Assembly: GCF_036860695.1 (NCBI RefSeq)
Contig: NZ_JAYKGJ010000002.1
Coordinates: forward strand, 192,001 to 256,000
From: Rosettibacter firmus
GTDB taxonomy: Bacteria; Bacteroidota; Ignavibacteria; Ignavibacteriales; Melioribacteraceae
Direction: 5' to 3'
Length of the DNA: 64,000 bases
In this document: piece after piece, positions 1-64,000 of the stretch
Numbering within the stretch: position 1 is the first letter of the stretch
Layout: every line of letters starts with the position of its first letter
Notes under the pieces: model-generated
Databases searched by the model: none
The model's input: only the letters and a program-made list of their open reading frames with translations
What the model was told of the DNA's origin: nothing
Program-made: the position numbers and the translations under genes

Positions 1-1
1 A

Positions 2-400
2 AGAATAGCTACTGTTGATGAGATAATCACTCAAATAGAAAACTTGAAATTAAGAGATAATCAAACAATACTTGTTGCAGAACATAATAATCAATTGGTT
101 GGATATGTTAGTGCAGATGGTGGAAAATACAAAAGAAATAAACATTGTGTTTATATTGTGATGGGTATTCTTCAATCCTTTACGGGACAGGGTATTGGAA
201 CTATGTTATTAAAAGAATTAGAAAAATGGGCTATACAAAATAAAATTTATCGACTGGAACTAACTGTTATGGTTCATAATGAAAAAGCATTTGCACTATA
301 TAAGAAAATGGGATTTGTAATTGAAGGGATGAAAAAACATTCTCTTTTTATAAATGGTTTTTATGTTGATGAATATTACATGGCTAAATTGTTGATTTGA
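2..400 (+). CDS. GNAT-family N-acetyltransferase, 5' end outside the window
   Basis: The reading frame is open from the first bases of the window, so this is the C-terminal ~132 residues of a longer gene; the in-frame TTG at 44 is probably internal. GNAT enzymes move an acetyl group from acetyl-CoA to an amine. The acetyl-CoA loop is visible as QGIGTMLL, preceded by the usual VAEHNNQLVGYV strand pair and followed by the ALYKKMGF motif typical of the C-terminal half of the fold. The substrate cannot be told from the sequence. The family call is secure; the exact function is open. Confidence 0.8.
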   Translation, partial: RIATVDEIITQIENLKLRDNQTILVAEHNNQLVGYVSADGGKYKRNKHCVYIVMGILQSFTGQGIGTMLLKELEKWAIQNKIYRLELTVMVHNEKAFALYKKMGFVIEGMKKHSLFINGFYVDEYYMAKLLI

Positions 401-1346
401 ATGAAATAAACAATAATAACAAAGACTAGTTTTATCTAAGTTGTTTTACTTTATCTTTACTTGTTATAGTTTGGCAAATTCTTTTATTCATAAAATGGTT
501 GAAGAAATTGATAAGCAGAAAAATGAAAATTCCTTTCTTGTTTTAAAAGTAAAGTTTTTTCGTTGTGTAGACATTAATAAGAACACAGATTGGCTATAGA
601 GGTAAAGATTTAGTACAAAAACTTTCTTAATGTACGTCATTGCTGAAAAATTAAAAATGTTTTTAATCATTTATAGTTACTTTAAAAAAACAGAAAAATA
701 TGTTTACCTCTCTCCTAATTGGTGAGTTGATCTTTAATATAACACCATATTTATAATTGAAATATGCTTATTAAAAAAGTTTTATTGATAAAAATAATTA
801 TTGACAAAGAGATTATAAAAATATAAGTTACTATAGGATATACCATGTGGTATAAATTTCTTCTGAGGGGTCTTAGGCTCTAAAATTATTGAGGGAATTA
901 TGGATATAAAAAGACAAACTACAATTACTTTTCATAATTCGTAATGAATAAAGAATAAGAAACCAAAACATAATAGCTAAAGAAGCTTATATTTGATGTA
1001 TAATTATATATTAATATAAACATCCACATAGTTTAATAGAAATGTTTTATCTACATGTTCTAAGTTGAGGATTAAGATTTAATAGTCTATATAAGAAAGG
1101 AAAACGAATTAAATGATTTTATACTGTTATTATTTTCAATATTGCATACGTGGACAATAAATCAACAAATCAGAATGATATCCTGCAACAGCTTGTAAAA
1201 TATCATTCCTAAATAAATATTGTAACGATAGATGATTCATTTTCTCACTTACTTTTGCATTACCACGGGTTACAGTCGACGTCGTTCAAATGCGTTCTGC
1301 AACGTGGCTAAACCTAACCATTAACTATAATAGAAAGGAAATAACT
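401..1346. other. Long non-coding stretch with repeat copy 1 and small hairpins
   Basis: No convincing gene is seen. From about 490 to 640 one frame reads like coding sequence (MVEEIDKQKNENSFLVLKV) and, one frame over, GYRGKDLVQKLS, which resembles the GNAT acetyl-CoA loop. This may be a degraded second acetyltransferase, but it is weak. The stretch contains copy 1 of a 116-bp repeat (775-890) and a 9-bp perfect inverted repeat with an 18-nt loop (1173-1181/1200-1208). A GC-richer patch at 1262-1305 can fold imperfectly (CCACG...CGTGG). Confidence 0.5.
775..890. repeat. 116-bp dispersed repeat, copy 1
   Basis: Matches 3770-3885 along its whole length with scattered substitutions and two compensating one-base indels. 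The best-conserved core is TTCTTCTGAGGGGTCTTA near the 3' half; a TTGACA-containing stretch in the 5' half is also conserved. No open frame is conserved between the copies, so it is a non-coding element: a small mobile repeat, a promoter/leader or an RNA. Orientation is the same in both copies. Confidence 0.8.
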
Positions 1347-1841
1347 ATGTTTGTACTACGTAATTTTATTATAGGCATTGCCTTACTTTCAACTGTGATA
1401 ACTCAACATAATTTTGCACAAGCACCAAAGACATTCAATTCGAAATCTGTTGAGCGTGGAAGGTATCTTGTAAAAATAACTGGTTGTAATGATTGTCATA
1501 CACCCGGTTACATCCAGGCAAGTGGTAAGATTCCAGAGAAACAATGGTTGATAGGCGATCAACTCGGGTGGCGTGGTCCCTGGGGAACAACCTATCCGAG
1601 CAATCTGAGGTTATATATGCAAAATCTTTCTGAAGACCAATGGGTTAAGGTAGCAAAAACTGCACAATATCGACCGCCAATGCCTTGGTTTGCTCTTCAC
1701 GAAATGACCACACAAGACCTTCGTGCTATCTATAGATTCATTAAATACTTAGGAGCTGCAGGTGAACTTGCACCGGTTTTCGTTCCACCTGGTCAGAAGC
1801 CTAAAGGTCCATACGTTTTATTTCCTGAACCACCGAAGTAA
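1347..1841 (+). CDS. Secreted mono-haem c-type cytochrome
   Basis: About 164 residues. I chose ATG 1347 over the upstream in-frame ATG at 1290 because AGAAAGGAA precedes it at good spacing and it begins directly with a signal peptide (MFVLRNFIIGIALLSTVI..., cleavage probably after NFAQA). One haem-binding CNDCH motif follows the VERGRYLVKITG helix, and YRPPMPWFALHEM supplies a likely distal methionine ligand before a C-terminal helix. It would act as a periplasmic electron carrier. It stands alone, followed 24 bp after its stop by the attC-like hairpin. Partner enzymes are not visible nearby. Confidence 0.82.
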   Translation: MFVLRNFIIGIALLSTVITQHNFAQAPKTFNSKSVERGRYLVKITGCNDCHTPGYIQASGKIPEKQWLIGDQLGWRGPWGTTYPSNLRLYMQNLSEDQWVKVAKTAQYRPPMPWFALHEMTTQDLRAIYRFIKYLGAAGELAPVFVPPGQKPKGPYVLFPEPPK

Positions 1842-1864
1842 TTTTACTATTAGTGTCTAATATA

Positions 1865-1923
1865 GCCGCTTAATACAGAAGTGTGAAGTTTGTTGTTCGT
1901 CGTTTATTTTAGTGTTAAGCGGC
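1865..1923 (+). other. attC-like 59-bp imperfect palindrome
   Basis: GCCGCTTAATAC at 1865-1876 pairs with GTGTTAAGCGGC at 1912-1923: 12 positions, 11 Watson-Crick and one G-T. The right arm holds GTTAAGC, which fits the integron core site GTTRRRY. The left arm GCTTAAT differs from RYYYAAC only in its last base. The span is exactly 59 bp and it sits between two short genes, as an attC between cassettes would. No integron integrase is in the window, and the loop is AT-rich, so an ordinary hairpin remains possible. Confidence 0.35.
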
Positions 1924-1948
1924 ATTTATTAATGGAGGTAGTACAAAA

Positions 1949-2690
1949 ATGTTTGAGAATGCAGGAAATCTTGCCGGTAGGGTTGCACTTATTACGGGAG
2001 GCAATCGTGGAATTGGGAGAACTAACGCTTTGGCATTAGCAGAAGCCGGAGCTGATATAGATCTTAGTTATCGTGTTCGGGAGATCGAAGCTTTGCAGGT
2101 TTAATCGGAATTGGAGAAGAGCGAGCATCGTTGTATTATTGTGCAAGCAGATGTCTCTATTGCTGCAGACGTATACCGACTGATTGAGTCAATAGGAGTA
2201 TCTCTAGGAGGGGTAAGTATACTTGTTAACAATGCCGGGATGTCAAATCCTAGATCTATAGAAACTATCACCGAAGATGATTGGGATAAAATTATTGCTG
2301 TTAATCTCAAATCTGTGTTTTTGGTTACTCAAGCTGTACTTCCGTATATGCGTTTACAGAAATGGGGGCGAATTATCAATATGACGTCTGTAGCAATTCA
2401 GTTGGGTGGCATAGTTTGTCCACACTATGCAGCATCTAAGGCAGGGATTTGGGGATTGACGCATTCTTATGCTTCACAGTTAGCCAGTGAAGGTATAACT
2501 GTAAATGCCATAGCACCTGCTAATCGAAACAGAAATGATTGCTGATAACCCGCAGGCTAAGCCCGACCGAATTCCTGTTGGTCGTCTGGGAACACCTAAA
2601 GAAGTCGCTAATGTTGTAACAATGTTAGTTTGTAACGGCTACATTACTGGTCAGACAATTAATGTTAATGGTGGTTTATATATGAGTTAG
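1949..2690 (+). pseudogene. Short-chain dehydrogenase/reductase (FabG-like), broken
   Basis: The frame from ATG 1949 starts with the nucleotide-binding TGGNRGIG motif and ends at an in-frame TAA at 2102. The same frame resumes at once with the rest of a classical SDR: ADVSIAADV, LVNNAGMS, the catalytic-type serine strand NMTSVA and YAASKAG (YxxxK). Near 2515-2525 (VNAIAPA) the frame shifts by one base. The C-terminus then continues as IETEMIADNPQ, PVGRLGTPKEVA and GQTINVNGGLYMS to TAG 2688. A strong GGAGGT ribosome site lies at 1935-1940. Two independent lesions in an otherwise well-preserved gene indicate recent inactivation. Confidence 0.88.
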
Positions 2691-2706
2691 AATGATGAAG
2701 CATTTG

Positions 2707-2728
2707 TCACCACAATTGTTTGTGGTGA
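2707..2728 (+). terminator. Hairpin after the SDR pseudogene
   Basis: TCACCACAA and TTGTGGTGA form a perfect 9-bp stem with a 4-nt loop, 17 bp after the SDR stop. No T-run follows, so it may act as an RNA stabiliser or a weak terminator rather than a classical intrinsic terminator. Confidence 0.4.
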
Positions 2729-2813
2729 GCTATTCGTTGTATGACTTGTCACTGAACTGGAGCGTTATTCTTACTAATTATATGCTCAAATGGAAGAAAC
2801 TATATATAAATAG

Positions 2814-3240
2814 ATGACTATTGGAGGTTGGATTAACAAAGATATTAGTCTGAATTTCAATTATAATTTTTCCTTAGTCAACAACTTTTATAAAGTTGGA
2901 TATTTTGTTAGAGGAGGCTTCTATTAAAATCCGAGCGTAGGAGAGGATGAATATTTATTTAATTCTTTATTGATATTTCAATTGGCAAAAGGCTACATTC
3001 AGAATGGTTGTAGGCTTCTGTTTTTGGAGGGTCCTCTTATACATTAGGAGAAAAAACGTGTTTCGCAAAACGAAAATGAGAAATATCATACAATAGGATT
3101 AGAAACCGATATACAATTATTATTCAGAGTAGAAAATGAAATCGGAATTGGAATGGGTTTCTACGGGAATCTAAACTTTTTAAAGAATTATGGCGGCATA
3201 AATATAAATTAACCTTAGGTAATGATAAATAACTTAACAT
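2814..3240 (+). pseudogene. Remnant of an outer-membrane beta-barrel-like protein
   Basis: One frame from 2814 reads as alternating amphipathic strands (NKDISLNFNYNFSLVNNFYK, VGYFVRGGFY), is interrupted by TAA at 2925 and TAG at 3045, and continues in the same frame with YHTIGLETDIQLLFRVE, IGIGMGFYGNLNF. A one-base shift near 3210 then gives a natural ending, YKLTLGNDK-stop. The strand pattern and aromatic-rich ends are typical of outer-membrane barrels, but I do not recognise a family. Two nonsense codons and a frameshift mark it as dead. The 5' end is not defined. Confidence 0.5.
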
Positions 3241-3249
3241 GGGAGTGAA

Positions 3250-3483
3250 ATGAAAAACAGATAGCTTTTTTCGTATTATTTTTCTTACCTATAAGATTAT
3301 GTTGTTCACAGGTCGCAATTAATGAAATTTAAATTGTATCAACAATAGTTTCAGTTGGGACATGCACACCAAATAATCTAAACTTTTATTTATTCTTGGT
3401 TAGAAATTAGCAATACAAAACAAGGTTTTCATATAAGTGTAAGTATCTCCAGAAAAAGCATAAATGTATCTGGAACAGAATGA
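3250..3483 (+). pseudogene. Remnant of a small secreted protein or lipoprotein
   Basis: ATG 3250 follows GGGAG. After removal of one frameshift in an A-run it reads as a signal sequence, MKKQIAFFVLFFLPIRLCCS, then QVAINEI before a stop. A later frame ends as FHISVSISRKSINVSGTE-stop at 3481. The frames do not connect without further shifts. I infer a decayed export-signal gene; no function can be given. Confidence 0.35.
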
Positions 3484-4096
3484 TGCGTGGATATAATACA
3501 ATATTTGTAACTGGGAATTTATGATTAAGTTCAAAGTTAATTAAGACAATGGAAGTTGGTAAATAATTTTTCTAATTAAACAAAAGATGCTATTGGTTGA
3601 TTACGATCTCCTTTTTCTATCAATCTTTAGGGCGGAATTTTCATTTTGGTATAGTTCTCATCTTTATTTTTAATTAATAAGTAGTAAATAAATAACTGAA
3701 ATTTACTATCCGTTTTTAATGGATTGGTTCTTGTTATAACTCTTTTCTGATATAAAAATAAGCTCGCTAAAAAGTTTTATTAATAAAAAAATTATTGACA
3801 TAGAGATTATAAAAATATAAGTTATTTTCGGATTCAACAATGTGTTATAAATTTCTTCTGAGGGGTCTTAAATTCTAAAATTATTATTAATTAACAGCAA
3901 AATTTAGGACAATGCTATGCTCAGAAATATAATTATGGAATACAAAAAAAAAATAAAAAACCGATAGACTTGTACACCTTAAAATGATATTATTATAGAG
4001 AATGATATTTACGATAAAGTTAATTAATAGTTACACTTCCTTTCTTGAATTGTTTTGATCTCATTTTATTATTACTTATAAAAATAGGAGTCTTAA
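3484..4096. other. Intergenic stretch with repeat copy 2
   Basis: Very AT-rich. I see no gene. The only recognisable content is copy 2 of the 116-bp repeat and a TAGGAG ribosome-binding site just before the gene starting at 4097. Confidence 0.6.
3770..3885. repeat. 116-bp dispersed repeat, copy 2
   Basis: Direct-orientation counterpart of 775-890, about 3 kb away. The two copies bracket the cytochrome gene and the pseudogene cluster. This copy lies 211 bp upstream of the asparagine-synthetase-like gene and could serve as its leader or promoter. Confidence 0.8.
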
Positions 4097-5842
4097 ATGA
4101 GCTGGATATTTGGATCGATAAATGCTAATGATTGCTTAAAGAAACTTAATGAATTGACTAAGAATAATATTATCTATTCAACAAATGAACTGCCAATTTC
4201 AGTTTATGTTGGCGGTAATTTACATACATGTTTTTTTGACAATGATATTAGAACAAAAAAAGGTTGGGCAGTTGTTGGTGTTGGTATTATTGAATATAAC
4301 TCCGGATATAAACTCCTCGATAAAGCTGATTGGAAATCTATTCTTGAAAAAGATTCTTTTAATACCAAAGATATTTATGGTCATTATGTAATTCTACGCT
4401 GGGACGAAAACAACCTGAATATCTATACAGATATGTTAGGTTTAAGAGACATCTACATTTCAAGATTCCATAATAAAATATTTTTTTCAACACGAATAGA
4501 TTGGCTGGCAAAGTTTATTGATACTACAATTGATTTTAAAGTATTTGGAAGCCGCTGGTTGTTGTTCACCCAAATTTCTCCCGAGAGTGTACTCACTAAT
4601 ACTTTAAGAATTGTGGGTGGTTCATCACTCAATATTGACATCAAAAAACTGGAATGGAAACAGAGTAAAAATGAATTTGTACCTATTTACCCAAAAGAGC
4701 ATTCGTATATTTCTGTCAAAGAATTTTCTGAAAGATTAAATGGAATTATCGGAGCTCCTTTTAATAATAACAATAATCTGTCTTTGAGTTTATCTGGTGG
4801 ACTGGATTCAAGAGTTCTTTTATCATTTTTGCTTAAAGATGGAAGAAATAACTTATGGGATACACATACATTTGGAAACATTAATCATCCAGACTCGATA
4901 ATTTCCGATAAAATTACAAGACAACTAAATATTACTCATCATAAAATTGATAGAGGAATTCCTTCGGTAAATGATTGCATAAATGAATTAACTGAGTACT
5001 GTGGTCAAACTATAGTAAATAATTCTGCATCATCAATCCTTCAATTAAATAACTATCAGCTTTTAAGAAATTGGGGAAATAGAACAATCATTGATGGAGG
5101 ATATGGTGAACTATGGCGAAGAGAATTTTTTAACAGATTGTATTTGAAAGGAAAATCATCGCTTTTAAGAAGAGATTATGAAAATATTTTGAAGCATTTG
5201 AAATTACATCGTGCAGATATTTTTACTGATGAAATTAATAATTCAATGTATAAAGGATGCAAAGAACAACTTGAAAATATCATTGAGGTACTTCCGAATA
5301 TTGAAAAATTAGGTATAGAAAATTGGCTTGATCTTTTTGCTTTAAAAACGAAATTCCTGAATTATTGTGGACACGAACAGACAAGATTGGATTCCATAAT
5401 TAAATCCTATATGCCATTCATTCAGCTTCCATTATTAAATTATTTATTCATAACACCAATCAAACTTAGAAAAAATGGAAAGCTTTTTAGAGAATTGATC
5501 CATAAGAACTTCAATCAATTATCGAAATTTTGGTTAGTCAAAGGTTCTACATATTATCCTTTTACGTTGACAACATTACAATCAAGACTATGGAATTCAT
5601 TATGTAAAAAGCTAAACATTAATCAATACCACGATAATACCAGTGTTATGTTTTTGAATTACCTTAAAGAATTCATAAATGATACTTTTCAATCAAAAAA
5701 TGCAAAAGAATCTGGTTTTTATAATTACAAAAAAATTGAAAACATTCTTGATGATTTCAACACTAACTCAAATACGAAAATTTATGAGTTAGATTGGCTT
5801 CTCTCATTCGAGGTATTCAGGGAAATAATATTTGATAAGTAA
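4097..5842 (+). CDS. Asparagine-synthetase-like protein lacking the glutaminase cysteine
   Basis: 581 residues. The C-terminal half carries the asparagine synthetase ATP-pyrophosphatase fold: the PPi loop SGGLDS at ~233-238 in SLSLSGGLDSRVLLS, and DGGYGELWRREF. The N-terminal ~200 residues resemble the class II glutamine amidotransferase fold (GHYVILRWDENN, DMLGLRDIYIS). The protein starts MSWIF instead of MCGI, so the catalytic Cys needed to release ammonia from glutamine is absent. It probably adenylates a carboxylate and uses ammonia or another amine. Homologues occur in cell-surface sugar and peptide tailoring clusters, but no partner gene is adjacent here. The start is fixed by AGGAG about 9 nt upstream. 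Confidence 0.8.
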   Translation: MSWIFGSINANDCLKKLNELTKNNIIYSTNELPISVYVGGNLHTCFFDNDIRTKKGWAVVGVGIIEYNSGYKLLDKADWKSILEKDSFNTKDIYGHYVILRWDENNLNIYTDMLGLRDIYISRFHNKIFFSTRIDWLAKFIDTTIDFKVFGSRWLLFTQISPESVLTNTLRIVGGSSLNIDIKKLEWKQSKNEFVPIYPKEHSYISVKEFSERLNGIIGAPFNNNNNLSLSLSGGLDSRVLLSFLLKDGRNNLWDTHTFGNINHPDSIISDKITRQLNITHHKIDRGIPSVNDCINELTEYCGQTIVNNSASSILQLNNYQLLRNWGNRTIIDGGYGELWRREFFNRLYLKGKSSLLRRDYENILKHLKLHRADIFTDEINNSMYKGCKEQLENIIEVLPNIEKLGIENWLDLFALKTKFLNYCGHEQTRLDSIIKSYMPFIQLPLLNYLFITPIKLRKNGKLFRELIHKNFNQLSKFWLVKGSTYYPFTLTTLQSRLWNSLCKKLNINQYHDNTSVMFLNYLKEFINDTFQSKNAKESGFYNYKKIENILDDFNTNSNTKIYELDWLLSFEVFREIIFDK

Positions 5843-5910
5843 TGTTTATTATCAAAAAAAGAAGAAATCAAAAATCAGAACTCAATATAAATTGTATATG
5901 CTAAATTTAG

Positions 5911-6042
5911 CGTAAGTTTATTTTAATTAGAAAAGAAATTTATTTTATAATTGATACAAAAAATTTGCCCAGTGGAATTTATTTTTATCAATTAAAGACA
6001 GGAGAATACCAGCAAACAAAAAAGATGGTATTATTACGGTAG
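5911..6042 (+). pseudogene. Orphan C-terminal tail of a T9SS-secreted protein
   Basis: An open frame without a start reads NLPSGIYFYQLKTGEYQQTK and ends KMVLLR-stop. This is the last part of a type IX sorting domain; compare LSSGIYIYNIKA...KKMILMK and VASGIYFYSLKAG...KKMILLR at the ends of the secreted proteins at 45314 and 48105. The body of the protein is gone: stop codons interrupt the frame at 5902 and 5908. It marks a deleted or eroded surface-protein gene. Confidence 0.75.
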
Positions 6043-6656
6043 TTGTGTGAACAATGGTTTATCCTATCTGAATGAATCAATTCGAATTTTGTGATATAAT
6101 TAATGGATTAAGTATTCTTTAGTTTATGATACTAAGTAGTGTTTATATGTAAATTAGTATTAAACAACAATTGATATTTGTGTAGTAATTTACATCTAAT
6201 TTGTTTTGTATGGTCATAAGTAAATTAAGTTATGAAGTGGAAAAGTTTACTCTGAAGAAGTAGGTAGCACAATATTTATAATTACTCTTTTATGGTGGAG
6301 AGATGAAAATTATTATAATTATAGAAAAATTATGAATTTTATCATAGTTTCTTTTTATTTAAGTTCTTATTTATATATGGTTATCGGGAGTTCTTTGGTT
6401 TATTAAATAGAAATTTTTTGGAAATATTTACTGACTTTTCCTGATTTTAAATTGCAAACCGAAAACAAAATATTATTTGTTATCAGAATTAAAATGCTCG
6501 AACCTAAATATGTAACGTATTTCAGAATTTAAACTTTAAAGCTATATAAAAGTGAAAAAGAAATTGCTATCCACTCACTTCCTTCATAATAATTTAATCC
6601 CTATATATTTATTAACATAGAAGAAAATCAAAATATTTTACAACTCATTTAAAGTA

Positions 6657-6700
6657 TTGACAAGAAAATTATTAATTAATATTTTGTGCATATGCACAAA
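6657..6700 (+). promoter_or_regulatory. Sigma70-like promoter overlapped by an 18-bp perfect palindrome
   Basis: TTGACA at 6657-6662, a 17-bp spacer and TATTTT at 6680-6685. TTTGTGCATATGCACAAA (6683-6700) is a perfect palindrome covering the -10 and probable start site, ending 13 bp before the ATG at 6714. A site in this position should repress when bound. The adjacent gene encodes a small helix-turn-helix protein, so autoregulation is the simplest reading (inference). Confidence 0.65.
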
Positions 6701-6713
6701 TAAATATTTATAA

Positions 6714-6992
6714 ATGCCCAGATGCAAAAAAAATAGATGCTGTAGATTTTTAGATTCTGAAAGAATTTATAAACCAATCGCAATCCCTTTAAAAGAATTG
6801 CAAATAGTAGAAATATTTATTGATGAATTTGAAGCAGTAAGACTATGTGATTATGAAAAACTTAGTCAAATCGAAGCCTCAGAAAAAATGAAAATTTCAA
6901 GAGGAACTGTTCAGCGATTGTTAGAATCAGGAAGATTTAAAATTGTTGATGCATTATTAAATAAAAAAGTATTAAAAATAAATAGTAAATAA
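6714..6992 (+). CDS. DUF134 / UPF0251-family DNA-binding protein
   Basis: 92 residues. The N-terminus is Cys/Arg-rich (MPRCKKNRCCRFL). The family signature follows: KPIAIPLKELQIVEIFIDEF, then EAVRLCDYEKLSQIEASEKM and the helix-turn-helix MKISRGTVQRLLESGR at ~62-78. UPF0251 proteins are small predicted transcription factors, often next to NifX/NifB-like iron-molybdenum-cofactor-type proteins, as here. The cysteines may bind a metal or Fe-S cluster. The gene has its own promoter with an overlapping palindrome. Confidence 0.85.
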   Translation: MPRCKKNRCCRFLDSERIYKPIAIPLKELQIVEIFIDEFEAVRLCDYEKLSQIEASEKMKISRGTVQRLLESGRFKIVDALLNKKVLKINSK

Positions 6993-7266
6993 TGTGATAA
7001 AATAATGATGATATGTCTATCCCCTGGTGGGAAAAATATCTGAATTATTATATCAATTAATAATTAATCATTAATTTAAAAAATTATGTCAAACACTTTT
7101 CATAAGTTAATTATAGTAAATGATTAAATTAGATGGATTTTATATCACTTCAAATTATGAGGATAAAAATCATATTAACAAAAATAATATTATGAGATTA
7201 AGTTTATTTAATGATAATAAAAGATTCTTATAAATAAATTTATTAACAAAAAAGGAGGTGATTAAT

Positions 7267-7548
7267 ATGTATGGTTATGGAAAAGGCTGGCATCATTGGG
7301 AAAAAGGAATAATTACTCCTCAAGGCTATTCATACATAGGTCCCTGCAGATGTGGAAAAGGACCTCATGCATTCTATCAGGATTCAAGTGGTAGAATTGT
7401 TCATGCAAAAGAACTATACAGACAGAGATTATCCTGGGGACATACAAAAGAAGATCCGAAAGTTCAACTTGAAGCACTGAAACAAGAAAAAGAACAACTG
7501 GAAAAACAAATAGAGATATTAGAAAAACAGATTAAAGAAAATGAATAA
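7267..7548 (+). CDS. Small Gly/His-rich protein with C-terminal coiled coil (DUF5320-like)
   Basis: 93 residues from ATG 7267. I prefer it to the in-frame GTG at 7258 because AAAGGAGGTG directly precedes it and would itself contain the GTG. The N-terminal half is rich in Gly, His, Tyr and Trp (MYGYGKGWHHWEKG, YIGPCRCGKGPHAFY) with two cysteines. The C-terminal ~35 residues are a Leu/Gln/Lys heptad coiled coil (LEALKQEKEQLEKQIEILEK). Similar proteins sit beside NifX-like proteins; their role is not established. It ends 16 bp before the next gene, so the two are likely cotranscribed. Confidence 0.7.
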   Translation: MYGYGKGWHHWEKGIITPQGYSYIGPCRCGKGPHAFYQDSSGRIVHAKELYRQRLSWGHTKEDPKVQLEALKQEKEQLEKQIEILEKQIKENE

Positions 7549-7564
7549 ACAACAGAGGTAAAAT

Positions 7565-7948
7565 ATGAAGATTGCAATTGCATCTGATGATGGTAATACC
7601 ATATCGTCCCATCTGGGCAGAACAAGAGGATTTATAATATTTGATGTTGAAGATAAAGAGATAAGGAAGCAGGAATACCGTACTAACAACTTTACAGGTC
7701 ACGCAAGAGGATTGGAAGGGGCAGGTCATGAAATAGATAGACATGCCCCAATTCTAAATGCACTTAAAGATTGTAAAACGGTTATTTCACGTGGTATGGG
7801 AATGAGAATATATAATGATCTAAAAGAATTTGGCATTGAAGTTTTTATTACAGAAGAAATGGAAGTCAATAAAGCATTAGAACTTTACCTTAATGGTAAA
7901 CTTATTGATAGACCAGAAATAGGATGTATGCATAAACATCAAAACTAA
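7565..7948 (+). CDS. NifX/NafY-like dinitrogenase iron-molybdenum cofactor domain protein
   Basis: 127 residues covering one PF02579-type domain: MKIAIASDDGNTISSHLGR at the start, then FIIFDVEDKEI, ILNALKDCKTVISRGMGMRI and FGIEVFITEE. In nitrogenase organisms this fold carries FeMo-cofactor intermediates. Stand-alone members are common in organisms without nitrogenase and probably bind Fe-S or Mo species. No nif structural genes lie nearby. A C-terminal CMHKH may contribute to metal binding. AGGT precedes the ATG. Confidence 0.85.
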   Translation: MKIAIASDDGNTISSHLGRTRGFIIFDVEDKEIRKQEYRTNNFTGHARGLEGAGHEIDRHAPILNALKDCKTVISRGMGMRIYNDLKEFGIEVFITEEMEVNKALELYLNGKLIDRPEIGCMHKHQN

Positions 7949-8333
7949 CAAATGCAGACTTATTAAAGTGAGTTTGGAAATAGTTTAATTTCTTAGAAGA
8001 ATAATATTACATACTTAAAACAGTTAATAATATAAAAGTGACATATCTGTAAGTAGCTTTACTTAATGTAAATAAGATTCTTATGCCAGACAGAAATTAA
8101 TTAAATTATGCAATTACCCAGGATTACAAAAAATCATATCTAATTCTCTAAGTAATGGAGAATTAATTTTGTTCTGGATAAGTATAATGAAATTATTCAA
8201 CAGAAAAATTTTGGTTAAGTCTGGAAACAGAAGAATTTTTAATATTCATTTAGAATTACATCAAAAATTTTTCTTGAATAAAACTTAGTCAGTAAGATGT
8301 ATGAAAATTTTTTTGTGAATTATGTATTTAAAA
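7949..8333. other. Intergenic stretch, nothing recognised
   Basis: About 385 AT-rich bases between the NifX-like gene and the convergent gene at 8361. No conserved coding frame, repeat or RNA was recognised apart from the terminator at its right end. Confidence 0.5.
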
Positions 8334-8335
8334 CT

Positions 8336-8362
8336 AAAAGGGGCAATTAAAGCCCCTTTTTT
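8336..8362. terminator. Intrinsic terminator, probably bidirectional
   Basis: AAAAGGGGC and GCCCCTTTT form a perfect 9-bp stem around a 7-nt loop, with a T-run on the plus strand and a shorter one on the minus strand. It abuts the stop codon of the leftward gene ending at 8361, so its main job is to end that transcript. Confidence 0.8.
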
Positions 8363-10061
8363 ATGCTTTCATTCTTTCGCCTTTTTCTTCTTTACTGAAG
8401 ATCCAGCCAACTACTTTGCCAATATCAATTGTTTCAAAATTATTCCAGTATTTTTTTGTTCTTACAAACATCGAACTTGTATCATCTGGAGGTATTTGTT
8501 CTGTTTCTTCAATAATAGTTTTTATTCTTGATTGCCATATTTTCATGCTTTGAGGTCGTAAGTCTACCCATCCATCGTGTGCCCATAAATCAATTTTATC
8601 TTGTGTAATTTCAAGTTCATTTTCACCCCGATATGGTGGAATTTTAATTTCATTACCTCTAAGAAGTGAGTGACCATCTGGTAAAAGAATTGGAATTCCA
8701 ATTGATATTATTTCATTGCGAAGTTTTGAATCTTTCTTTATGTATTCAAATGCTTTTTGAGATAAACTTTCTGGTGTCTCATTTAATATTTGCTTCATTG
8801 TACCACAAATAATTTTAAGCAAATTGATTTCGTGTAAAAGTTTTGACAGTCTTGGAGGTCCTAATAACTCAAATGCAACACTATTTACATTATGTATTTT
8901 CTCAAGTTCTTTTAATTTTTCAATTGCTGAATGTTGTAAAAATCCAGCACGATATGTAGGTTCTAATGTTGCATTATCGAGAGCATTGATAATATCGTGG
9001 CCTGTGTTGCCACCTTTTATTTCATAGATGACATCATCAGCAATTTCTTCTGGTGTTACATATTCCATTTGACCTTGAGTTGTAATGGATTCAAATTCTC
9101 CAAGAGAAAAAGTACCATTTTCACCAGTATCAATAAAAACAGATTTTAAATGTTCACCCGTAGATTTAAATTTTTTATCCAGATCTAATTTTAATTTTCC
9201 ATTTAATGGAATAGCGTCTTCTATTGATATGTTTAATAATTCAATTGGTTTTCCACCTTTTTTAATTTCTCCATATTCTATTTTTTTCCATGCTATTGCA
9301 GCAGTTGGTTTTATTTCTTTTGTGATTGGTCCCTCGGGAGTTCTTCCCATTAAAAATAGTAATAGAGTATGTGCACCTGCAACAGCAGATTTACTTAATA
9401 ATACTCTTGAAGGTTTTTCCTCGCTGTGTGTGTATGGAATATTTAATCCCATTCCTCCAGTACCACTGGTTCCAATTTTAACGTAAATTTTAGTACCAGC
9501 TTTATTCATTGAATTATAGAGTATCTGAACATGACGAATTAGTTGAGGTACATACTCTGTACAAAAAATTTTTTCTGTCTCTTCTGCTAATATTTCAGCA
9601 GATGGTTTTTTCTCCAGTAACTTTTTAATTCTATAATATCTTGAATATACATCTTGATAAGCAATTGCAGTGGCAGAGTTAACACAATCAATAATTATTT
9701 CTGGTTTAAATTCCATTAATAGATGATAGATTGATGAACTTTGCAATATCTCATCATTTAATTCTTCCATAATATCTTGCATAATAATTTTTCTTGTAAC
9801 AGGATTATCTAATAATTCATTACGATTCATATCCTTGTAGTCATAACGTATAAAAATATTGCCCCACCATGGAATGAAATAATCATCTGGAAGTTGAGGA
9901 AAATCTTTTTTCAACTTTTCAACTTCCTCTTCGGCTTCTTCTTTTTTAAGAGAAGTAACAATTATTTTTTTTGGTTTTTCTGGGATAAGTTTTCTTATAA
10001 CAGCATTGCCAACTAATCCCCATCCCCCTAATACTAAAACAGTTTTGTTTTGAATATCCAT
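8361..10061 (-). CDS. Large NAD(P)-binding Rossmann-fold protein (SDR-related), function unknown
   Basis: 566 residues from ATG 10061, chosen over the open frame extending to 10121 because GGAG lies 7 nt upstream and the Rossmann motif then starts near residue 9. VLVLGGWGLVGNAVIRKL is a clear dinucleotide-binding loop. A Ser-rich KIGTSGTGGMGLNIPYTHSE segment follows near residues 195-215, and FELLGPPRLSKLLHE and LLPDGHSLLRG occur further on. It is about twice the size of a normal SDR, so the C-terminal ~300 residues form one or more extra domains I do not recognise. There is no signal peptide. The enzyme's substrate is unknown. It is transcribed alone, opposite to the ptsN-hisS operon. Confidence 0.65.
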   Translation of the reverse strand: MDIQNKTVLVLGGWGLVGNAVIRKLIPEKPKKIIVTSLKKEEAEEEVEKLKKDFPQLPDDYFIPWWGNIFIRYDYKDMNRNELLDNPVTRKIIMQDIMEELNDEILQSSSIYHLLMEFKPEIIIDCVNSATAIAYQDVYSRYYRIKKLLEKKPSAEILAEETEKIFCTEYVPQLIRHVQILYNSMNKAGTKIYVKIGTSGTGGMGLNIPYTHSEEKPSRVLLSKSAVAGAHTLLLFLMGRTPEGPITKEIKPTAAIAWKKIEYGEIKKGGKPIELLNISIEDAIPLNGKLKLDLDKKFKSTGEHLKSVFIDTGENGTFSLGEFESITTQGQMEYVTPEEIADDVIYEIKGGNTGHDIINALDNATLEPTYRAGFLQHSAIEKLKELEKIHNVNSVAFELLGPPRLSKLLHEINLLKIICGTMKQILNETPESLSQKAFEYIKKDSKLRNEIISIGIPILLPDGHSLLRGNEIKIPPYRGENELEITQDKIDLWAHDGWVDLRPQSMKIWQSRIKTIIEETEQIPPDDTSSMFVRTKKYWNNFETIDIGKVVGWIFSKEEKGERMKA

Positions 10062-10143
10062 AAAGGCTCCATTAACATTTTTTTTGTAAGAAAAATTACA
10101 GTTTGTTAATGCAGTCTGCAAGAAAATTACAATTTTAATTTAA

Positions 10144-10174
10144 TTGCTTAAGGGGATAGCCTTTCTTAAATTTG
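10144..10174 (+). promoter_or_regulatory. Bacteroidota-type promoter of the ptsN-hisS-rlmB operon
   Basis: TTG at 10144-10146, a 20-bp gap, then TAAATTTG at 10167-10174. This fits the -33 TTG / -7 TAnnTTTG consensus of Bacteroidota primary-sigma promoters. It lies 31 bp upstream of the first gene of a rightward operon. Confidence 0.5.
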
Positions 10175-10204
10175 CATTTGTAAATTCAAAAATCTGGTAG
10201 ACTT

Positions 10205-10678
10205 ATGAAAATTTGTGATATTCTAAAAAAAGATAAAATTATTCCTTCGATGAAGGGAAGAAACAAATATGATTTAATAAATGAGCTTGTAGATTTATTT
10301 AAAGATGATGAGCGTGTAAAAGATCTTGAAGGAATGCGTCAATCGGTACATGAGAGAGAAAAAATTATGTCTACAGGTGTTGGAAAAGGTTTTGCAATAC
10401 CTCACTCTAAATCTAATAGTGTGAATGATATTGTTGCTGCATTTGGTAAACTTGATGAACCCGTTGACTTTCAAGCTCTTGATGGACAACCAGTAAATTT
10501 AATATTTTTATTGGTAGGTAAAGAAAATTTGGTGGGCCCACACATTAAACTTTTAAGTCGCATTTCACGTATGATGAATCGAGATGAATTTAGGGAAAGT
10601 CTTGCTAAAGCTAAAACTGCTGATGAGATTTATGAATTATTTGAAAACGAAGAAAAACAATATTTCGAAATAAACTAA
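10205..10678 (+). CDS. ptsN: PTS EIIA-like regulatory protein (PtsN type)
   Basis: 157 residues, the normal length of EIIA-Ntr/fructose-type EIIA domains. The phosphorylatable histidine is H67 in GKGFAIPHSK. VNLIFLLVGKENLVGPHIKLLSRISRM is the conserved core. No EIIB, EIIC, HPr or EI gene is nearby, so it probably regulates by phosphorylation-dependent binding rather than transporting sugar. It is the first gene of a run with hisS, a conserved hypothetical and rlmB, with gaps of 19, 0 and 18 bp. The symbol reflects the family only. Confidence 0.8.
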   Translation: MKICDILKKDKIIPSMKGRNKYDLINELVDLFKDDERVKDLEGMRQSVHEREKIMSTGVGKGFAIPHSKSNSVNDIVAAFGKLDEPVDFQALDGQPVNLIFLLVGKENLVGPHIKLLSRISRMMNRDEFRESLAKAKTADEIYELFENEEKQYFEIN

Positions 10679-10697
10679 TCTTTAGGAACCCTGCTTA

Positions 10698-11960
10698 ATG
10701 ATAAAAGCAATCACTGGAACGAAAGATATCCTTCCAGAAGAAATTTATAGATGGAGAGAATTAGAAAAAATTGTAATTGATACTTTTCGTAATTATAATT
10801 ACAGAGAAATTCGAACACCAATATTTGAAGAGACAAAACTTTTTGCAAGAGGTATTGGTGAATCGACTGATATAGTTAGTAAAGAAATGTATACATTCCT
10901 TGATAGAAGTGGAACAAGTATAACTCTTAAACCAGAAATGACAGCATCTGTTGTTCGAGCATTAATCGAACATTCACTTTACAAAAAGCAAAGCTTGAAT
11001 AAGTTTTTTTATATTTCACCAATGTTTCGACAGGAAAGACCACAGGCTGGAAGGTTGCGTCAATTTCATCAATTTGGTGCAGAAGCTATTGGTAGTAATA
11101 GTCCATACCTTGATGCAGAAATGATTATTATTGCCTATAGCATTTTGAAAAAGCTTGGTTTGCGAAATCTTACTGTTAAAATAAATTCACTCGGTATTCC
11201 GCAATCAAGAGAAAATTATAAGAAAATATTACGAGATTATTTAAATAAACATTTTAATAATTTGTCTAATGAAAGTAAGAAAAGATTTGAATCAAATATT
11301 CTTAGAATTTTTGATAGTAAAGAAGAACAGGATCAAAAAATAATGGCAAATGCTCCATTACTTATTGAATATCTTGATGATGAAAGTCTTGAGCATTTTG
11401 AGAATGTTAAAAAAGCTTTACTTAAGGCTCAAGTCCCTTTTGAAATAGATGCTAAATTAGTACGTGGATTGGATTATTATACTCATACTACTTTTGAAAT
11501 TACAAGTGCAAGTGTTGGTGCTCAGAGTGCACTTTGCGGTGGTGGAAGATATAATGGATTGTCTAAAGAACTTGAAGGACCTGATTTACCTGGTGTGGGA
11601 TTTGCTGCTGGTATCGAAAGAATTCTTCTTGCATGTGAAAATGAAAAAACATTAAATATAGAAGAAGAAAAAATTGATCTATTTATTGTAACTCTTGAAA
11701 AAGATTTAAACGATTTTGCTTTCAATCTTGCTTATAGACTAAGAGAACTAAATGTTTCTGTAGAATTAGATTATCTTGATAGAAGCCTGAAAGCTCAAAT
11801 GAGAGAAGCAAATAAATTAAATTCAAGATTTACTTTAATTGTAGGTGGAGAAGAATTTAAGAATAATCTTCTTGTACTTAAAGATATGTCTAATGGTCAA
11901 CAGATAAATGTTCCTGCGGATGATATCAATAAATTAATATCATACATAAAGGTGAAGTAA
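10698..11960 (+). CDS. hisS: Histidine--tRNA ligase
   Basis: 420 residues, normal for bacterial HisRS. Class II motifs are visible: motif 1 region (ITGTKDILPEEIYRW), TLKPEMTASVVRA, motif 2 (FRQERPQAGRLRQFHQFGAEAIG), the histidine-specific LVRGLDYYTHTTFE and motif 3 (GVGFAAGIERILLA). A C-terminal anticodon-binding domain runs from about residue 325. It charges tRNA-His in the cytoplasm. The start is preceded by AGGA. The stop codon abuts the next gene's start. Confidence 0.97.
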   Translation: MIKAITGTKDILPEEIYRWRELEKIVIDTFRNYNYREIRTPIFEETKLFARGIGESTDIVSKEMYTFLDRSGTSITLKPEMTASVVRALIEHSLYKKQSLNKFFYISPMFRQERPQAGRLRQFHQFGAEAIGSNSPYLDAEMIIIAYSILKKLGLRNLTVKINSLGIPQSRENYKKILRDYLNKHFNNLSNESKKRFESNILRIFDSKEEQDQKIMANAPLLIEYLDDESLEHFENVKKALLKAQVPFEIDAKLVRGLDYYTHTTFEITSASVGAQSALCGGGRYNGLSKELEGPDLPGVGFAAGIERILLACENEKTLNIEEEKIDLFIVTLEKDLNDFAFNLAYRLRELNVSVELDYLDRSLKAQMREANKLNSRFTLIVGGEEFKNNLLVLKDMSNGQQINVPADDINKLISYIKVK

Positions 11961-12479
11961 TTGTCTTTAAGAAAATTAAAAAATATCCCGAAGATCCCAA
12001 AAACAAGGAAAAAGAAACCTGCTACTATTATTGCTTCGATTCCATTGAAGAAGCCAGATAAACTCGAATTTTATTGTAGAGCTTATTTTAAATACGATCC
12101 TAAACTTAAAAAACAGTTTACAGCATTTTTAATAGAAACAAGTATTGAGTTTACAAATTTTTTCTATGAAGTTTCTGCTGAATTAGTTCAGGAAAAAAAT
12201 GTTCTATATATTGTTATAACAGGATTGGTTGCGAGAATGGATAAAGTGCCAGAAGTTTCTCCAGCAAGAAAAGAAATATTACTTGATGTATTAAGCGGCA
12301 TATATACTATTAATGTTGTTAAGCAAGATGGAGCAATAAATTCTGCAGAATTTGATTTTGATATAATTAATAAAAAAATTCAATTAATTAAAGAATTTAT
12401 TCCTAAAAAGAAAAACAACCGTTTCTTTTGTAAATTTGAAGTAGCCAAAGAAAACTTTACATTCCCCGAATCTTATTAA
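11961..12479 (+). CDS. Conserved hypothetical protein, hisS-rlmB operon
   Basis: 172 residues starting at TTG 11961 immediately after the hisS stop; AGGTGA upstream supports this start. The N-terminus is a basic tail (LRKLKNIPKIPKTRKKKP) that could bind RNA. The middle (LEFYCRAYFKYDPKLKKQF...) is mixed alpha/beta. I do not recognise a family. Position between hisS and rlmB suggests a translation-linked role, but this is only context. There is no signal peptide or membrane segment. Confidence 0.7.
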   Translation: MSLRKLKNIPKIPKTRKKKPATIIASIPLKKPDKLEFYCRAYFKYDPKLKKQFTAFLIETSIEFTNFFYEVSAELVQEKNVLYIVITGLVARMDKVPEVSPARKEILLDVLSGIYTINVVKQDGAINSAEFDFDIINKKIQLIKEFIPKKKNNRFFCKFEVAKENFTFPESY

Positions 12480-12497
12480 TTAAAACGAGGAATAAAA

Positions 12498-13232
12498 TTG
12501 CTAAAAATTTATGGGCGTAAACCAGTCCTCGAAGCAATTAATGCTGATGCTGATATTGAAGTTATATATATTGCTTATGGACAGCACGGAGAGATAATTA
12601 ATCAAATTTATACTGCAGCAAAAAAACGAAAAATAAAAATCTCTCAATTAACAAAAGAAAAATTTGATAAACTTGCCGGGAATAAAAATACTCAGGGCGT
12701 AATTGCAATAAAAAGAAGTTATCAATTTTATGATATTCATGAATTAATTGATGAATCGAAAAAATCTAAATATCCACTTCTTCTTTTAATCGATTCTATT
12801 CAGGATACTCATAATGTTGGAGCAATAATTAGAAGTGCTGAATGTGCAGGTGTGGATGGAATTATTCTTACAAGTAACAAAACAGCACCGATAAACGAAA
12901 CTGTAGAAAAATCATCAGCTGGAGCTCTCTCTTATGTAAAAATTTGTAAAGTGAATAGTATTAATAGTGTAATTAAATTACTCAAAGAAGAAGGATTCTG
13001 GATTGTTGGTTCATCATTAACTGAAAATTCAAAACTTTATAATGAAGTAGATTACAAAATGCCTGTAGCTTTAATTGTAGGAAATGAAGAGAAGGGAATT
13101 CATAAATTAGTTGCAGAGAACTGTGATTTTTTAGTTAAAATACCAATGAGAGGGAAAATAAATTCTTTAAATGTTTCTGTTGCAACAGGAATTCTATTGT
13201 TCGAAATAAATAGACAAAGAAATTTACAGTAG
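12498..13232 (+). CDS. rlmB: 23S rRNA (guanosine-2'-O-)-methyltransferase, TrmH/SpoU family
   Basis: 244 residues with a TTG start set by GAGG 7 nt upstream. The N-terminal domain (YGRKPVLEAINADADIEVIY) is the L30e-like substrate-binding domain of RlmB-type enzymes. The C-terminal SPOUT domain holds motif 1 (DSIQDTHNVGAIIRSAECAGVDG), motif 2 (LIVGNEEKGI) and motif 3 (IPMRGKINSLNVSVATGI), which form the knotted SAM site. It methylates the 2'-OH of a guanosine, most likely G2251 of 23S rRNA. Confidence 0.9.
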   Translation: MLKIYGRKPVLEAINADADIEVIYIAYGQHGEIINQIYTAAKKRKIKISQLTKEKFDKLAGNKNTQGVIAIKRSYQFYDIHELIDESKKSKYPLLLLIDSIQDTHNVGAIIRSAECAGVDGIILTSNKTAPINETVEKSSAGALSYVKICKVNSINSVIKLLKEEGFWIVGSSLTENSKLYNEVDYKMPVALIVGNEEKGIHKLVAENCDFLVKIPMRGKINSLNVSVATGILLFEINRQRNLQ

Positions 13233-13359
13233 ATTTTTAATACATAATTATGTTTTGAGAAGAGATTTTGTTAACGAAGAGGAGGCATTAATAATTCCCA
13301 CCTTTCTTGCATTTAAGAAAAAATTTTATTATTAATCACAAAGTATAACATATCCTCGA

Positions 13360-13395
13360 GTAAGTGAGAGAAGAATAAATATTATTCTCATTTAC
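13360..13395 (+). terminator. Weak hairpin between rlmB and the dehydrogenase cluster
   Basis: GTAAGTGAGA and TCTCATTTAC pair with a single G-T over 10 positions around a 16-nt loop. A T-rich tail (TGATTTTCTT) follows. It may end the rlmB operon or act as a leader of the next cluster. Confidence 0.35.
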
Positions 13396-13453
13396 TGATT
13401 TTCTTATCATTCATTTTTTGATTTTGAAATATAAAACTAACTGGAGAACATAT

Positions 13454-14554
13454 ATGGAAGCAGTTGAAAAACCAAAGTTTGCTGTAATTGGTGCTGGTCA
13501 TGGTGGACTTGCAATGGCTGGACATCTTTCTCTGATGGGCTTTCAGGTTAATTTATTTAATCGATCAGAAGAAAGATTGTGGGGAGTCAAAACAACAGGA
13601 GGTATTCGAATAGAAAGTGATTTTGGTCTAAATGGTTTTGGAAAAGTTAATATAGCTACAACTAATATCGAAGAAGCAATAAGTGATGTTGATATAATTA
13701 TGGTGGTAGTTCCTGCTACTGCACACAGATACATTGCTGAAATCTCGGCTCCATACTTAAAAGATGGTCAAATAATTATCTTGAATCCTGGAAGAACATT
13801 TGGAGCTCTCGAATTTAGACAGGTATTAAATAGTTTGAATGTTACAAAGGATGTAATAATTGCAGAAGCACAAACTTTTATTTATGCATCACGTGCAATG
13901 AATCCAGGACAGGTTAGAATTTTTAGAATTAAAAACTCCATACCACTGGCTTCAATTCGAGCTTATCTAATTCCAGAAGTAATAAAAAGAATTCGTGTTG
14001 CATATCCTCAATTTGTTCCGGGTGACAATATATTCAAAACAAGTTTTGATAATATTGGTGCAGTTTTCCATCCATCGTTATGTGTTTTAAATGCAGGCTG
14101 GATAGAAGATGATGAAGAATTTGAATTTTATTATCAGGGAGTTACTCAGTCTGTTGCAAAAGTTCTTGAACAAGTCGATTATGAAAGAGTTAAAGTTGCA
14201 GAAGCTCTGGGCATTCGATCAATAACCGCTCGTGAATGGCTATATCTTGCTTATAGCGCTGTTGGAAATAATTTATATGAATCTATGAAAGCAAATCCAG
14301 GTTATCGTGGTATTAAAGCTCCAAATAGACTAAATATGAGATATATCACTGAAGATGTTCCTACAAGCCTTGTTCCAATAGCTTCTGTTGGGAAAAAGTT
14401 TGGAGTTGAAACACCAACTATTAATTCAATCATTCATCTTGCATCAATATTAACACAAACAGATTACTGGCAGCAAGGAAGAACTGTCGAAAAACTAAAT
14501 ATTAAAGATATGTCATTAAAACAACTTCGTTTACTGGCTATTGGTGAAAAATAA
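13454..14554 (+). CDS. Opine-type NAD(P)-dependent dehydrogenase
   Basis: 366 residues from ATG 13454, which has GGAG 7 nt upstream; the in-frame TTG at 13418 has no such site. The N-terminal Rossmann domain starts with FAVIGAGHGGLAMAGHLSLMG. The C-terminal domain is of the octopine/nopaline dehydrogenase family, with the catalytic-type His at ~206 in NIGAVFHPSLCVLNAGW. Enzymes of this family reductively join an alpha-keto acid to an amino group. The substrate here is unknown. It is followed 12 bp later by a B12-binding protein and then by an asparagine-synthetase-like gene, which suggests a common product. Confidence 0.8.
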   Translation: MEAVEKPKFAVIGAGHGGLAMAGHLSLMGFQVNLFNRSEERLWGVKTTGGIRIESDFGLNGFGKVNIATTNIEEAISDVDIIMVVVPATAHRYIAEISAPYLKDGQIIILNPGRTFGALEFRQVLNSLNVTKDVIIAEAQTFIYASRAMNPGQVRIFRIKNSIPLASIRAYLIPEVIKRIRVAYPQFVPGDNIFKTSFDNIGAVFHPSLCVLNAGWIEDDEEFEFYYQGVTQSVAKVLEQVDYERVKVAEALGIRSITAREWLYLAYSAVGNNLYESMKANPGYRGIKAPNRLNMRYITEDVPTSLVPIASVGKKFGVETPTINSIIHLASILTQTDYWQQGRTVEKLNIKDMSLKQLRLLAIGEK

Positions 14555-14566
14555 AAGGAATATTTT

Positions 14567-16198
14567 ATGAATAATAAAAAATTAATTCTTGGTTCTGCAA
14601 TTGGAAATTGTGTTCACATTGGAGGTCTAAATCATTTTCTTCGAATTGCGGAACTGGAAGGTTATAAAACTTATTCTCTTGGTCCTGCAGTTCCACTCGA
14701 AAGATTATTCAGTGAGATTAATAGATTATCTCCTGATATTGTTGCTGTTAGTTATCGTCTTACACCTGAAGTAGCAGATAAACTTTTTGATGAGTTGAAA
14801 GAATTAATCAATCAAAGAGCACAAAATATTAAATTTATATTTGGAGGAACTCCATCTGTTGCCGAGATAGCTCGTAAAAAAAATATTTTTGAAAAAATAT
14901 TTGATGGAACGGAAAGTTTTGATGATGTTAGAGCTTATTTAAGAGGGACACAGAAAAAAAATCTTAACGAAATTTATCCTCAAACACTCTTGGAAAGAAT
15001 AAATCAGAAATATCCATACCCAATTTTAAGACATCATTTTGGAAGACCTTCACTCGAAGAAACAATTGAAGGGATTAAAAAAATATCTGAAGCTCAGGTA
15101 CTTGATGTTATATCACTTGGTACAGATCAAAATGCACAGGAATTCTTTTTCAATCCAGAATTAATGAAACCAGAATTAAACGGAGCAGGTGGTGTGCCTG
15201 TTAGAAAAAAAGAAGATTTGATTGCATTATATCAAGCATCAAGATGTGGGAATTATCCATTAATGCGTTGTTACAGTGGTACAAATGATTTAATTAAATG
15301 GGCAGAAATGAGTGTCGAAACAATTCGTAATGCATGGGCAGCAATCCCATTAACCTGGTATAGTGTAATGGATGGAAGATCTAAAAGACCACTTGAAGTT
15401 TCTATTGCAGAGAATCAAAAAGCAATGCGCTGGTATGCAGAACGTAATATTCCGGTTGAAGTAAATGAATCGCATCAATGGAGTTTACGTGATGCTCACG
15501 ATTCTCTTGCAGTTGCTATGGCATTTCTTGCTGCATACAATGCTAAAAAAGTTGGAGTTAAAAATTATGTAGCTCAATTTATGTTTAACACTCCACCAGG
15601 AACATCTCCACAAATGGATTTAGCAAAAATGATGGCAAAGAATGAATTAATTGAAGAATTAAGAGATGATAATTTCAATATAATTCGAGAAGTTCGTGCT
15701 GGTATCGCACATTTTTCACCTGATCCACAAATTGCAAAAGGTCAGCTTGCAGCTTCTGCATTGATTAGTTTATCTCTTAAACCACATATACTTCATGTTG
15801 TGGCATATTGCGAAGGAGACCATGCAGTATATCCAGAAGAACTTATTGAAAGTTGTAATATAGTTCATGGTGTAATTCAAAATTCACTCCATGGTTTGCC
15901 AGATGTATCAAATGATGAAAAAATTATTGAGCGAAAAAATCAACTAAAAGAAGAAGCAGGAACTCTACTGCGAGCAATAAAAAATTTTGGAGCGAATTTA
16001 AGTAACGATCCCTGGTCCGATCCAAAAGTATTAGCTTCGGCGATTAAAATAGGAATACTAGATACACCTCATTTTATTGGTAATCCTCATTTGTGTGGTA
16101 AAATAAAAACCAATTTAATCAATGGGGCGTGGTATGCAATAGATAATGATGGAAACATTTTAAAAGAGAAAGAAAGATTGAAAGAATATTTAGATTAA
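14567..16198 (+). CDS. Cobalamin-binding, mutase-like protein
   Basis: 543 residues. Residues ~1-130 look like a B12-binding domain: GNCVHIGGLNHFLRIAELEG matches DxHxxG with Cys in place of Asp, then IVAVSYRLT and FIFGGTP at the expected positions. The remaining ~400 residues look like the TIM-barrel catalytic domain of adenosylcobalamin carbon-skeleton mutases, glutamate-mutase-E type (AAIPLTWYSVMDGRSKRP, QFMFNTPPGTSPQMD, AGIAHFSPDPQIAKGQ). That likeness is a fold-level impression. If correct, the protein fuses the two mutase subunits that are separate in glutamate mutase. Substrate unknown. AAAGGA precedes the ATG. Confidence 0.6.
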   Translation: MNNKKLILGSAIGNCVHIGGLNHFLRIAELEGYKTYSLGPAVPLERLFSEINRLSPDIVAVSYRLTPEVADKLFDELKELINQRAQNIKFIFGGTPSVAEIARKKNIFEKIFDGTESFDDVRAYLRGTQKKNLNEIYPQTLLERINQKYPYPILRHHFGRPSLEETIEGIKKISEAQVLDVISLGTDQNAQEFFFNPELMKPELNGAGGVPVRKKEDLIALYQASRCGNYPLMRCYSGTNDLIKWAEMSVETIRNAWAAIPLTWYSVMDGRSKRPLEVSIAENQKAMRWYAERNIPVEVNESHQWSLRDAHDSLAVAMAFLAAYNAKKVGVKNYVAQFMFNTPPGTSPQMDLAKMMAKNELIEELRDDNFNIIREVRAGIAHFSPDPQIAKGQLAASALISLSLKPHILHVVAYCEGDHAVYPEELIESCNIVHGVIQNSLHGLPDVSNDEKIIERKNQLKEEAGTLLRAIKNFGANLSNDPWSDPKVLASAIKIGILDTPHFIGNPHLCGKIKTNLINGAWYAIDNDGNILKEKERLKEYLD

Positions 16199-16249
16199 AA
16201 TATTTCTTTAAAGACTAAATTTTTACTTCATAGTATAGGAGTTGATATT

Positions 16250-17584
16250 ATGGCAGGTATAGCAGGAATAAATAAACCAGATCAAAATAAGTTAATCGAT
16301 AAAATGCTTGATAAAATTTCTTATCGAGGCAATGCAAAAAAAATTATATTCTCTTCAAAATATTCTACAATGGGAATAATTACTAACGGTATACAATCTA
16401 AAGATGTTGATTCATTTATTAAAGAAAATTGTGTTAAAGATTACTTTGGAGAAGAACATTTAGCAGAAGCAAAAGAAATTGATGGTACTTTACAATTAAA
16501 AAGAGATGTATTAGGTGTAGCTCCGTTATATTATGGATATAATGTTGAAGGTACTTTATGTTTTGCATCAGAATTTAAAGCTATGCTCGAAGTTACAAAA
16601 GACATAAAAGAACTTTTACCGGGAACTATTTTAATAGATAATAAACCAGTTCAGTATTTTAAAGTAAAAGCAGATCACTCTTTGAACTATGAACAGAATA
16701 TAATTGCACAACAATTATTTAATTTACTTGATGATAAAATTAAAAAAAGTGTATCTGATAATAAGGCATGTTGCTGGTTATCAGGTGGACTTGATTCAAG
16801 TATAATGGCATCTTTGTTATCTCAATATGTTGATAAATTATATACTTTTTCTGCAGGTGTAAAAGGTGCACAAGATCTTGAATACTCAAAGATAATGAGT
16901 GATTATCTGAAATCTATTCATCATGAAATTATTGTTACTCCTGAAGAGATGATAAAAATATTACCTGATGTTATTTATCATCTCGAAACTTTTGATGCGT
17001 TGCTTATAAGATCCAGTATAACAAATTTTATTGTGTCAAAAGAAGCATCAAATTATGTTGAACATGTATTCTCTGGTGAAGGTGGTGATGAATTGTTTGG
17101 TGGGTATGATTACTTAAAAAAAATCCCCTTGAAAAAACTAAATGATGAATTAATTGATATTACATATAGACTGCATAATACAGCATTACAAAGAGTTGAT
17201 AGAAGTGCTGCTGCTTTTGGAACTACTGCAAGTGTAATTTTTGCTAATCCTGATGTAGTGGAATTTGCATTTAAGATTTCTCCACAACTTAAGATTATGA
17301 ATGGTAAAGAAAAATGGATTTTGAGATTATCGATGAAAGATAAACTTCCAAAAGAAATATTTGATAGAGCCAAAGCAAAATTCTGGGAAGGAGCTGGTGT
17401 TGGAGAAATTCTTGCTGAATATGCAAATAAAAAAATTTCTGATTCAGATTTTCAAAAAGAAAGAAAATTAAAAAATGGCTGGGAATTAAATTCTAAAGAA
17501 GAACTTTTGTATTATAGAATATTTAAGGAACACTTTGGTGACCTGGATAATTTAGATTGGATGGGAAAAACAAAAATTATTTAG
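16250..17584 (+). CDS. Asparagine-synthetase-like ligase with inactivated glutaminase domain
   Basis: 444 residues, shorter than typical AsnB (over 500). It starts MAGIAGI where active enzymes have MCGIAGI, so the nucleophilic Cys is replaced by Ala and glutamine hydrolysis should be lost. The synthetase domain is intact: PPi loop SGGLDSS at ~178-184 and SGEGGDELFGGYDYL at ~276-290. It probably forms an amide using ATP and free ammonia or another amine. It is the third gene of the opine dehydrogenase/B12 cluster, 51 bp after its neighbour, with AGGAG before the ATG, and ends at a strong terminator. Confidence 0.8.
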   Translation: MAGIAGINKPDQNKLIDKMLDKISYRGNAKKIIFSSKYSTMGIITNGIQSKDVDSFIKENCVKDYFGEEHLAEAKEIDGTLQLKRDVLGVAPLYYGYNVEGTLCFASEFKAMLEVTKDIKELLPGTILIDNKPVQYFKVKADHSLNYEQNIIAQQLFNLLDDKIKKSVSDNKACCWLSGGLDSSIMASLLSQYVDKLYTFSAGVKGAQDLEYSKIMSDYLKSIHHEIIVTPEEMIKILPDVIYHLETFDALLIRSSITNFIVSKEASNYVEHVFSGEGGDELFGGYDYLKKIPLKKLNDELIDITYRLHNTALQRVDRSAAAFGTTASVIFANPDVVEFAFKISPQLKIMNGKEKWILRLSMKDKLPKEIFDRAKAKFWEGAGVGEILAEYANKKISDSDFQKERKLKNGWELNSKEELLYYRIFKEHFGDLDNLDWMGKTKII

Positions 17585-17597
17585 AGATAAATAGTAT

Positions 17598-17629
17598 GCT
17601 GTCCTCCAAACTTAAGAGGACAGCAATTT
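17598..17629. terminator. Bidirectional terminator between convergent genes
   Basis: GCTGTCCTC and GAGGACAGC form a perfect 9-bp stem with a 9-nt loop followed by AATTTTTATT. It lies in the 45-bp gap between two convergent stop codons. Confidence 0.85.
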
Positions 17630-18613
17630 TTATTCAGCCATTAAGCAAGCAATTGATGCTGTATTAACTATATCCTCAACACTACAACCTCTTGAAAGAT
17701 CAAAAAATGGATGTTTCAAACCTTGATTGATTGGTCCAATTGCTTCTGCTTTGCCGAGTCGCTGTGCAATTTTATAACCTATATTGCCTGAATTTAAATC
17801 TGGAAATATCAATACATTTGCTCTACCTGCTACATTACTACCTGGAGCTTTTTTCTTTCCAACAGATTCAACAATTGCAGCATCGAATTGAAGTTCACCA
17901 TCTACATTTAAATCTGGTCTTTTTTCTTTTACTATAGAAGTAGCCTGGCGAACTTTATCAACCATTTCATGTTCTGCACTACCTTTTGTCGAAAATGAAA
18001 GCATAGCAATATATGGTTCTTCACCAGTTAATTTTTTGTGATTATCTGCTGTTGAAATAGCTATATCAGCTAATTGATTGGCATCTGGATTTGGATTAAC
18101 AGCACAATCAGCAAAACTATAAACTTTATCTGGATAAACCATTAAAAAGAAACTTGAAAGAATAGAAATACCTTCTTTTAATCCAACGCAAAAAATAGCA
18201 GCACGTGTAACATCAGCAGTTGTAGCTACTGAACCAGATACACTTCCGTGTGCCATTCCTTCTCGTACCATCATACCAGCAAAAAAGATATCTCTTTTTA
18301 CTGTCTCTCTTGCCTGTTCGATGGTAACACCTTTGTGCTTTCTTAAATTGTAAAAAATATTGGCAAAATCGCTTAACTTATCAGATTTTTCAGGGTCAAT
18401 AATTCTAATTCCCTGTAAATCAATTTTGAGATTTTTTGCATCACTTCTAATTTTTTCTTCGTTACCTAAAGTAATAATTGATGCAATTTTTTCTTTAGTT
18501 AAAATTTCTGCAGCACGTAATACTCGTTCGTCATGCGATTCTGGTAAGATTATTGTTTTTTTTCTTTGAGAAGCTTTTTCTCTAATTTGTTTTAGTAATT
18601 CAATTTCTGCCAT
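17630..18613 (-). CDS. pta: Phosphate acetyltransferase (short Pta)
   Basis: 327 residues, the size of the stand-alone Pta catalytic domain (PF01515). Typical segments are ILPESHDERVLRAAEIL near the start, FFAGMMVREGMAHGSVSGSV in the middle, and SNVAGRANVLIFPDLNSGNIGYKIAQRLGKAEAIGPINQGLKHP near the C-terminus. It interconverts acetyl-CoA and acetyl phosphate in the cytosol. It differs from the unrelated PduL-type enzyme at 29944, so the organism has two acyl-CoA/acyl-phosphate systems. A TATATTTG box on the minus strand (18653-18646) may be its -7 promoter element. Confidence 0.93.
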   Translation of the reverse strand: MAEIELLKQIREKASQRKKTIILPESHDERVLRAAEILTKEKIASIITLGNEEKIRSDAKNLKIDLQGIRIIDPEKSDKLSDFANIFYNLRKHKGVTIEQARETVKRDIFFAGMMVREGMAHGSVSGSVATTADVTRAAIFCVGLKEGISILSSFFLMVYPDKVYSFADCAVNPNPDANQLADIAISTADNHKKLTGEEPYIAMLSFSTKGSAEHEMVDKVRQATSIVKEKRPDLNVDGELQFDAAIVESVGKKKAPGSNVAGRANVLIFPDLNSGNIGYKIAQRLGKAEAIGPINQGLKHPFFDLSRGCSVEDIVNTASIACLMAE

Positions 18614-18763
18614 AAAATTATCCCATTTGTAAATTTTTTAATATACAAATATAGATTTAAATAAAATTATATTAATATCCTTAAAGGATTTTTAGTGTAA
18701 TTAATTTATAATAATTTTATTAAGTAATGATTATATTTGTGAAAATTTATACATAATTCATTT

Positions 18764-19822
18764 ATGCTAAGCTCTATATCACAACAATTACAATTAAAAA
18801 AATATTTTCTAATTATAATCTCTCTAATACTTGTTTTGTTATTTTTTATTGTATTTATTGATATAATGACAATTATGATAACATCACTGCTTATTGCAAT
18901 GATATTCAATCCTTTAGTTGACTTTATTGAAAGAAGAGTATTCGATAGATTGCTGGCAGTTTTAATTGTGTATTTCTCTATTGGTTTATTATTATTGCTT
19001 TTTGCAATTCATATTCTTCCTAAAATATTTACTCAATTAAATTCTTTAGCACAAATAATTACTGCTGAGAATTTATCAGCTGCTTTTAATAATGTTAATG
19101 TAACATTGAAAAGAATATTTCCTTTCCTTGATACAGGAAAAATTATTAATCGCATTTCAAATGAATTTCAAAATCTTTTGTTTGGGTGGGTTAATAATTT
19201 AAGCGATGTTTTATATAGTATTTTTTCTGTAATAGCAATTTTGGTTATAGTTCCATTTGTTACATTTTTTTTATTAAAAGATAATAGAAAAATAATCAAA
19301 GGCATTATTAATGTTATGCCCAATAAATATTTTGAAGTTTCATACTGGGTAATAAAAAAAATCTCAATACAACTTGGGAGATTTGTTCGTGGCTGGATAT
19401 TGGATGCTTCAATTGTAGGAACATTAGTAGCAATAGGTCTGGCTTTTTTAGGTATTAATAATGCAGCATCAATTGGTTTTATTGCCGGGGTTGGTCATTT
19501 GATTCCTTATTTCGGTCCAATTATAGGCGGCATTCCAGCAATTATTATTTCAATTGTACAACTGGGTAATTTCTCAATGCTACCGGAAATTATTATTATG
19601 TTTATAATTATTTATACAATTGATAATGGTTTTATACAACCAAAAGTGTTTTCAAAAAGTACTGATCTTCATCCATTAATCATTATAATATTAATTCTTA
19701 TTGGAGGTAAATTATTTGGTGTTTTTGGAATGTTATTAATGGTTCCTGCTGCAACAGTAATTAAGACCGCAGCAAAAGAGTTTTATTATGGATATAAAAA
19801 TTATAAAATCATACATACATAA
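18764..19822 (+). CDS. AI-2E family transporter, membrane protein
   Basis: 352 residues with about seven to eight hydrophobic segments in the PF01594 arrangement: two close helices at the N-terminus (IIISLILVLLFFIVFIDIMT), a soluble middle part, and the conserved C-terminal half with GVGHLIPYFGPIIGGIPAI and DNGFIQPKVFSKSTDLHPL. Members export autoinducer-2 or act as Na+/H+ or other antiporters; the substrate cannot be assigned. It stands alone, with no clear ribosome-binding site. Confidence 0.88.
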   Translation: MLSSISQQLQLKKYFLIIISLILVLLFFIVFIDIMTIMITSLLIAMIFNPLVDFIERRVFDRLLAVLIVYFSIGLLLLLFAIHILPKIFTQLNSLAQIITAENLSAAFNNVNVTLKRIFPFLDTGKIINRISNEFQNLLFGWVNNLSDVLYSIFSVIAILVIVPFVTFFLLKDNRKIIKGIINVMPNKYFEVSYWVIKKISIQLGRFVRGWILDASIVGTLVAIGLAFLGINNAASIGFIAGVGHLIPYFGPIIGGIPAIIISIVQLGNFSMLPEIIIMFIIIYTIDNGFIQPKVFSKSTDLHPLIIIILILIGGKLFGVFGMLLMVPAATVIKTAAKEFYYGYKNYKIIHT

Positions 19823-19869
19823 TTAGCTTATCAATTAAAAAATCATTTTATTCCCTCAATGGAGTTATT

Positions 19870-21267
19870 ATGGAAATACAATTTATTGGTGCAACTCAAA
19901 CTGTAACTGGTTCAATGCATTTAATAAAAACTAATGGTAAAAAAATTTTATTGGACTGCGGGCTATTTCAGGGAAAAAGAAAAGAAGCTTTTGAGCTTAA
20001 CAGAAATTTTGAATTTTTTAATCCAGCAGAAATTGATTTTGTGATCTTATCCCATGCCCATATCGACCATTCAGGAAATTTGCCAAATCTTATCAAAAAA
20101 GGTTTTAATGGAAAAATTATTTCAACCTTTGCCACGCGAGATCTCGCTTCGATTATGCTTCTGGATTCTGCACACATTCAAGAAAAAGATGTTGAATTTG
20201 TAAATAAAAAGAGAAAAAAGAAGGGACAAAATCCTTTTGAACCACTTTATACACAGTCTGATGCAATTAATACAATTAGCCATTTTGTTGGGATTAATTA
20301 CCATCGAGAATTTGAAATTGCACCCGGAATATTTCTAACTTTTTTTGATGCTGGTCATATTCTTGGTTCATCGGTGGTGTTTCTAAAAATAAATGAAAAT
20401 GGTACTATAATTAATCTTGGTTTTACAGGTGATTTAGGAAGAAAAAATATGCCTATACTTAGAGATCCAGAGAAAATGCCAGATGTTGACTTTTTAATTT
20501 GTGAAAGTACTTATGGTGGTAAATATTATAAAAGCATTGAAGATTCAGAAAAAGAATTAGCAAGTGTAATTAATAAAGCAATTAATCAAAAAGGGAAAAT
20601 AATTATTCCAGCTTTCAGTGTCGGAAGAACACAAGAACTTGTATATTCATTACATAAAATTTTTGAAAATGGTATTGCTCCTGAAATACCTGTCTATGTT
20701 GATAGTCCTTTATCTGTAAATGCAACTAATATTTATCGTTTACATACAGAATGTTTTGATTTTGAAATTAGTGATTTTGTTTTAAAACATGAAGATCCAT
20801 TTGGTTTTAATAAGTTGAAATATATAACTGAAACCGAAGATTCAAAAAATTTAAATGCAATTAATGATCCCTGCATAATTATATCAAGTTCTGGGATGTG
20901 TGAATCTGGCAGGATTCTTCATCATCTGGCTAATAATGTAGAAAATCCGAAAAATATAATTTTAATTGTTGGTTATATGGCAGTTAATACTCTTGGTCGA
21001 AAACTTGTAGATAGAGAAAAGACAATAAAAATATTTGGTGACGAATATAATTTAAATGCAGAAGTAATAGTTATGGATTCATATAGTGCCCATGCAGATG
21101 CAAAAGAATTAGTTGAATACTGTTCGCAATTGGATAGAAGTAGAATGCAAAATATTTTTCTTGTTCATGGTGAGTATGATCAACAATTATCTTTAAAATC
21201 TAACCTCGAAGAAATTGGTTTTATGTCAATTTCAATACCAGAACGGGGTGAGAGTGTTAAATTATAA
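19870..21267 (+). CDS. Metallo-beta-lactamase / beta-CASP nuclease
   Basis: 465 residues. The metal site is SHAHIDHSGNLP near residue 60, with DAGHILGSS and FTGDLGR further on. The beta-CASP part shows CESTYGG, PAFSVGRTQELVYSL, SSSGMCESGRILHHLANN, YSAHADAKEL and the final VHGEYDQ, all family motifs. Such enzymes cleave RNA endo- or exonucleolytically and need two zinc ions. It lacks an N-terminal KH domain, so it is the bacterial short form. GGAG precedes the start. The C-terminus overlaps the next gene by 14 bp. Confidence 0.92.
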   Translation: MEIQFIGATQTVTGSMHLIKTNGKKILLDCGLFQGKRKEAFELNRNFEFFNPAEIDFVILSHAHIDHSGNLPNLIKKGFNGKIISTFATRDLASIMLLDSAHIQEKDVEFVNKKRKKKGQNPFEPLYTQSDAINTISHFVGINYHREFEIAPGIFLTFFDAGHILGSSVVFLKINENGTIINLGFTGDLGRKNMPILRDPEKMPDVDFLICESTYGGKYYKSIEDSEKELASVINKAINQKGKIIIPAFSVGRTQELVYSLHKIFENGIAPEIPVYVDSPLSVNATNIYRLHTECFDFEISDFVLKHEDPFGFNKLKYITETEDSKNLNAINDPCIIISSSGMCESGRILHHLANNVENPKNIILIVGYMAVNTLGRKLVDREKTIKIFGDEYNLNAEVIVMDSYSAHADAKELVEYCSQLDRSRMQNIFLVHGEYDQQLSLKSNLEEIGFMSISIPERGESVKL

Positions 21268-22249
21268 ATTGTTAATGATTTTGTTATTCATAATTTTGTC
21301 TGGTTGTCATAGAGAAGAAATTACATCATCAGATGATGGAATGCCCCCATCTGCACCTATTGGTTTATTAATTTATGCAGCATTTGATGGACAGATTGGT
21401 CTATCCTGGCAAAAAAATAATGAACCAGATATTTATGGTTATAATATTTACAGGAGTGTGAATGATTCTCTACATTTTCAATTAATTAATTTCGTTACTC
21501 AAAATTACTATATTGATCAAAACTTAGATTATGATATTATGTACTATTTTATGTACTATTATAAAATAACTTCTGTTGATAAATTTAATCGCGAAAGTAG
21601 TTTTAGTATTATGGTTTCAGCACAACCAAAAAATATTTATAAACCTTTAAGACCACAATATGTAAAAATTAATGCAAGAAATTTGGATAGTGATAAGTAC
21701 ATTCTTATTAATTGGAGCCCATCGCCTGATAATGATATTCATCATTATGAGATTTATAGAAGTACAGCAGATACAGTGAAAATTATACCTGAAAATTTGA
21801 TAGATACTGTATCAAGAAATTTTTACATTGATAATAAACAATTAAATATACTTACAAAATATTCTTATTCTATTGTTGCTATAGATAAAGGTGGATTAAA
21901 GAGTCAACCTACTAATCCAGTATCTGATATAATATTGAATAAACCTGTATTAATTTATCCACCTGATAATTCTATTTTAGATTCAATAAATAAATTTGAG
22001 TTTATTGGTGTATCGAGACCTACAAATTATAAATTGGTAATTCAAAGTGATCCTGCTTATGGAATTGTGTACGAATATGATTTTTATACAGAAAAAGTTG
22101 ATACAATTATTTCAATAAAATTATCTGATATTTATTTACAACCGTATAGAACCTATTACTGGCGAATATTTACATTTACTCAAAATAGTGAACCAAATAG
22201 TATGAGTGATATTTTTACATTTACATATAATTCTAAATATAATTTTTGA
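21254..22249 (+). CDS. Lipoprotein with two fibronectin type III-like domains
   Basis: About 332 residues from GTG 21254; GTG 21248 and ATG 21275 are alternatives. GGGGTGA upstream favours the GTG. The signal peptide LLMILLFIILSGC ends in a lipobox. Two FN3-like repeats follow: SAPIGLLIYAAFDGQIGLSW...DIYGYNIYRS and RPQYVKINARNL...HHYEIYRS, with the usual Trp and Tyr positions. A third strand-rich domain is at the C-terminus (YYWRIFTFTQNSE). It is probably surface- or periplasm-exposed. The next gene begins 3 bp after its stop and encodes a barrel-like protein, so the two may form an envelope complex. Confidence 0.7.
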   Translation: MLNYKLLMILLFIILSGCHREEITSSDDGMPPSAPIGLLIYAAFDGQIGLSWQKNNEPDIYGYNIYRSVNDSLHFQLINFVTQNYYIDQNLDYDIMYYFMYYYKITSVDKFNRESSFSIMVSAQPKNIYKPLRPQYVKINARNLDSDKYILINWSPSPDNDIHHYEIYRSTADTVKIIPENLIDTVSRNFYIDNKQLNILTKYSYSIVAIDKGGLKSQPTNPVSDIILNKPVLIYPPDNSILDSINKFEFIGVSRPTNYKLVIQSDPAYGIVYEYDFYTEKVDTIISIKLSDIYLQPYRTYYWRIFTFTQNSEPNSMSDIFTFTYNSKYNF

Positions 22250-22252
22250 TTA

Positions 22253-24187
22253 ATGAAGTTCTATGTAGAAAATACTCAGCTTCTTTTTGCTGGTTTCTTT
22301 ATTCTCACCTTATTTATTCCACGTTCTATATCTTCTCAAATAGAACGAGATAGCTCAGAATTTTCTACATCTAATTATAATTACAGAATCTGGAATAACA
22401 ATGTTGACAAACAATTGAATACTTATTCATTTAACACTCAGGTTAAATACTTTTTAAAAAATCCCAGATATTTTTTGGGAATAAATGAGAATTTTAATTC
22501 AACAGTAATTTCTACAATTCAAAAAAATATAAAAGACGAACAATACCTGAGATTACTTAGTCAATATTTTATTAATGATAATATTCAGACTGGAATATTT
22601 TTTAAGAATAATTATTATTCAGATAATCGTCAGGTAGCAATAAATAAAACAACCGCACTGAATACTTTATTGTATCTTAAATATCAACCTTCGAATAATT
22701 TTGCTTTTGTTCCATATGGTGGTTTCTCATCAAATAATCAAATTGGTGAAAAAGATGATGGATTTATCTACGGTTCGGAATTATTAATAGATAATTTAAT
22801 ACTTCACGATTTCAATTTTTATTCGTTATTAAAATTTCAGAATGAAGATATTTCACCAAGAAAAAATCTGCTTAGATATTTCAATCTTGATGTTGAAAAT
22901 AAATTTGAAGAAGGTTTTAATAATACAATATCTATTTTGATGACAGATTTGAAAAAGGATTTTTATTTTGTAGCAGACGAAATTACTACGCAGGAATTTA
23001 ATATAGTCAATAATATTCAAACTCGTGATGAAACTATTTATTTACTGCAGGACAAAATTAAATTAGCACCACAAAATTCTAAATTATCCATAGAAATACT
23101 TGGAAGAACATACTGGAGAAATATTGAAAGAAATACTAAGTATGTTAGCTTAAAAAGTTTATCGAGTACATCGTTCGATTCAAAAATAAAAGAATTAAAA
23201 CTTGATTTTACTTCGTCAGCAGAATATAAATTTGATGATGCAAATGTTTCTTTAAAATTTTCTTTTTCAGAAAGAGAAGAAAAACATTTGCCAAGAAAAA
23301 TAGAAGGATTAAGTGAGATTACATTTAATGAAAGAGAAAGACAGGAAGCATTGAAAAATAATATTTCTCAAATAGCAAATATATCGCTTAATTCAGTTTT
23401 TAATATTACAACAAACAATAAATTAATAATCAGTTTATTTCATCGAAAATTAAAATATGATACACCATCAAAAGAAAATTATGACGACCGTGATGAGTTA
23501 TTAACTATGGGTAGAATTTTATTTGAAAGAAAATTTAATCATCTCTTTAAGGCTTTTATAAATCTCGAAGGAAGTTTTAATAAAATTGTTTATATCTATT
23601 CTGCCAGAAGCTCAAATAATAATGTTCAGAGAATTATAAAATTTTCATCTGGGGGTTTAATAAATACAGATAAATTTACATCATCCAATATTGCTGAAGT
23701 ATCTGCAAATTATACTGTCTTTGATTTTGAAGAACTCAATCCAAATTATAGAAGTTATTCTTTCAGACAATTTATTTTTCGTGATTCAACTTCGATAATG
23801 TTAAAGAAAAATCTTTTTCTTTTAATATATGGATATACAAAGCTTTCTGAACAGGGAGATTTTCAATGGTCAAGTTTTTCAAGTAAACCACTTCGTTATT
23901 TAAGTGAACAACATATTGAACCAAAAATAATTTTTAATTATAACAGTTTTGTTTTTGGAACTGGGATAAGATATTTTTCATTAACTACTTATAATTTCAA
24001 AAAAGGAATGGAAAAGAATAAATTATCAAACTATAAAAGTGTTGGTCCTGTAGTTGATATTAACTATGAAGTTTCAAAAGATATTTATTTCAAATTATAT
24101 GGCTGGTATGAATTCGTAAATACAGAAAACTTTTCAAAACGAGAAATAGCTAATTTCAATATGAAATTGTATTATACATTGTATTAA
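22253..24187 (+). CDS. Predicted outer-membrane beta-barrel protein, unknown family
   Basis: 644 residues. A signal peptide (LLFAGFFILTLFIPRSISSQ) is followed by a long run of alternating amphipathic strands rich in aromatic residues, ending with KLYYTLY, an aromatic last strand as in outer-membrane barrels. There is no plug, TonB box or type IX sorting domain. I do not recognise the family. It forms an operon with the FN3 lipoprotein just upstream. Confidence 0.6.
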   Translation: MKFYVENTQLLFAGFFILTLFIPRSISSQIERDSSEFSTSNYNYRIWNNNVDKQLNTYSFNTQVKYFLKNPRYFLGINENFNSTVISTIQKNIKDEQYLRLLSQYFINDNIQTGIFFKNNYYSDNRQVAINKTTALNTLLYLKYQPSNNFAFVPYGGFSSNNQIGEKDDGFIYGSELLIDNLILHDFNFYSLLKFQNEDISPRKNLLRYFNLDVENKFEEGFNNTISILMTDLKKDFYFVADEITTQEFNIVNNIQTRDETIYLLQDKIKLAPQNSKLSIEILGRTYWRNIERNTKYVSLKSLSSTSFDSKIKELKLDFTSSAEYKFDDANVSLKFSFSEREEKHLPRKIEGLSEITFNERERQEALKNNISQIANISLNSVFNITTNNKLIISLFHRKLKYDTPSKENYDDRDELLTMGRILFERKFNHLFKAFINLEGSFNKIVYIYSARSSNNNVQRIIKFSSGGLINTDKFTSSNIAEVSANYTVFDFEELNPNYRSYSFRQFIFRDSTSIMLKKNLFLLIYGYTKLSEQGDFQWSSFSSKPLRYLSEQHIEPKIIFNYNSFVFGTGIRYFSLTTYNFKKGMEKNKLSNYKSVGPVVDINYEVSKDIYFKLYGWYEFVNTENFSKREIANFNMKLYYTLY

Positions 24188-24245
24188 ATAATTGCTATAA
24201 AATATAACTAATAATAATTTTGTTGAAGAATAAGGAGATAGTTAT

Positions 24246-24659
24246 TTGTCTATAAAAACCTATTATAAAGAGATTCAAAGCATTCCAGAAATTGTTCCTG
24301 AACTGGATAATTTTGTTATTGACATTGCCAAAAGATCAGGAATGAATCCAGAAAAGTTTAATAACCTTTCTCTTTCGTTTTCAGAAGCTCTTTCTAATAG
24401 CATAATACATGGTAACAAATGCGATCCACAAAAGAAAATCAAAATTACAATTGATGTAAATGAACAAAAGATGATAATTAAAATAAAAGATGAAGGGAAA
24501 GGTTTTGACTTAAAATCTGTTCCTGACCCAACTAAAGATGAAAATATATTGAAAGAAAGTGGACGCGGAATTCATATCATGAAATCATTTCTTGATGATT
24601 TGTATTATAATTTTTCAGAAGATGGAACAGAGACTGTTTTAGTATTAAATCTGAAATAA
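24246..24659 (+). CDS. Anti-sigma factor, RsbW-like ATP-binding protein
   Basis: 137 residues from a TTG with AAGGAG 7 nt upstream. It is a single HATPase_c_2 (GHKL) domain: N-box SFSEALSNSIIHGNK, G1 box IKDEGKGFDL and G2 region SGRGIHIMKSFLDDLYY. Proteins of this type phosphorylate or bind an anti-anti-sigma partner and hold a sigma factor inactive. No partner gene is adjacent, so the target sigma factor is unknown. Confidence 0.87.
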   Translation: MSIKTYYKEIQSIPEIVPELDNFVIDIAKRSGMNPEKFNNLSLSFSEALSNSIIHGNKCDPQKKIKITIDVNEQKMIIKIKDEGKGFDLKSVPDPTKDENILKESGRGIHIMKSFLDDLYYNFSEDGTETVLVLNLK

Positions 24660-24683
24660 TATCTGAGAATTTCTTAACTATGA

Positions 24684-25706
<1,023 letters not shown>

Positions 25707-26032
25707 AAAATTTATCATTATTTGAGAATTCGAAGTTCATTGGTAACTGATAAGTAAATTGATTTTAATTCTGCAGGAGTTTATGAAGAGAGACTCCTGC
25801 AGAAATTATTTATATTAATACTTAATAACATTCTTCAAATAAAAATAAGTATTAAAAATTCTACAGTTAATGTGACCTTATCGGATTCCTTTCTAACGAA
25901 TTTGTCAATTTTATCATTTTGTGCTAAACCCAACTAAAAGAAGGAGAAGCATTTTCGAGATATTGCACACGACGATTATCAGCTATGAACTGTTTTTAAT
26001 GGCTTATAGCCATTTTGAGCACTGAAAATCTG
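25707..26032. other. Intergenic stretch after mdh
   Basis: About 325 bp with no gene. It holds the mdh terminator hairpin; the rest shows nothing recognisable. Confidence 0.6.
25769..25804 (+). terminator. Hairpin terminator after mdh
   Basis: TTCTGCAGGAGT and ACTCCTGCAGAA form a perfect 12-bp stem around a 12-nt loop, followed by an AT-rich but interrupted T-tract. It lies about 60 bp after mdh. Confidence 0.65.
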
Positions 26033-26525
26033 CTAATTTATTTTTTTGGTTGGTAATCCTAACCAAGATAATGGTAACTCATTAAACTTATAATGGCAGT
26101 TAACACTCTGAATGTAATCAAGCACGTCCTTATATTCAGGCTTTTTAAACCAGTCACTTAAAACATAAACATATTCTACTCTCAAGTCTAAAGGTGTCAC
26201 TAATTTTAAGTATTGTTTTCTCTTAAAATCACAGGTTTGTAGTTTTTCATCAACTGAGCCAGATACTTGTTGATATTTTGTAGCTATTTTTATTCTTTTA
26301 ATTCACATAGAAGGTTATACAAATTCTTGCGGTCTTTTTTCTTTCCTTTTTTACATCCATACAATAGGCATGGGCATAAACCTCGAGATATTTCTCAAAA
26401 AGGATGATTAACTTTTCGGGATAAATATTTTGTTTAATTTCTGGATGTGTTTCTTTAAATAGTGATACATATTTTTTTAGCTTATCCTGCTTTTTAGCAA
26501 AATATGTGATAAACATTTTCTTCAT
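26033..26525 (-). pseudogene. Frameshifted type II restriction endonuclease-like gene
   Basis: From ATG 26525 a 75-codon frame (MKKMFITYFAKKQDKLKKYV...) runs into A-runs on the coding strand near 26345-26330. Shifting frame there gives KDRKNLYNLLCELKE; another shift near 26295 gives IKIATKYQQVSGSVDEKLQT ... FNELPLSWLGLPTKKIN to the TAG at 26033. The KYQ-VSGS-DEK segment resembles the active-site region of some type II endonucleases. The homology is from memory, moderate confidence. At least two frameshifts make it non-functional unless they are sequencing errors in the homopolymers. Its start overlaps the HNH gene by 4 bp. Confidence 0.6.
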
Positions 26526-27154
26526 AATCTTAATTTAACTTCTTTTAATAAAAATTTTTCAATGGATATTCTTGTTTTGATATCAGCAAAATGAGCCATC
26601 TTATGGTGATGAGCACATAGTACAGAAAGGTTCCATAATCCATCCTCACCACCCTTACACAATGGAATTATATGATGAACTTCGATATATCGTGTCCCAT
26701 CGTCTCTAATAAAAGTATTGTTGCAATTTTTAAATAAACATAAATCACCCAATACTTCCTTTGCTTTTTTAGCCCAATTAACATTCCTAACATAAGTCTC
26801 AATAATGTATTCCTTTTTTTCAGGTGTTTCTTTTGAGATGTCAATTGATTTTATTTCCTGTTTCTCAACTTCAAGCAATTCAATGCCTCTTAATGTATAA
26901 TGACCAGAATTATCAAGAAAACTAATTAATCCATCATTCCTCAAAAACTGCAATTGTTGCCTGACTTTTTCCAGTATATGAAAATTATTAGGTCTGAATT
27001 CTCTAAATTGATCTTTTTTGTCTGTATAGAAATCCCTTAAGGAGAAAGTTCGCGAACCAATTCTATTACAATATTCGATAATTTGTTGATATACAAATTC
27101 TTTCCAAGTCATAGCTCTTTCTCTATTATTGAACTCACTTAAAATTGAGCTCAA
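26522..27154 (-). CDS. HNH endonuclease with N-terminal DpnI-type winged helix
   Basis: 210 residues. Residues ~30-90 (RTFSLRDFYTDKKDQF, LEKVRQQLQFLRNDGLISFL, GHYTLRG) match the winged-helix domain found at the C-terminus of DpnI and in related endonucleases. The C-terminus is a complete HNH nuclease: CLFKNCNNTF, YIEVHHIIPLCKGGEDGLWN, LSVLCAHHHKMAHF. It probably cleaves DNA and belongs to the same restriction-modification locus as the broken genes on either side. It appears intact, which is notable next to a truncated methyltransferase. Confidence 0.78.
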   Translation of the reverse strand: MSSILSEFNNRERAMTWKEFVYQQIIEYCNRIGSRTFSLRDFYTDKKDQFREFRPNNFHILEKVRQQLQFLRNDGLISFLDNSGHYTLRGIELLEVEKQEIKSIDISKETPEKKEYIIETYVRNVNWAKKAKEVLGDLCLFKNCNNTFIRDDGTRYIEVHHIIPLCKGGEDGLWNLSVLCAHHHKMAHFADIKTRISIEKFLLKEVKLRL

Positions 27155-27169
27155 TTAAAATTTTTGATA

Positions 27170-27370
27170 CTAAAACAAATGAACACCTCCATAGGGTGAG
27201 TCGACAAATATCTTATCAAAGATACCCTCTGGATATTTTTTTATAAGAAGATCCATTAATGTTAAGCAATCTGCCTGATAAAGCAAAACCCCTGTCTCTT
27301 CATCTTTGAAAACACAATGTTCTTTAGGGAAATTGTAATTGAAAAACTTATTTTTATTAGTTCTAACCAT
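27170..27370 (-). pseudogene. Truncated DNA methyltransferase (N-terminal stub)
   Basis: 66 residues. The start (VLLYQADCLTLMDLLIKKYP followed by GIFDKIFVDSPYGG) matches the beginning of beta-class N6-adenine/N4-cytosine methyltransferases, with motif IV DPPY changed to DSPY. The gene stops directly after this motif; the target-recognition and SAM-binding parts are missing. It is upstream of the HNH gene on the same strand, as expected for the modification gene of an R-M operon. Confidence 0.7.
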
Positions 27371-27485
27371 TTGTAAATCTTTTCAGATAAATATTGTTTC
27401 TTTTTCTAAACTCAAAATCCTTATAATATTAAATCTGGATTGTTGTACTCAGCTTACGTCTTACGAAAAATAACAAAAGTATTAT

Positions 27486-28529
27486 TTACGCCGTTACTTC
27501 TTTTTTAGTAAATAATTTTTGTAATTCTCTTTTTTCTCTATTTTTCCATGCACCTTTGTGATATGCATATCCTGCAATTAAAGGCATTGCCAGAGTGGCT
27601 TCTGAATAAACCATTTGCTCATAAGTTGTTTCTACTTTTCCCCATGAACTTGCTTCTTTTAGTGTAGAACTTGATAAAGCACCATCTCGAACATCTGCTA
27701 CAGTAATTTGAATTGCATATTTATGCATTGGAACATTCTCTTGTAATATATCTGCAGCTACAACAATATCCTGTGTAAAATTCTTAGGGACACCACCACC
27801 AACCATAAAAATACCGGTTTCTTTACTTTGTAGTTTAATTTGTGTTAATTCATAAAAATCTTTCCCAGAATCAAAGGAAACATGTTTATCAGGATGGTTG
27901 TGTTGATGTATAACAATTCCGAATCCAGCCGAGCAATCTGAAAATGCAGGTACAAAAATCGGTACATTATTTTTATAAGCTGCATAGATTACACAGTCAT
28001 CAACTTTTGGTCCGCCATTTTCATCAAGATATTTCCCAAAGTGCCATAAAAGTTCTCTTGAAGAATATGGACGTGGTTCAAGACTATCAAAAATTTTTGC
28101 AGTTGTTTCATCACAAATTCTAAGTTCATCTTCATCAATAAATGTATCATAAATTCTATCGATATGTAATTCTCTTAATTCATTATCATCAACAAAGGGA
28201 CTACCAATATAATGTTTGAATCCAAGTGCTTCAAAGAAATCCTGATCTACCATAATTGCACCGGTAGAAACAATTACATCAACCATATTATTAGAAACTA
28301 AATCGTAGACAACCTTTTTTAATCCAGCACTAAAAAGACTTCCAGCTAATGTTAGAATTACTGTGCAGTCATTATCTCTGAGCATCATATCATAAATTTT
28401 GGCTGCACGATTTAAATCTCTTGCACTGAAAGCCATGTGCTCCATTGCATCAACTAATTTTACAACGTTGTGCTCTTTAATGTCTATATGTTTAATTACC
28501 TGCTGTAGATAATCTTTTTTAGTTGCCAT
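27486..28529 (-). CDS. Deoxyhypusine synthase-family protein
   Basis: 347 residues covering the whole DHS fold. NAD-binding segments are visible (VILTLAGSLFSAGLKKVVYD, VIVSTGAIMVDQDFFEAL, GIFMVGGGVPKNFTQDI). The catalytic lysine is kept in SSWGKVETTYEQ, matching SWGK of eukaryotic DHS. Bacteria lack eIF5A, so the enzyme probably transfers the aminobutyl group of spermidine to a polyamine (homospermidine synthase-like) or another acceptor. AAGGAA precedes the ATG. A TATATTTG box at 28563-28556 (minus) may be its promoter element. Confidence 0.88.
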   Translation of the reverse strand: MATKKDYLQQVIKHIDIKEHNVVKLVDAMEHMAFSARDLNRAAKIYDMMLRDNDCTVILTLAGSLFSAGLKKVVYDLVSNNMVDVIVSTGAIMVDQDFFEALGFKHYIGSPFVDDNELRELHIDRIYDTFIDEDELRICDETTAKIFDSLEPRPYSSRELLWHFGKYLDENGGPKVDDCVIYAAYKNNVPIFVPAFSDCSAGFGIVIHQHNHPDKHVSFDSGKDFYELTQIKLQSKETGIFMVGGGVPKNFTQDIVVAADILQENVPMHKYAIQITVADVRDGALSSSTLKEASSWGKVETTYEQMVYSEATLAMPLIAGYAYHKGAWKNREKRELQKLFTKKEVTA

Positions 28530-28593
28530 AGTTATTCCTTTTTTATTTTTGTTTGCAAATATAATTAATTATCAATAAAACTTATGGTTATTA

Positions 28594-29634
28594 TTAAAAG
28601 AAAAACTTAATAAATTTTAATATACCTTCATTCCAGCTTGAGGTATGATTTATGCCCTTTTTATTTTTTATTTTATAATAATTTTTTAAATACCATTTAT
28701 AATTTCTTATTAAAGCATCTTTGTTTGAATATTTTGGCTGGAATCCCAAAATTTTTTCCGATTTCTCTATCGAAACATATGAATCTTTTGATATGGTTTC
28801 ATAAACCCATTTATAAAGAGGAGAAATATTCAAAAGTTCAAAAAATTTTAATAAAGTTTTAGAAGGGAATTCAGGTAATGTTATAATTCTTTTTCCATAA
28901 CCAGCATAATCAAGTACAGATTGAAAATCTTCTTTGATAGTAGAAAATTCTTTAGCTCCGATATTAAAAGTATCATTTACTATTTCAGAAGATAAAGTAC
29001 AACAACTATAAATTGCATCACATAAATCTTCTACATCAAGTAACTGGTATTTATTGTTACCACTGCCAATTATCGGGAAATTTTTACCAGAATTTGCCCA
29101 ATCATATAAAATTGCAAAAACACCAAGTCTTTCTGGACCTATAAAAGTCTTTGGTCTTAAAACTGGAATGCACATTCCCTGATTGCGATAATCAGAGCAG
29201 ACTTTTTCTGCTTCTATTTTTGCCTGACCATAATATCCCACTCCAGATAATTTATCATTTTCATTTAAAGGATGATGATCGGGTATACCATAAACAGCAG
29301 TTGAAGAGATGTAAATGAATTTTTTAACTCTGTGTTTTTTGGCATTATCAAGAAGAATTTTTGTTCCTTCAATTTCAGTAGAGAAAATTTCGGTTTTGTC
29401 ATACAATGGAAGAGCTGCTGCAGCGTGAATAACTATATCGACATCACTTAATATTTTATCCACTAATACTGAATTTCTAATATCTCCTTTAATAATATTA
29501 ATTTTTGATTTTACATCACTATAAACAAAATCGGAAATATCAATCGAAGTGATTTTGATATTATTTTTACTCAGAAGATACCTGATTAAATTTATTCCCA
29601 GAAATCCTGAGCCGCCTGTAATTAAATAATGCAT
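28594..29634 (-). CDS. NAD-dependent epimerase/dehydratase (extended SDR)
   Basis: 346 residues. LITGGSGFLGINLIRYLLSK is the NAD loop; the active-site triad is in YISSTAVYG and GYYGQAKIEAEK (YxxxK); RPKTFIGPERLG is the substrate-binding strand. The family includes UDP-sugar 4-epimerases and related sugar-nucleotide enzymes; the sugar cannot be specified. It lies 64 bp upstream of the DHS-like gene on the same strand, possibly cotranscribed. Confidence 0.85.
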   Translation of the reverse strand: MHYLITGGSGFLGINLIRYLLSKNNIKITSIDISDFVYSDVKSKINIIKGDIRNSVLVDKILSDVDIVIHAAAALPLYDKTEIFSTEIEGTKILLDNAKKHRVKKFIYISSTAVYGIPDHHPLNENDKLSGVGYYGQAKIEAEKVCSDYRNQGMCIPVLRPKTFIGPERLGVFAILYDWANSGKNFPIIGSGNNKYQLLDVEDLCDAIYSCCTLSSEIVNDTFNIGAKEFSTIKEDFQSVLDYAGYGKRIITLPEFPSKTLLKFFELLNISPLYKWVYETISKDSYVSIEKSEKILGFQPKYSNKDALIRNYKWYLKNYYKIKNKKGINHTSSWNEGILKFIKFFF

Positions 29635-29829
29635 AGTAAATATTTTTTTCTCTTAATTTATAAAATGGTAATTAATATTAGCTAATTAGCATTGATAAAT
29701 ATTAAAGACAAAATAAATTATTAGAAAAAGATTTATTCTAAAAGTAAGAATAAAAGGATTTTACATTAAATTTTATTCTATGAAAATAATCTAATTTTAT
29801 GTTTCGTGTGAAGTAAAATTAAAATTTTC

Positions 29830-29858
29830 TTGACAAATAAAAATGAAAAGTTTATTTT
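29830..29858 (+). promoter_or_regulatory. Promoter of the microcompartment operon
   Basis: TTGACA at 29830-29835, a 17-bp spacer and TATTTT at 29853-29858, the same layout as the DUF134 promoter at 6657. The LacI-type operator begins 1 bp after the -10 box, so bound repressor would block RNA polymerase. Confidence 0.7.
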
Positions 29859-29859
29859 A

Positions 29860-29884
29860 CTTAAAGGATTTCGAAAACGATATC
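29860..29884 (+). promoter_or_regulatory. LacI-family operator, site 1
   Basis: CTTAAAGGATTTCG followed by AAAACGATATC. Same 25-bp pattern as sites at 38931-38955 (opposite strand) and 39003-39027, centred on a TTTCGAAAA pseudo-palindrome of the kind bound by LacI-family regulators. It covers the expected transcription start of the BMC operon. Confidence 0.75.
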
Positions 29885-29943
29885 ATATATTTTATTTATA
29901 GTTTTTATAATAATTTTTAGTATTAAAAAAATCATTTATTTTA

Positions 29944-30642
29944 ATGCAAAATTTAGTCAAAGATTACAGTTATAAAGGTAAAATTGCCGAATTAATTGCT
30001 GATGAAATTTCACAGATTATTTCGGAAAAAGAAAAAAGTTTTAAGAGAAAATATACCGCACAAAATATCTACATTCCGGTAGGCGTATCGAACCGACATA
30101 TACATTTAACAAAAGAAACATTCCAAAAACTCTTTGGAGCTGATGAAAAATTTGAAGTATTACGTCCACTTTATCAACCAGGAGAGTTTGCTTCAAAGAG
30201 TACTTTAACTATCATTGGTCCAAAGCAAAAATGTATTACAAATGTTAGAATTTTAGGACCATTTAGAAAATATGATCAGGTCGAAGTTTCTTTTACAGAT
30301 GCAATTACACTGGGAATTGATCCCCCCATTACTAATTCAGGTGACTTAAAGAATGCTGCACCATTAACTTTAGTAGGTCCAAATGGTTCAATATATTTAG
30401 AGAAATGTGCAATTATTGCTAATCGACATATACATATGAATAATAAAGATGCTGAAAATCTTGGAGTTAAAAATGGGGATTATTGCAGAATTCGTGTTCA
30501 GAGTGAAAAAAGTACTATTTTTGAAAATGTTTTAATTAGAACTCATGAAAACTGGTTATTGCAGGTTCATCTGGATACAGATGATGCAAATGCAGCTTAT
30601 ATTCGTGGAGAAGCATATGCGGAATTTTTAGGAAAAATGTAA
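29944..30642 (+). CDS. pduL: PduL-type phosphotransacylase of a microcompartment
   Basis: 232 residues. PduL converts an acyl-CoA to the acyl phosphate and frees CoA inside the shell. The two zinc-binding HxH motifs are SNRHIHL (H52/H54) and ANRHIHM (H162/H164); LQVHLDTDDANAA near the C-terminus is also conserved. An N-terminal amphipathic helix (GKIAELIADEISQIISEKE) is a likely encapsulation peptide. Given the aldolase in this operon, its substrate is probably lactyl-CoA. It is the first gene after the promoter and operator. Confidence 0.93.
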   Translation: MQNLVKDYSYKGKIAELIADEISQIISEKEKSFKRKYTAQNIYIPVGVSNRHIHLTKETFQKLFGADEKFEVLRPLYQPGEFASKSTLTIIGPKQKCITNVRILGPFRKYDQVEVSFTDAITLGIDPPITNSGDLKNAAPLTLVGPNGSIYLEKCAIIANRHIHMNNKDAENLGVKNGDYCRIRVQSEKSTIFENVLIRTHENWLLQVHLDTDDANAAYIRGEAYAEFLGKM

Positions 30643-30644
30643 AA

Positions 30645-30938
30645 ATGAAATTAGGGATTGTAAAAGGAAATATTGTTTCAACAAGGAAAAATGGAAATTT
30701 GAAAGGACTAAAATTATTAATCGTGAGTCTTTTAAACGAAGAATTAAAAGATACAGATAAAAGTGTAGTATGTGTTGATACTGTTAATGCAGGCGAAGGA
30801 GATGTAGTGATTATTTGTTCTTCATCTTCTGCACGTATGACTGAATTAACAAAAAATGTTGCAACAGATTATTCGATTGTTGGAATAGTAGATCTTGTTA
30901 GTGTTAATAACGAATTTATTTATAAAAAATCTAACTAG
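30645..30938 (+). CDS. BMC shell vertex protein (EutN/CcmL, BMC-P) 1
   Basis: 97 residues. The pentamer fold is marked by LGIVKGNIVSTRKNGNLKGLKLLIVS at the start, VCVDTVNAGEGDVVIICSSSSAR in the middle and VGIVDLV at the end. Five copies form each pentameric vertex cap. It is one of four BMC-P genes in the operon and the only one separated from the other three. It begins 2 bp after pduL. Confidence 0.93.
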   Translation: MKLGIVKGNIVSTRKNGNLKGLKLLIVSLLNEELKDTDKSVVCVDTVNAGEGDVVIICSSSSARMTELTKNVATDYSIVGIVDLVSVNNEFIYKKSN

Positions 30939-30980
30939 ATTATTTTGAAAATTATTTTATAATTTATAAAGGAGTAAACA

Positions 30981-31262
30981 ATGTCAAAAGGTGTAGCACT
31001 CGGTTTTGTTGAAACCAGGGGCAATACAGGAGCCATTCAAGCTCTGGACGCTATGATTAAAGCTGCTAATGTAGAATTTGTAAAGAGAGTAGAAATAGGA
31101 AGTGCATATGTAACTATAATGGTTCGTGGAGAAGTTGGGGCGGTCCGCTCATCAGTAGAAGCAGGAGCCAGTGCAGCAGCTAAGGTTGGCGAATTATTTT
31201 GCACAAATGTAATTCCTGCTGCTCACGATGATGTTTATGAAATTATTGGATTAGAAAAATAG
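30981..31262 (+). CDS. BMC shell hexamer protein (BMC-H) 1
   Basis: 93 residues with one Pfam BMC domain: ALGFVETRGNTGAIQALDAMIKAANV, pore-loop region VEIGSAYVTIMV, GEVGAVRSSVEAGASAAAKVGEL. Hexamers tile the shell facets and carry the central pore. GGAG precedes the start. It lies 9 bp upstream of BMC-H 2. Confidence 0.95.
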   Translation: MSKGVALGFVETRGNTGAIQALDAMIKAANVEFVKRVEIGSAYVTIMVRGEVGAVRSSVEAGASAAAKVGELFCTNVIPAAHDDVYEIIGLEK

Positions 31263-31271
31263 GAGAATAAA

Positions 31272-31568
31272 ATGGAAACAGCATTGGGAATAATAGAAAC
31301 TATTGGTTTTACTGCTGCTATACAGGCCGCAGATGCTGCTGTAAAAGCGGCAAACGTTAAACTTGGTAAATGGATAAAAGTGGGTGGGGGTAGAGTAGGA
31401 ATTATAATTAGAGGGGATGTGGCTGCAGTCAAGGCTGCAGTGGAATCTGGTGTTCAAGCTGCTTCCCAAATAGGCAAAGTAGAATCAGAAATTGTAATTC
31501 CAAGACCTTCAGAAAAACTTATTCCAAAGTTCCCTTTACAACCAATTGAAAAAAGTAAAAAACAATAA
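31272..31568 (+). CDS. BMC shell hexamer protein (BMC-H) 2
   Basis: 98 residues, one BMC domain (GIIETIGFTAAIQAADAAVK, VAAVKAAVESGVQAASQIG). The pore loop reads KVGGGRVG, with an arginine where the other two have GSAY or GSGY, so its pore charge should differ. A short tail (PSEKLIPKFPLQPIEKSKKQ) extends beyond the fold and may reach the lumen or another shell protein. Confidence 0.95.
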   Translation: METALGIIETIGFTAAIQAADAAVKAANVKLGKWIKVGGGRVGIIIRGDVAAVKAAVESGVQAASQIGKVESEIVIPRPSEKLIPKFPLQPIEKSKKQ

Positions 31569-31578
31569 TGGTTTATAA

Positions 31579-32994
31579 ATGGATCTAAACGAAGCTCAAT
31601 TAAGACAAATAGTTGAATCTGTAGTTAGAAGTGTTCTTACTCAAACGGAGAGTTCATCTATTAAAAGTAAAGGTGAATTGGGTGTATTTTCAGACATGAA
31701 TGATGCTATTGAAGCTGCATATAATGCATTTTTGAAATATAAAGAAAGAAGTATTCAATGCAGAAAAAAATTTATAGATGCAGTAAGACAGATGGCTTAT
31801 GATCATAAAGAAGAACTTGCTAAGATGACTGTTGAAGAAACTAAAATGGGAAGAGTTGATCATAAAATTCAAAAGTTTATTAATGCGGCTAAAAATAGTC
31901 CTGGAGTGGAATTCTTGCAACCAAAAGCTTGGTCTGGTAAAAATGGTTTGGCACTTGATGAATATGCCCCTTTTGGAGTAATTGGAAATATTACACCAAG
32001 CACTCATCCAGGACCTACAATTATTAATAATATTATTATTCAACTTGCAGGCGGAAATACAATTGTATTTAATCCACATCCTTCTGCAAAAAAAGTAAGT
32101 GCAAAAGTAATTCAATTAGCCAACAAATATATGATTGAGGCTGGTGCACCAGAAAATTTAGTTACCTGTGTATCTGAACCAACTTTAGAGACAGCTAAAA
32201 TTCTCTTCGGGCATAAACATGTTGAACTTTTATCTGTAACCGGAGGCCCACAGGTTGTTGAATTAGCTATGACTTATCCCAAAAAAGTAGTTGCTGCTGG
32301 ACCAGGCAATCCACCCGTATTAATTGATGAAACCGCAGATTTAAACTTAGCAGCAAGAGAAATTACAATGAGTGCAAGTTATGATAATAATATTTTATGT
32401 ATTGCCGAAAAAGAAATTTTTGTAGTCGAGTCTGTCTTCGAAAATTTTATGGATGAAATGGAAAAAGCTGGAAATTATAGATTAACAACACGCCAGATGG
32501 ATGAACTTGCAAATAAAACTTTAGAACTTTATGGTAAACACTGGATAATAAAACGAGATTATGTTGGTAAAACTGCTAAGTTTTTGGCAAAAGCTATTAA
32601 CTTAGAAATTTCTGAAAGTGTACCTTTACTGTTTGGTGAGACAGATAGAAATCACCCCTGGGTTGTTACTGAACAAATGACATGTTGTATTCCAGTAGTA
32701 AGAGTAAAAAATTTTGATGATGGTCTTAAAGCTGCTCTGGAAGCTGAACATGGATTTAAACATACTGCCAGTATATTTACTAAAGATATGAATAGAGCAA
32801 CAATTTATACAAGAATGCTTGATTGCGATGTTCAGGTAATTAATGGAGGTACACTTCGAGGTGATGGTGGCGATTTGGGAGAGGCTTATTTTTCACATAC
32901 AATTGCAACTCCTACTGGAGAAGGAATCTGTACTCCATTAGATTTTGTACGAAAAAGAAGAATTATGACTCACGGTGCTTTTCGATTTATTTAA
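31579..32994 (+). CDS. pduP: CoA-acylating aldehyde dehydrogenase (PduP/EutE type), microcompartment cargo
   Basis: 471 residues. It oxidises an aldehyde with NAD+ and CoA to the acyl-CoA inside the shell; here the aldehyde is probably L-lactaldehyde. The N-terminal helix MDLNEAQLRQIVESVVRSVL is a classic encapsulation peptide, followed by a Ser-rich linker. The catalytic cysteine is C274 in YDNNILCIAEKE, and the CoA-acylating family hallmark NITPSTHPGPTIINN is present. The symbol reflects the family, not propanediol specificity. Confidence 0.93.
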   Translation: MDLNEAQLRQIVESVVRSVLTQTESSSIKSKGELGVFSDMNDAIEAAYNAFLKYKERSIQCRKKFIDAVRQMAYDHKEELAKMTVEETKMGRVDHKIQKFINAAKNSPGVEFLQPKAWSGKNGLALDEYAPFGVIGNITPSTHPGPTIINNIIIQLAGGNTIVFNPHPSAKKVSAKVIQLANKYMIEAGAPENLVTCVSEPTLETAKILFGHKHVELLSVTGGPQVVELAMTYPKKVVAAGPGNPPVLIDETADLNLAAREITMSASYDNNILCIAEKEIFVVESVFENFMDEMEKAGNYRLTTRQMDELANKTLELYGKHWIIKRDYVGKTAKFLAKAINLEISESVPLLFGETDRNHPWVVTEQMTCCIPVVRVKNFDDGLKAALEAEHGFKHTASIFTKDMNRATIYTRMLDCDVQVINGGTLRGDGGDLGEAYFSHTIATPTGEGICTPLDFVRKRRIMTHGAFRFI

Positions 32995-33018
32995 AAAGAA
33001 AATTAAACGAGGTAATAA

Positions 33019-33294
33019 ATGAACACTAAAAATGCAATCGGAATTTTAGAAACAAAAGGAATTGCTCCATTAATCATTGGAGCCGATGCAGCAGTTAAAG
33101 CTGCTAATGTTGAACTTGTAGAATGGAGACAAATTGGTAGCGGTTATGTCTCATTCGTTATTGAAGGAGATGTTGCAGCAGTTCGCTCTGCTATTGATGC
33201 CGGCATTAGTGCAGCTTCTAGAGTTGGAGAAGTAATTTCTCATCTTGTAATACCAAGACCCGTAGATGAAATAGGAAAATCTTTTAATCAATAA
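33019..33294 (+). CDS. BMC shell hexamer protein (BMC-H) 3
   Basis: 91 residues, one BMC domain: AIGILETKGIAPLIIGADAAVKAANV, pore loop RQIGSGYVSFV, VAAVRSAIDAGISAASRVGEV. Encoded between the dehydrogenase and the run of three pentamer genes. CGAGGT lies before the ATG. Confidence 0.95.
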   Translation: MNTKNAIGILETKGIAPLIIGADAAVKAANVELVEWRQIGSGYVSFVIEGDVAAVRSAIDAGISAASRVGEVISHLVIPRPVDEIGKSFNQ

Positions 33295-33296
33295 TT

Positions 33297-33581
33297 ATGA
33301 TTATAGCAAAAGTTATAGGAACAATTGTATCAACACAAAAGGATCCTAATCTGGAAGGTAAAAAATTACTTTTGTGCAAAGAAATTGATCATTATGGTAA
33401 TCCATTAAAAAATTATCATGTTGCAGTCGATGCAGTTCAAGCTGGCGAAGGAAGTACTGTTTTATTAACCTATGGCTCTTCTGCTCGAATGACAGAAGAA
33501 ACCAAAAATGCACCTATTGATGCTGTGGTTATAGCTATTATTGATAATATCCAGTTAACAAATAAAATTGAAAATAAATGA
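33297..33581 (+). CDS. BMC shell vertex protein (BMC-P) 2
   Basis: 94 residues. AKVIGTIVSTQKDPNLEGKKLLLCKEID, VAVDAVQAGEGSTVLLTYGSSAR and VVIAIIDNI are typical EutN/CcmL segments. The stop codon overlaps the start of the next gene by 4 bp, implying translational coupling. Confidence 0.93.
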   Translation: MIIAKVIGTIVSTQKDPNLEGKKLLLCKEIDHYGNPLKNYHVAVDAVQAGEGSTVLLTYGSSARMTEETKNAPIDAVVIAIIDNIQLTNKIENK

Positions 33582-33841
33582 AAATTGGTATTGTATTCGG
33601 TGTTGTGTGGGCTACAAGAAAAGTAAAAGAAATTGATGGATGTAGAATGTATCTGGTTCAACCAGTCTCTTCAGATGATAGAATTGTTGATGAACCACTT
33701 GTAGTAGCCGATCCCAAACGAATTGCAGCACCTGGCGATAAAGTTGTTTATGTTACAAGTACAGATGCATCTCAAGCTTTTGATAGTGGCTTTGCACCTG
33801 TTAATGCAAGTATAGTTGAATTAGTAGATGTGATTGCATAA
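33578..33841 (+). CDS. BMC shell vertex protein (BMC-P) 3
   Basis: 87 residues. IGIVFGVVWATRKVKEIDGCRMYLVQPV and VVADPKRIAAPGDKVVYVTSTDA follow the EutN/CcmL plan, but the usual GxGSxAR loop is replaced by TSTDASQAF. This suggests a specialised pentamer. It overlaps both neighbours by 1-4 bp. Confidence 0.88.
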   Translation: MKIGIVFGVVWATRKVKEIDGCRMYLVQPVSSDDRIVDEPLVVADPKRIAAPGDKVVYVTSTDASQAFDSGFAPVNASIVELVDVIA

Positions 33842-34116
33842 TGTTTCTTGCTAAAGTAAAGAAAAGAGTGGTATCTACAATAAAACATGAAGCTTATGAC
33901 GGAAAAATTGTCTATGTTGTTCAACCTGTAATGCCAGATGGAACTGAATATGGGAATGAATGGGTTGCTGTTGATTATATTGGTGCCGGTATAAATGATA
34001 TTGTTGTTTGTGGTGGAGCTCCAGGCGTAGCTAAAAGTGTTTTTAAAATTGATCTGGCTCCAATCAGAACATTAATTATTGCTGTTGTTGATAAAATAGA
34101 TTATAAAGATTATTAA
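33841..34116 (+). CDS. BMC shell vertex protein (BMC-P) 4
   Basis: 91 residues. FLAKVKKRVVSTIKHEAYDGKIVYVVQPV, WVAVDYIGAGINDIVVCGGAPGVAK and IIAVVDKIDY match the pentamer family, with a GGAPGVAK loop in place of SSSAR. It is the fourth BMC-P of the operon and shares one base with the preceding stop codon. Confidence 0.88.
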   Translation: MFLAKVKKRVVSTIKHEAYDGKIVYVVQPVMPDGTEYGNEWVAVDYIGAGINDIVVCGGAPGVAKSVFKIDLAPIRTLIIAVVDKIDYKDY

Positions 34117-34160
34117 AATATTTTTTATAATCACGATAAAGAATTTTAAGGAGAACTTAA

Positions 34161-34949
34161 ATGGCAAGTGAATGGGAATTAAAAAAATTAATTGTAGAAA
34201 TTGGTAAAAGAATCTGGACAAGAGGATTTGTAGCAGCTAACGATGGAAATATTACAGTTAAATTAAATGATAACGAAATCCTTACTACTCCGACAGGTGT
34301 AAGTAAAGGTTTTATGACAACAGAAATGATAATAAAAATTGATAATACAGGAAAAGTTATTTCCAGTAGTTCGAACTATAAACCTTCAAGCGAAATTAAA
34401 ATGCATCTCGAAGTTTATAAAGAAAGACCAGATATTAAAGCTGTAGTTCATGCACATCCACAATATGCTACAAGTTTTGCAGTAGCAGGTATCCCGCTAA
34501 ATAAATGTGTTTTACCAGAAGCAGTTATAGTAATTGGTGCAGTTCCAATTGCAAAATATGGTCTTCCATCAACAATGGAAATTCCTGAATCAATTCGAGA
34601 ACATATACAAACATCAGATGTTGTTCTACTTGAAAATCATGGTGCATTATCATTGGGTACGGATTTATTAAATGCATATTATAAAATGGAAACTTTAGAA
34701 CATACAGCTAGTATTGTGTGGAAAGCAATTCAATTAGGTAATTTAAATGTTTTGCCAGAATATGAACGAGATCGATTATTAAGCTTAAGAGAAAAATTTA
34801 AACTCAGTGGAAGAGTAGCAAGTTGTGATGTTACACCATTTAATTTAAATCCTAAAAGTCAGTCACAGCAGGATAAAGATTTAGATGAATTGATAAAAGA
34901 AGTAACAGAAAAAGTTATAAATAAATTAAAATCACAGGGTGAGAAATAA
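34161..34949 (+). CDS. Class II aldolase (fuculose/rhamnulose-1-phosphate aldolase type), microcompartment cargo
   Basis: 262 residues. It splits L-fuculose- or L-rhamnulose-1-phosphate into DHAP and L-lactaldehyde using zinc. Metal ligands are visible as VVHAHPQ (H97, H99) and LEHTAS (H181); SSEIKMH carries the conserved Glu. A linker of Gln/Ser leads to a C-terminal amphipathic helix (DLDELIKEVTEKVINKL) that should target the enzyme into the shell. AAGGAG precedes the ATG. With rhamnulokinase encoded 5.5 kb downstream, rhamnulose-1-P is the most likely substrate. Confidence 0.92.
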   Translation: MASEWELKKLIVEIGKRIWTRGFVAANDGNITVKLNDNEILTTPTGVSKGFMTTEMIIKIDNTGKVISSSSNYKPSSEIKMHLEVYKERPDIKAVVHAHPQYATSFAVAGIPLNKCVLPEAVIVIGAVPIAKYGLPSTMEIPESIREHIQTSDVVLLENHGALSLGTDLLNAYYKMETLEHTASIVWKAIQLGNLNVLPEYERDRLLSLREKFKLSGRVASCDVTPFNLNPKSQSQQDKDLDELIKEVTEKVINKLKSQGEK

Positions 34950-34951
34950 TA

Positions 34952-36127
34952 ATGAAAATATTAATTGCCAATCCCGGCAGTACTTCTTATAAGTGTAAAT
35001 TGTTTGATGATAATTTTAAAATTATTTATCAAGCATCTGTTGAAAGAATAGGGGATAAAGAAAGTATTTTTACTTATAGATTTAATGGCAATGATAAAGT
35101 TGTAGAAACGAAAGAAATTAAAAATTATTATGATGCAATTAATCTAACACTTGAAACATTAAAAAATGTTTATCCCTTCAATGATATTTCTGCAGTAGGC
35201 TTTAAAACTGTTCTTGCTAAAGGTGTTACTGGATGTGTTAGATTAGATGATAATGTTATTAATGCAATGAAAGAGTATCGATTTCTTGCTCCTTTGCATA
35301 CCGACGTGTACATAACAGCAATTGAAATTTTTCAAAAGTTATTGAAGACAATTCCTTTAATTGGATTATTTGAAACTCATTTTCATAAAAATATTCCTCC
35401 CGAAGCATATCTCTATGGTATCCCTTATGAATATTATGAAAAATATGGAATTAGAAAATATGGTTTTCATGGTGCATCACATAGATATATTGGGAAAAGA
35501 GCCAATGAGTTGTTTGGCAGCAATAAAATTATTTCATGTCATTTAGGTGGAAGTTCTTCAGTATGTGCAATTAAAGATGGCTGGTCAATTGATACTTCAA
35601 TGGGAATGAGTCCACAATCAGGTTTATTAAATGCAAAAAGAACAGGTGATATAGATCCATTTGCATTACTGTATTTAATGGAGAAAGAAAAATTATCGAT
35701 AAATCAGGTTTCAGAAATTTTGATGTCAAAAAGTGGTTTGTATGGAATTTCAGGTTTTAGTGGCGATTTTAGAGATATTGAAAAAAGTATGAACGAAGGG
35801 AATGAAAGAGCAAGATTAGCATTCAAAACATTTGCTTATTATGTTAAAAGATATATAGGTGAATACATTGCTATTTTAAATGGAGCAGATTGCATTGTAT
35901 TTACAGGTGGAGCTGGACAAAATTCTCCTGCACTACGAAAAGAAATAATTTCTAATATGGAAAATATCGGAATTTTTCTTGATGATAATGAAAATGCTAA
36001 AAATCCACAGGAAGGACTCATATCGCACTCATCTTCTAAAATTAAAATAGCAGTAATTCCAACAAACGAAGAGTTGATAGTTGCAAGCGAAATAAAAAAT
36101 TATTTGAGTAACAACATAAATGAGTAA
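34952..36127 (+). CDS. ackA: Acetate kinase-family acyl kinase
   Basis: 391 residues. ASKHA-fold motifs of acetate kinase are present: IANPGSTSYKCKLFD, ETHFHKNIPPEAYLYGIP, YGFHGASHRYIGKRA, CHLGGSSSVCAI, DTSMGMSPQSGLLNAKRTGDIDP and VFTGGAGQNSPALR. It makes ATP from an acyl phosphate. In this pathway the acyl phosphate is probably lactyl phosphate delivered by PduL, so it would conserve the energy of lactaldehyde oxidation. It overlaps the next gene by 8 bp. There is no obvious targeting helix, so it probably works in the cytosol. Confidence 0.93.
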   Translation: MKILIANPGSTSYKCKLFDDNFKIIYQASVERIGDKESIFTYRFNGNDKVVETKEIKNYYDAINLTLETLKNVYPFNDISAVGFKTVLAKGVTGCVRLDDNVINAMKEYRFLAPLHTDVYITAIEIFQKLLKTIPLIGLFETHFHKNIPPEAYLYGIPYEYYEKYGIRKYGFHGASHRYIGKRANELFGSNKIISCHLGGSSSVCAIKDGWSIDTSMGMSPQSGLLNAKRTGDIDPFALLYLMEKEKLSINQVSEILMSKSGLYGISGFSGDFRDIEKSMNEGNERARLAFKTFAYYVKRYIGEYIAILNGADCIVFTGGAGQNSPALRKEIISNMENIGIFLDDNENAKNPQEGLISHSSSKIKIAVIPTNEELIVASEIKNYLSNNINE

Positions 36128-36650
36128 TCATTCAGATATATTAAATCAATTTATAAAAGAAGCTGAAGCTGCAAGTGCAATTGTAACTAATTTATCAAAC
36201 GAGAAATCAAAATTTTCAGAAGTAATTTTGAATATATTAAAAGATGAAGATGATGTTTTAATCTCTGTAGAAAATGAATTGTATGAAGATTTATTTAGTG
36301 CTTTGATTCCTAAAAAGAATTTTATTTTAAATCCCACCGATGACCAATTGAAATCTGTAAGAACTGGTATAACATCAGCTTTTTGTGGAATTGCATCAAC
36401 GGGCTCTATTTGTATTTCAACTAAAAATCATTTAGCTAATTATATAAGTATGCTGTGTAGAAATCATATTGTAATAATTAAAAATACAAACATTATTCCT
36501 GGTATCGATTATCTTTTTAATAATGAATTATTTGATAAAAAAATTACAAGTAGTTGTTCAATTATAACTGGTAGCAGTGCTACTGCAGATATGGGTCCTC
36601 TTGTAAGAGGAGTTCATGGACCTGGAATTTTGCATATAATTATAATATAA
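36120..36650 (+). CDS. lutC: LUD-domain protein (LutC-like)
   Basis: 176 residues. The LutC pattern is clear in the second half: SAFCGIASTGSICI, followed by CSIITGSSATADMGPLVRGV and HGPGILHIIII. LutC with LutA and LutB forms an iron-sulfur L-lactate dehydrogenase complex. Together with the next gene it should oxidise the lactate made by PduL and AckA to pyruvate, which ties the compartment pathway to central metabolism. The start is inside the end of the kinase gene. Confidence 0.85.
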   Translation: MSNHSDILNQFIKEAEAASAIVTNLSNEKSKFSEVILNILKDEDDVLISVENELYEDLFSALIPKKNFILNPTDDQLKSVRTGITSAFCGIASTGSICISTKNHLANYISMLCRNHIVIIKNTNIIPGIDYLFNNELFDKKITSSCSIITGSSATADMGPLVRGVHGPGILHIIII

Positions 36651-36652
36651 AA

Positions 36653-38866
36653 ATGAAAGATTATTTTATTCATCCCCGAGAAGTTGCTGATAAATCTTCC
36701 AAAGAAAATTTATTCAAAGCTATTGAAATGGCTTTGAATATTGAGAGCGATGCAATCAGGAGAAATACTCAATCTTTTAATAGCAAAAGATATTTAGCAA
36801 TTAAAAAAATAAGTGATTACGAAGAACTTAAAACAAAAGCAAGACAGATTAAAGAATGGTCTATTGAACACTCGCAGGAATTATTGCAAACATTAAAGAA
36901 TGTTATAGAATCAAGAGGTGGAAAAGTTTTTATTGCAAAAAATCCAGATGAAGCTACAGAATTTATCAAAGATATTTGTTTGAAGCATAATGCAAAATTA
37001 ATTGTTAAATCAAAATCAATTACATCAGAAGAAATTGGATTAAACTCAGTTTTAGAAAAAAGTAATATTGAAGTAGCTGAGACAGATTTAGCAGAATTTA
37101 TTCTTCAAGTATCAAAGGAACAACCTTCGCATATTGTTGCTCCAGCAATCCATAGATCAAGAGAACGCATTTCTGAATTATTTAAAAACCATTTTGTTAC
37201 AGATAAACCATTAAACACAGGAGAAGAATTAACTCAATTTGCTCGTGATATTTTAAGAAACAAATTTTTATCTGCTGATATAGGTATTTCTGGAGCTAAT
37301 CTTATTGCAGCAGAAGAAGGAGCAATTTTATTAGTAGAAAGTGAAGGGAACATCAGGCTAACTACACAACTTCCTGCTGTTCATATTGCTATTGCTGGTA
37401 TTGAAAAAATAATTAAAAGTAAAAAAGATTTTGGTGTTTTTATTCAACTTCTGGCAGCAAGCGGAACGGGACAATTATTAACAAGTTACACAAATATATT
37501 AGAACCGCCAATTGATTTACCACTTAGAAATTTTAATGGAAGGAATGATGTAAAAAGAGAATTTTATTTGGTATTAATTGATAATGGTAGAACAGATTTA
37601 ATGAAAGATGAAGAATTAAAAGAAGCTTTATATTGCATAAGATGCAGTGCATGTATGAATGTGTGTGCTAATTTTCAAACTGTTGGTGGACATGCTTTTG
37701 GTGGAGAAGTTTATACTGGTGGTATTGGTGCTGCATGGACTTATCTTACAACACACAACCTGGAAAAAGCCAGATTTGCTGAATTGTGCACGGGTTGTAG
37801 CAGATGCATTCCAAATTGTCCAGTGAAAATAGATATTCCAAAATTAAATTCAATAATAAAAGATAGATTATATAAAAAGAATCTCTTCTCTTTACAAAAA
37901 TTTTTCTTTGCTAATTATTCATATCTTGCTAAGATTGCATCAATAGCACCTTCATTCATAAATCGTATTATCAATTTGAATTTGATAAAAAATTTAATAA
38001 CCGATTTAATGAATTTAGCAAAGGAAAGAACTATCCCACAATTTTCAAAAAATACCTTCAGTGAATTATTCAAAAGAAGAATAAATGTTCATGCAATAAT
38101 TGATCATCCTGAACTCAAATCAAAAAAGATAATAGTTTTTGCTGATGTTTATACTAACTATAACAATCCACAAGTTGGATTAGAGACTTGTGAATTATTA
38201 GAAAAATTAGGATTGAATCCTGTGATAAGCAAAGTAATGGATGACGGTCGAGCTTCTTATTCACAGGGTCTAATTAAACTTACAGAAAAATTTGCATCGA
38301 GAACATCGCAGTATCTAAAGAAATTAATTGATGAAGGTTATGATATTCTTTTTATAGAACCAAGTGTTTTAACAATGATAAAATATGATTATAAAAAATT
38401 TATAAAAGATGATAACTTGTTTGGTCTAATTAATTCCAGATGCTATGACATTTTTGAATATCTTAATATGTTAATTGATAGAAGAGAAATCTTGGTAGAG
38501 CAAATTCAAAATCATATTGTAATAAATAAGAAAAAAATATTTTATCATGAACACTGTCAAATGAGATCATTATACGAGAAAAGTTCGGTAATAGAATTTT
38601 TTAATAGAACTGGTATTAATATGCAGATCTCTACTCAGGAATGTTGTGGAATGGCAGGAAGTTTTGGATATAAAAAACATTTTTATGATATAAGTAAGAA
38701 TTTAGGATTGCAATTAATTGACCAGCTAAAACTTCATTATAATAATTTAGATGATGTTGTTATACTTGCAAATGGAATTTCGTGCAGAGAACAATTAAGT
38801 AGTTTCAGTAAAGTGAAAGATGTATATCATCCAGTTGTATTTTTAAACAGAATACTTAAAGTGTAG
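36653..38866 (+). CDS. LutB-like iron-sulfur protein fused to a LutA-like CCG domain
   Basis: 737 residues, much longer than LutB (~475). Domain order: LUD domain to ~300 (GANLIAAEEGAILLVESEGN), a ferredoxin region with CIRCSACMNVCANFQ (~328) and CTGCSRCIPNCPV (~378), then a C-terminal part with a CCG iron-sulfur/heterodisulfide-reductase-like domain (HEHCQMRSLYEKS, TQECCGMAGSFGYKKHF at ~660, NGISCREQL). No FAD domain is present. It looks like LutB plus one LutA-type CCG module in one chain. The likely role is electron transfer during lactate oxidation to pyruvate. It is the last gene of the operon. Confidence 0.85.
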   Translation: MKDYFIHPREVADKSSKENLFKAIEMALNIESDAIRRNTQSFNSKRYLAIKKISDYEELKTKARQIKEWSIEHSQELLQTLKNVIESRGGKVFIAKNPDEATEFIKDICLKHNAKLIVKSKSITSEEIGLNSVLEKSNIEVAETDLAEFILQVSKEQPSHIVAPAIHRSRERISELFKNHFVTDKPLNTGEELTQFARDILRNKFLSADIGISGANLIAAEEGAILLVESEGNIRLTTQLPAVHIAIAGIEKIIKSKKDFGVFIQLLAASGTGQLLTSYTNILEPPIDLPLRNFNGRNDVKREFYLVLIDNGRTDLMKDEELKEALYCIRCSACMNVCANFQTVGGHAFGGEVYTGGIGAAWTYLTTHNLEKARFAELCTGCSRCIPNCPVKIDIPKLNSIIKDRLYKKNLFSLQKFFFANYSYLAKIASIAPSFINRIINLNLIKNLITDLMNLAKERTIPQFSKNTFSELFKRRINVHAIIDHPELKSKKIIVFADVYTNYNNPQVGLETCELLEKLGLNPVISKVMDDGRASYSQGLIKLTEKFASRTSQYLKKLIDEGYDILFIEPSVLTMIKYDYKKFIKDDNLFGLINSRCYDIFEYLNMLIDRREILVEQIQNHIVINKKKIFYHEHCQMRSLYEKSSVIEFFNRTGINMQISTQECCGMAGSFGYKKHFYDISKNLGLQLIDQLKLHYNNLDDVVILANGISCREQLSSFSKVKDVYHPVVFLNRILKV

Positions 38867-38872
38867 ACTCGA

Positions 38873-38897
38873 TTTTTTTAGTTCATGACTAAAAAAA
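38873..38897 (+). terminator. AT-rich hairpin at the end of the microcompartment operon
   Basis: TTTTTTTAGT and ACTAAAAAAA pair over 10 bp with a 5-nt loop, 7 bp after the last stop codon. The stem has almost no G-C pairs, so termination efficiency is uncertain. Confidence 0.4.
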
Positions 38898-38901
38898 TAA
38901 C

Positions 38902-38930
38902 TTGACATAATTTATTTTAAATAATATATT
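38902..38930 (+). promoter_or_regulatory. Sigma70-like promoter upstream of operator site 2
   Basis: TTGACA at 38902-38907, 17-bp spacer, TATATT at 38925-38930. No gene begins downstream within the next 180 bp on this strand, and a perfect intrinsic terminator follows at 38966. Any transcript would be about 50 nt. Confidence 0.5.
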
Positions 38931-38955
38931 GTAATCGATTGCGAAAACCTTTAAG
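38931..38955 (-). promoter_or_regulatory. LacI-family operator, site 2 (inverted)
   Basis: Read on the minus strand it is CTTAAAGGTTTTCG followed by CAATCGATTAC, the same 25-bp pattern as sites 1 and 3 with one arm diverged. It directly follows the -10 box at 38925. Confidence 0.7.
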
Positions 38956-38965
38956 ATTTTGACAT

Positions 38966-38990
38966 AGAGCTAAAGAAAAAGCTCTTTTTT
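38966..38990 (+). terminator. Intrinsic terminator between the two operators
   Basis: AGAGCT, 8-nt loop, AGCTCT, then a run of six T: a textbook terminator. It sits between inverted operator sites 2 and 3. Confidence 0.75.
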
Positions 38991-39002
38991 AATCCATAAA
39001 AA

Positions 39003-39027
39003 CTTAAAGGTTTTCGAAAACCATTAC
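39003..39027 (+). promoter_or_regulatory. LacI-family operator, site 3 (perfect palindrome)
   Basis: Contains the perfect 14-bp palindrome GGTTTTCGAAAACC at 39009-39022 within CTTAAAGG...CATTAC. It lies about 150 bp upstream of the lacI-type gene, suggesting autoregulation, possibly by looping with site 2. Confidence 0.75.
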
Positions 39028-39171
39028 GGATATTAAGTATGGTTTTATTAAAAACAATCCCATGTAAGTGACGTGGCGGAGCTGTATCTAATCATTCATT
39101 TTTACACATTTCTTGAATTTAATGTATCAAAATTATAATATTGACATACCTGATAACATAATTTAAAAACT

Positions 39172-40182
39172 GTGAATAATAGAAAAAGGAAAGTAACATT
39201 AAAAGACATTGCTCGTGAATTATCTCTCACGCCAGCAACAGTTTCTAAAGCACTTCGTGATTTTAATGATATCTCTGAAGAGACAAAGTTACGTGTCAAA
39301 GAAAAATGTAAAGAAATGGGTTATCGCCCAAATATTTTAGCACGCTCTTTAATCACTAATAAAAGTAAAATTTTAGGAGTTTTAATTCCAGACTTAAGGA
39401 TTTCATTCTTTTCAGAGGCTGTAAGAGGTATGTACGAAGAAGCAAGCAATAAAGGTTATGAATGTTTATTGATGGTGCATGATGAAGATAGCATAAAAGA
39501 AAGAAAAAAAATTGAATTTTTATCTGATATTGGTGTAGATGGACTTTTACTTAATGCAGCTGGTGGAGATGAAAATTATCAATTATATAAAAATTTAGAT
39601 GAAGAAGGAATTAAAATTGTTTGCTGGGATCGAAAAATTGATGAACTGCCCTTCATTTCAGTTAAAATTGATGATGTTGATGCTGCTTACGAATTAACTT
39701 CCGAAATGATTAAAGAGGGTAGAAGAAATATTCTGTTCCTTGGACCAAATACTCTTATACCTGTCTGTAGAGATAGATTTATTGGTTATCAAAAAGCATT
39801 AAAAGATTTTGGCATTGAATTTAATCCTGACCTTGTATTGCAAACCTTCAGAAGTATTGAAGATAGTTATAAAAAAATGACTGACTTGCTTGAATCTGGA
39901 ATTAAAATAGATGCAGTAATTAGTATTGGTGGTCTTATAACTTATGGTGCAGGAAAAGCTATACTTGATAAAAACTTATCCATACCAGATGATATTTTAC
40001 TTGGTGAATTTGGTGATAATACAATTGTAGCAAGATTAGGTGTTCCATATTATACTGTTGATCAGAATCCTTACTTAATTGGTAAGACAGCCACTGATAT
40101 GTTAATTGATATTTTAGAAAATAAAAAAAGTTACGAAGATTTTTCTGATGTGTTTGTTCAATATAAAATAGTTAAAAGATAA
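39172..40182 (+). CDS. LacI/GalR-family transcriptional regulator of the rhamnose/microcompartment genes
   Basis: 336 residues from a GTG. The N-terminal helix-turn-helix reads VTLKDIARELSLTPATVSKALRDF, followed by the hinge region RPNILARSL. The rest is a periplasmic-binding-protein-like effector domain (ILGVLIPDLRISFFSEAVRGMYEEA, IDAVISIGGL, VPYYTVDQNPYLIGKTATDM). Family members bind palindromes with a central CG; three such sites are found at the BMC operon promoter and just upstream of this gene. The effector is probably a sugar of this pathway such as rhamnose, rhamnulose or a phosphate ester (inference). Confidence 0.92.
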   Translation: MNNRKRKVTLKDIARELSLTPATVSKALRDFNDISEETKLRVKEKCKEMGYRPNILARSLITNKSKILGVLIPDLRISFFSEAVRGMYEEASNKGYECLLMVHDEDSIKERKKIEFLSDIGVDGLLLNAAGGDENYQLYKNLDEEGIKIVCWDRKIDELPFISVKIDDVDAAYELTSEMIKEGRRNILFLGPNTLIPVCRDRFIGYQKALKDFGIEFNPDLVLQTFRSIEDSYKKMTDLLESGIKIDAVISIGGLITYGAGKAILDKNLSIPDDILLGEFGDNTIVARLGVPYYTVDQNPYLIGKTATDMLIDILENKKSYEDFSDVFVQYKIVKR

Positions 40183-40439
40183 TTCCTTTACTGATTTTCT
40201 TTTCTCATACTTCTTATAATATTCCCACTCTCGATAAATTAAGAATTTTTAATATATATAAATTCTTCATATCTACTAAAGTTTGATAAAAATTGACTGT
40301 CGAAATATTAAACTAATAAATTCAGTCATAAATTTTTTAGCTTTATCAATGTCTATCCTCTCCAGATTAATTAATTTCACCTATAGTTATGATTTTATTG
40401 TCTAACTTTAATTTTATTCAATAAATAAGTGGTCAATTT

Positions 40440-41930
40440 ATGGAAGAAAAAAAATTTATTGCTTTTGATTTAGGTGCAGAAAGTGGTCGATGTATGGTGG
40501 GGGTATTAGCCAACGAAAAGTTATCCCTGCATGAAATACATCGATTTGAAACACCTAATATTAAATTAAATAATGGATTTCACTGGGATATTCTTGCAAT
40601 CTATAAAGAAATTTTAGAAGGATTAAAAAAAGCAAAAAAATATTTTAGTAATGATTTTGTAAGTATTGGAATTGATACATGGGGAGTAGATTATGTTCTT
40701 CTTGATCCAGATGATAGAATACTTGGTTATCCATATCATTATCGAGACGTTCGAACAGATAATATGATGGAAGAAGCATTTAAGATTGTTACAAAAGAAG
40801 AAATATATCAGAATGCCGGGATACAGTTTTTACAAATTAATACTTTATATCAATTGCTTTCAGAGAAAAAGAGAAAATTAAATTTGCTAAATGTTGCCGA
40901 TAAAATTTTATTCGTACCAGATTTTCTAAATTTTTTATTGTCAGGTAAAAAATTATCAGAATATTCTATTGCATCTACTTCAAGTCTTGTTGATCCTTTC
41001 CAGAGAAATTGGTCATGGAAACTAATCGATGCTTTTGGATTACCAAAAAAAATATTTCCTGAAATTGTAGAACCTGGTACTGTATTAGGAAATATTTTAC
41101 CTTCGGTTGCACAGGCTACAGATTTAAGTAAAGATATTTCAATTATTGCTACAACATGTCACGATACTGCTTCGGCTGTAGTATCTGTACCTGCATTAGA
41201 CAACGACTGGGCTTATTTAAGTTCTGGCACATGGTCATTAATGGGTATTGAAGTTCATAATCCAATCACAACTCAAGAAGCATTGATTAATAATTTTACA
41301 AATGAAGGTGGTTTTGAAAATACTATTCGGTTTCTTAAAAATATAATTGGATTATGGCCTATTCAAGAATGTAGAAGATACTGGACTGAAAAATTAAATA
41401 GCAACTTCAATTATTCCGAATTAATTTCAATGGCAAGAGAAAATGGTCCAGCAAATTCCTGGGTTGATTTAAACGATCCACGATTTCTAAAAGCAGGGGA
41501 AATGCCAGAAAAAGTTATAGCTTACTTAAATGAAACTGAGCAAGAAATTAAAACAGATTTTGGATTTATAATTAGAGTTATTATAGAAAGCTTAGCTTTT
41601 TCTTATAGAGATACTTTTAGAAAAATTGAATCTATAACAGGTAAAAAATTGAAAAGACTCCATATTGTTGGTGGTGGTATTCAAAATGAACTTCTAACTC
41701 AATTAACAGCTGATGCTTTGAATTGTGAAGTAGTTGCAGGTCCAGTTGAAGGAGCAGTAATAGGAAATATTGGTGTACAGGCTATTTCAAAAGGCATAAT
41801 AAAAAATCTTAGTGAGTGGAGAAAGTTAGTAGCAAATTCATTTGAGCTGAAAGTTTATAAACCACAACATACAGACTACTTTGATGAAAATGAACACAAA
41901 TACAATAATATTTTGAAACACAAAAACTAA
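40440..41930 (+). CDS. rhaB: Rhamnulokinase (FGGY family)
   Basis: 496 residues. FIAFDLGAESGRCMVGVL is the RhaB-type phosphate-1 motif; IGIDTWGVDYVLLD, YPYHYRDVRTDNMM and ATTCHDTASAVVSVPALD follow. WAYLSSGTWSLMGIE and LHIVGGGIQNELLTQLTADAL form the ATP site. It phosphorylates L-rhamnulose at O1 to make the substrate of the class II aldolase in the BMC operon. No rhamnose isomerase gene is in the window. It lies 257 bp after the LacI gene; no operator of the LacI type is seen directly before it. Confidence 0.93.
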   Translation: MEEKKFIAFDLGAESGRCMVGVLANEKLSLHEIHRFETPNIKLNNGFHWDILAIYKEILEGLKKAKKYFSNDFVSIGIDTWGVDYVLLDPDDRILGYPYHYRDVRTDNMMEEAFKIVTKEEIYQNAGIQFLQINTLYQLLSEKKRKLNLLNVADKILFVPDFLNFLLSGKKLSEYSIASTSSLVDPFQRNWSWKLIDAFGLPKKIFPEIVEPGTVLGNILPSVAQATDLSKDISIIATTCHDTASAVVSVPALDNDWAYLSSGTWSLMGIEVHNPITTQEALINNFTNEGGFENTIRFLKNIIGLWPIQECRRYWTEKLNSNFNYSELISMARENGPANSWVDLNDPRFLKAGEMPEKVIAYLNETEQEIKTDFGFIIRVIIESLAFSYRDTFRKIESITGKKLKRLHIVGGGIQNELLTQLTADALNCEVVAGPVEGAVIGNIGVQAISKGIIKNLSEWRKLVANSFELKVYKPQHTDYFDENEHKYNNILKHKN

Positions 41931-42262
41931 TTATTTTAAAATCTTGAACAGCGTTATTAAAATACCAAATAATCTTTCACTGATAGAATTTCTTCTGATT
42001 GCCAATCATTATGAACATATTTAGAGAAATTTGTTTACTGTTAGATTGTAAAGAATTAATGTCAAACATTAATCAATTTTTTATTCCCAATTAGCAAGTA
42101 AAATTATGTTATCACATAAGTGTTATTCCTTAAATTTCTTTACTCCTATTTCCATTCCCTGAGGTTTTAATTATCTAAAGATTTTTTTTCTCTTTAATGT
42201 ATTATCAATTTAGAAGTTTTGATTAATCAAATTACATTAATATCTAAAAGGGGGGAAAGCCT
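41931..42262. other. Intergenic stretch before the TonB receptor
   Basis: About 330 AT-rich bases. No gene, operator of the CTTAAAGG type or riboswitch-like fold is seen; only a strong AAAGGGGGG ribosome-binding site before the ATG at 42263. Confidence 0.55.
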
Positions 42263-45220
42263 ATGAAAATAACTAAAATGATTTTGGTCTACATGATTTT
42301 GTTTCTTATATCAATGAATTTTAGTGTTTATGGACAGCAATCTGGCAAAGTAAGAGGCAAAGTTTTTGACAAAGGTACTCGGGAAGTATTACCCGGAGCT
42401 AATATATTGCTTGAAGGAACTAGTTTCGGTGCAGCAACATCGCAGGATGGTGAGTTTTATATTCCAAGTGTTCCGCCGGGCAATTATAATATGATTGTAA
42501 AATATATTGGTTACAAAGATAAAATTATTCCTATAACAGTTAGACCAAGAATGACTGTTGAAGTTGATGTAGAGCTTGAATATGTAGCATTGGAAACTGG
42601 AGAAATAATTATAACTGCACAGGCAGAAGGACAAATGGAAGCCATTAACCAGCAATTATCTTCAAATACAATAAAGAATATTGTATCGTCAGATAGAATA
42701 AAAGATATTCCAGATGTTAATGCTGCAGAATCTGTAGCCAGACTTCCTGGAATCTCTCTGATTAGAAGTGGTGGTGAAGGACAAAAAGTAACAATACGTG
42801 GCCTTTCTCCTAAATATAATGTAATGATGGTTAATGGTGTTCGAATGCAATCAACAGACCGTGACGATCGAAGTGTTGACTTAAACATGATTGCACCTAA
42901 TATACTCTCTGGTATTGAAGTAACAAAAGTATTAACTGCAGATATGGATGCAGATGCTGTTGGTGGAGTTGTAAATCTCAGAATTAGTAAAGCCAGAGAA
43001 GGACTGCATAGTAATTTTTCTATCCAGGATAGTTATGCATCATTGGCTAATACTCAACCTTTTGGAAATTATAGAATTACAGGTCTTGTTAGTAATCGTT
43101 ATTTTGATGGAAAGTTAGGAGTTCAAATTTCTGGTTATCTGGATAAATTCAATAGAAATTCTGATGAGTTAACTGCTTCTTATTTTACAAACGAAGAAGA
43201 TGTAAGAATAAATGGGATGCTTCCTACATATCTGGCAAGTGTTACAATAAATGATCTCGTAAGAGATAGAAGAAGAGCAGGTGGTAGTCTTGTGTTTGAC
43301 TATCAATTTTCCAGTGGTTCATTAATTCTTAATAATTTTATTGGAAGTCTAAATGAACATCAAATTGAACAGCAAAATTATTATTCTACTGATTATGACT
43401 GGAGAGGATTTGCAGCAGAAAGAGAATTTACAAATACAGTGATTAGTAACGCATTACAGGGTGAATTTGAAATCTTACATAATGTTAAAATGGATTTTTC
43501 AATTTCAAATTCAATTACCAAACAACGTAATCCTGGTGACTTAAGAATGGACGTAAGAACAAGATCAGGTGGTGTACAGGGATGGACTAGTCCAGTTACC
43601 AATCAAAGAAATATGACACCAAGTACATTCTTAAATTCAGTTACAGTATTAGAAAAAGATAAAATTGTAACTGGTACATCTACACTTATGAGAGATGTAG
43701 ATGAATCAGCACAATCAGCATTAATGAATTTTAATGTACCTTTTAACTTTACGAAATATCTTTCAGGAAATTTAAAATTTGGTGGTAAGTATGAACGTAA
43801 TACAAGAGCTAATGATGAAACCATGTGGTATATAGATACTGATAGAGGTGGACTTGCAGGGGATTTTAACACGCTTTTAAGAGATTCAATATGGAAGGAT
43901 CTTGGAATTACTAAGCAAGATAATGGATTAAGAGCTGCTTTATTTGCTGATCCCGATTATGATATTGGTAGTTTTCTCTCAGGTAAAGAAGGAGTGGGGG
44001 CTAATGTATTCTATAATAAAATATCTATCTGGAAAATGCATCATATGGAAGAGTTAGCAAAACAATATGGATATTATCTTCCTTCTCCACTCGAATCAAC
44101 TCAATATGACTATAATTATGTAAGAAATTTTGGTGCTTTTTATATTATGGCTGAATTTAATTTAGGTAGGTATGTAACATTTTTGCCAGGAATTAGATTT
44201 GAAAAATTTGGATTCGATTACGAAGCTGATTCTACTTATGTTTTTGGAAGATTAACAACTCCAGGTGAATATTATTATGATCATAAAAAAGTTCGCTGGG
44301 ATTCAACAAAAGGTGAAAATTGGTTCCCTCAGATTCAATTGCGTATTAAACCAACAAATTGGTTAGACATTCGTTTAGCAAGTACAAAGAGTATAATTTA
44401 TCCAGACTATCGTGCTGTTTCACCATATCTTTATGTTGATACTTATAGTGCTCCTACATTAAGTCTGGGCAATCCTTACTTAAAACCTGCTCTAACTCAA
44501 AATTATGATGTTTATGCTTCAATTTATGAAAACCATATTGGGCTATTTACAGCTGGATTCTTTTATAAAGAAATAGACAATTTAATTGTACCTATAAGAT
44601 ATTATACTAAAGATGCATCTAAAATTAATTATCGATACAAATTAACTCAGGCAATGTATACAACAATAAATACTTGGACTAATCTAAAGGAAACCTCTTA
44701 TGTTAGAGGAATTGAGTTAGATTGGCAAACTAACTTTTGGTACTTACCATCTTTCCTTCATGGTATTGTACTTAATATTAATTATACTCACATAAATTCT
44801 ATTACACGTTATCCATATTTCAAAAGTGTGGCAATTGGAACAGGTCCTTTTAAAAAGTATAATTATATAGATACAACCAGAACTGGTAGATTAGTAAATC
44901 AACCAAATGATATTTTGAATTTAACAATAGGTTTTGATATAGGTGGTTTCTCTGCACGTTTATCTTTCTTATATCAGGATAATGTTTTAAGAAGTGCAGA
45001 CCCGGTTTATCAAGAACTCGATTCATATACTGCTGCATATAAAAGGTGGGACTTTACAGCTTATCAAAAACTTCCATGGCTTAAAGGCCTTCAATTATTC
45101 CTTAATATAAATAATATTACAAACACACCGGATCGTCGTTATAGTAGTGTACTTAAAAAATTATCTGGTGTTGAGTACTATGGCACTACCGCAGATCTTG
45201 GTATACGCTATTCATTTTAA
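42263..45220 (+). CDS. TonB-dependent outer-membrane receptor with N-terminal carboxypeptidase-like domain
   Basis: 985 residues. A signal peptide ending near SVYGQ is followed by a CarboxypepD_reg-like domain (KVRGKVFDKGTREVLPGANI, DGEFYIPSVPPGNY; ~28-110). The plug comes next (IPDVNAAESVARLPGISLIR, GQKVTIRGLSPKYNVMMVNG, DADAVGGVVNL; ~150-245). The barrel runs to the end and closes with the aromatic GIRYSF. It should import oligosaccharides using TonB energy. No SusD-like partner is adjacent, so it is a TBDT without SusD. Being next to pectin lyases, its cargo is probably rhamnogalacturonan oligomers. Confidence 0.9.
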   Translation: MKITKMILVYMILFLISMNFSVYGQQSGKVRGKVFDKGTREVLPGANILLEGTSFGAATSQDGEFYIPSVPPGNYNMIVKYIGYKDKIIPITVRPRMTVEVDVELEYVALETGEIIITAQAEGQMEAINQQLSSNTIKNIVSSDRIKDIPDVNAAESVARLPGISLIRSGGEGQKVTIRGLSPKYNVMMVNGVRMQSTDRDDRSVDLNMIAPNILSGIEVTKVLTADMDADAVGGVVNLRISKAREGLHSNFSIQDSYASLANTQPFGNYRITGLVSNRYFDGKLGVQISGYLDKFNRNSDELTASYFTNEEDVRINGMLPTYLASVTINDLVRDRRRAGGSLVFDYQFSSGSLILNNFIGSLNEHQIEQQNYYSTDYDWRGFAAEREFTNTVISNALQGEFEILHNVKMDFSISNSITKQRNPGDLRMDVRTRSGGVQGWTSPVTNQRNMTPSTFLNSVTVLEKDKIVTGTSTLMRDVDESAQSALMNFNVPFNFTKYLSGNLKFGGKYERNTRANDETMWYIDTDRGGLAGDFNTLLRDSIWKDLGITKQDNGLRAALFADPDYDIGSFLSGKEGVGANVFYNKISIWKMHHMEELAKQYGYYLPSPLESTQYDYNYVRNFGAFYIMAEFNLGRYVTFLPGIRFEKFGFDYEADSTYVFGRLTTPGEYYYDHKKVRWDSTKGENWFPQIQLRIKPTNWLDIRLASTKSIIYPDYRAVSPYLYVDTYSAPTLSLGNPYLKPALTQNYDVYASIYENHIGLFTAGFFYKEIDNLIVPIRYYTKDASKINYRYKLTQAMYTTINTWTNLKETSYVRGIELDWQTNFWYLPSFLHGIVLNINYTHINSITRYPYFKSVAIGTGPFKKYNYIDTTRTGRLVNQPNDILNLTIGFDIGGFSARLSFLYQDNVLRSADPVYQELDSYTAAYKRWDFTAYQKLPWLKGLQLFLNINNITNTPDRRYSSVLKKLSGVEYYGTTADLGIRYSF

Positions 45221-45313
45221 TTAATTCAATTCACTAAATGAGATTCATACCTTTATTCAGTATAAAACAAATCACAAATAACTAATCCTAACAAAACAAA
45301 TGAGGAGGGAACA

Positions 45314-47014
45314 ATGAAACATGCAATACTCTTAGCAGCATTTTTTATGGTGTTAGCACCCATTATTTGGGCTCAAGAGATGGTACTTGACCCAAATCAA
45401 TATGTTAATGCACAAATAGCTGCAGATACCTTACCGGATGGTTCACAAGCACATAAAGTTTACAAAGTAGAAAGTGGTAAATTTTATGCTTTTGATGGTT
45501 CTCTTGAAGTTGATTTCGATTTAGTAATCGAAGGACCTTACAATGGCTGGATTCTTAATGATCCCAATCCACCTGTATTTTTACAAACCCCTTCAAGTTC
45601 AGGTGCTGCAAGAGATATGTTCAATCTTAGGGCTGGAGGAAGTATAACTCTTAAAAATATTCTTCTAAGTGGACTTCATGGAAATGATGTTAATATTTCA
45701 TCGTTTGTACGTAATTATGGTGGTTATAAAATAGTCTGGGATAATTGTGCTTTTACTGATTATGTAGACCATTGCAGTAGAACAACTGCTCCAACCGAAG
45801 AAATCACAATTACAAACTGTGTGTTTATCAATGGTGTTAGAAGAAGTAGCTCTCCTTTTGGTGGAATGCCAATACGAATAGATGCTGCATGCAAAAAATT
45901 TACTTTTGAGAATAACACTTCTGTTAATCAAGCCAGAGAATTTGGTAATGGTGGAAATTTCTTTACATCAAAAATGTATGTACTACACAATACTTATGTA
46001 AATATGCAAATTAATGCTCATGAACTACACTGGTATGAAGCTATACAGGCAAATAATATATTCTATAACTGGAGCTGGCGAGGTCGTATGCCAAACACGA
46101 ATGGCTATGAGAGTTATTTTACTACATGGGAATATTTTTCACAAGTAAAGGAAAAACTCGATTCAATTTCTTTGTATCATGGTTTTAATGCAATGTATTT
46201 AGACCCAAGATTCCTGGAATTTTATAAAACAAGATTTGCCGATACATTAAAACAATGTTTATTGTGGAATCTGGATGTCGACTCAACAATATTAGCAGAT
46301 AATAATTTTAGAATTGGTAAAAACTATTGGCAAATCGATCCTAAATTTATTCAACCACCAAATAACTTGGATAGTATGTTAGCATGGCTCGAATATCATT
46401 GGTTTAAAGGTCCAGTTTACCGTGATTGGCGTATAGATCCACCCGTAATTTATGATGCAAATGGACAACCAATTTTACGCTGGCCTCCAAAATTTAATTT
46501 GAAATATACTAATGATACTTTATTAACAGGCGGTACAGATGGATTGCCACTTGGTGATTTAAACTGGTTCCCGGATAAAAAAGCTATTTACCTTGCCAAT
46601 AGAGAACAAATCATTGCAGCATTACGAGATTCAATGACTAATGCTAAGTATGTTTATATCCCGGGTGATAGTGCATCAGCATTGATTACCTGGAAAAACT
46701 ATACCTCTGTTGAAGCTTATAATTCTGGAGTTCCAACTCAATATTACTTGAGTAATAATTATCCTAACCCATTTAACCCAACTACAAAATTTGAATTTGG
46801 TTTACCTGAACAGTCAACGGTTACAATTACTATTTATAATATATTGGGACAAAAAATTTTAGAAACAACCGAAAAGAATCTGGCTGCAGGAGTTTATTCA
46901 TTTGATTTTGATGCTTCTAACTTAAGCAGCGGAATTTATATTTATAACATTAAAGCAGCTGGTGTAAACGGGAAAAATTATGTTGCTTCTAAAAAGATGA
47001 TTTTAATGAAATAA
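45314..47014 (+). CDS. T9SS-secreted right-handed beta-helix protein, possible pectin-active protein
   Basis: 566 residues. The signal peptide (ILLAAFFMVLAPIIWAQ) is followed by repeated short strands with N/D-rich turns (SITLKNILLSGL, KIVWDNCAFTDY, EITITNCVFING, KFTFENNTSVN) typical of a parallel beta-helix. Residues ~477-566 are a type IX sorting domain with NNYPNPFNPTTKFEF and the final KKMILMK. It is probably attached to or released from the cell surface. No lyase active site was recognised, so a binding or structural role is possible. It follows the TonB receptor by 94 bp, with GAGGAGG before the ATG, and ends at a strong terminator. Confidence 0.7.
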   Translation: MKHAILLAAFFMVLAPIIWAQEMVLDPNQYVNAQIAADTLPDGSQAHKVYKVESGKFYAFDGSLEVDFDLVIEGPYNGWILNDPNPPVFLQTPSSSGAARDMFNLRAGGSITLKNILLSGLHGNDVNISSFVRNYGGYKIVWDNCAFTDYVDHCSRTTAPTEEITITNCVFINGVRRSSSPFGGMPIRIDAACKKFTFENNTSVNQAREFGNGGNFFTSKMYVLHNTYVNMQINAHELHWYEAIQANNIFYNWSWRGRMPNTNGYESYFTTWEYFSQVKEKLDSISLYHGFNAMYLDPRFLEFYKTRFADTLKQCLLWNLDVDSTILADNNFRIGKNYWQIDPKFIQPPNNLDSMLAWLEYHWFKGPVYRDWRIDPPVIYDANGQPILRWPPKFNLKYTNDTLLTGGTDGLPLGDLNWFPDKKAIYLANREQIIAALRDSMTNAKYVYIPGDSASALITWKNYTSVEAYNSGVPTQYYLSNNYPNPFNPTTKFEFGLPEQSTVTITIYNILGQKILETTEKNLAAGVYSFDFDASNLSSGIYIYNIKAAGVNGKNYVASKKMILMK

Positions 47015-47027
47015 TTATCATTATGTG

Positions 47028-47069
47028 AGTGGTCAACCAGAATTAAGTTCTTGGTTGGCCACTTTTTTT
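47028..47069 (+). terminator. Intrinsic terminator after the beta-helix gene
   Basis: AGTGGTCAACCA and TGGTTGGCCACT pair with one wobble over 12 bp and are followed by seven T. It ends the TonB receptor/beta-helix transcript. Confidence 0.88.
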
Positions 47070-47103
47070 ATTCCAGAATTTTTATTAAGTAAATTTATTT
47101 ATC

Positions 47104-48027
47104 ATGATAAAACTTAGAATTCATTTACTAATTTTATTTTTTATTCTTATAAGCATTAACACTAATGCTCAAAGATTTATTCCTATCTGGAATAACAATA
47201 TGCCTAATAGTAAAGGTATTACAATCAAAGATAGTATTGCAAATGAACGTATTTACAAAGTTGGAACACCGGGTATTTATGAATTTAAGGTACCAGCTTC
47301 TGTTAATAAACAGGCTGCAGTTCTTATTATACCAGGAGGTGGATATGTTAGATTAGCTTATGAAGTTGGTGGATTTCAACTGGCTAAATGGCTTAATACA
47401 TTAGGGATAAATGCTTTTGTATTAATTCATAGACTACCACAATCACCTGATGTAATAGAAAGTTTTAAAGCACCATTACAGGATGCGCAAAGAGCAATTA
47501 GATTTATTCGTGCTCATGCAAATGAATATAATATTGATACTAATAAAATAGGTGTAATGGGAGGTTCTGCGGGTGGACATTTAGCTGCCTGTATTTCTAC
47601 TATTAAGGACGATTGGTCAAAAGGGAATGACTCTCTTGATGCATATTCTTTTAGACCGAACTTTACAATTTTAATTTCTCCTGTAATTACTATGGAATTA
47701 CCATATGCACATAAAGGGAGTAGAGATAATTTACTGGGTGACAATCCATCCGAATCATTAGTAAAAAAATTTTCATGCGAACAACAAGTTGATTCAACAA
47801 CACCACCTGCTTTTCTTGTTCATGCTATGGATGATTCTGGAGTCAATTGCTTAAATAGTATTTTTTATTTCACTGCTTTAAAGAAAAATGGAAAAGAAAA
47901 TAAATCTTCTCTTCATATATATTCCGGGGGTAAACATAATATTGGCTTAAGAGATAATCCTCCTTCTACAAATACATGGAGTACATTAGCAGAATTGTGG
48001 CTTAAAGAAATTTCAATCATACCCTGA
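47104..48027 (+). CDS. Secreted alpha/beta-hydrolase esterase (acetylesterase-like)
   Basis: 307 residues with a signal peptide (LLILFFILISINTNAQ). The oxyanion motif is LIIPGGGYVRLA, the nucleophile elbow is GVMGGSAGGHLAACI (GGSAGG), the acid is probably in HAMDDSGV and the base is the His in GGKHNIGLRD. This is the BD-FAE/acetyl-xylan-esterase-like group. In a pectin locus it most likely removes acetyl groups from rhamnogalacturonan (inference). It has no sorting domain, so it is probably periplasmic. Confidence 0.82.
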   Translation: MIKLRIHLLILFFILISINTNAQRFIPIWNNNMPNSKGITIKDSIANERIYKVGTPGIYEFKVPASVNKQAAVLIIPGGGYVRLAYEVGGFQLAKWLNTLGINAFVLIHRLPQSPDVIESFKAPLQDAQRAIRFIRAHANEYNIDTNKIGVMGGSAGGHLAACISTIKDDWSKGNDSLDAYSFRPNFTILISPVITMELPYAHKGSRDNLLGDNPSESLVKKFSCEQQVDSTTPPAFLVHAMDDSGVNCLNSIFYFTALKKNGKENKSSLHIYSGGKHNIGLRDNPPSTNTWSTLAELWLKEISIIP

Positions 48028-48104
48028 ATGTTTATCCACTAAAATTTACATCGTCTTCCAATTAATTAGCATATTTTTTATTAAAATTTTTTGAGGGATA
48101 AGTT

Positions 48105-51100
48105 ATGAAACGAGCAATGATATTATTTATAGCTATCATTATTTTATTTGGAAATAAAAGCTGGTCTCAAATTCAACAAATTGAAAGATTAAATAGAGGG
48201 TTAGTTGCAGTTCCTGCAAAACAGAAAGGAATATTTTTAAGCTGGCGCTTGCTTGTATCTGATCAATCTAATGTGAAGTTTAATGTTTATCGTAATAATG
48301 CAAAAATAAATGATGAACCAATTCTAAATTCAACTAATTATATTGATACTGCAGGAACATTAAATGATAAATATTTTGTTGTCCCAATTGTAAATGGTGT
48401 TGAACTACAGGCTTCTGAAGAAGTTACTCCCTGGGCACAAATTTATAAAACTATTCCATTACAAAGACCTGCAGGAGGACAAACTCCCGATGGAGTTAGT
48501 TATACTTATAGTCCAAATGATGCAAGTGCAGCTGATTTAGATGGTGATGGTGAATATGAAATTGTTCTCAAATGGGATCCTTCGAACTCGAAAGATAATT
48601 CACAAAGTGGTTATACTGGTAATGTATATCTTGATGGTCTTGAGCTTGATGGTACATTGCTTTGGCGAATTGATTTAGGTAAGAATATTAGAGCTGGTGC
48701 TCACTATACACAATTTATGGTTTATGATCTGGATGGAGATGGACGTGCTGAAGTTATTTGTAAAACAGCAGATGGAACTGTTGATGGTAAAGGTAACGTG
48801 ATTGGCAATGCTAATGCAGATTATAGAAACTCAAGTGGATATATTCTTTCAGGTCCAGAATATTTGACAGTTTTTGATGGATTAACAGGAGAAGCTTTAT
48901 TTACAACAGATTACTTACCACCACGTGGTAATGTTAGTGCATGGGGCGATTCTTATGGTAATAGGGTAGATCGTTTTTTAGCATGTGTTGCTTACCTTGA
49001 TGGTGAACATCCAAGTGTTGTTATGTGTCGTGGCTATTACACAAGAACTGTTCTTGTTGCCTGGGATTGGAAAGATAATCAATTAAAATTAAGATGGATA
49101 TTTGATACAGACAAAGGATATTCTGATTATACTGGTCAGGGAAATCATAATTTAAGTGTAGCTGATCTTGATGGCGATGGTAAAGATGAAATTGTTTATG
49201 GTGCAATGGCAGTAGATGATGATGGCAAGGGTCTATGGAACTCTAAGTTAGGTCATGGTGATGCGTTACATGTATCCGATATTGATCCTGATCGTCCTGG
49301 ATTGGAAGTCTGGGGCATACATGAAAAAGCTGCAGTAGGTTCAGCCTTATTGGACGGAAAAACTGGTGAGGTTATCTGGGGAACTGGACCCGGAGATGTT
49401 GGACGTGGTGTTGCAGCTAATCTTGTTGATGATTATGAAGGTATGGAATGCTGGGGTGGAACTGATGGTTTACGAAGTGCTAAAAATGTAAGAGTTGGTC
49501 CTAATCCTCCTTCTTCAAATTTTGTAATCTGGTGGGATGGCGATCCCGAAAGAGAATTATTAGATAATATTTATATTCAAAAATATAATGGTAGTACTAA
49601 TCCAATTTTATTATCAGCACAAGGGTGTGCATCTAATAATGGAACTAAAGCAACTCCTACTTTACAGGCTGATTTATTTGGAGACTGGAGAGAAGAAGTA
49701 ATCTGGCGAACAAGTGATAATTCTTCACTCAGAATTTATACAACAAATATTGAAACTCCATATCGTTTAATCACTCTTATGCAGGATAGACAATATCGTC
49801 TTGCTATTGCATGGCAGAATGTTGGATATAATCAACCACCTCATCCAAGATTTTTTATTGGTAAAAATACATTTATTCCTGATAGTCTCAAACCACCAGC
49901 AACTCCAAAGAACCTTAGAGGAACTTTTTCAGGAGATACTGTGATTATTCAATGGGATGCAAATACTGAAACAGATTTAGCTGGTTATATTCTTTATCGT
50001 GGAACTTCTCAAAATAATTTTACTGATTCTATTAATGTTGGAAATAATACTTCTTATATCGACACAAATGTTTCACTTGATGTAACTTACTATTATGCTG
50101 TAGTTGCTTATGACATTGATGGTAACAAATCTGATTTATCGAATATAATTGAAATAACTCCAACAGTTAGACCTGAGCCACCTGCTAATATTTCTTATCG
50201 ATATGATTCGAATTCGATATTTTTAATCTGGGATATCAAGAATAACGAGAATATTATAAAGACCAATATATATCGTTCTGAAAAGGAAGATATGTCTTCA
50301 GCTCAAATTTTTTCTGTGGATAAAACTCTCAATACATTTATAGATAAGAATCTAACTACTGGAAAAACTTATTATTATACACTTACTGTTACAGACACTA
50401 GACAGGTAGAATCTCTACATTCAAAAGTTTTGAGTATTACACCAAACAATTCTTTCACATTTCAGGCTGAAGATGCTAACATAATCGGGACAGTTTTTCT
50501 TGATAATAATCATATAGGTTTTAATGGTACTGGATTTACAAATTTTGATGCTAACAATAGTGCAGTTGAATTTACTTATATGCCAGGTTTTGGTGGTGGG
50601 CAAAAAATGCTTTACTACAGATATGCTCTTGGTAATGTTGATAGAACTGGTAGTTTAATTGTTAATGGAGAGTCTAAGAGTTTAACCATGAAAGGAACTG
50701 GTGCATGGACTAATTATGTAATTGACAGTGTTGTTGTAAGTCTTAATGAAGGATTTAATAACACTATTCGTTTTTCTGCAACTGGTTCAGATTTTGGTAA
50801 TCTTGATGAAATTACTATTTCATCTAAATCAGTAACAGCTATTGAGACTTTAATAAATTTACCTACTGAATATCAACTTTATCAAAATTATCCGAACCCA
50901 TTTAATCCTTCTACAATTATTCAATATGAATTACCTGAAGCATCGAGTGTAACATTGACGATTTATAATTCTCTTGGTCAGGAAATAATTAAATTAGTTA
51001 ATAACGAATTTCAATCAGCAGGTTTCTATTCAGTAAAGTGGAATGCTAAGGATATGAATGGGAAATCAGTTGCTTCTGGAATCTATTTTTATAGTTTGAA

Positions 51101-51146
51101 AGCTGGTAATAATATTTTGATTAAGAAAATGATATTACTCAGATAA
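48105..51146 (+). CDS. Rhamnogalacturonan lyase, PL11 family, T9SS-exported
   Basis: 1013 residues. Signal peptide to ~22; PL11 beta-propeller catalytic domain ~23-590, beginning IERLNRGLVAVPAKQKGIFL and containing the Ca-binding-type blades DLDGDGEYEIVLKWDPSNSK, DLDGDGRAEVICKTADGT and DLDGDGKDEIVYG. Two FN3-like domains start near 595 and 687; a CBM35/CBM6-like module (FTFQAEDANIIG...FGNLDEITI) spans ~784-905; a sorting domain with NYPNPFNPSTIIQYEL follows from ~923. It cleaves the rhamnose-galacturonate backbone of RG-I outside the cell by beta-elimination. GAGGG precedes the ATG. It is the key depolymerase of the locus. Confidence 0.92.
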   Translation: MKRAMILFIAIIILFGNKSWSQIQQIERLNRGLVAVPAKQKGIFLSWRLLVSDQSNVKFNVYRNNAKINDEPILNSTNYIDTAGTLNDKYFVVPIVNGVELQASEEVTPWAQIYKTIPLQRPAGGQTPDGVSYTYSPNDASAADLDGDGEYEIVLKWDPSNSKDNSQSGYTGNVYLDGLELDGTLLWRIDLGKNIRAGAHYTQFMVYDLDGDGRAEVICKTADGTVDGKGNVIGNANADYRNSSGYILSGPEYLTVFDGLTGEALFTTDYLPPRGNVSAWGDSYGNRVDRFLACVAYLDGEHPSVVMCRGYYTRTVLVAWDWKDNQLKLRWIFDTDKGYSDYTGQGNHNLSVADLDGDGKDEIVYGAMAVDDDGKGLWNSKLGHGDALHVSDIDPDRPGLEVWGIHEKAAVGSALLDGKTGEVIWGTGPGDVGRGVAANLVDDYEGMECWGGTDGLRSAKNVRVGPNPPSSNFVIWWDGDPERELLDNIYIQKYNGSTNPILLSAQGCASNNGTKATPTLQADLFGDWREEVIWRTSDNSSLRIYTTNIETPYRLITLMQDRQYRLAIAWQNVGYNQPPHPRFFIGKNTFIPDSLKPPATPKNLRGTFSGDTVIIQWDANTETDLAGYILYRGTSQNNFTDSINVGNNTSYIDTNVSLDVTYYYAVVAYDIDGNKSDLSNIIEITPTVRPEPPANISYRYDSNSIFLIWDIKNNENIIKTNIYRSEKEDMSSAQIFSVDKTLNTFIDKNLTTGKTYYYTLTVTDTRQVESLHSKVLSITPNNSFTFQAEDANIIGTVFLDNNHIGFNGTGFTNFDANNSAVEFTYMPGFGGGQKMLYYRYALGNVDRTGSLIVNGESKSLTMKGTGAWTNYVIDSVVVSLNEGFNNTIRFSATGSDFGNLDEITISSKSVTAIETLINLPTEYQLYQNYPNPFNPSTIIQYELPEASSVTLTIYNSLGQEIIKLVNNEFQSAGFYSVKWNAKDMNGKSVASGIYFYSLKAGNNILIKKMILLR

Positions 51147-51294
51147 AAAATTTTGAACAGTTGCTTATTAAATTAAATATCAAACTTTGCTGAATGTGAT
51201 GCAGAATTAAATTTTATAGATAATTTTTGTAATTGTTGTATTCCTTATAAATTGTTAGGAAATTCCTGGTAATTATTTATAAAGGTATATCAAA

Positions 51295-53400
51295 ATGAAG
51301 AAAGCCTTAATCTACAGTTCCATTATTTTGTTAGTATTATTTACAGTAACAAGTAATGCTGGTTTAATGAAGAATCATGGAGAATTAACAGTTTCATTAA
51401 ATCCAAAAAATTCGTTTGTTTCTTTTCGAATTCATAATTCATATGGTTATGATGTTTTAATTGAATCAGTTGATACGATTGGAAGTATTGGATATGTATT
51501 AAATGAAAAAATTAATTGGTTGAAAGGAATTCCAGAAGTAACACAAATTTCAGAAAGCAAATCATTATATAAATGGAAAGGTAACGAATTAATAATTGTT
51601 CTCGAAACAGAAAAAGTAAATAACGATTTAGTTTTTAATCTTAGGTTGGAAAATAGTAGCTTAAATCCATCTGGTTGGGTGATAAATACAAAAGTAAATT
51701 CTGATGAATATTTTTCTGGTATATTCGAACGAGTAGTTGATGGAGATCAGAGTAAATCATGGGAAAAAGGAATTAAAGAAGGACTTAATTTAAGGGGACA
51801 GAGAATTGAAGTTAAATTAAAACCAACTGTTTCGGCTTATGCTCCTTTTTATATTTCTTCTGGGAATTATGCATTTTTCATTCATGGCACATGGCCTGGT
51901 GTTGTAGATTTCTGTAAAAATCGAGAAGATATGGTTCAAATATTCTTTGAAGGTCCTGAACTTTCGTTTACTTTAATGATGGATAAAAATCCAGCTGAAT
52001 TAGTAAAAAGACATGCACTACTTACCGGACCATCTTTTGTTCCACCAAAATGGGCTTTTGGACCATGGCGATGGAGAGATGAACATTTCAATAATGAAAA
52101 ATACTATGATGGTAGTAAAGTTAATGCTCCATATAATTCACAGATAGTCGAAGAAATTCTTTTAATGCAGGCATATGATATTCCCTGTACAGCATACTGG
52201 ATTGATAGACCTTGGGGACCAGGAATTGATGGATATGATGATTTTGAATTTGATTATAAAAGATTGCCTAACTTTGAAAAGATGATAAAATGGCTCGAAT
52301 CAAAAAATATCAAAACAATGTTATGGATTGGACCACATGTAATGGGCAAAATGGCAGATACTGCCGAAGCAAGAGGATATGATTTAAAAAGTAGAACCAG
52401 AAAAAATTTACGTCAGATTAAAATTGATTTTACTAATCCCGATGCATGTAAATGGTGGGGAGAACTTGGACCTGCCAAGTTAGCAAAACTGGGTATAAAA
52501 GGTTTTAAACTTGATCGTGCTGATGGTGAAAAACTTTTGGATTCACTTAATCTCAAAACTTTTATTGGTACAACTTACCGTGAAAATTATAATGACTATC
52601 CACGTCAATATGTTAAAGCAACTTATGATGCAATAAAACCTGTACTTGGTAATGATTTTATTTTATTTCCAAGAGCTCAATATACAGGTTGTGCTAAATA
52701 TGGAGGTATGTGGGCTGGCGATACTGGAAATCCACCAGAAGGACTTCGTTCTGTAATTATTGGAGCTCAAAGATGTGCAATTATGGGTTATCCAATCTGG
52801 GGTTCAGATACAGGAGGATATCCAAGAAAAATTAATCGTGAAGTTACTAAAAGATGGTTAGGATTTTCTTGTTTCTCTCCAATTATGGAAGTTGGTCCAA
52901 CCAACAATAGAGTTTTCTGGGATATGGATTATGAACCATCATTCGATCATGAATTACTTGCCGTCTGGAGATTTTATGCAAAATTAAGAATGTATCTAAT
53001 CGATTATATTTATCACTTTGCAGAAGTTGCAAGTAAAACTGGTATGCCGATTATTAGACCATTGTTTCTCGAATATCCTGAACGAAAAGAATGCTGGGAT
53101 GATTGGACAACTTATAAATTTGGTGATGATCTTTTAGTCTCAATTATTTGGGAAGAAGGAAAAACTAAGAAATCTTTATACCTCCCAGCAGGCGAAGTAT
53201 GGATTGATATCTGGGATAATAAAGAATATAAAGGTGGACAATATATTGAAGTAGATGCTCCAGATTATAAAACTCCAGTTTTTCTACGTAAAGGTTCCAG
53301 TTTGATATTACCTGATTTAAATAAATTATATCAAGAGTCAGTCGAAAAAACTTCAATCAAATACAATATTAACGAATTAGAAGCAAAAGAAAATTGGTAA
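51295..53400 (+). CDS. GH31-family alpha-glycosidase
   Basis: 701 residues with a signal peptide (ALIYSSIILLVLFTVTSNA). The GH31 barrel shows YWIDRPWGPGIDGYDDFEFD, the nucleophile D407 in GIKGFKLDRADGE and the acid/base D476 in GGMWAGDTGNPPEGL. GH31 enzymes remove terminal alpha-glucose, alpha-xylose or alpha-galactose residues; the specificity cannot be told. In this locus it probably trims side chains of pectin fragments in the periplasm. It lacks a sorting domain. Confidence 0.9.
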   Translation: MKKALIYSSIILLVLFTVTSNAGLMKNHGELTVSLNPKNSFVSFRIHNSYGYDVLIESVDTIGSIGYVLNEKINWLKGIPEVTQISESKSLYKWKGNELIIVLETEKVNNDLVFNLRLENSSLNPSGWVINTKVNSDEYFSGIFERVVDGDQSKSWEKGIKEGLNLRGQRIEVKLKPTVSAYAPFYISSGNYAFFIHGTWPGVVDFCKNREDMVQIFFEGPELSFTLMMDKNPAELVKRHALLTGPSFVPPKWAFGPWRWRDEHFNNEKYYDGSKVNAPYNSQIVEEILLMQAYDIPCTAYWIDRPWGPGIDGYDDFEFDYKRLPNFEKMIKWLESKNIKTMLWIGPHVMGKMADTAEARGYDLKSRTRKNLRQIKIDFTNPDACKWWGELGPAKLAKLGIKGFKLDRADGEKLLDSLNLKTFIGTTYRENYNDYPRQYVKATYDAIKPVLGNDFILFPRAQYTGCAKYGGMWAGDTGNPPEGLRSVIIGAQRCAIMGYPIWGSDTGGYPRKINREVTKRWLGFSCFSPIMEVGPTNNRVFWDMDYEPSFDHELLAVWRFYAKLRMYLIDYIYHFAEVASKTGMPIIRPLFLEYPERKECWDDWTTYKFGDDLLVSIIWEEGKTKKSLYLPAGEVWIDIWDNKEYKGGQYIEVDAPDYKTPVFLRKGSSLILPDLNKLYQESVEKTSIKYNINELEAKENW

Positions 53401-53527
53401 AATATTTCCTTCTCTTTGAATTATAATCATACCATTGATTCTTACTCACTTAAGCTGAATGTTTATTTATGTTGAATAAATATTTATCAAATAAAAATCA
53501 AAATATCATTTTTAGGAGTTGATTTAA

Positions 53528-55183
53528 TTGTTAATACTCATTAAAAACAATATTATGAAAAAAATAATTACATTTTTGTTTATTGGTTTTATAACGCTCA
53601 ATAATATATATTCACAAATTTTTGTTGCTCCAGATGGTAACGATTCAAATCCCGGGACAATAGATAAACCACTCGGAACACTTCAGAAAGCTCAAGAACT
53701 TGCAAAACCTGGTGATACTGTTTATATAAGAGGTGGCATTTATAAAATTCGACCGAATCAAATTTCGAGAGTGGTTTCAAATTTATTTGCCTGTGTAACT
53801 TATTTAGATAAAAATGGTATTGAAGGAAAAACAATAAAATACTGGGCTTATCCTGGCGAAACCCCAGTATTTGATTTTTCTGATTTTAAACCACCAAATC
53901 AAAGAGTTGTTGGAATTTATGTTATTGGGAATTACATTCATTTGAAAGGCTTGGAAATGACTGGCATTCAGGTTACAATTACTTCACATACAGAATCATA
54001 TTGTATTTACAGTAGAGGCAGTCATAACATTTTTGAGCAAATTAGTATGCATGATAATATTGGAACTGGATTAAGACATTATAAAGGTGGTTACAATTTA
54101 TTTTTGAATTGCGATGCATATAGAAACTGGGATAATGTTTCTGAAGATAAACTTGGTTCAAACACTGATGGTTTTGGATGCCATCCCGATGCTGGAGGTA
54201 AAGGAAATATTTTTAAAGGTTGTCGTGCATGGTTTAATAGTGATGATGGTTTTGATATAATAAGAGCTAAAGAATCTGTCGTTTTTGATAGTTGCTGGTC
54301 GTTTTACAATGGTTATTCTACATCATTTCAAAGCCTGGGAGATGGTAATGGTTTTAAAGCTGGAGGATTCGCACACGATACTGCAGATAAAATTCCTTCT
54401 CCAGTTCCAAAACATACAATTAAATTTTGTATAGCTGTGGGAAATAAAGCAAATGGATTTTATTCTAATCATCACCTGGAAGGTAATGAATGGTATAATA
54501 ACACAGCTTACCAGAACGATATTAATTTTAATATGGTGAATCGAGAAAGTGCTCAAATAGATAATATCTGGTTTAATGGATATAATCATGTTTTAAAGAA
54601 TAATCTAAGTTACAAACCAAGAAATACAGATACTGCTTATATTGATAATAAAAAAAATACACTTTCACATAATTCATTTGATCTTGGATTAAAAATTACA
54701 GATGATGATTTTGTTAGTCTTGATGTTTCTCAATTAACATCACCACGAAAACAAGATGGCAGTTTACCTGATATTGATTTTATGCGTCCAGTTAAAGGTA
54801 GTAGTTTAATTGATGCAGGAGTAGATTTAGGTTTTGAATTTTATGGTATAGCACCAGATCTTGGAGCTTTAGAATCGAAAGAGGTAACAGATATAAAAAA
54901 TTATGAAAATAAAATTCCAGATGAGTTTGAATTATATCAGAATTATCCAAATCCTTTTAATGATGCTACAAACATAATTTTTAATATTCCTTATTCAACA
55001 CATGTAAAGATTTTAATTTATAATTCATTGGGACAGGCAGTATATACGCTCTTGGATGAATTTAAAGATAAAGGTAGTTATACAGTTCACTTTAATGGAA
55101 ATCATTTGCCAAGTGGTGTTTATTTTTGTAAAGTTGCTGCAGGCAGAAGTTCTAAAGTAAAACAGATGGTTTTATTGAAATGA
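53528..55183 (+). CDS. PL9-like pectate/rhamnogalacturonan lyase, T9SS-exported
   Basis: 551 residues from TTG 53528, where AGGAG lies 9 nt upstream; ATG 53555 is the alternative but has no ribosome site. The fold is a right-handed beta-helix with PL9-type features: IFVAPDGNDSNPGTIDKPLG, the core GSNTDGFGCHPDAGGKGNIF, NSDDGFDIIRAKESVVFDSC and NGNGFKAGGFAHDT. PL9 lyases use a lysine base and calcium to cleave polygalacturonate or RG-I. The C-terminus (~467-551) is a sorting domain with NYPNPFNDAT and the final KQMVLLK. Confidence 0.85.
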   Translation: MLILIKNNIMKKIITFLFIGFITLNNIYSQIFVAPDGNDSNPGTIDKPLGTLQKAQELAKPGDTVYIRGGIYKIRPNQISRVVSNLFACVTYLDKNGIEGKTIKYWAYPGETPVFDFSDFKPPNQRVVGIYVIGNYIHLKGLEMTGIQVTITSHTESYCIYSRGSHNIFEQISMHDNIGTGLRHYKGGYNLFLNCDAYRNWDNVSEDKLGSNTDGFGCHPDAGGKGNIFKGCRAWFNSDDGFDIIRAKESVVFDSCWSFYNGYSTSFQSLGDGNGFKAGGFAHDTADKIPSPVPKHTIKFCIAVGNKANGFYSNHHLEGNEWYNNTAYQNDINFNMVNRESAQIDNIWFNGYNHVLKNNLSYKPRNTDTAYIDNKKNTLSHNSFDLGLKITDDDFVSLDVSQLTSPRKQDGSLPDIDFMRPVKGSSLIDAGVDLGFEFYGIAPDLGALESKEVTDIKNYENKIPDEFELYQNYPNPFNDATNIIFNIPYSTHVKILIYNSLGQAVYTLLDEFKDKGSYTVHFNGNHLPSGVYFCKVAAGRSSKVKQMVLLK

Positions 55184-55274
55184 AAATACAACAACTAAGA
55201 TTTATTTTTATTTTCTAATTTTAAATCTACAGATGATTGAATTATTAAATGAAACATAGCATATAATTAATGTA

Positions 55275-56564
55275 ATGAGTAAACAAAAGATTTCTAATTT
55301 AATTTTGAGAAAATTAATTCACTTTCAATTAACTCTAAGTTACAGAAATTTAATTTTTCTTCTGCTTTTATTTGGTAGTATATCCTGCAAAGAAGATTAT
55401 GGAAGAAAAATTCAATTCTTGGAAACAGGTTCTTTAAAACCAATGCCAGACGTATGGATTGATAATGTTACTGGTCATAGAGTTATTCGTCTTATTCCAG
55501 GTAATGGAGATAATAGAAGTTTTTATTTTCATAATAATCCTTTTGTCCCTTCTGATGGGAAAAACAACGATAAAATGATTTTTTATAGAAAAGTAAATAA
55601 TAACTATCAATTATTTTCAATAGACCTTAAAACAAGAGAGATTGAACAACTTACGTTTAAGAATAATGTAAGAGGAGAAATAGTTGGTAAAAAAATTAGA
55701 AGAGTTTTTTATCAATGTGGTGATAGTGTTTTTTCTACAGGGATTGAAGATCACATTACAAAGTTAATTTATGTTTTCCCGAAAGGCATAGTTGGAACTA
55801 TATCTACATTAAATGCTGATGAAACTCTATTAGCTGGTGCTTTAATAACAAAAGATGAACTTGAAATATTAAATAAATATTCGAATAAAGCTGATTATTT
55901 TGAACGTATATTCGAAGCAAAATTACCACGCACACTTTTTACGATTAATATTAAAACTGGTGAATTCAAAAAAATATATACAGAAAATGCATGGCTTAAT
56001 CACATACAATTTTCTCCTGTCGATCCAGAATTATTGATGTTCTGTCACGAAGGTCCATGGCATAAAGTTGATAGAATTTGGTTGATGAACATAAATGATG
56101 CTAAACCCAAATTAATGCACAAAAGGACTATCGAAAGAGAAATAGCTGGACATGAATTTTTTAGTCCAGATGGTGAAAATATATGGTATGATTTACAAAT
56201 ACCGAGAGGTGAAACATTTTATCTTGCATCAGTAAATATTAAGAGTGATAAAAGCATTAAATATGGTTTAAAAAGAGATGAATGGTCAATTCATTTTAAT
56301 ATTTCTCCCGATCAAAAATTATTTGCTGGAGATGGAGGAGATTCTGGACAGGTGGCAAAAGCTAAAAATGGTATGTGGATTTATCTTTATAAACCAGTTG
56401 GCGATAGTTTAAGATCAGAAAAATTGGTAAATATGAAACATCATGATTATAAATTAGAACCCAATGTTCATTTCTCACCAGATGGTAAGTTTGTAATATT
56501 TAGAGCAAACTTCGAAGGTCATCCAGATATTTACGCTGTTGAAATAAAAAAGTATAAAAATTAA
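55275..56564 (+). CDS. Oligogalacturonate lyase-like lipoprotein (PL22-like)
   Basis: 429 residues. A long n-region leads to a lipobox (LLLLFGSISC, C38). The rest is a seven-bladed propeller of the PL22 type: RVIRLIPGNGDNRSFYFHNN, LMFCHEGPWHKVDRIWLMN (the HEGPW-containing segment) and AGHEFFSPDGENIWYDL. PL22 enzymes split di- and oligogalacturonates using a metal bound by histidines. As a lipoprotein it would act in the periplasm or on the outer membrane, unlike the cytosolic enzymes of enterobacteria. Confidence 0.82.
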   Translation: MSKQKISNLILRKLIHFQLTLSYRNLIFLLLLFGSISCKEDYGRKIQFLETGSLKPMPDVWIDNVTGHRVIRLIPGNGDNRSFYFHNNPFVPSDGKNNDKMIFYRKVNNNYQLFSIDLKTREIEQLTFKNNVRGEIVGKKIRRVFYQCGDSVFSTGIEDHITKLIYVFPKGIVGTISTLNADETLLAGALITKDELEILNKYSNKADYFERIFEAKLPRTLFTINIKTGEFKKIYTENAWLNHIQFSPVDPELLMFCHEGPWHKVDRIWLMNINDAKPKLMHKRTIEREIAGHEFFSPDGENIWYDLQIPRGETFYLASVNIKSDKSIKYGLKRDEWSIHFNISPDQKLFAGDGGDSGQVAKAKNGMWIYLYKPVGDSLRSEKLVNMKHHDYKLEPNVHFSPDGKFVIFRANFEGHPDIYAVEIKKYKN

Positions 56565-56596
56565 TTCTGGGATTTAATCTACATATAAAAATTTTT

Positions 56597-59506
56597 ATGA
56601 GAGAAAATTTCACATTACACTTAACAAGAAATAATTTTCAATTATTCAATGTTATGCCTGTAATATCAAGATGGTTATTTAATTTAATAATTCTTGTTTT
56701 AGCTTTTACTTTTTCAGAGAATTACTCTAAAGATCTGAAGACTTTATGGCCTTCTGTTAATAATGTTACTCGTCCATGGACAAGATGGTGGTGGCATGGT
56801 AGTGCTGTGAGTAAAGAAGATTTGAAACTAAATATGCAGGAACTTAAAAATGCTGGATTTGGTGGAGTTGAAATTACTGCAATATATGGAGTGAAAGGTC
56901 ATGAAAAAGAAGATATAAAATTTCAATCACCAGAGTGGATGAATATTCTTGAATATACTTTAGATTTAGGAAAACAGATAGGTTTGGGAATTGATGTGGC
57001 TAATGCATCAGGCTGGCCATTTGGAGGTCCATGGGTTTCAGACAATGATGCTTGCAAAAATTTGAGATATAAAGTTTATACATTAAAAACTGGCGAAAAA
57101 TTAAATGAAAAAATAAAGTTTATCGAACCACCACTTGTAAGAGCAGTAAATCGTAAAGTTGATATTTCAGAAGTTAAATATCCTATCAGTAGCAATACTA
57201 ATTTACAGGAATTAGCTTTAGATCAGATTCGCTTTGAAAGAGAATTACCACTTCAATTACTTATGGCTTATAATGAAAAAGGAGATAAAATTGATCTTAC
57301 TAAAAATGTAGATAAAGATGGTCAATTAAATTGGATTGCACCATATGGAAACTGGAAACTTTATGCAATCTTTATTGGATGGCACGGTAAAATGGTTGAA
57401 CGGGCAAGCAGAGGTGGCGAAGGTAATGTTATTGATCATTTTTCAGAAAGTGCACTTAAAAATTATCTAAAACACTTTGATAAAAATGTATCTAAATTTC
57501 ATTTAAATGGAATAAGAGCATTTTTCAACGATTCATATGAAGTTGATGACGCACAGGGACAGGCAGATTGGACTCCATTACTATTTGAAGAATTCAAAAG
57601 ATATAGAAAATATGATTTAAAAAATTATTTACCTGCATTACTTGGAGATGATAAAGAAGAAATTTGCAATAGAGTAATATGTGATTATAGAGAAACAATT
57701 TCTGATTTATTACTGAATAGATTTACATTGGTCTGGAAAAAGTGGGCACGCAAGTATAATGCATTAATTCGAAATCAGGCTCATGGTTCACCCGCAAATA
57801 TTCTTGATTTATATGCTGCAAGTGATATTCCAGAAACAGAAGGAACTTCAATAACTCGAATTAAATTAGCAACTTCTGCCGCAAATGTTTCTGGTAAACA
57901 ATTAATTTCTGCAGAAGCTGCGACATGGCTTAATGAACATTTTCTTTCAACACTTTCAGAAGTTAAAAAAAATTTTGATAGATACTTTGCAAATGGTGTT
58001 AATCATCTTGTCTATCATGGTACACCTTATTCACCTTTTAATGAAGAATGGCCAGGTCGTCTATTTTATGCTTCAGTTCACTTTGCACCTACAAATACAT
58101 GGTGGGAAGATCTTAAAGCTCTTAATTCTTATGTAACCAAATGCCAATCTTTCTTACAAAATTCAAAACCAGCAAATGATATTTTATTGTATTACCCGAT
58201 TTATGATATCTGGTCTAATAGAAATAGTATCATGCTTAAACATTTTGGAACTAATAATGATGAATTGCCTGAAGATTTAAAATTCATTAGTAATAAGTTT
58301 TTAAATGAAGGATATTTATTTGATTTCATTTCGGATAAGCAAATTCAACAATTATCAGTAAAAAATAAAAATATTATATCAAACAATTATTCTGAATATA
58401 AAACATTAGTAATACCTGAATGCAATTATATTCCACTTGAAACATTTCAAAAAATTTTAGAACTGGCTAAAGAAGGAGCAACAATAATATTTCATAAAAA
58501 TTTTCCTTACGATGTACCGGGTCTATTTAATTTAGAAAATCGACAAAAGCAATATCAAAAATTAAAAAGTGAAATAAAGTTTGTTTCATTTGCTAATTAT
58601 GAAATATGTAATCTTGGTAAAGGGAAATTAATAAAAGGAGAAGATGTTGAAACAATCTTAAACATTGCAGGCATAATGCCTGAAACAATCACTGAAAACG
58701 GAATCTGGTTTAATAGAGTAAATCGCAAAGAAGGGATCTGCTATTTTTTTACTAACTGGAGTGATAAAGATATTGAACAATGGATTAAAGTACGTTCAAC
58801 CGGAAATGATGCATTGTGGTTTGATCCAATGAATAATCAGGTTGGAAGAGCAGATATAAGAAATCTTAAAGATGGATATGCAGAAGTTTTTGTGAAATTA
58901 AGCAAAGGAGAAACTTTAATTTTGCAATGGTATTCATCTAAACAAAATGTTGAAAGATATAGATTCTATAAAGAAACTGATAATGTTATGAATTTCGACA
59001 ATGAATGGGAAATTAAATTTTTGAAAGGTGGTCCAACTTTACCAGATTCATATTCAACTAAAAATCTGGAATCCTGGACAAAACATTCAGAAGATTTAAA
59101 ATGGTTTTCTGGAACTGCGAGCTATAAAACAATTTTTCGTAAACCTGATTTTACTGCAGATGCCTTTATGTTAGATCTTGGTAAAGTATGTGAATCGGCT
59201 GTAGTCTATTTAAATGGTGAAAAATTAGGAACATTGATTGGACCGAAGTATCAATTAATTATTCAAAAAGAAAATTTGAAAGAGAATAATGTACTTGAAA
59301 TACATGTAACTAATTTGATGGCAAATAGAATTATTTATATGGATAAAAATGGTACTAACTATAAAAAATTTTATAATATCAATTTTGCTGCTAAAGAAAG
59401 AAAAAATCTTGATGAAAATGGTCTTTTTACTGCGAAGAATTGGGAACCACTTGACTCGGGATTGTTGGGTCCTGTTAAGCTAATTGGATTACAATTTTTA
59501 GATTAA
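56597..59506 (+). CDS. Alpha-L-rhamnosidase, GH106 family
   Basis: 969 residues. A hydrophobic export segment lies at ~25-42 (LFNLIILVLAFTFSENYS); ATG 56654 would give a more usual signal peptide. GH106 hallmarks follow: VTRPWTRWWWHGSAVSKEDL, ELKNAGFGGVEITAIYG, GLGIDVANASGWPFGGPWV and RAFFNDSYEVDDA. A C-terminal galactose-binding-like domain is suggested by AVVYLNGEKLGTLIGPKY. It releases terminal alpha-L-rhamnose from RG-I oligomers, feeding the rhamnulokinase and microcompartment pathway. It is probably periplasmic. Confidence 0.9.
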   Translation: MRENFTLHLTRNNFQLFNVMPVISRWLFNLIILVLAFTFSENYSKDLKTLWPSVNNVTRPWTRWWWHGSAVSKEDLKLNMQELKNAGFGGVEITAIYGVKGHEKEDIKFQSPEWMNILEYTLDLGKQIGLGIDVANASGWPFGGPWVSDNDACKNLRYKVYTLKTGEKLNEKIKFIEPPLVRAVNRKVDISEVKYPISSNTNLQELALDQIRFERELPLQLLMAYNEKGDKIDLTKNVDKDGQLNWIAPYGNWKLYAIFIGWHGKMVERASRGGEGNVIDHFSESALKNYLKHFDKNVSKFHLNGIRAFFNDSYEVDDAQGQADWTPLLFEEFKRYRKYDLKNYLPALLGDDKEEICNRVICDYRETISDLLLNRFTLVWKKWARKYNALIRNQAHGSPANILDLYAASDIPETEGTSITRIKLATSAANVSGKQLISAEAATWLNEHFLSTLSEVKKNFDRYFANGVNHLVYHGTPYSPFNEEWPGRLFYASVHFAPTNTWWEDLKALNSYVTKCQSFLQNSKPANDILLYYPIYDIWSNRNSIMLKHFGTNNDELPEDLKFISNKFLNEGYLFDFISDKQIQQLSVKNKNIISNNYSEYKTLVIPECNYIPLETFQKILELAKEGATIIFHKNFPYDVPGLFNLENRQKQYQKLKSEIKFVSFANYEICNLGKGKLIKGEDVETILNIAGIMPETITENGIWFNRVNRKEGICYFFTNWSDKDIEQWIKVRSTGNDALWFDPMNNQVGRADIRNLKDGYAEVFVKLSKGETLILQWYSSKQNVERYRFYKETDNVMNFDNEWEIKFLKGGPTLPDSYSTKNLESWTKHSEDLKWFSGTASYKTIFRKPDFTADAFMLDLGKVCESAVVYLNGEKLGTLIGPKYQLIIQKENLKENNVLEIHVTNLMANRIIYMDKNGTNYKKFYNINFAAKERKNLDENGLFTAKNWEPLDSGLLGPVKLIGLQFLD

Positions 59507-59632
59507 ATAATTTTATATAATCATTATAAATTCACAACTCATTTCTTCACACCAAAAAAATATTTTCAATAAGTTATTCCTGAAACTGATATAAAATTTA
59601 ATTAAGAATAAATTTTTAATTAAGGTGGTCAT

Positions 59633-62536
59633 ATGAAAGTTTGTATAGTTAACAAATCAATTATAGTCTTTCTGTTATTATTAGTTTTTTCATTTGAAAG
59701 CTTTCCACAAAAAATTAGTGAGAATAAAATTTCATTAAAGGGAAAATGGTTATTTCAAATTGATCCTGATGATAAAGGAGTAGAACAAAAATGGTATATA
59801 TCAAAATTAAATGATGTTGTAAGATTACCAGGTTCTATGTTAGATAACAATAAAGGATATGATCCATCTCTTGATACTAAATGGACTGGAAGTATTTACG
59901 ATAGCTCATGGTTCTTTCGACCTGATATGGCAAAGTACAGGCAAAAAGATAATTTAAAATTTCCATTCTGGCTTACACCAAATAAACATTATATTGGAGT
60001 TGCCTGGTATCAAAAGGAAATTGAAATTCCCGGTAATTGGGAAGGAAGAAAGATTGAATTATTCCTTGAACGTCCACACTGGGAAACAACGGTATGGATT
60101 GATTCCATTAAAATTGGAATGCAAAATAGTCTTTCAACACCGCATCGATATGATTTATCAAAAATTTTAAAACCTGGGAAACATACAATTACAATAAGAG
60201 TAGATAATCGCATAAAGGAAATTAATGTTGGTCCGGATTCGCACAGCATTACAGATCAAACACAAGGAAATTGGAATGGTATTGTAGGCGATCTTTACCT
60301 GAGAGCAACTTCTCCAGTAAATTTTGATGACATAAAACTTTATCCAGATATAAATAATAAATCAGTTCGAATAGTATTTGTAGTTAATAATATTACAGAA
60401 GAAAATAAAACTATCAGATTAAAAGTTGAAGCAGAATCATTTAATTCAGATAAAGTTCATAAAGTTGAACCGTATATTGAAGAAATAAAATTTAAAGCTG
60501 GTAAATCTTCTTTTGAAATTAATTATCCAATGGGAGAAGAAGTTCAACTATGGGATGAATTTAATCCTGCACTTTATAAGTTGACTGCTATTTTAAATGA
60601 TGAATCAGGAAATATTGATAAACGTGAAGTACAATTTGGGATGCGTTCGTTTACAATTAATGGAACTCGTTTTGAAGTAAATAATCGTCAAGTATTTTTA
60701 AGAGGGACAGTTGAAAATTGTGTTTTCCCATTAACTGGTTATCCTCCTACGGATGTAGAATCTTGGGAAAGAATATTCAAGATATGTAAAAATTATGGAT
60801 TGAATCATATGCGTTTTCACTCATGGTGTCCTCCAGAGGCCGCTTTCCAGGCAGCCGATAAATTGGGCTTTTATCTACAAGTTGAGGGACCAAGCTGGGC
60901 AAATCATGGAGTAACTCTTGGTGATGGATTACCTGTAGATCAATATCTTTTTGATGAAATGAATCGTATTGTTGATGCTTATGGTAATCATCCATCCTTT
61001 TGCATGATGGCATACGGTAACGAGCCAGCAGGTAAGAATCAGGTTAAATATCTTACCGAATTTGTTAATTACTGGAAAGCTAAAGATAATCGAAGAGTTT
61101 ATACAAGTGCTTCGATTGGTAGAAGCTGGCCATTGGTACCCGAAAGTCAATTTATTGTTCGATCAGAACCTCGTGGCTTACCCTGGGATAAGCGGCCTCA
61201 GAGTATTTTTGATTACTACGATAGAATTGAAAAATATACTGCCCCATACGTTGTTCATGAAATGGGGCAACATTGTGTCTTCCCAAATTTTAAAGAAATA
61301 AAAAAATATACTGGTCTTTACAAAGCTAAAAATTTTGAATTGTTCAAAGAAGAATTAGAAAAAAATAATATGGGAGACCAGGCAGAAGACTTTTTAATGG
61401 CTTCAGGTAAATTACAGGTTTTATGTTATAAATCTGAAATTGAAGCTGCACTGCGTACAAAAGGATTAGCTGGTATTCAACTTCTAAGTCTTAATGATTA
61501 TCCAGGACAGGGGACTGCTCTTGTTGGTGTACTTGATGCTTTCTGGGATGAAAAAGGATATGTAACTGCAAATGAGTTTAGACAATTTTTTGGTGAGACT
61601 GTCCCATTAGCTCGTTTACCAAAATTTGTTTTTAAAAATAACGAAACTTTTCATGCTGATATTGAAATCTTTCATTTTGGGAAACAACCACTTTATAAAG
61701 TTATACCTGAATGGGAAATAACTGATTCTAAAAATAATATAATTGCAAAAGGTTCTTTTATAGTAAAAGATATACCTATTGGCAATTGTATCCCTTTAGG
61801 TGAAATTAATTTCCCGCTTTCTCAATTCAGAAATGCAATAAAACTAAATCTTATTGTATCTGTTGCTAATTTTAAAAATCAATGGGAGTTCTGGGTTTAT
61901 CCTGCAGATCTTAATATTAATTATGGTGATATTTATTTTACAAATAAACTTGATGATAAAACAAAATCTATATTAGAAAATGGTGGTAAAGTTTTTCTAA
62001 ATGCTGCGGGTATTGTTGAAAATGGAAAAGATGTAGTTCAATATTTAAATCCTGTATTCTGGAATACATCCTGGTTTAAGATGAGACCACCACATACATT
62101 AGGAATTTTATGTAATCCAGAACATCCAATTTTTAATTATTTCCCTACAGAATTTCATAGCAATTTACAATGGTGGGAAATATTGAATCGACAGCAGGTT
62201 ATGAATCTTGAACTCTTCCCGCCCGAATTTAAACCACTTATCCAGCCAATTGATACATGGTTTCTAAATCGCCGTCTTGCAGTTTTATTCGAAGCAAAAG
62301 TATTGAATGGTAAAATTATAGTTTGTAGTTCAGATCTTCAAAATAATGAAGAAAGACCTGTAGCAAAACAATTATTATATAGTATCACGCAATATATGTT
62401 ATCAGATAAATTCAATCCTGAATATAAAGTTGATTATTCTATTATCGAAGAACTCTTTGAAAAGAAAGAAAGACCACCTGCAATAAATTTTTATACAAAA
62501 CAAAGTACAGATGATTTAAAACCAAATATTAAATAA
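59633..62536 (+). CDS. Glycoside hydrolase family 2 enzyme (beta-galactosidase/glucuronidase type)
   Basis: 967 residues with a signal peptide (IIVFLLLLVFSFESFPQ). Sugar-binding jelly-roll ~35-220 (KGKWLFQIDPDDKG, YQKEIEIPGNWEGRKIELFLERPHW), Ig-like domain, then the TIM barrel with LNHMRFHSWCPPEAAFQAAD, acid/base E464 in AYGNEPAGK and nucleophile E543 in VVHEMGQH. A long C-terminal extension follows from ~680. GH2 enzymes in RG-I loci remove galactose or unsaturated/plain glucuronate; the exact sugar is open. AAGGTGG precedes the ATG. Confidence 0.88.
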   Translation: MKVCIVNKSIIVFLLLLVFSFESFPQKISENKISLKGKWLFQIDPDDKGVEQKWYISKLNDVVRLPGSMLDNNKGYDPSLDTKWTGSIYDSSWFFRPDMAKYRQKDNLKFPFWLTPNKHYIGVAWYQKEIEIPGNWEGRKIELFLERPHWETTVWIDSIKIGMQNSLSTPHRYDLSKILKPGKHTITIRVDNRIKEINVGPDSHSITDQTQGNWNGIVGDLYLRATSPVNFDDIKLYPDINNKSVRIVFVVNNITEENKTIRLKVEAESFNSDKVHKVEPYIEEIKFKAGKSSFEINYPMGEEVQLWDEFNPALYKLTAILNDESGNIDKREVQFGMRSFTINGTRFEVNNRQVFLRGTVENCVFPLTGYPPTDVESWERIFKICKNYGLNHMRFHSWCPPEAAFQAADKLGFYLQVEGPSWANHGVTLGDGLPVDQYLFDEMNRIVDAYGNHPSFCMMAYGNEPAGKNQVKYLTEFVNYWKAKDNRRVYTSASIGRSWPLVPESQFIVRSEPRGLPWDKRPQSIFDYYDRIEKYTAPYVVHEMGQHCVFPNFKEIKKYTGLYKAKNFELFKEELEKNNMGDQAEDFLMASGKLQVLCYKSEIEAALRTKGLAGIQLLSLNDYPGQGTALVGVLDAFWDEKGYVTANEFRQFFGETVPLARLPKFVFKNNETFHADIEIFHFGKQPLYKVIPEWEITDSKNNIIAKGSFIVKDIPIGNCIPLGEINFPLSQFRNAIKLNLIVSVANFKNQWEFWVYPADLNINYGDIYFTNKLDDKTKSILENGGKVFLNAAGIVENGKDVVQYLNPVFWNTSWFKMRPPHTLGILCNPEHPIFNYFPTEFHSNLQWWEILNRQQVMNLELFPPEFKPLIQPIDTWFLNRRLAVLFEAKVLNGKIIVCSSDLQNNEERPVAKQLLYSITQYMLSDKFNPEYKVDYSIIEELFEKKERPPAINFYTKQSTDDLKPNIK

Positions 62537-62734
62537 AAAAGTGAATAACAAATTTTAATATCTCAAAAAGAATAGTAGCTTAAATTTATCTGCAACTATA
62601 AAGTATTTTTCATTTCCAGAAAGACAAAAAATTATTTATCATCTTTTTCCCTTAGGGCAATTAAATCTAAGAATCTAATCCTGACAATTTTTAATTCATT
62701 TCTAATTTTTATTCAATAAAAAATGGAGGGGAGT

Positions 62735-64000
62735 ATGAAATCAAGATTTCACTTTTTCATTTTAATTTTAGTATTATCTTTTTACAATTTATTAGCCCAA
62801 TATCCGCAAAAGTATGATTCACTAAAATTAGTAGTAATCCCAGCAGAAAAATATCATGCATATCGTCCTGGATTAGAATCAAAAACTGGCGATACTTTTA
62901 CAATGGAAGATTCTATTGCAGGCTTTATTGGGAAAGGCTATATGAGAGCCAATATGGCAAAAGGAGATGGTAGTATAACAAATGCAGAGACCATTAATAT
63001 TAAACTTTCTTATAATGTAGAGTTTGTTGATACAGGAGTTTATTATATATGGGCATTTGTATATTTCCCGAATGATAAAAGTGATTCATACTTCTTTGGT
63101 ACCGATGGAAAAGTAGTTGGACAGGTTGCTGGACAACCACGTGGTGTATGGTCATGGCATAAAGGAGATAAAACCATTCATATTGATTCAACAGGTGTTC
63201 ATTCTCTTGATTTCTTTGGTCGTGAACCTAATGCACTTTTAGATCACATTATTATTACTGCAAGTGCTACTTTTGATCCAAATGTAAATAAAGAATGGGA
63301 AAGCTGGGGATTACCAAGTTTCACACAAAAATCTGATACACTTGGTTTAGTAATAATGCCAGCAGAAAAATATGATTTCTATCGTCCAGGTCTGGGTATT
63401 AAGACTGGTGATACTTTTACAATGGAAGATTCAGTTGCAGGCTTTATTGGACAGGGTTATATGAAAGCAAGAATGGCAAAAGGTGATGGGAATATTACAA
63501 ATGCAGAAACAGTAAATATTAAGCTATCATATATTGTAGATTTTGTTAAAACAGGAACTCACTATTTGTGGGCAAATGTATTTTTCCCTGATGGAAACAG
63601 CGATTCATATTTCTTTGGAATTGATGGTAAAGTTGTAGGACAGGTTTCAGGACAACCACGTGGTGTATGGTCATGGCATAAAGGAACTGCAACCTTTGAA
63701 ATTGATACACCTGGTGTCCATTCAATTGATTTCTTTGGACGTGAGCCAAATGCACTTTTAGACCATATCATTATTACACCGAATCCTAATTTCGATCCTA
63801 ATGTAAATAAAGAATGGAAACCTAAAGTTATAGCATTTGTTAGCTTACCTGGTAAAGTTGATCCTGCTACAGGTGAACATTTAGACAAACCATTTATTGA
63901 TGATTTAATAGCTGAAGGTTATGAAGTTTATACTTTATATCATACTTCACTTGAAACGGCACAGCAGAGTTTTATTGATAGTTTGAATTCAGCAGATCTG
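62735..64000 (+). CDS. Secreted protein with two tandem carbohydrate-binding-like modules, 3' end outside the window
   Basis: 422 codons from ATG 62735 (GGAGGGGAG upstream) with no stop before the window ends. A signal peptide (FHFFILILVLSFYNLLAQ) is followed by two near-identical ~170-residue modules. Module 1 spans ~62829-63270 and module 2 ~63346-63783. Both contain VGQV-GQPRGVWSWHKG and HS-DFFGREPNALLDHIIIT. The ending, a beta-sandwich strand with LDHIII, resembles CBM35/malectin-like modules that close with LDKIVL. A third part starting VIAFVSLPGKVDPATGEHLD looks like a Rossmann-type or flavodoxin-like strand-helix start. Probably a surface glycan-binding protein of the RG-I locus. Confidence 0.78.
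   Translation, partial: MKSRFHFFILILVLSFYNLLAQYPQKYDSLKLVVIPAEKYHAYRPGLESKTGDTFTMEDSIAGFIGKGYMRANMAKGDGSITNAETINIKLSYNVEFVDTGVYYIWAFVYFPNDKSDSYFFGTDGKVVGQVAGQPRGVWSWHKGDKTIHIDSTGVHSLDFFGREPNALLDHIIITASATFDPNVNKEWESWGLPSFTQKSDTLGLVIMPAEKYDFYRPGLGIKTGDTFTMEDSVAGFIGQGYMKARMAKGDGNITNAETVNIKLSYIVDFVKTGTHYLWANVFFPDGNSDSYFFGIDGKVVGQVSGQPRGVWSWHKGTATFEIDTPGVHSIDFFGREPNALLDHIIITPNPNFDPNVNKEWKPKVIAFVSLPGKVDPATGEHLDKPFIDDLIAEGYEVYTLYHTSLETAQQSFIDSLNSADL

Follow-up and report, generated by a model that had tools for sequence, protein, structure and literature searches.

Described relatives

The nearest described counterpart of this locus is an operon of Halothermothrix orenii (Hore_09740-09750), in which an octopine dehydrogenase is followed by a cobalamin-binding protein; it was noted in 2009 in thermophilic anaerobes, with no function given, the second protein being called distantly methionine-synthase-like and the pair being thought confined to a few hot anaerobes (PMC2626281). 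Almost certainly this is the same dehydrogenase/mutase pair as ours, matched here by description and not by the sequences of the Hore genes, but the amide synthetase that makes up our trio goes unmentioned there (PMC2626281). A sequence-only reading of the present DNA had known of no described pathway with these three enzymes, which still holds as to function, but not for the pair itself. Our literature searches gave nothing relevant on opine dehydrogenase in connection with a mutase, an osmolyte or cobalamin.

Each of the three proteins has well-studied relatives. Arthrobacter N-(1-D-carboxylethyl)-L-norvaline dehydrogenase (CENDH, 1bg6) is homologous over its full length to our dehydrogenase and shares its His and Asp positions, which we take to be catalytic, but genes of our type, unlike that of CENDH, nearly always adjoin a mutase gene. 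Glutamate mutase (GlmS and GlmE, with GlmL) has in common with the second protein the mutase barrel fold, a B12 domain and an association with a GlmL-family reactivase, whereas our protein is a single chain with its B12 domain at the N-terminus, carries the motif as CxHxxG, has a structural identity of about 15%, falls below the PF06368 cut-off and is linked to an opine dehydrogenase. Escherichia coli AsnB (1ct9) shares with the third protein the synthetase domain with SGEGxDE, Arg324 and Lys449, but in ours both aspartate-binding threonines are replaced and, in the clade to which it belongs, the glutaminase Cys and pocket have been lost. A last relative is the osmolyte pathway for N-acetylglutaminylglutamine amide (NAGGN; asnO-ngg), in which a small zwitterion that serves osmoprotection receives its amide cap from an AsnB-type amidotransferase; unlike our trio, that pathway has neither an opine dehydrogenase nor a B12 mutase.

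The locus

In the window, by which we mean the whole 64,000-nucleotide stretch of Rosettibacter firmus DNA that was analysed, the three genes lie on the same strand with gaps of 12 and 51 nt (Table 1) and, as the sequence-only reading had it, are closed by a strong terminator. The hairpin has a GC-rich stem of 10-11 bp, followed on the + strand by ATTTTTATT; the hairpin-finding program lists it on the - strand because the + strand loop is just above the program's limit. A phosphate acetyltransferase (pta) gene is convergent with the operon, and the terminator probably serves both.

Table 1. Features of the three-gene locus, in window coordinates
Feature	Coordinates	Strand	Evidence
Opine dehydrogenase (octopine/nopaline dehydrogenase family, CENDH branch), 366 aa	13454..14554	+	PF02317, 1bg6, H206/D301
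Single-chain B12-dependent mutase-like protein, 543 aa, core of the finding	14567..16198	+	PF02310, model, 1cb7_B match
Rossmann-type B12-binding domain, residues 1-130	14567..14956	+	4jgi_A match, H17/G20 invariance
CVHIGG, CxHxxG form of the B12 DxHxxG motif, residues 15-20	14609..14626	+	sequence
Mutase TIM barrel and C-terminal part, residues 135-540, no Pfam family matched	14969..16186	+	profile searches, model
AsnB-type amide synthetase, degenerate glutaminase domain, altered aspartate-binding motif (ETFDALLIRS), 444 aa	16250..17584	+	PF00733, 1ct9, residue mapping, tree
Hairpin then T-run, intrinsic terminator	17597..17625	+	sequence

The first protein was rightly taken for an opine dehydrogenase: it matches PF02317 (E 4e-47), with both the helical domain of that family and an N-terminal Rossmann domain present, and among solved structures 1bg6 comes closest (E 2e-74, 354 residues aligned). 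Of 103 mutase-linked relatives, at least 97% retain H206 and D301, which align with the His and Asp of 1bg6 mentioned above. Judging from its family, the enzyme would reductively condense an amino acid with a keto acid.

The second protein bears out the earlier suggestion of a single-chain B12 mutase, including the CxHxxG form of its motif. PF02310 matches residues 7-99 (E 3e-8), H17 and G20 are invariant in an alignment of 35 sequences, and the motif, CxHxxG in the family, takes the DxHxxG form in a distant relative (locus L004), as DVHTLG. Further along the chain, R155, H156, H157, D187, Q188, R213, R234, Y236, E298, N300, H303, R308 and R377 are invariant as well. The structure prediction (pLDDT 92.2) yields both a cobalamin fold, with the B12 domain matching the cobalamin-binding protein 4jgi_A (Z 16.0, 2.0 Å over 119 residues), and a mutase barrel; the model as a whole is closest to glutamate mutase E (1cb7_B, Z 33.5, 376 residues, 3.0 Å), followed by lysine 5,6-aminomutase (Z 31) and methylmalonyl-CoA mutase (Z 23). 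The same genome has a cobalamin adenosyltransferase gene, which speaks for the pathway proposed below; MutL was not found there, and an hhalign alignment is weak around the positions of the glutamate-binding Arg100, Arg149 and Arg277 of GlmE, two points that count against it. Reactivase genes are linked to the family: a GlmL gene (606 bits, cut-off 475) directly precedes the mutase in L170, MutL/GlmL-family genes lie at most two genes away in L082, L169 and L184, and two mutase-MutL fusion proteins adjoin a dehydrogenase. We rejected a PLP aminomutase (lysine 5,6- or ornithine 4,5-aminomutase) because no Lys in the B12 domain (residues 1-130) is invariant among the 35 aligned sequences, as would be needed for PLP binding, and likewise a methylcobalamin methyltransferase: the B12 domain does resemble corrinoid methyltransferase proteins, but the remainder of the chain is a mutase barrel. 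We consider it likely that proteins of this type are adenosylcobalamin carbon-skeleton mutases acting in a pathway shared with their neighbours.

The third protein matches PF00733 (E 9e-56) and AsnB itself (1ct9, E 7e-48), and, in a comparison with the NAGGN pathway, scores 116 bits against TIGR03104, far under the cut-off of 570. The replacement of Cys2 by Ala is real (MAGI instead of MCGI at the start), and the equivalents of E. coli AsnB R49, N74, G75, E76 and D98 have gone with it, while about ten sister proteins keep glutaminase Cys1 and the pocket intact. Mutase-linked relatives, this one included, retain Glu348 and Lys449 (E. coli numbering), and every one has the motif E[ST]xDxx[LI][IV]RS, against ETYDVTTIRAS in E. 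coli AsnB, so that Thr321/Thr322 become Leu-Leu in our protein and x-[LI] in all linked copies. With both aspartate-binding threonines replaced, and a normal AsnB kept alongside in some genomes, the substrate is probably something other than aspartate.

Conservation across genomes

One collection holds 300 loci of the mutase family, from more than a dozen phyla of bacteria and archaea, and the genes adjoin one another in related and very distant genomes alike, the same three-gene order recurring in other genera and in dozens of genomes from distant phyla. At 104 of 116 distinct loci the dehydrogenase lies within four genes of the mutase. In 299 genomes of one phylum, of which about a fifth have the mutase family, the dehydrogenase occurs in 57 of the 59 mutase-bearing genomes, usually adjacent, and lies within 5 kb of 56 of the 60 mutase genes (Fisher p 5e-42, uncorrected for relatedness). 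This arrangement is far beyond chance and, because the first two genes stay adjacent across more than a dozen phyla, the pair very probably makes an undescribed small molecule.

The proposal of the trio as a unit needs amending, however: the core is the dehydrogenase/mutase pair, which can be joined by at least two different kinds of third gene, the AsnB type at 37 of the 116 distinct loci and a D-Ala-D-Ala-ligase-like ATP-grasp gene at 21 of the 116, with no locus having both. As about half of the loci have no nearby amide ligase, the third step may be dispensable or missing. A Mur-type ligase was considered as a further third enzyme, but the candidate, which follows the mutase gene in L071, is by its score a FolC (399 bits), and we therefore take its placement as coincidence.

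A possible pathway and its rivals

We think it highly likely that the products of the three genes act one after another in a single dedicated pathway. In the scheme that we propose, an NAD(P)H-dependent opine dehydrogenase would join an amino acid to an alpha-keto acid, giving an N-(carboxyalkyl)amino acid, whose carbon skeleton would be rearranged by a single-chain adenosylcobalamin mutase belonging, by structure, to the glutamate mutase class (alternatively, the mutase might supply an unusual amino acid to the opine). An ATP-dependent synthetase of AsnB descent would then activate a carboxylate of the product and amidate it; the glutaminase-bearing relatives would take ammonia from glutamine, and since the glutaminase has been lost in the window's clade, its synthetase would need free ammonia or another amine. 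In other lineages the ATP-grasp enzyme would stand in for the AsnB type. The sequence-only reading suggested a modified amino acid, an opine amide or a compatible solute; in our scheme the product would most likely be a near-neutral zwitterionic amino-acid derivative that accumulates as a compatible solute. Taken whole, from opine formation to solute, we favour this scheme, if only somewhat.

That the second protein is an ordinary glutamate mutase, converting glutamate to 3-methylaspartate for use by the other two, seems unlikely to us. In favour of it, the closest fold is glutamate mutase E, a GlmL gene lies in some operons and is fused to two relatives, and amidation of 3-methylaspartate would suit an AsnB-type enzyme. 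Against this stand the low structural identity and the altered aspartate-binding threonines, the profile PF06368, which is matched neither by this protein nor elsewhere in its genome and reaches relatives at an E of about 1e-5, below cut-off, and Tepidanaerobacter (L073/G299), which has a true GlmE as well. The third protein might be a plain ammonia-dependent asparagine synthetase, by chance beside an unrelated opine/mutase pair. No other gene of the Asn_synthase family occurs in its genome, AsnA was not found there, and glutaminase-bearing relatives score 642 and 531 against an NCBI AsnB cut-off of 499. Asparagine is made on tRNA in many bacteria, though, TT and LL types coexist in two genomes, most other genomes tested have further AsnB copies, and mutase-linked copies hold the third position in many phyla, so that, with the replaced threonines, we regard this as very unlikely. 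Lactam closure is likewise very unlikely. Here the mutase would convert the opine's alpha-carboxylate to a beta-carboxylate and the synthetase would close the ring, like the beta-lactam and carbapenam synthetases, which also have a dead glutaminase; the substrate of beta-lactam synthetase is a carboxyethyl amino acid, and our protein matches CarA (E 3e-18) and beta-lactam synthetase (E 2e-13). By E-value, the only measure compared, it is nevertheless far closer to AsnB, and a ring-closing enzyme would hardly need the complete glutaminase of the sister proteins.

A more serious question is whether the same three enzymes, in one pathway, make something other than a compatible solute: a surface or wall building block, a metallophore-like opine, a nitrogen store or a fermentation redox sink. 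We find this possible, though we lean against it. The pair of L187, a Bacteroidota relative, belongs to a capsule-type cluster that also encodes sugar transferases, a DegT aminotransferase and an ATP-grasp enzyme, so the module can be put to other uses. The alternative ligase is similar to D-Ala-D-Ala ligase, and three mutase loci have an ornithine-racemase-like gene. Opine dehydrogenases are classical anaerobic redox sinks, but a pure sink has no need of a mutase and an amide ligase. The H. orenii authors did associate the pair with anaerobic life in the heat (PMC2626281). Most mutase loci, however, lie outside glycan or export clusters, no recurrent metallophore receptor or transporter was seen among them, and other neighbours favour a solute. 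MscS-type channels occur in five operons of different phyla, and one more nearby, where roughly 0.7 would be expected in the 1.16 Mb scanned (from about 1.6 copies per genome), a linkage that concerns about 5% of loci and was noticed on inspecting neighbours after the fact. Trehalose-6-phosphate synthase adjoins the module at two loci, and cation antiporter- and MarC-type genes lie near it at others. The channel and trehalose genes are a weak hint of a compatible solute, a product that we hold to be quite conceivable, if short of an even chance, and the molecule perhaps protects cells from salt or heat.

Outlook

The mutase class, the ligase step and the wide distribution of the module all appear to be new. 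To our knowledge, few adenosylcobalamin carbon-skeleton mutases have been described, and every addition to their number has opened up a pathway. The present family has a barrel without a Pfam model and no described reaction, and it is almost invariably linked to an opine dehydrogenase. The boldest version, in which a new mutase family rearranges an opine and the amide-capped product represents a new class of compatible solute in anaerobes and thermophiles, bacterial and archaeal, we offer tentatively, as rather unlikely in full. Whatever the product, the module could account for the ‘octopine dehydrogenase’ genes of many anaerobes.

A conserved gene pair

Gaps of 12 nt and 51 nt separate the three genes (see table), which are preceded by 221 nt of non-coding DNA and a SpoU-type RNA methyltransferase gene, and followed by a hairpin with a T-run and, in convergent orientation, a phosphate acetyltransferase gene. 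The source genome is near-complete at 3.24 Mb, and a scan of one-per-species genomes places the nearest relatives of the gene 2 protein in Melioribacter MAGs (Ignavibacteriota, 79-82%). Elsewhere in the window, proteins of ~570 and 172 aa (8361-10121, minus strand; 11961-12479, plus strand) match no Pfam family at 1e-6, the former having a Rossmann-like GGWGLVG motif at its N-terminal start.

Genes of the cluster, with the basis of their assignment
Gene	Position	Strand	Basis
Gene 1, opine dehydrogenase	13454-14554	+	PF02317 and CENDH match
Gene 2, single-chain B12 mutase-like	14567-16198	+	PF02310 and modelled mutase fold
Gene 3, AsnB-type synthetase	16250-17584	+	closest to E. coli AsnB

The linkage of dehydrogenase and mutase is conserved. 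Our mutase scan of one-per-species genomes gave 300 loci, the best 80 of which span Ignavibacteriota, Bacteroidota, Bacillota, Armatimonadota, Atribacteria, Caldisericota, Aminicenantes, Acidobacteriota, Spirochaetes, Planctomycetota, Omnitrophota, Neomarinimicrobiota, Thermotoga and also archaea, and the dehydrogenase lies within four genes of the mutase in 104 of the 116 distinct loci read (several exceptions are contig ends). Within the Thermoanaerobacter phylum, 59 of 299 genomes carry the mutase and 57 of these the dehydrogenase, which sits within 5 kb of 56 of the 60 mutase genes, mostly at less than 150 bp. The Halothermothrix orenii genome paper had already described what is almost certainly this pair, an octopine dehydrogenase/B12-binding pair in hot anaerobes, assigning it no role and noting distant similarity of the B12-binding protein to methionine synthase (PMC2626281). 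Thermoanaerobacter X514 mutants adapted to ethanol show raised expression of an octopine dehydrogenase gene, possibly that of the pair (PMC3751872). Our literature search found no published pathway for the pair.

The mutase and its probable cofactor

The gene 2 protein (P0002) carries CVHIGG in a PF02310 B12-binding domain (residues 7-99), and ~410 residues matched no family in the Pfam search. In a model built from 35 related sequences (mean pLDDT 92.2, pTM 0.82), residues 136-539 matched glutamate mutase E (GlmE, 1cb7_B) best among solved structures (Z 33.5, 3.0 Å, 376 residues), followed by lysine 5,6-aminomutase (Z 31.1), ornithine 4,5-aminomutase (27.9) and methylmalonyl-CoA mutase (22.9), a ranking identical to that from a four-sequence model; residues 3-127 matched the cobalamin-binding protein 4jgi (Z 16.0, 2.0 Å). 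A PLP aminomutase is disfavoured, since the B12 domain has no invariant Lys in the 35-sequence alignment. Similarity to GlmE in sequence is weak (hhalign, E 4e-4): the Pfam search did not reach PF06368 (GlmE) in P0002, and relatives stay under its cut-off (E ~1e-5). As modelled, then, the gene 2 product belongs to the glutamate mutase structural class of B12 mutases: it shares the GlmE barrel but is a single chain, and by membership it is not a glutamate mutase. Its fold and B12 site are clear; a rearrangement would be its reaction. One Tepidanaerobacter genome (G299; loci L111:1378-2832 and L132) encodes a true GlmE alongside the new mutase.

Adenosylcobalamin mutases are clients of the GlmL/MutL reactivases. 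A GlmL gene (606 bits, cut-off 475) directly precedes the mutase gene at locus L170, MutL/GlmL-family genes lie at most two genes away at three further loci (L082, L169, L184), and at L149 (3306-7007, minus) and L150 (1739-5383, plus) the mutase and a reactivase of MutL/GlmL type are fused in one protein (1233 aa and 1214 aa) beside a divergent opine dehydrogenase. This association ties the family to adenosylcobalamin as cofactor. The Rosettibacter genome has a cobalamin adenosyltransferase; MutL was not found in it.

The dehydrogenase and the variable third gene

Gene 1 is an opine dehydrogenase family member, with PF02317 (Pfam E 4e-47), a Rossmann N-terminus and a full-length match to the Arthrobacter enzyme CENDH (1bg6, E 2e-74). 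Its His206 and Asp301 align with one His and one Asp of 1bg6, and across 103 mutase-linked relatives their conservation is 97% or higher; the enzyme's product would be an opine.

The gene 3 protein finds its best match in E. coli AsnB (E 7e-48), carbapenam and beta-lactam synthetases being clearly more distant. Mapped on AsnB, it retains SGEG with Glu348, Arg324 and Lys449, whereas in the glutaminase Cys1 has become Ala and R49, N74, G75, E76 and D98 are absent; ETYDVTTIRAS, in which Thr321/322 and Arg324 bind aspartate in E. coli AsnB, reads ETFDALLIRSS. All mutase-linked copies elsewhere have x-L or x-I for Thr-Thr, glutaminase intact or not; about ten sister proteins keep an MCGI start and a complete glutaminase pocket, and in the tree Cys1 was lost in the clade of gene 3. 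Thr-Thr-type AsnB proteins, E. coli's included, form a separate, well-supported group; they coexist with the Leu-Leu type in two genomes, and most other genomes tested have further AsnB copies. The altered site, the separate group and this coexistence argue for a dedicated paralogue, its substrate probably other than aspartate; its product would be an amide. Asparagine in Rosettibacter is presumably made on tRNA, because the genome has neither AsnA nor any Asn_synthase-family gene besides gene 3.

An AsnB-type gene is present in 37 of the 116 loci and a D-Ala-D-Ala-ligase-like ATP-grasp gene in 21, never together, and half have neither nearby; three ATP-grasp proteins scored 138-176 bits, under the NCBI Ddl cut-offs (243). 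In three loci (L083, L085:6891-7946, L095) the mutase and ATP-grasp genes are immediately followed by one resembling ornithine racemase, a hint that the pathway involves a basic or D-amino acid. A Mur ligase candidate (L071) scores as FolC and was discounted. A MarC-family membrane protein gene lies 3' of the AsnB-type gene in six loci (L037, L050, L054, L080, L081, L087), possibly encoding the product's transporter.

What might the product be?

MscS-type channel genes belong to five operons of different phyla and lie near one more, against ~0.7 expected in the 1.16 Mb scanned, given ~1.6 MscS genes per genome concerned; trehalose-6-phosphate synthase adjoins two loci, and several have antiporter and MarC genes as neighbours. 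The opine of a neutral amino acid bears one negative charge, which amidation would remove, leaving it neutral like the osmolyte NAGGN. These neighbours, a small sample examined after the fact, and that neutrality make a compatible solute our leading, if tentative, candidate, somewhat short of an even bet. We infer the order of steps as well as the opine, rearrangement, amide and solute role. A Bacteroidota capsule-type cluster (L187:8438-13791, minus) combines an opine dehydrogenase, a distant 621 aa mutase (DxHxxG), an ATP-grasp protein, a DegT aminotransferase and sugar transferases, perhaps making an opine-decorated polysaccharide, and therefore the dehydrogenase/mutase module can be put to other ends.
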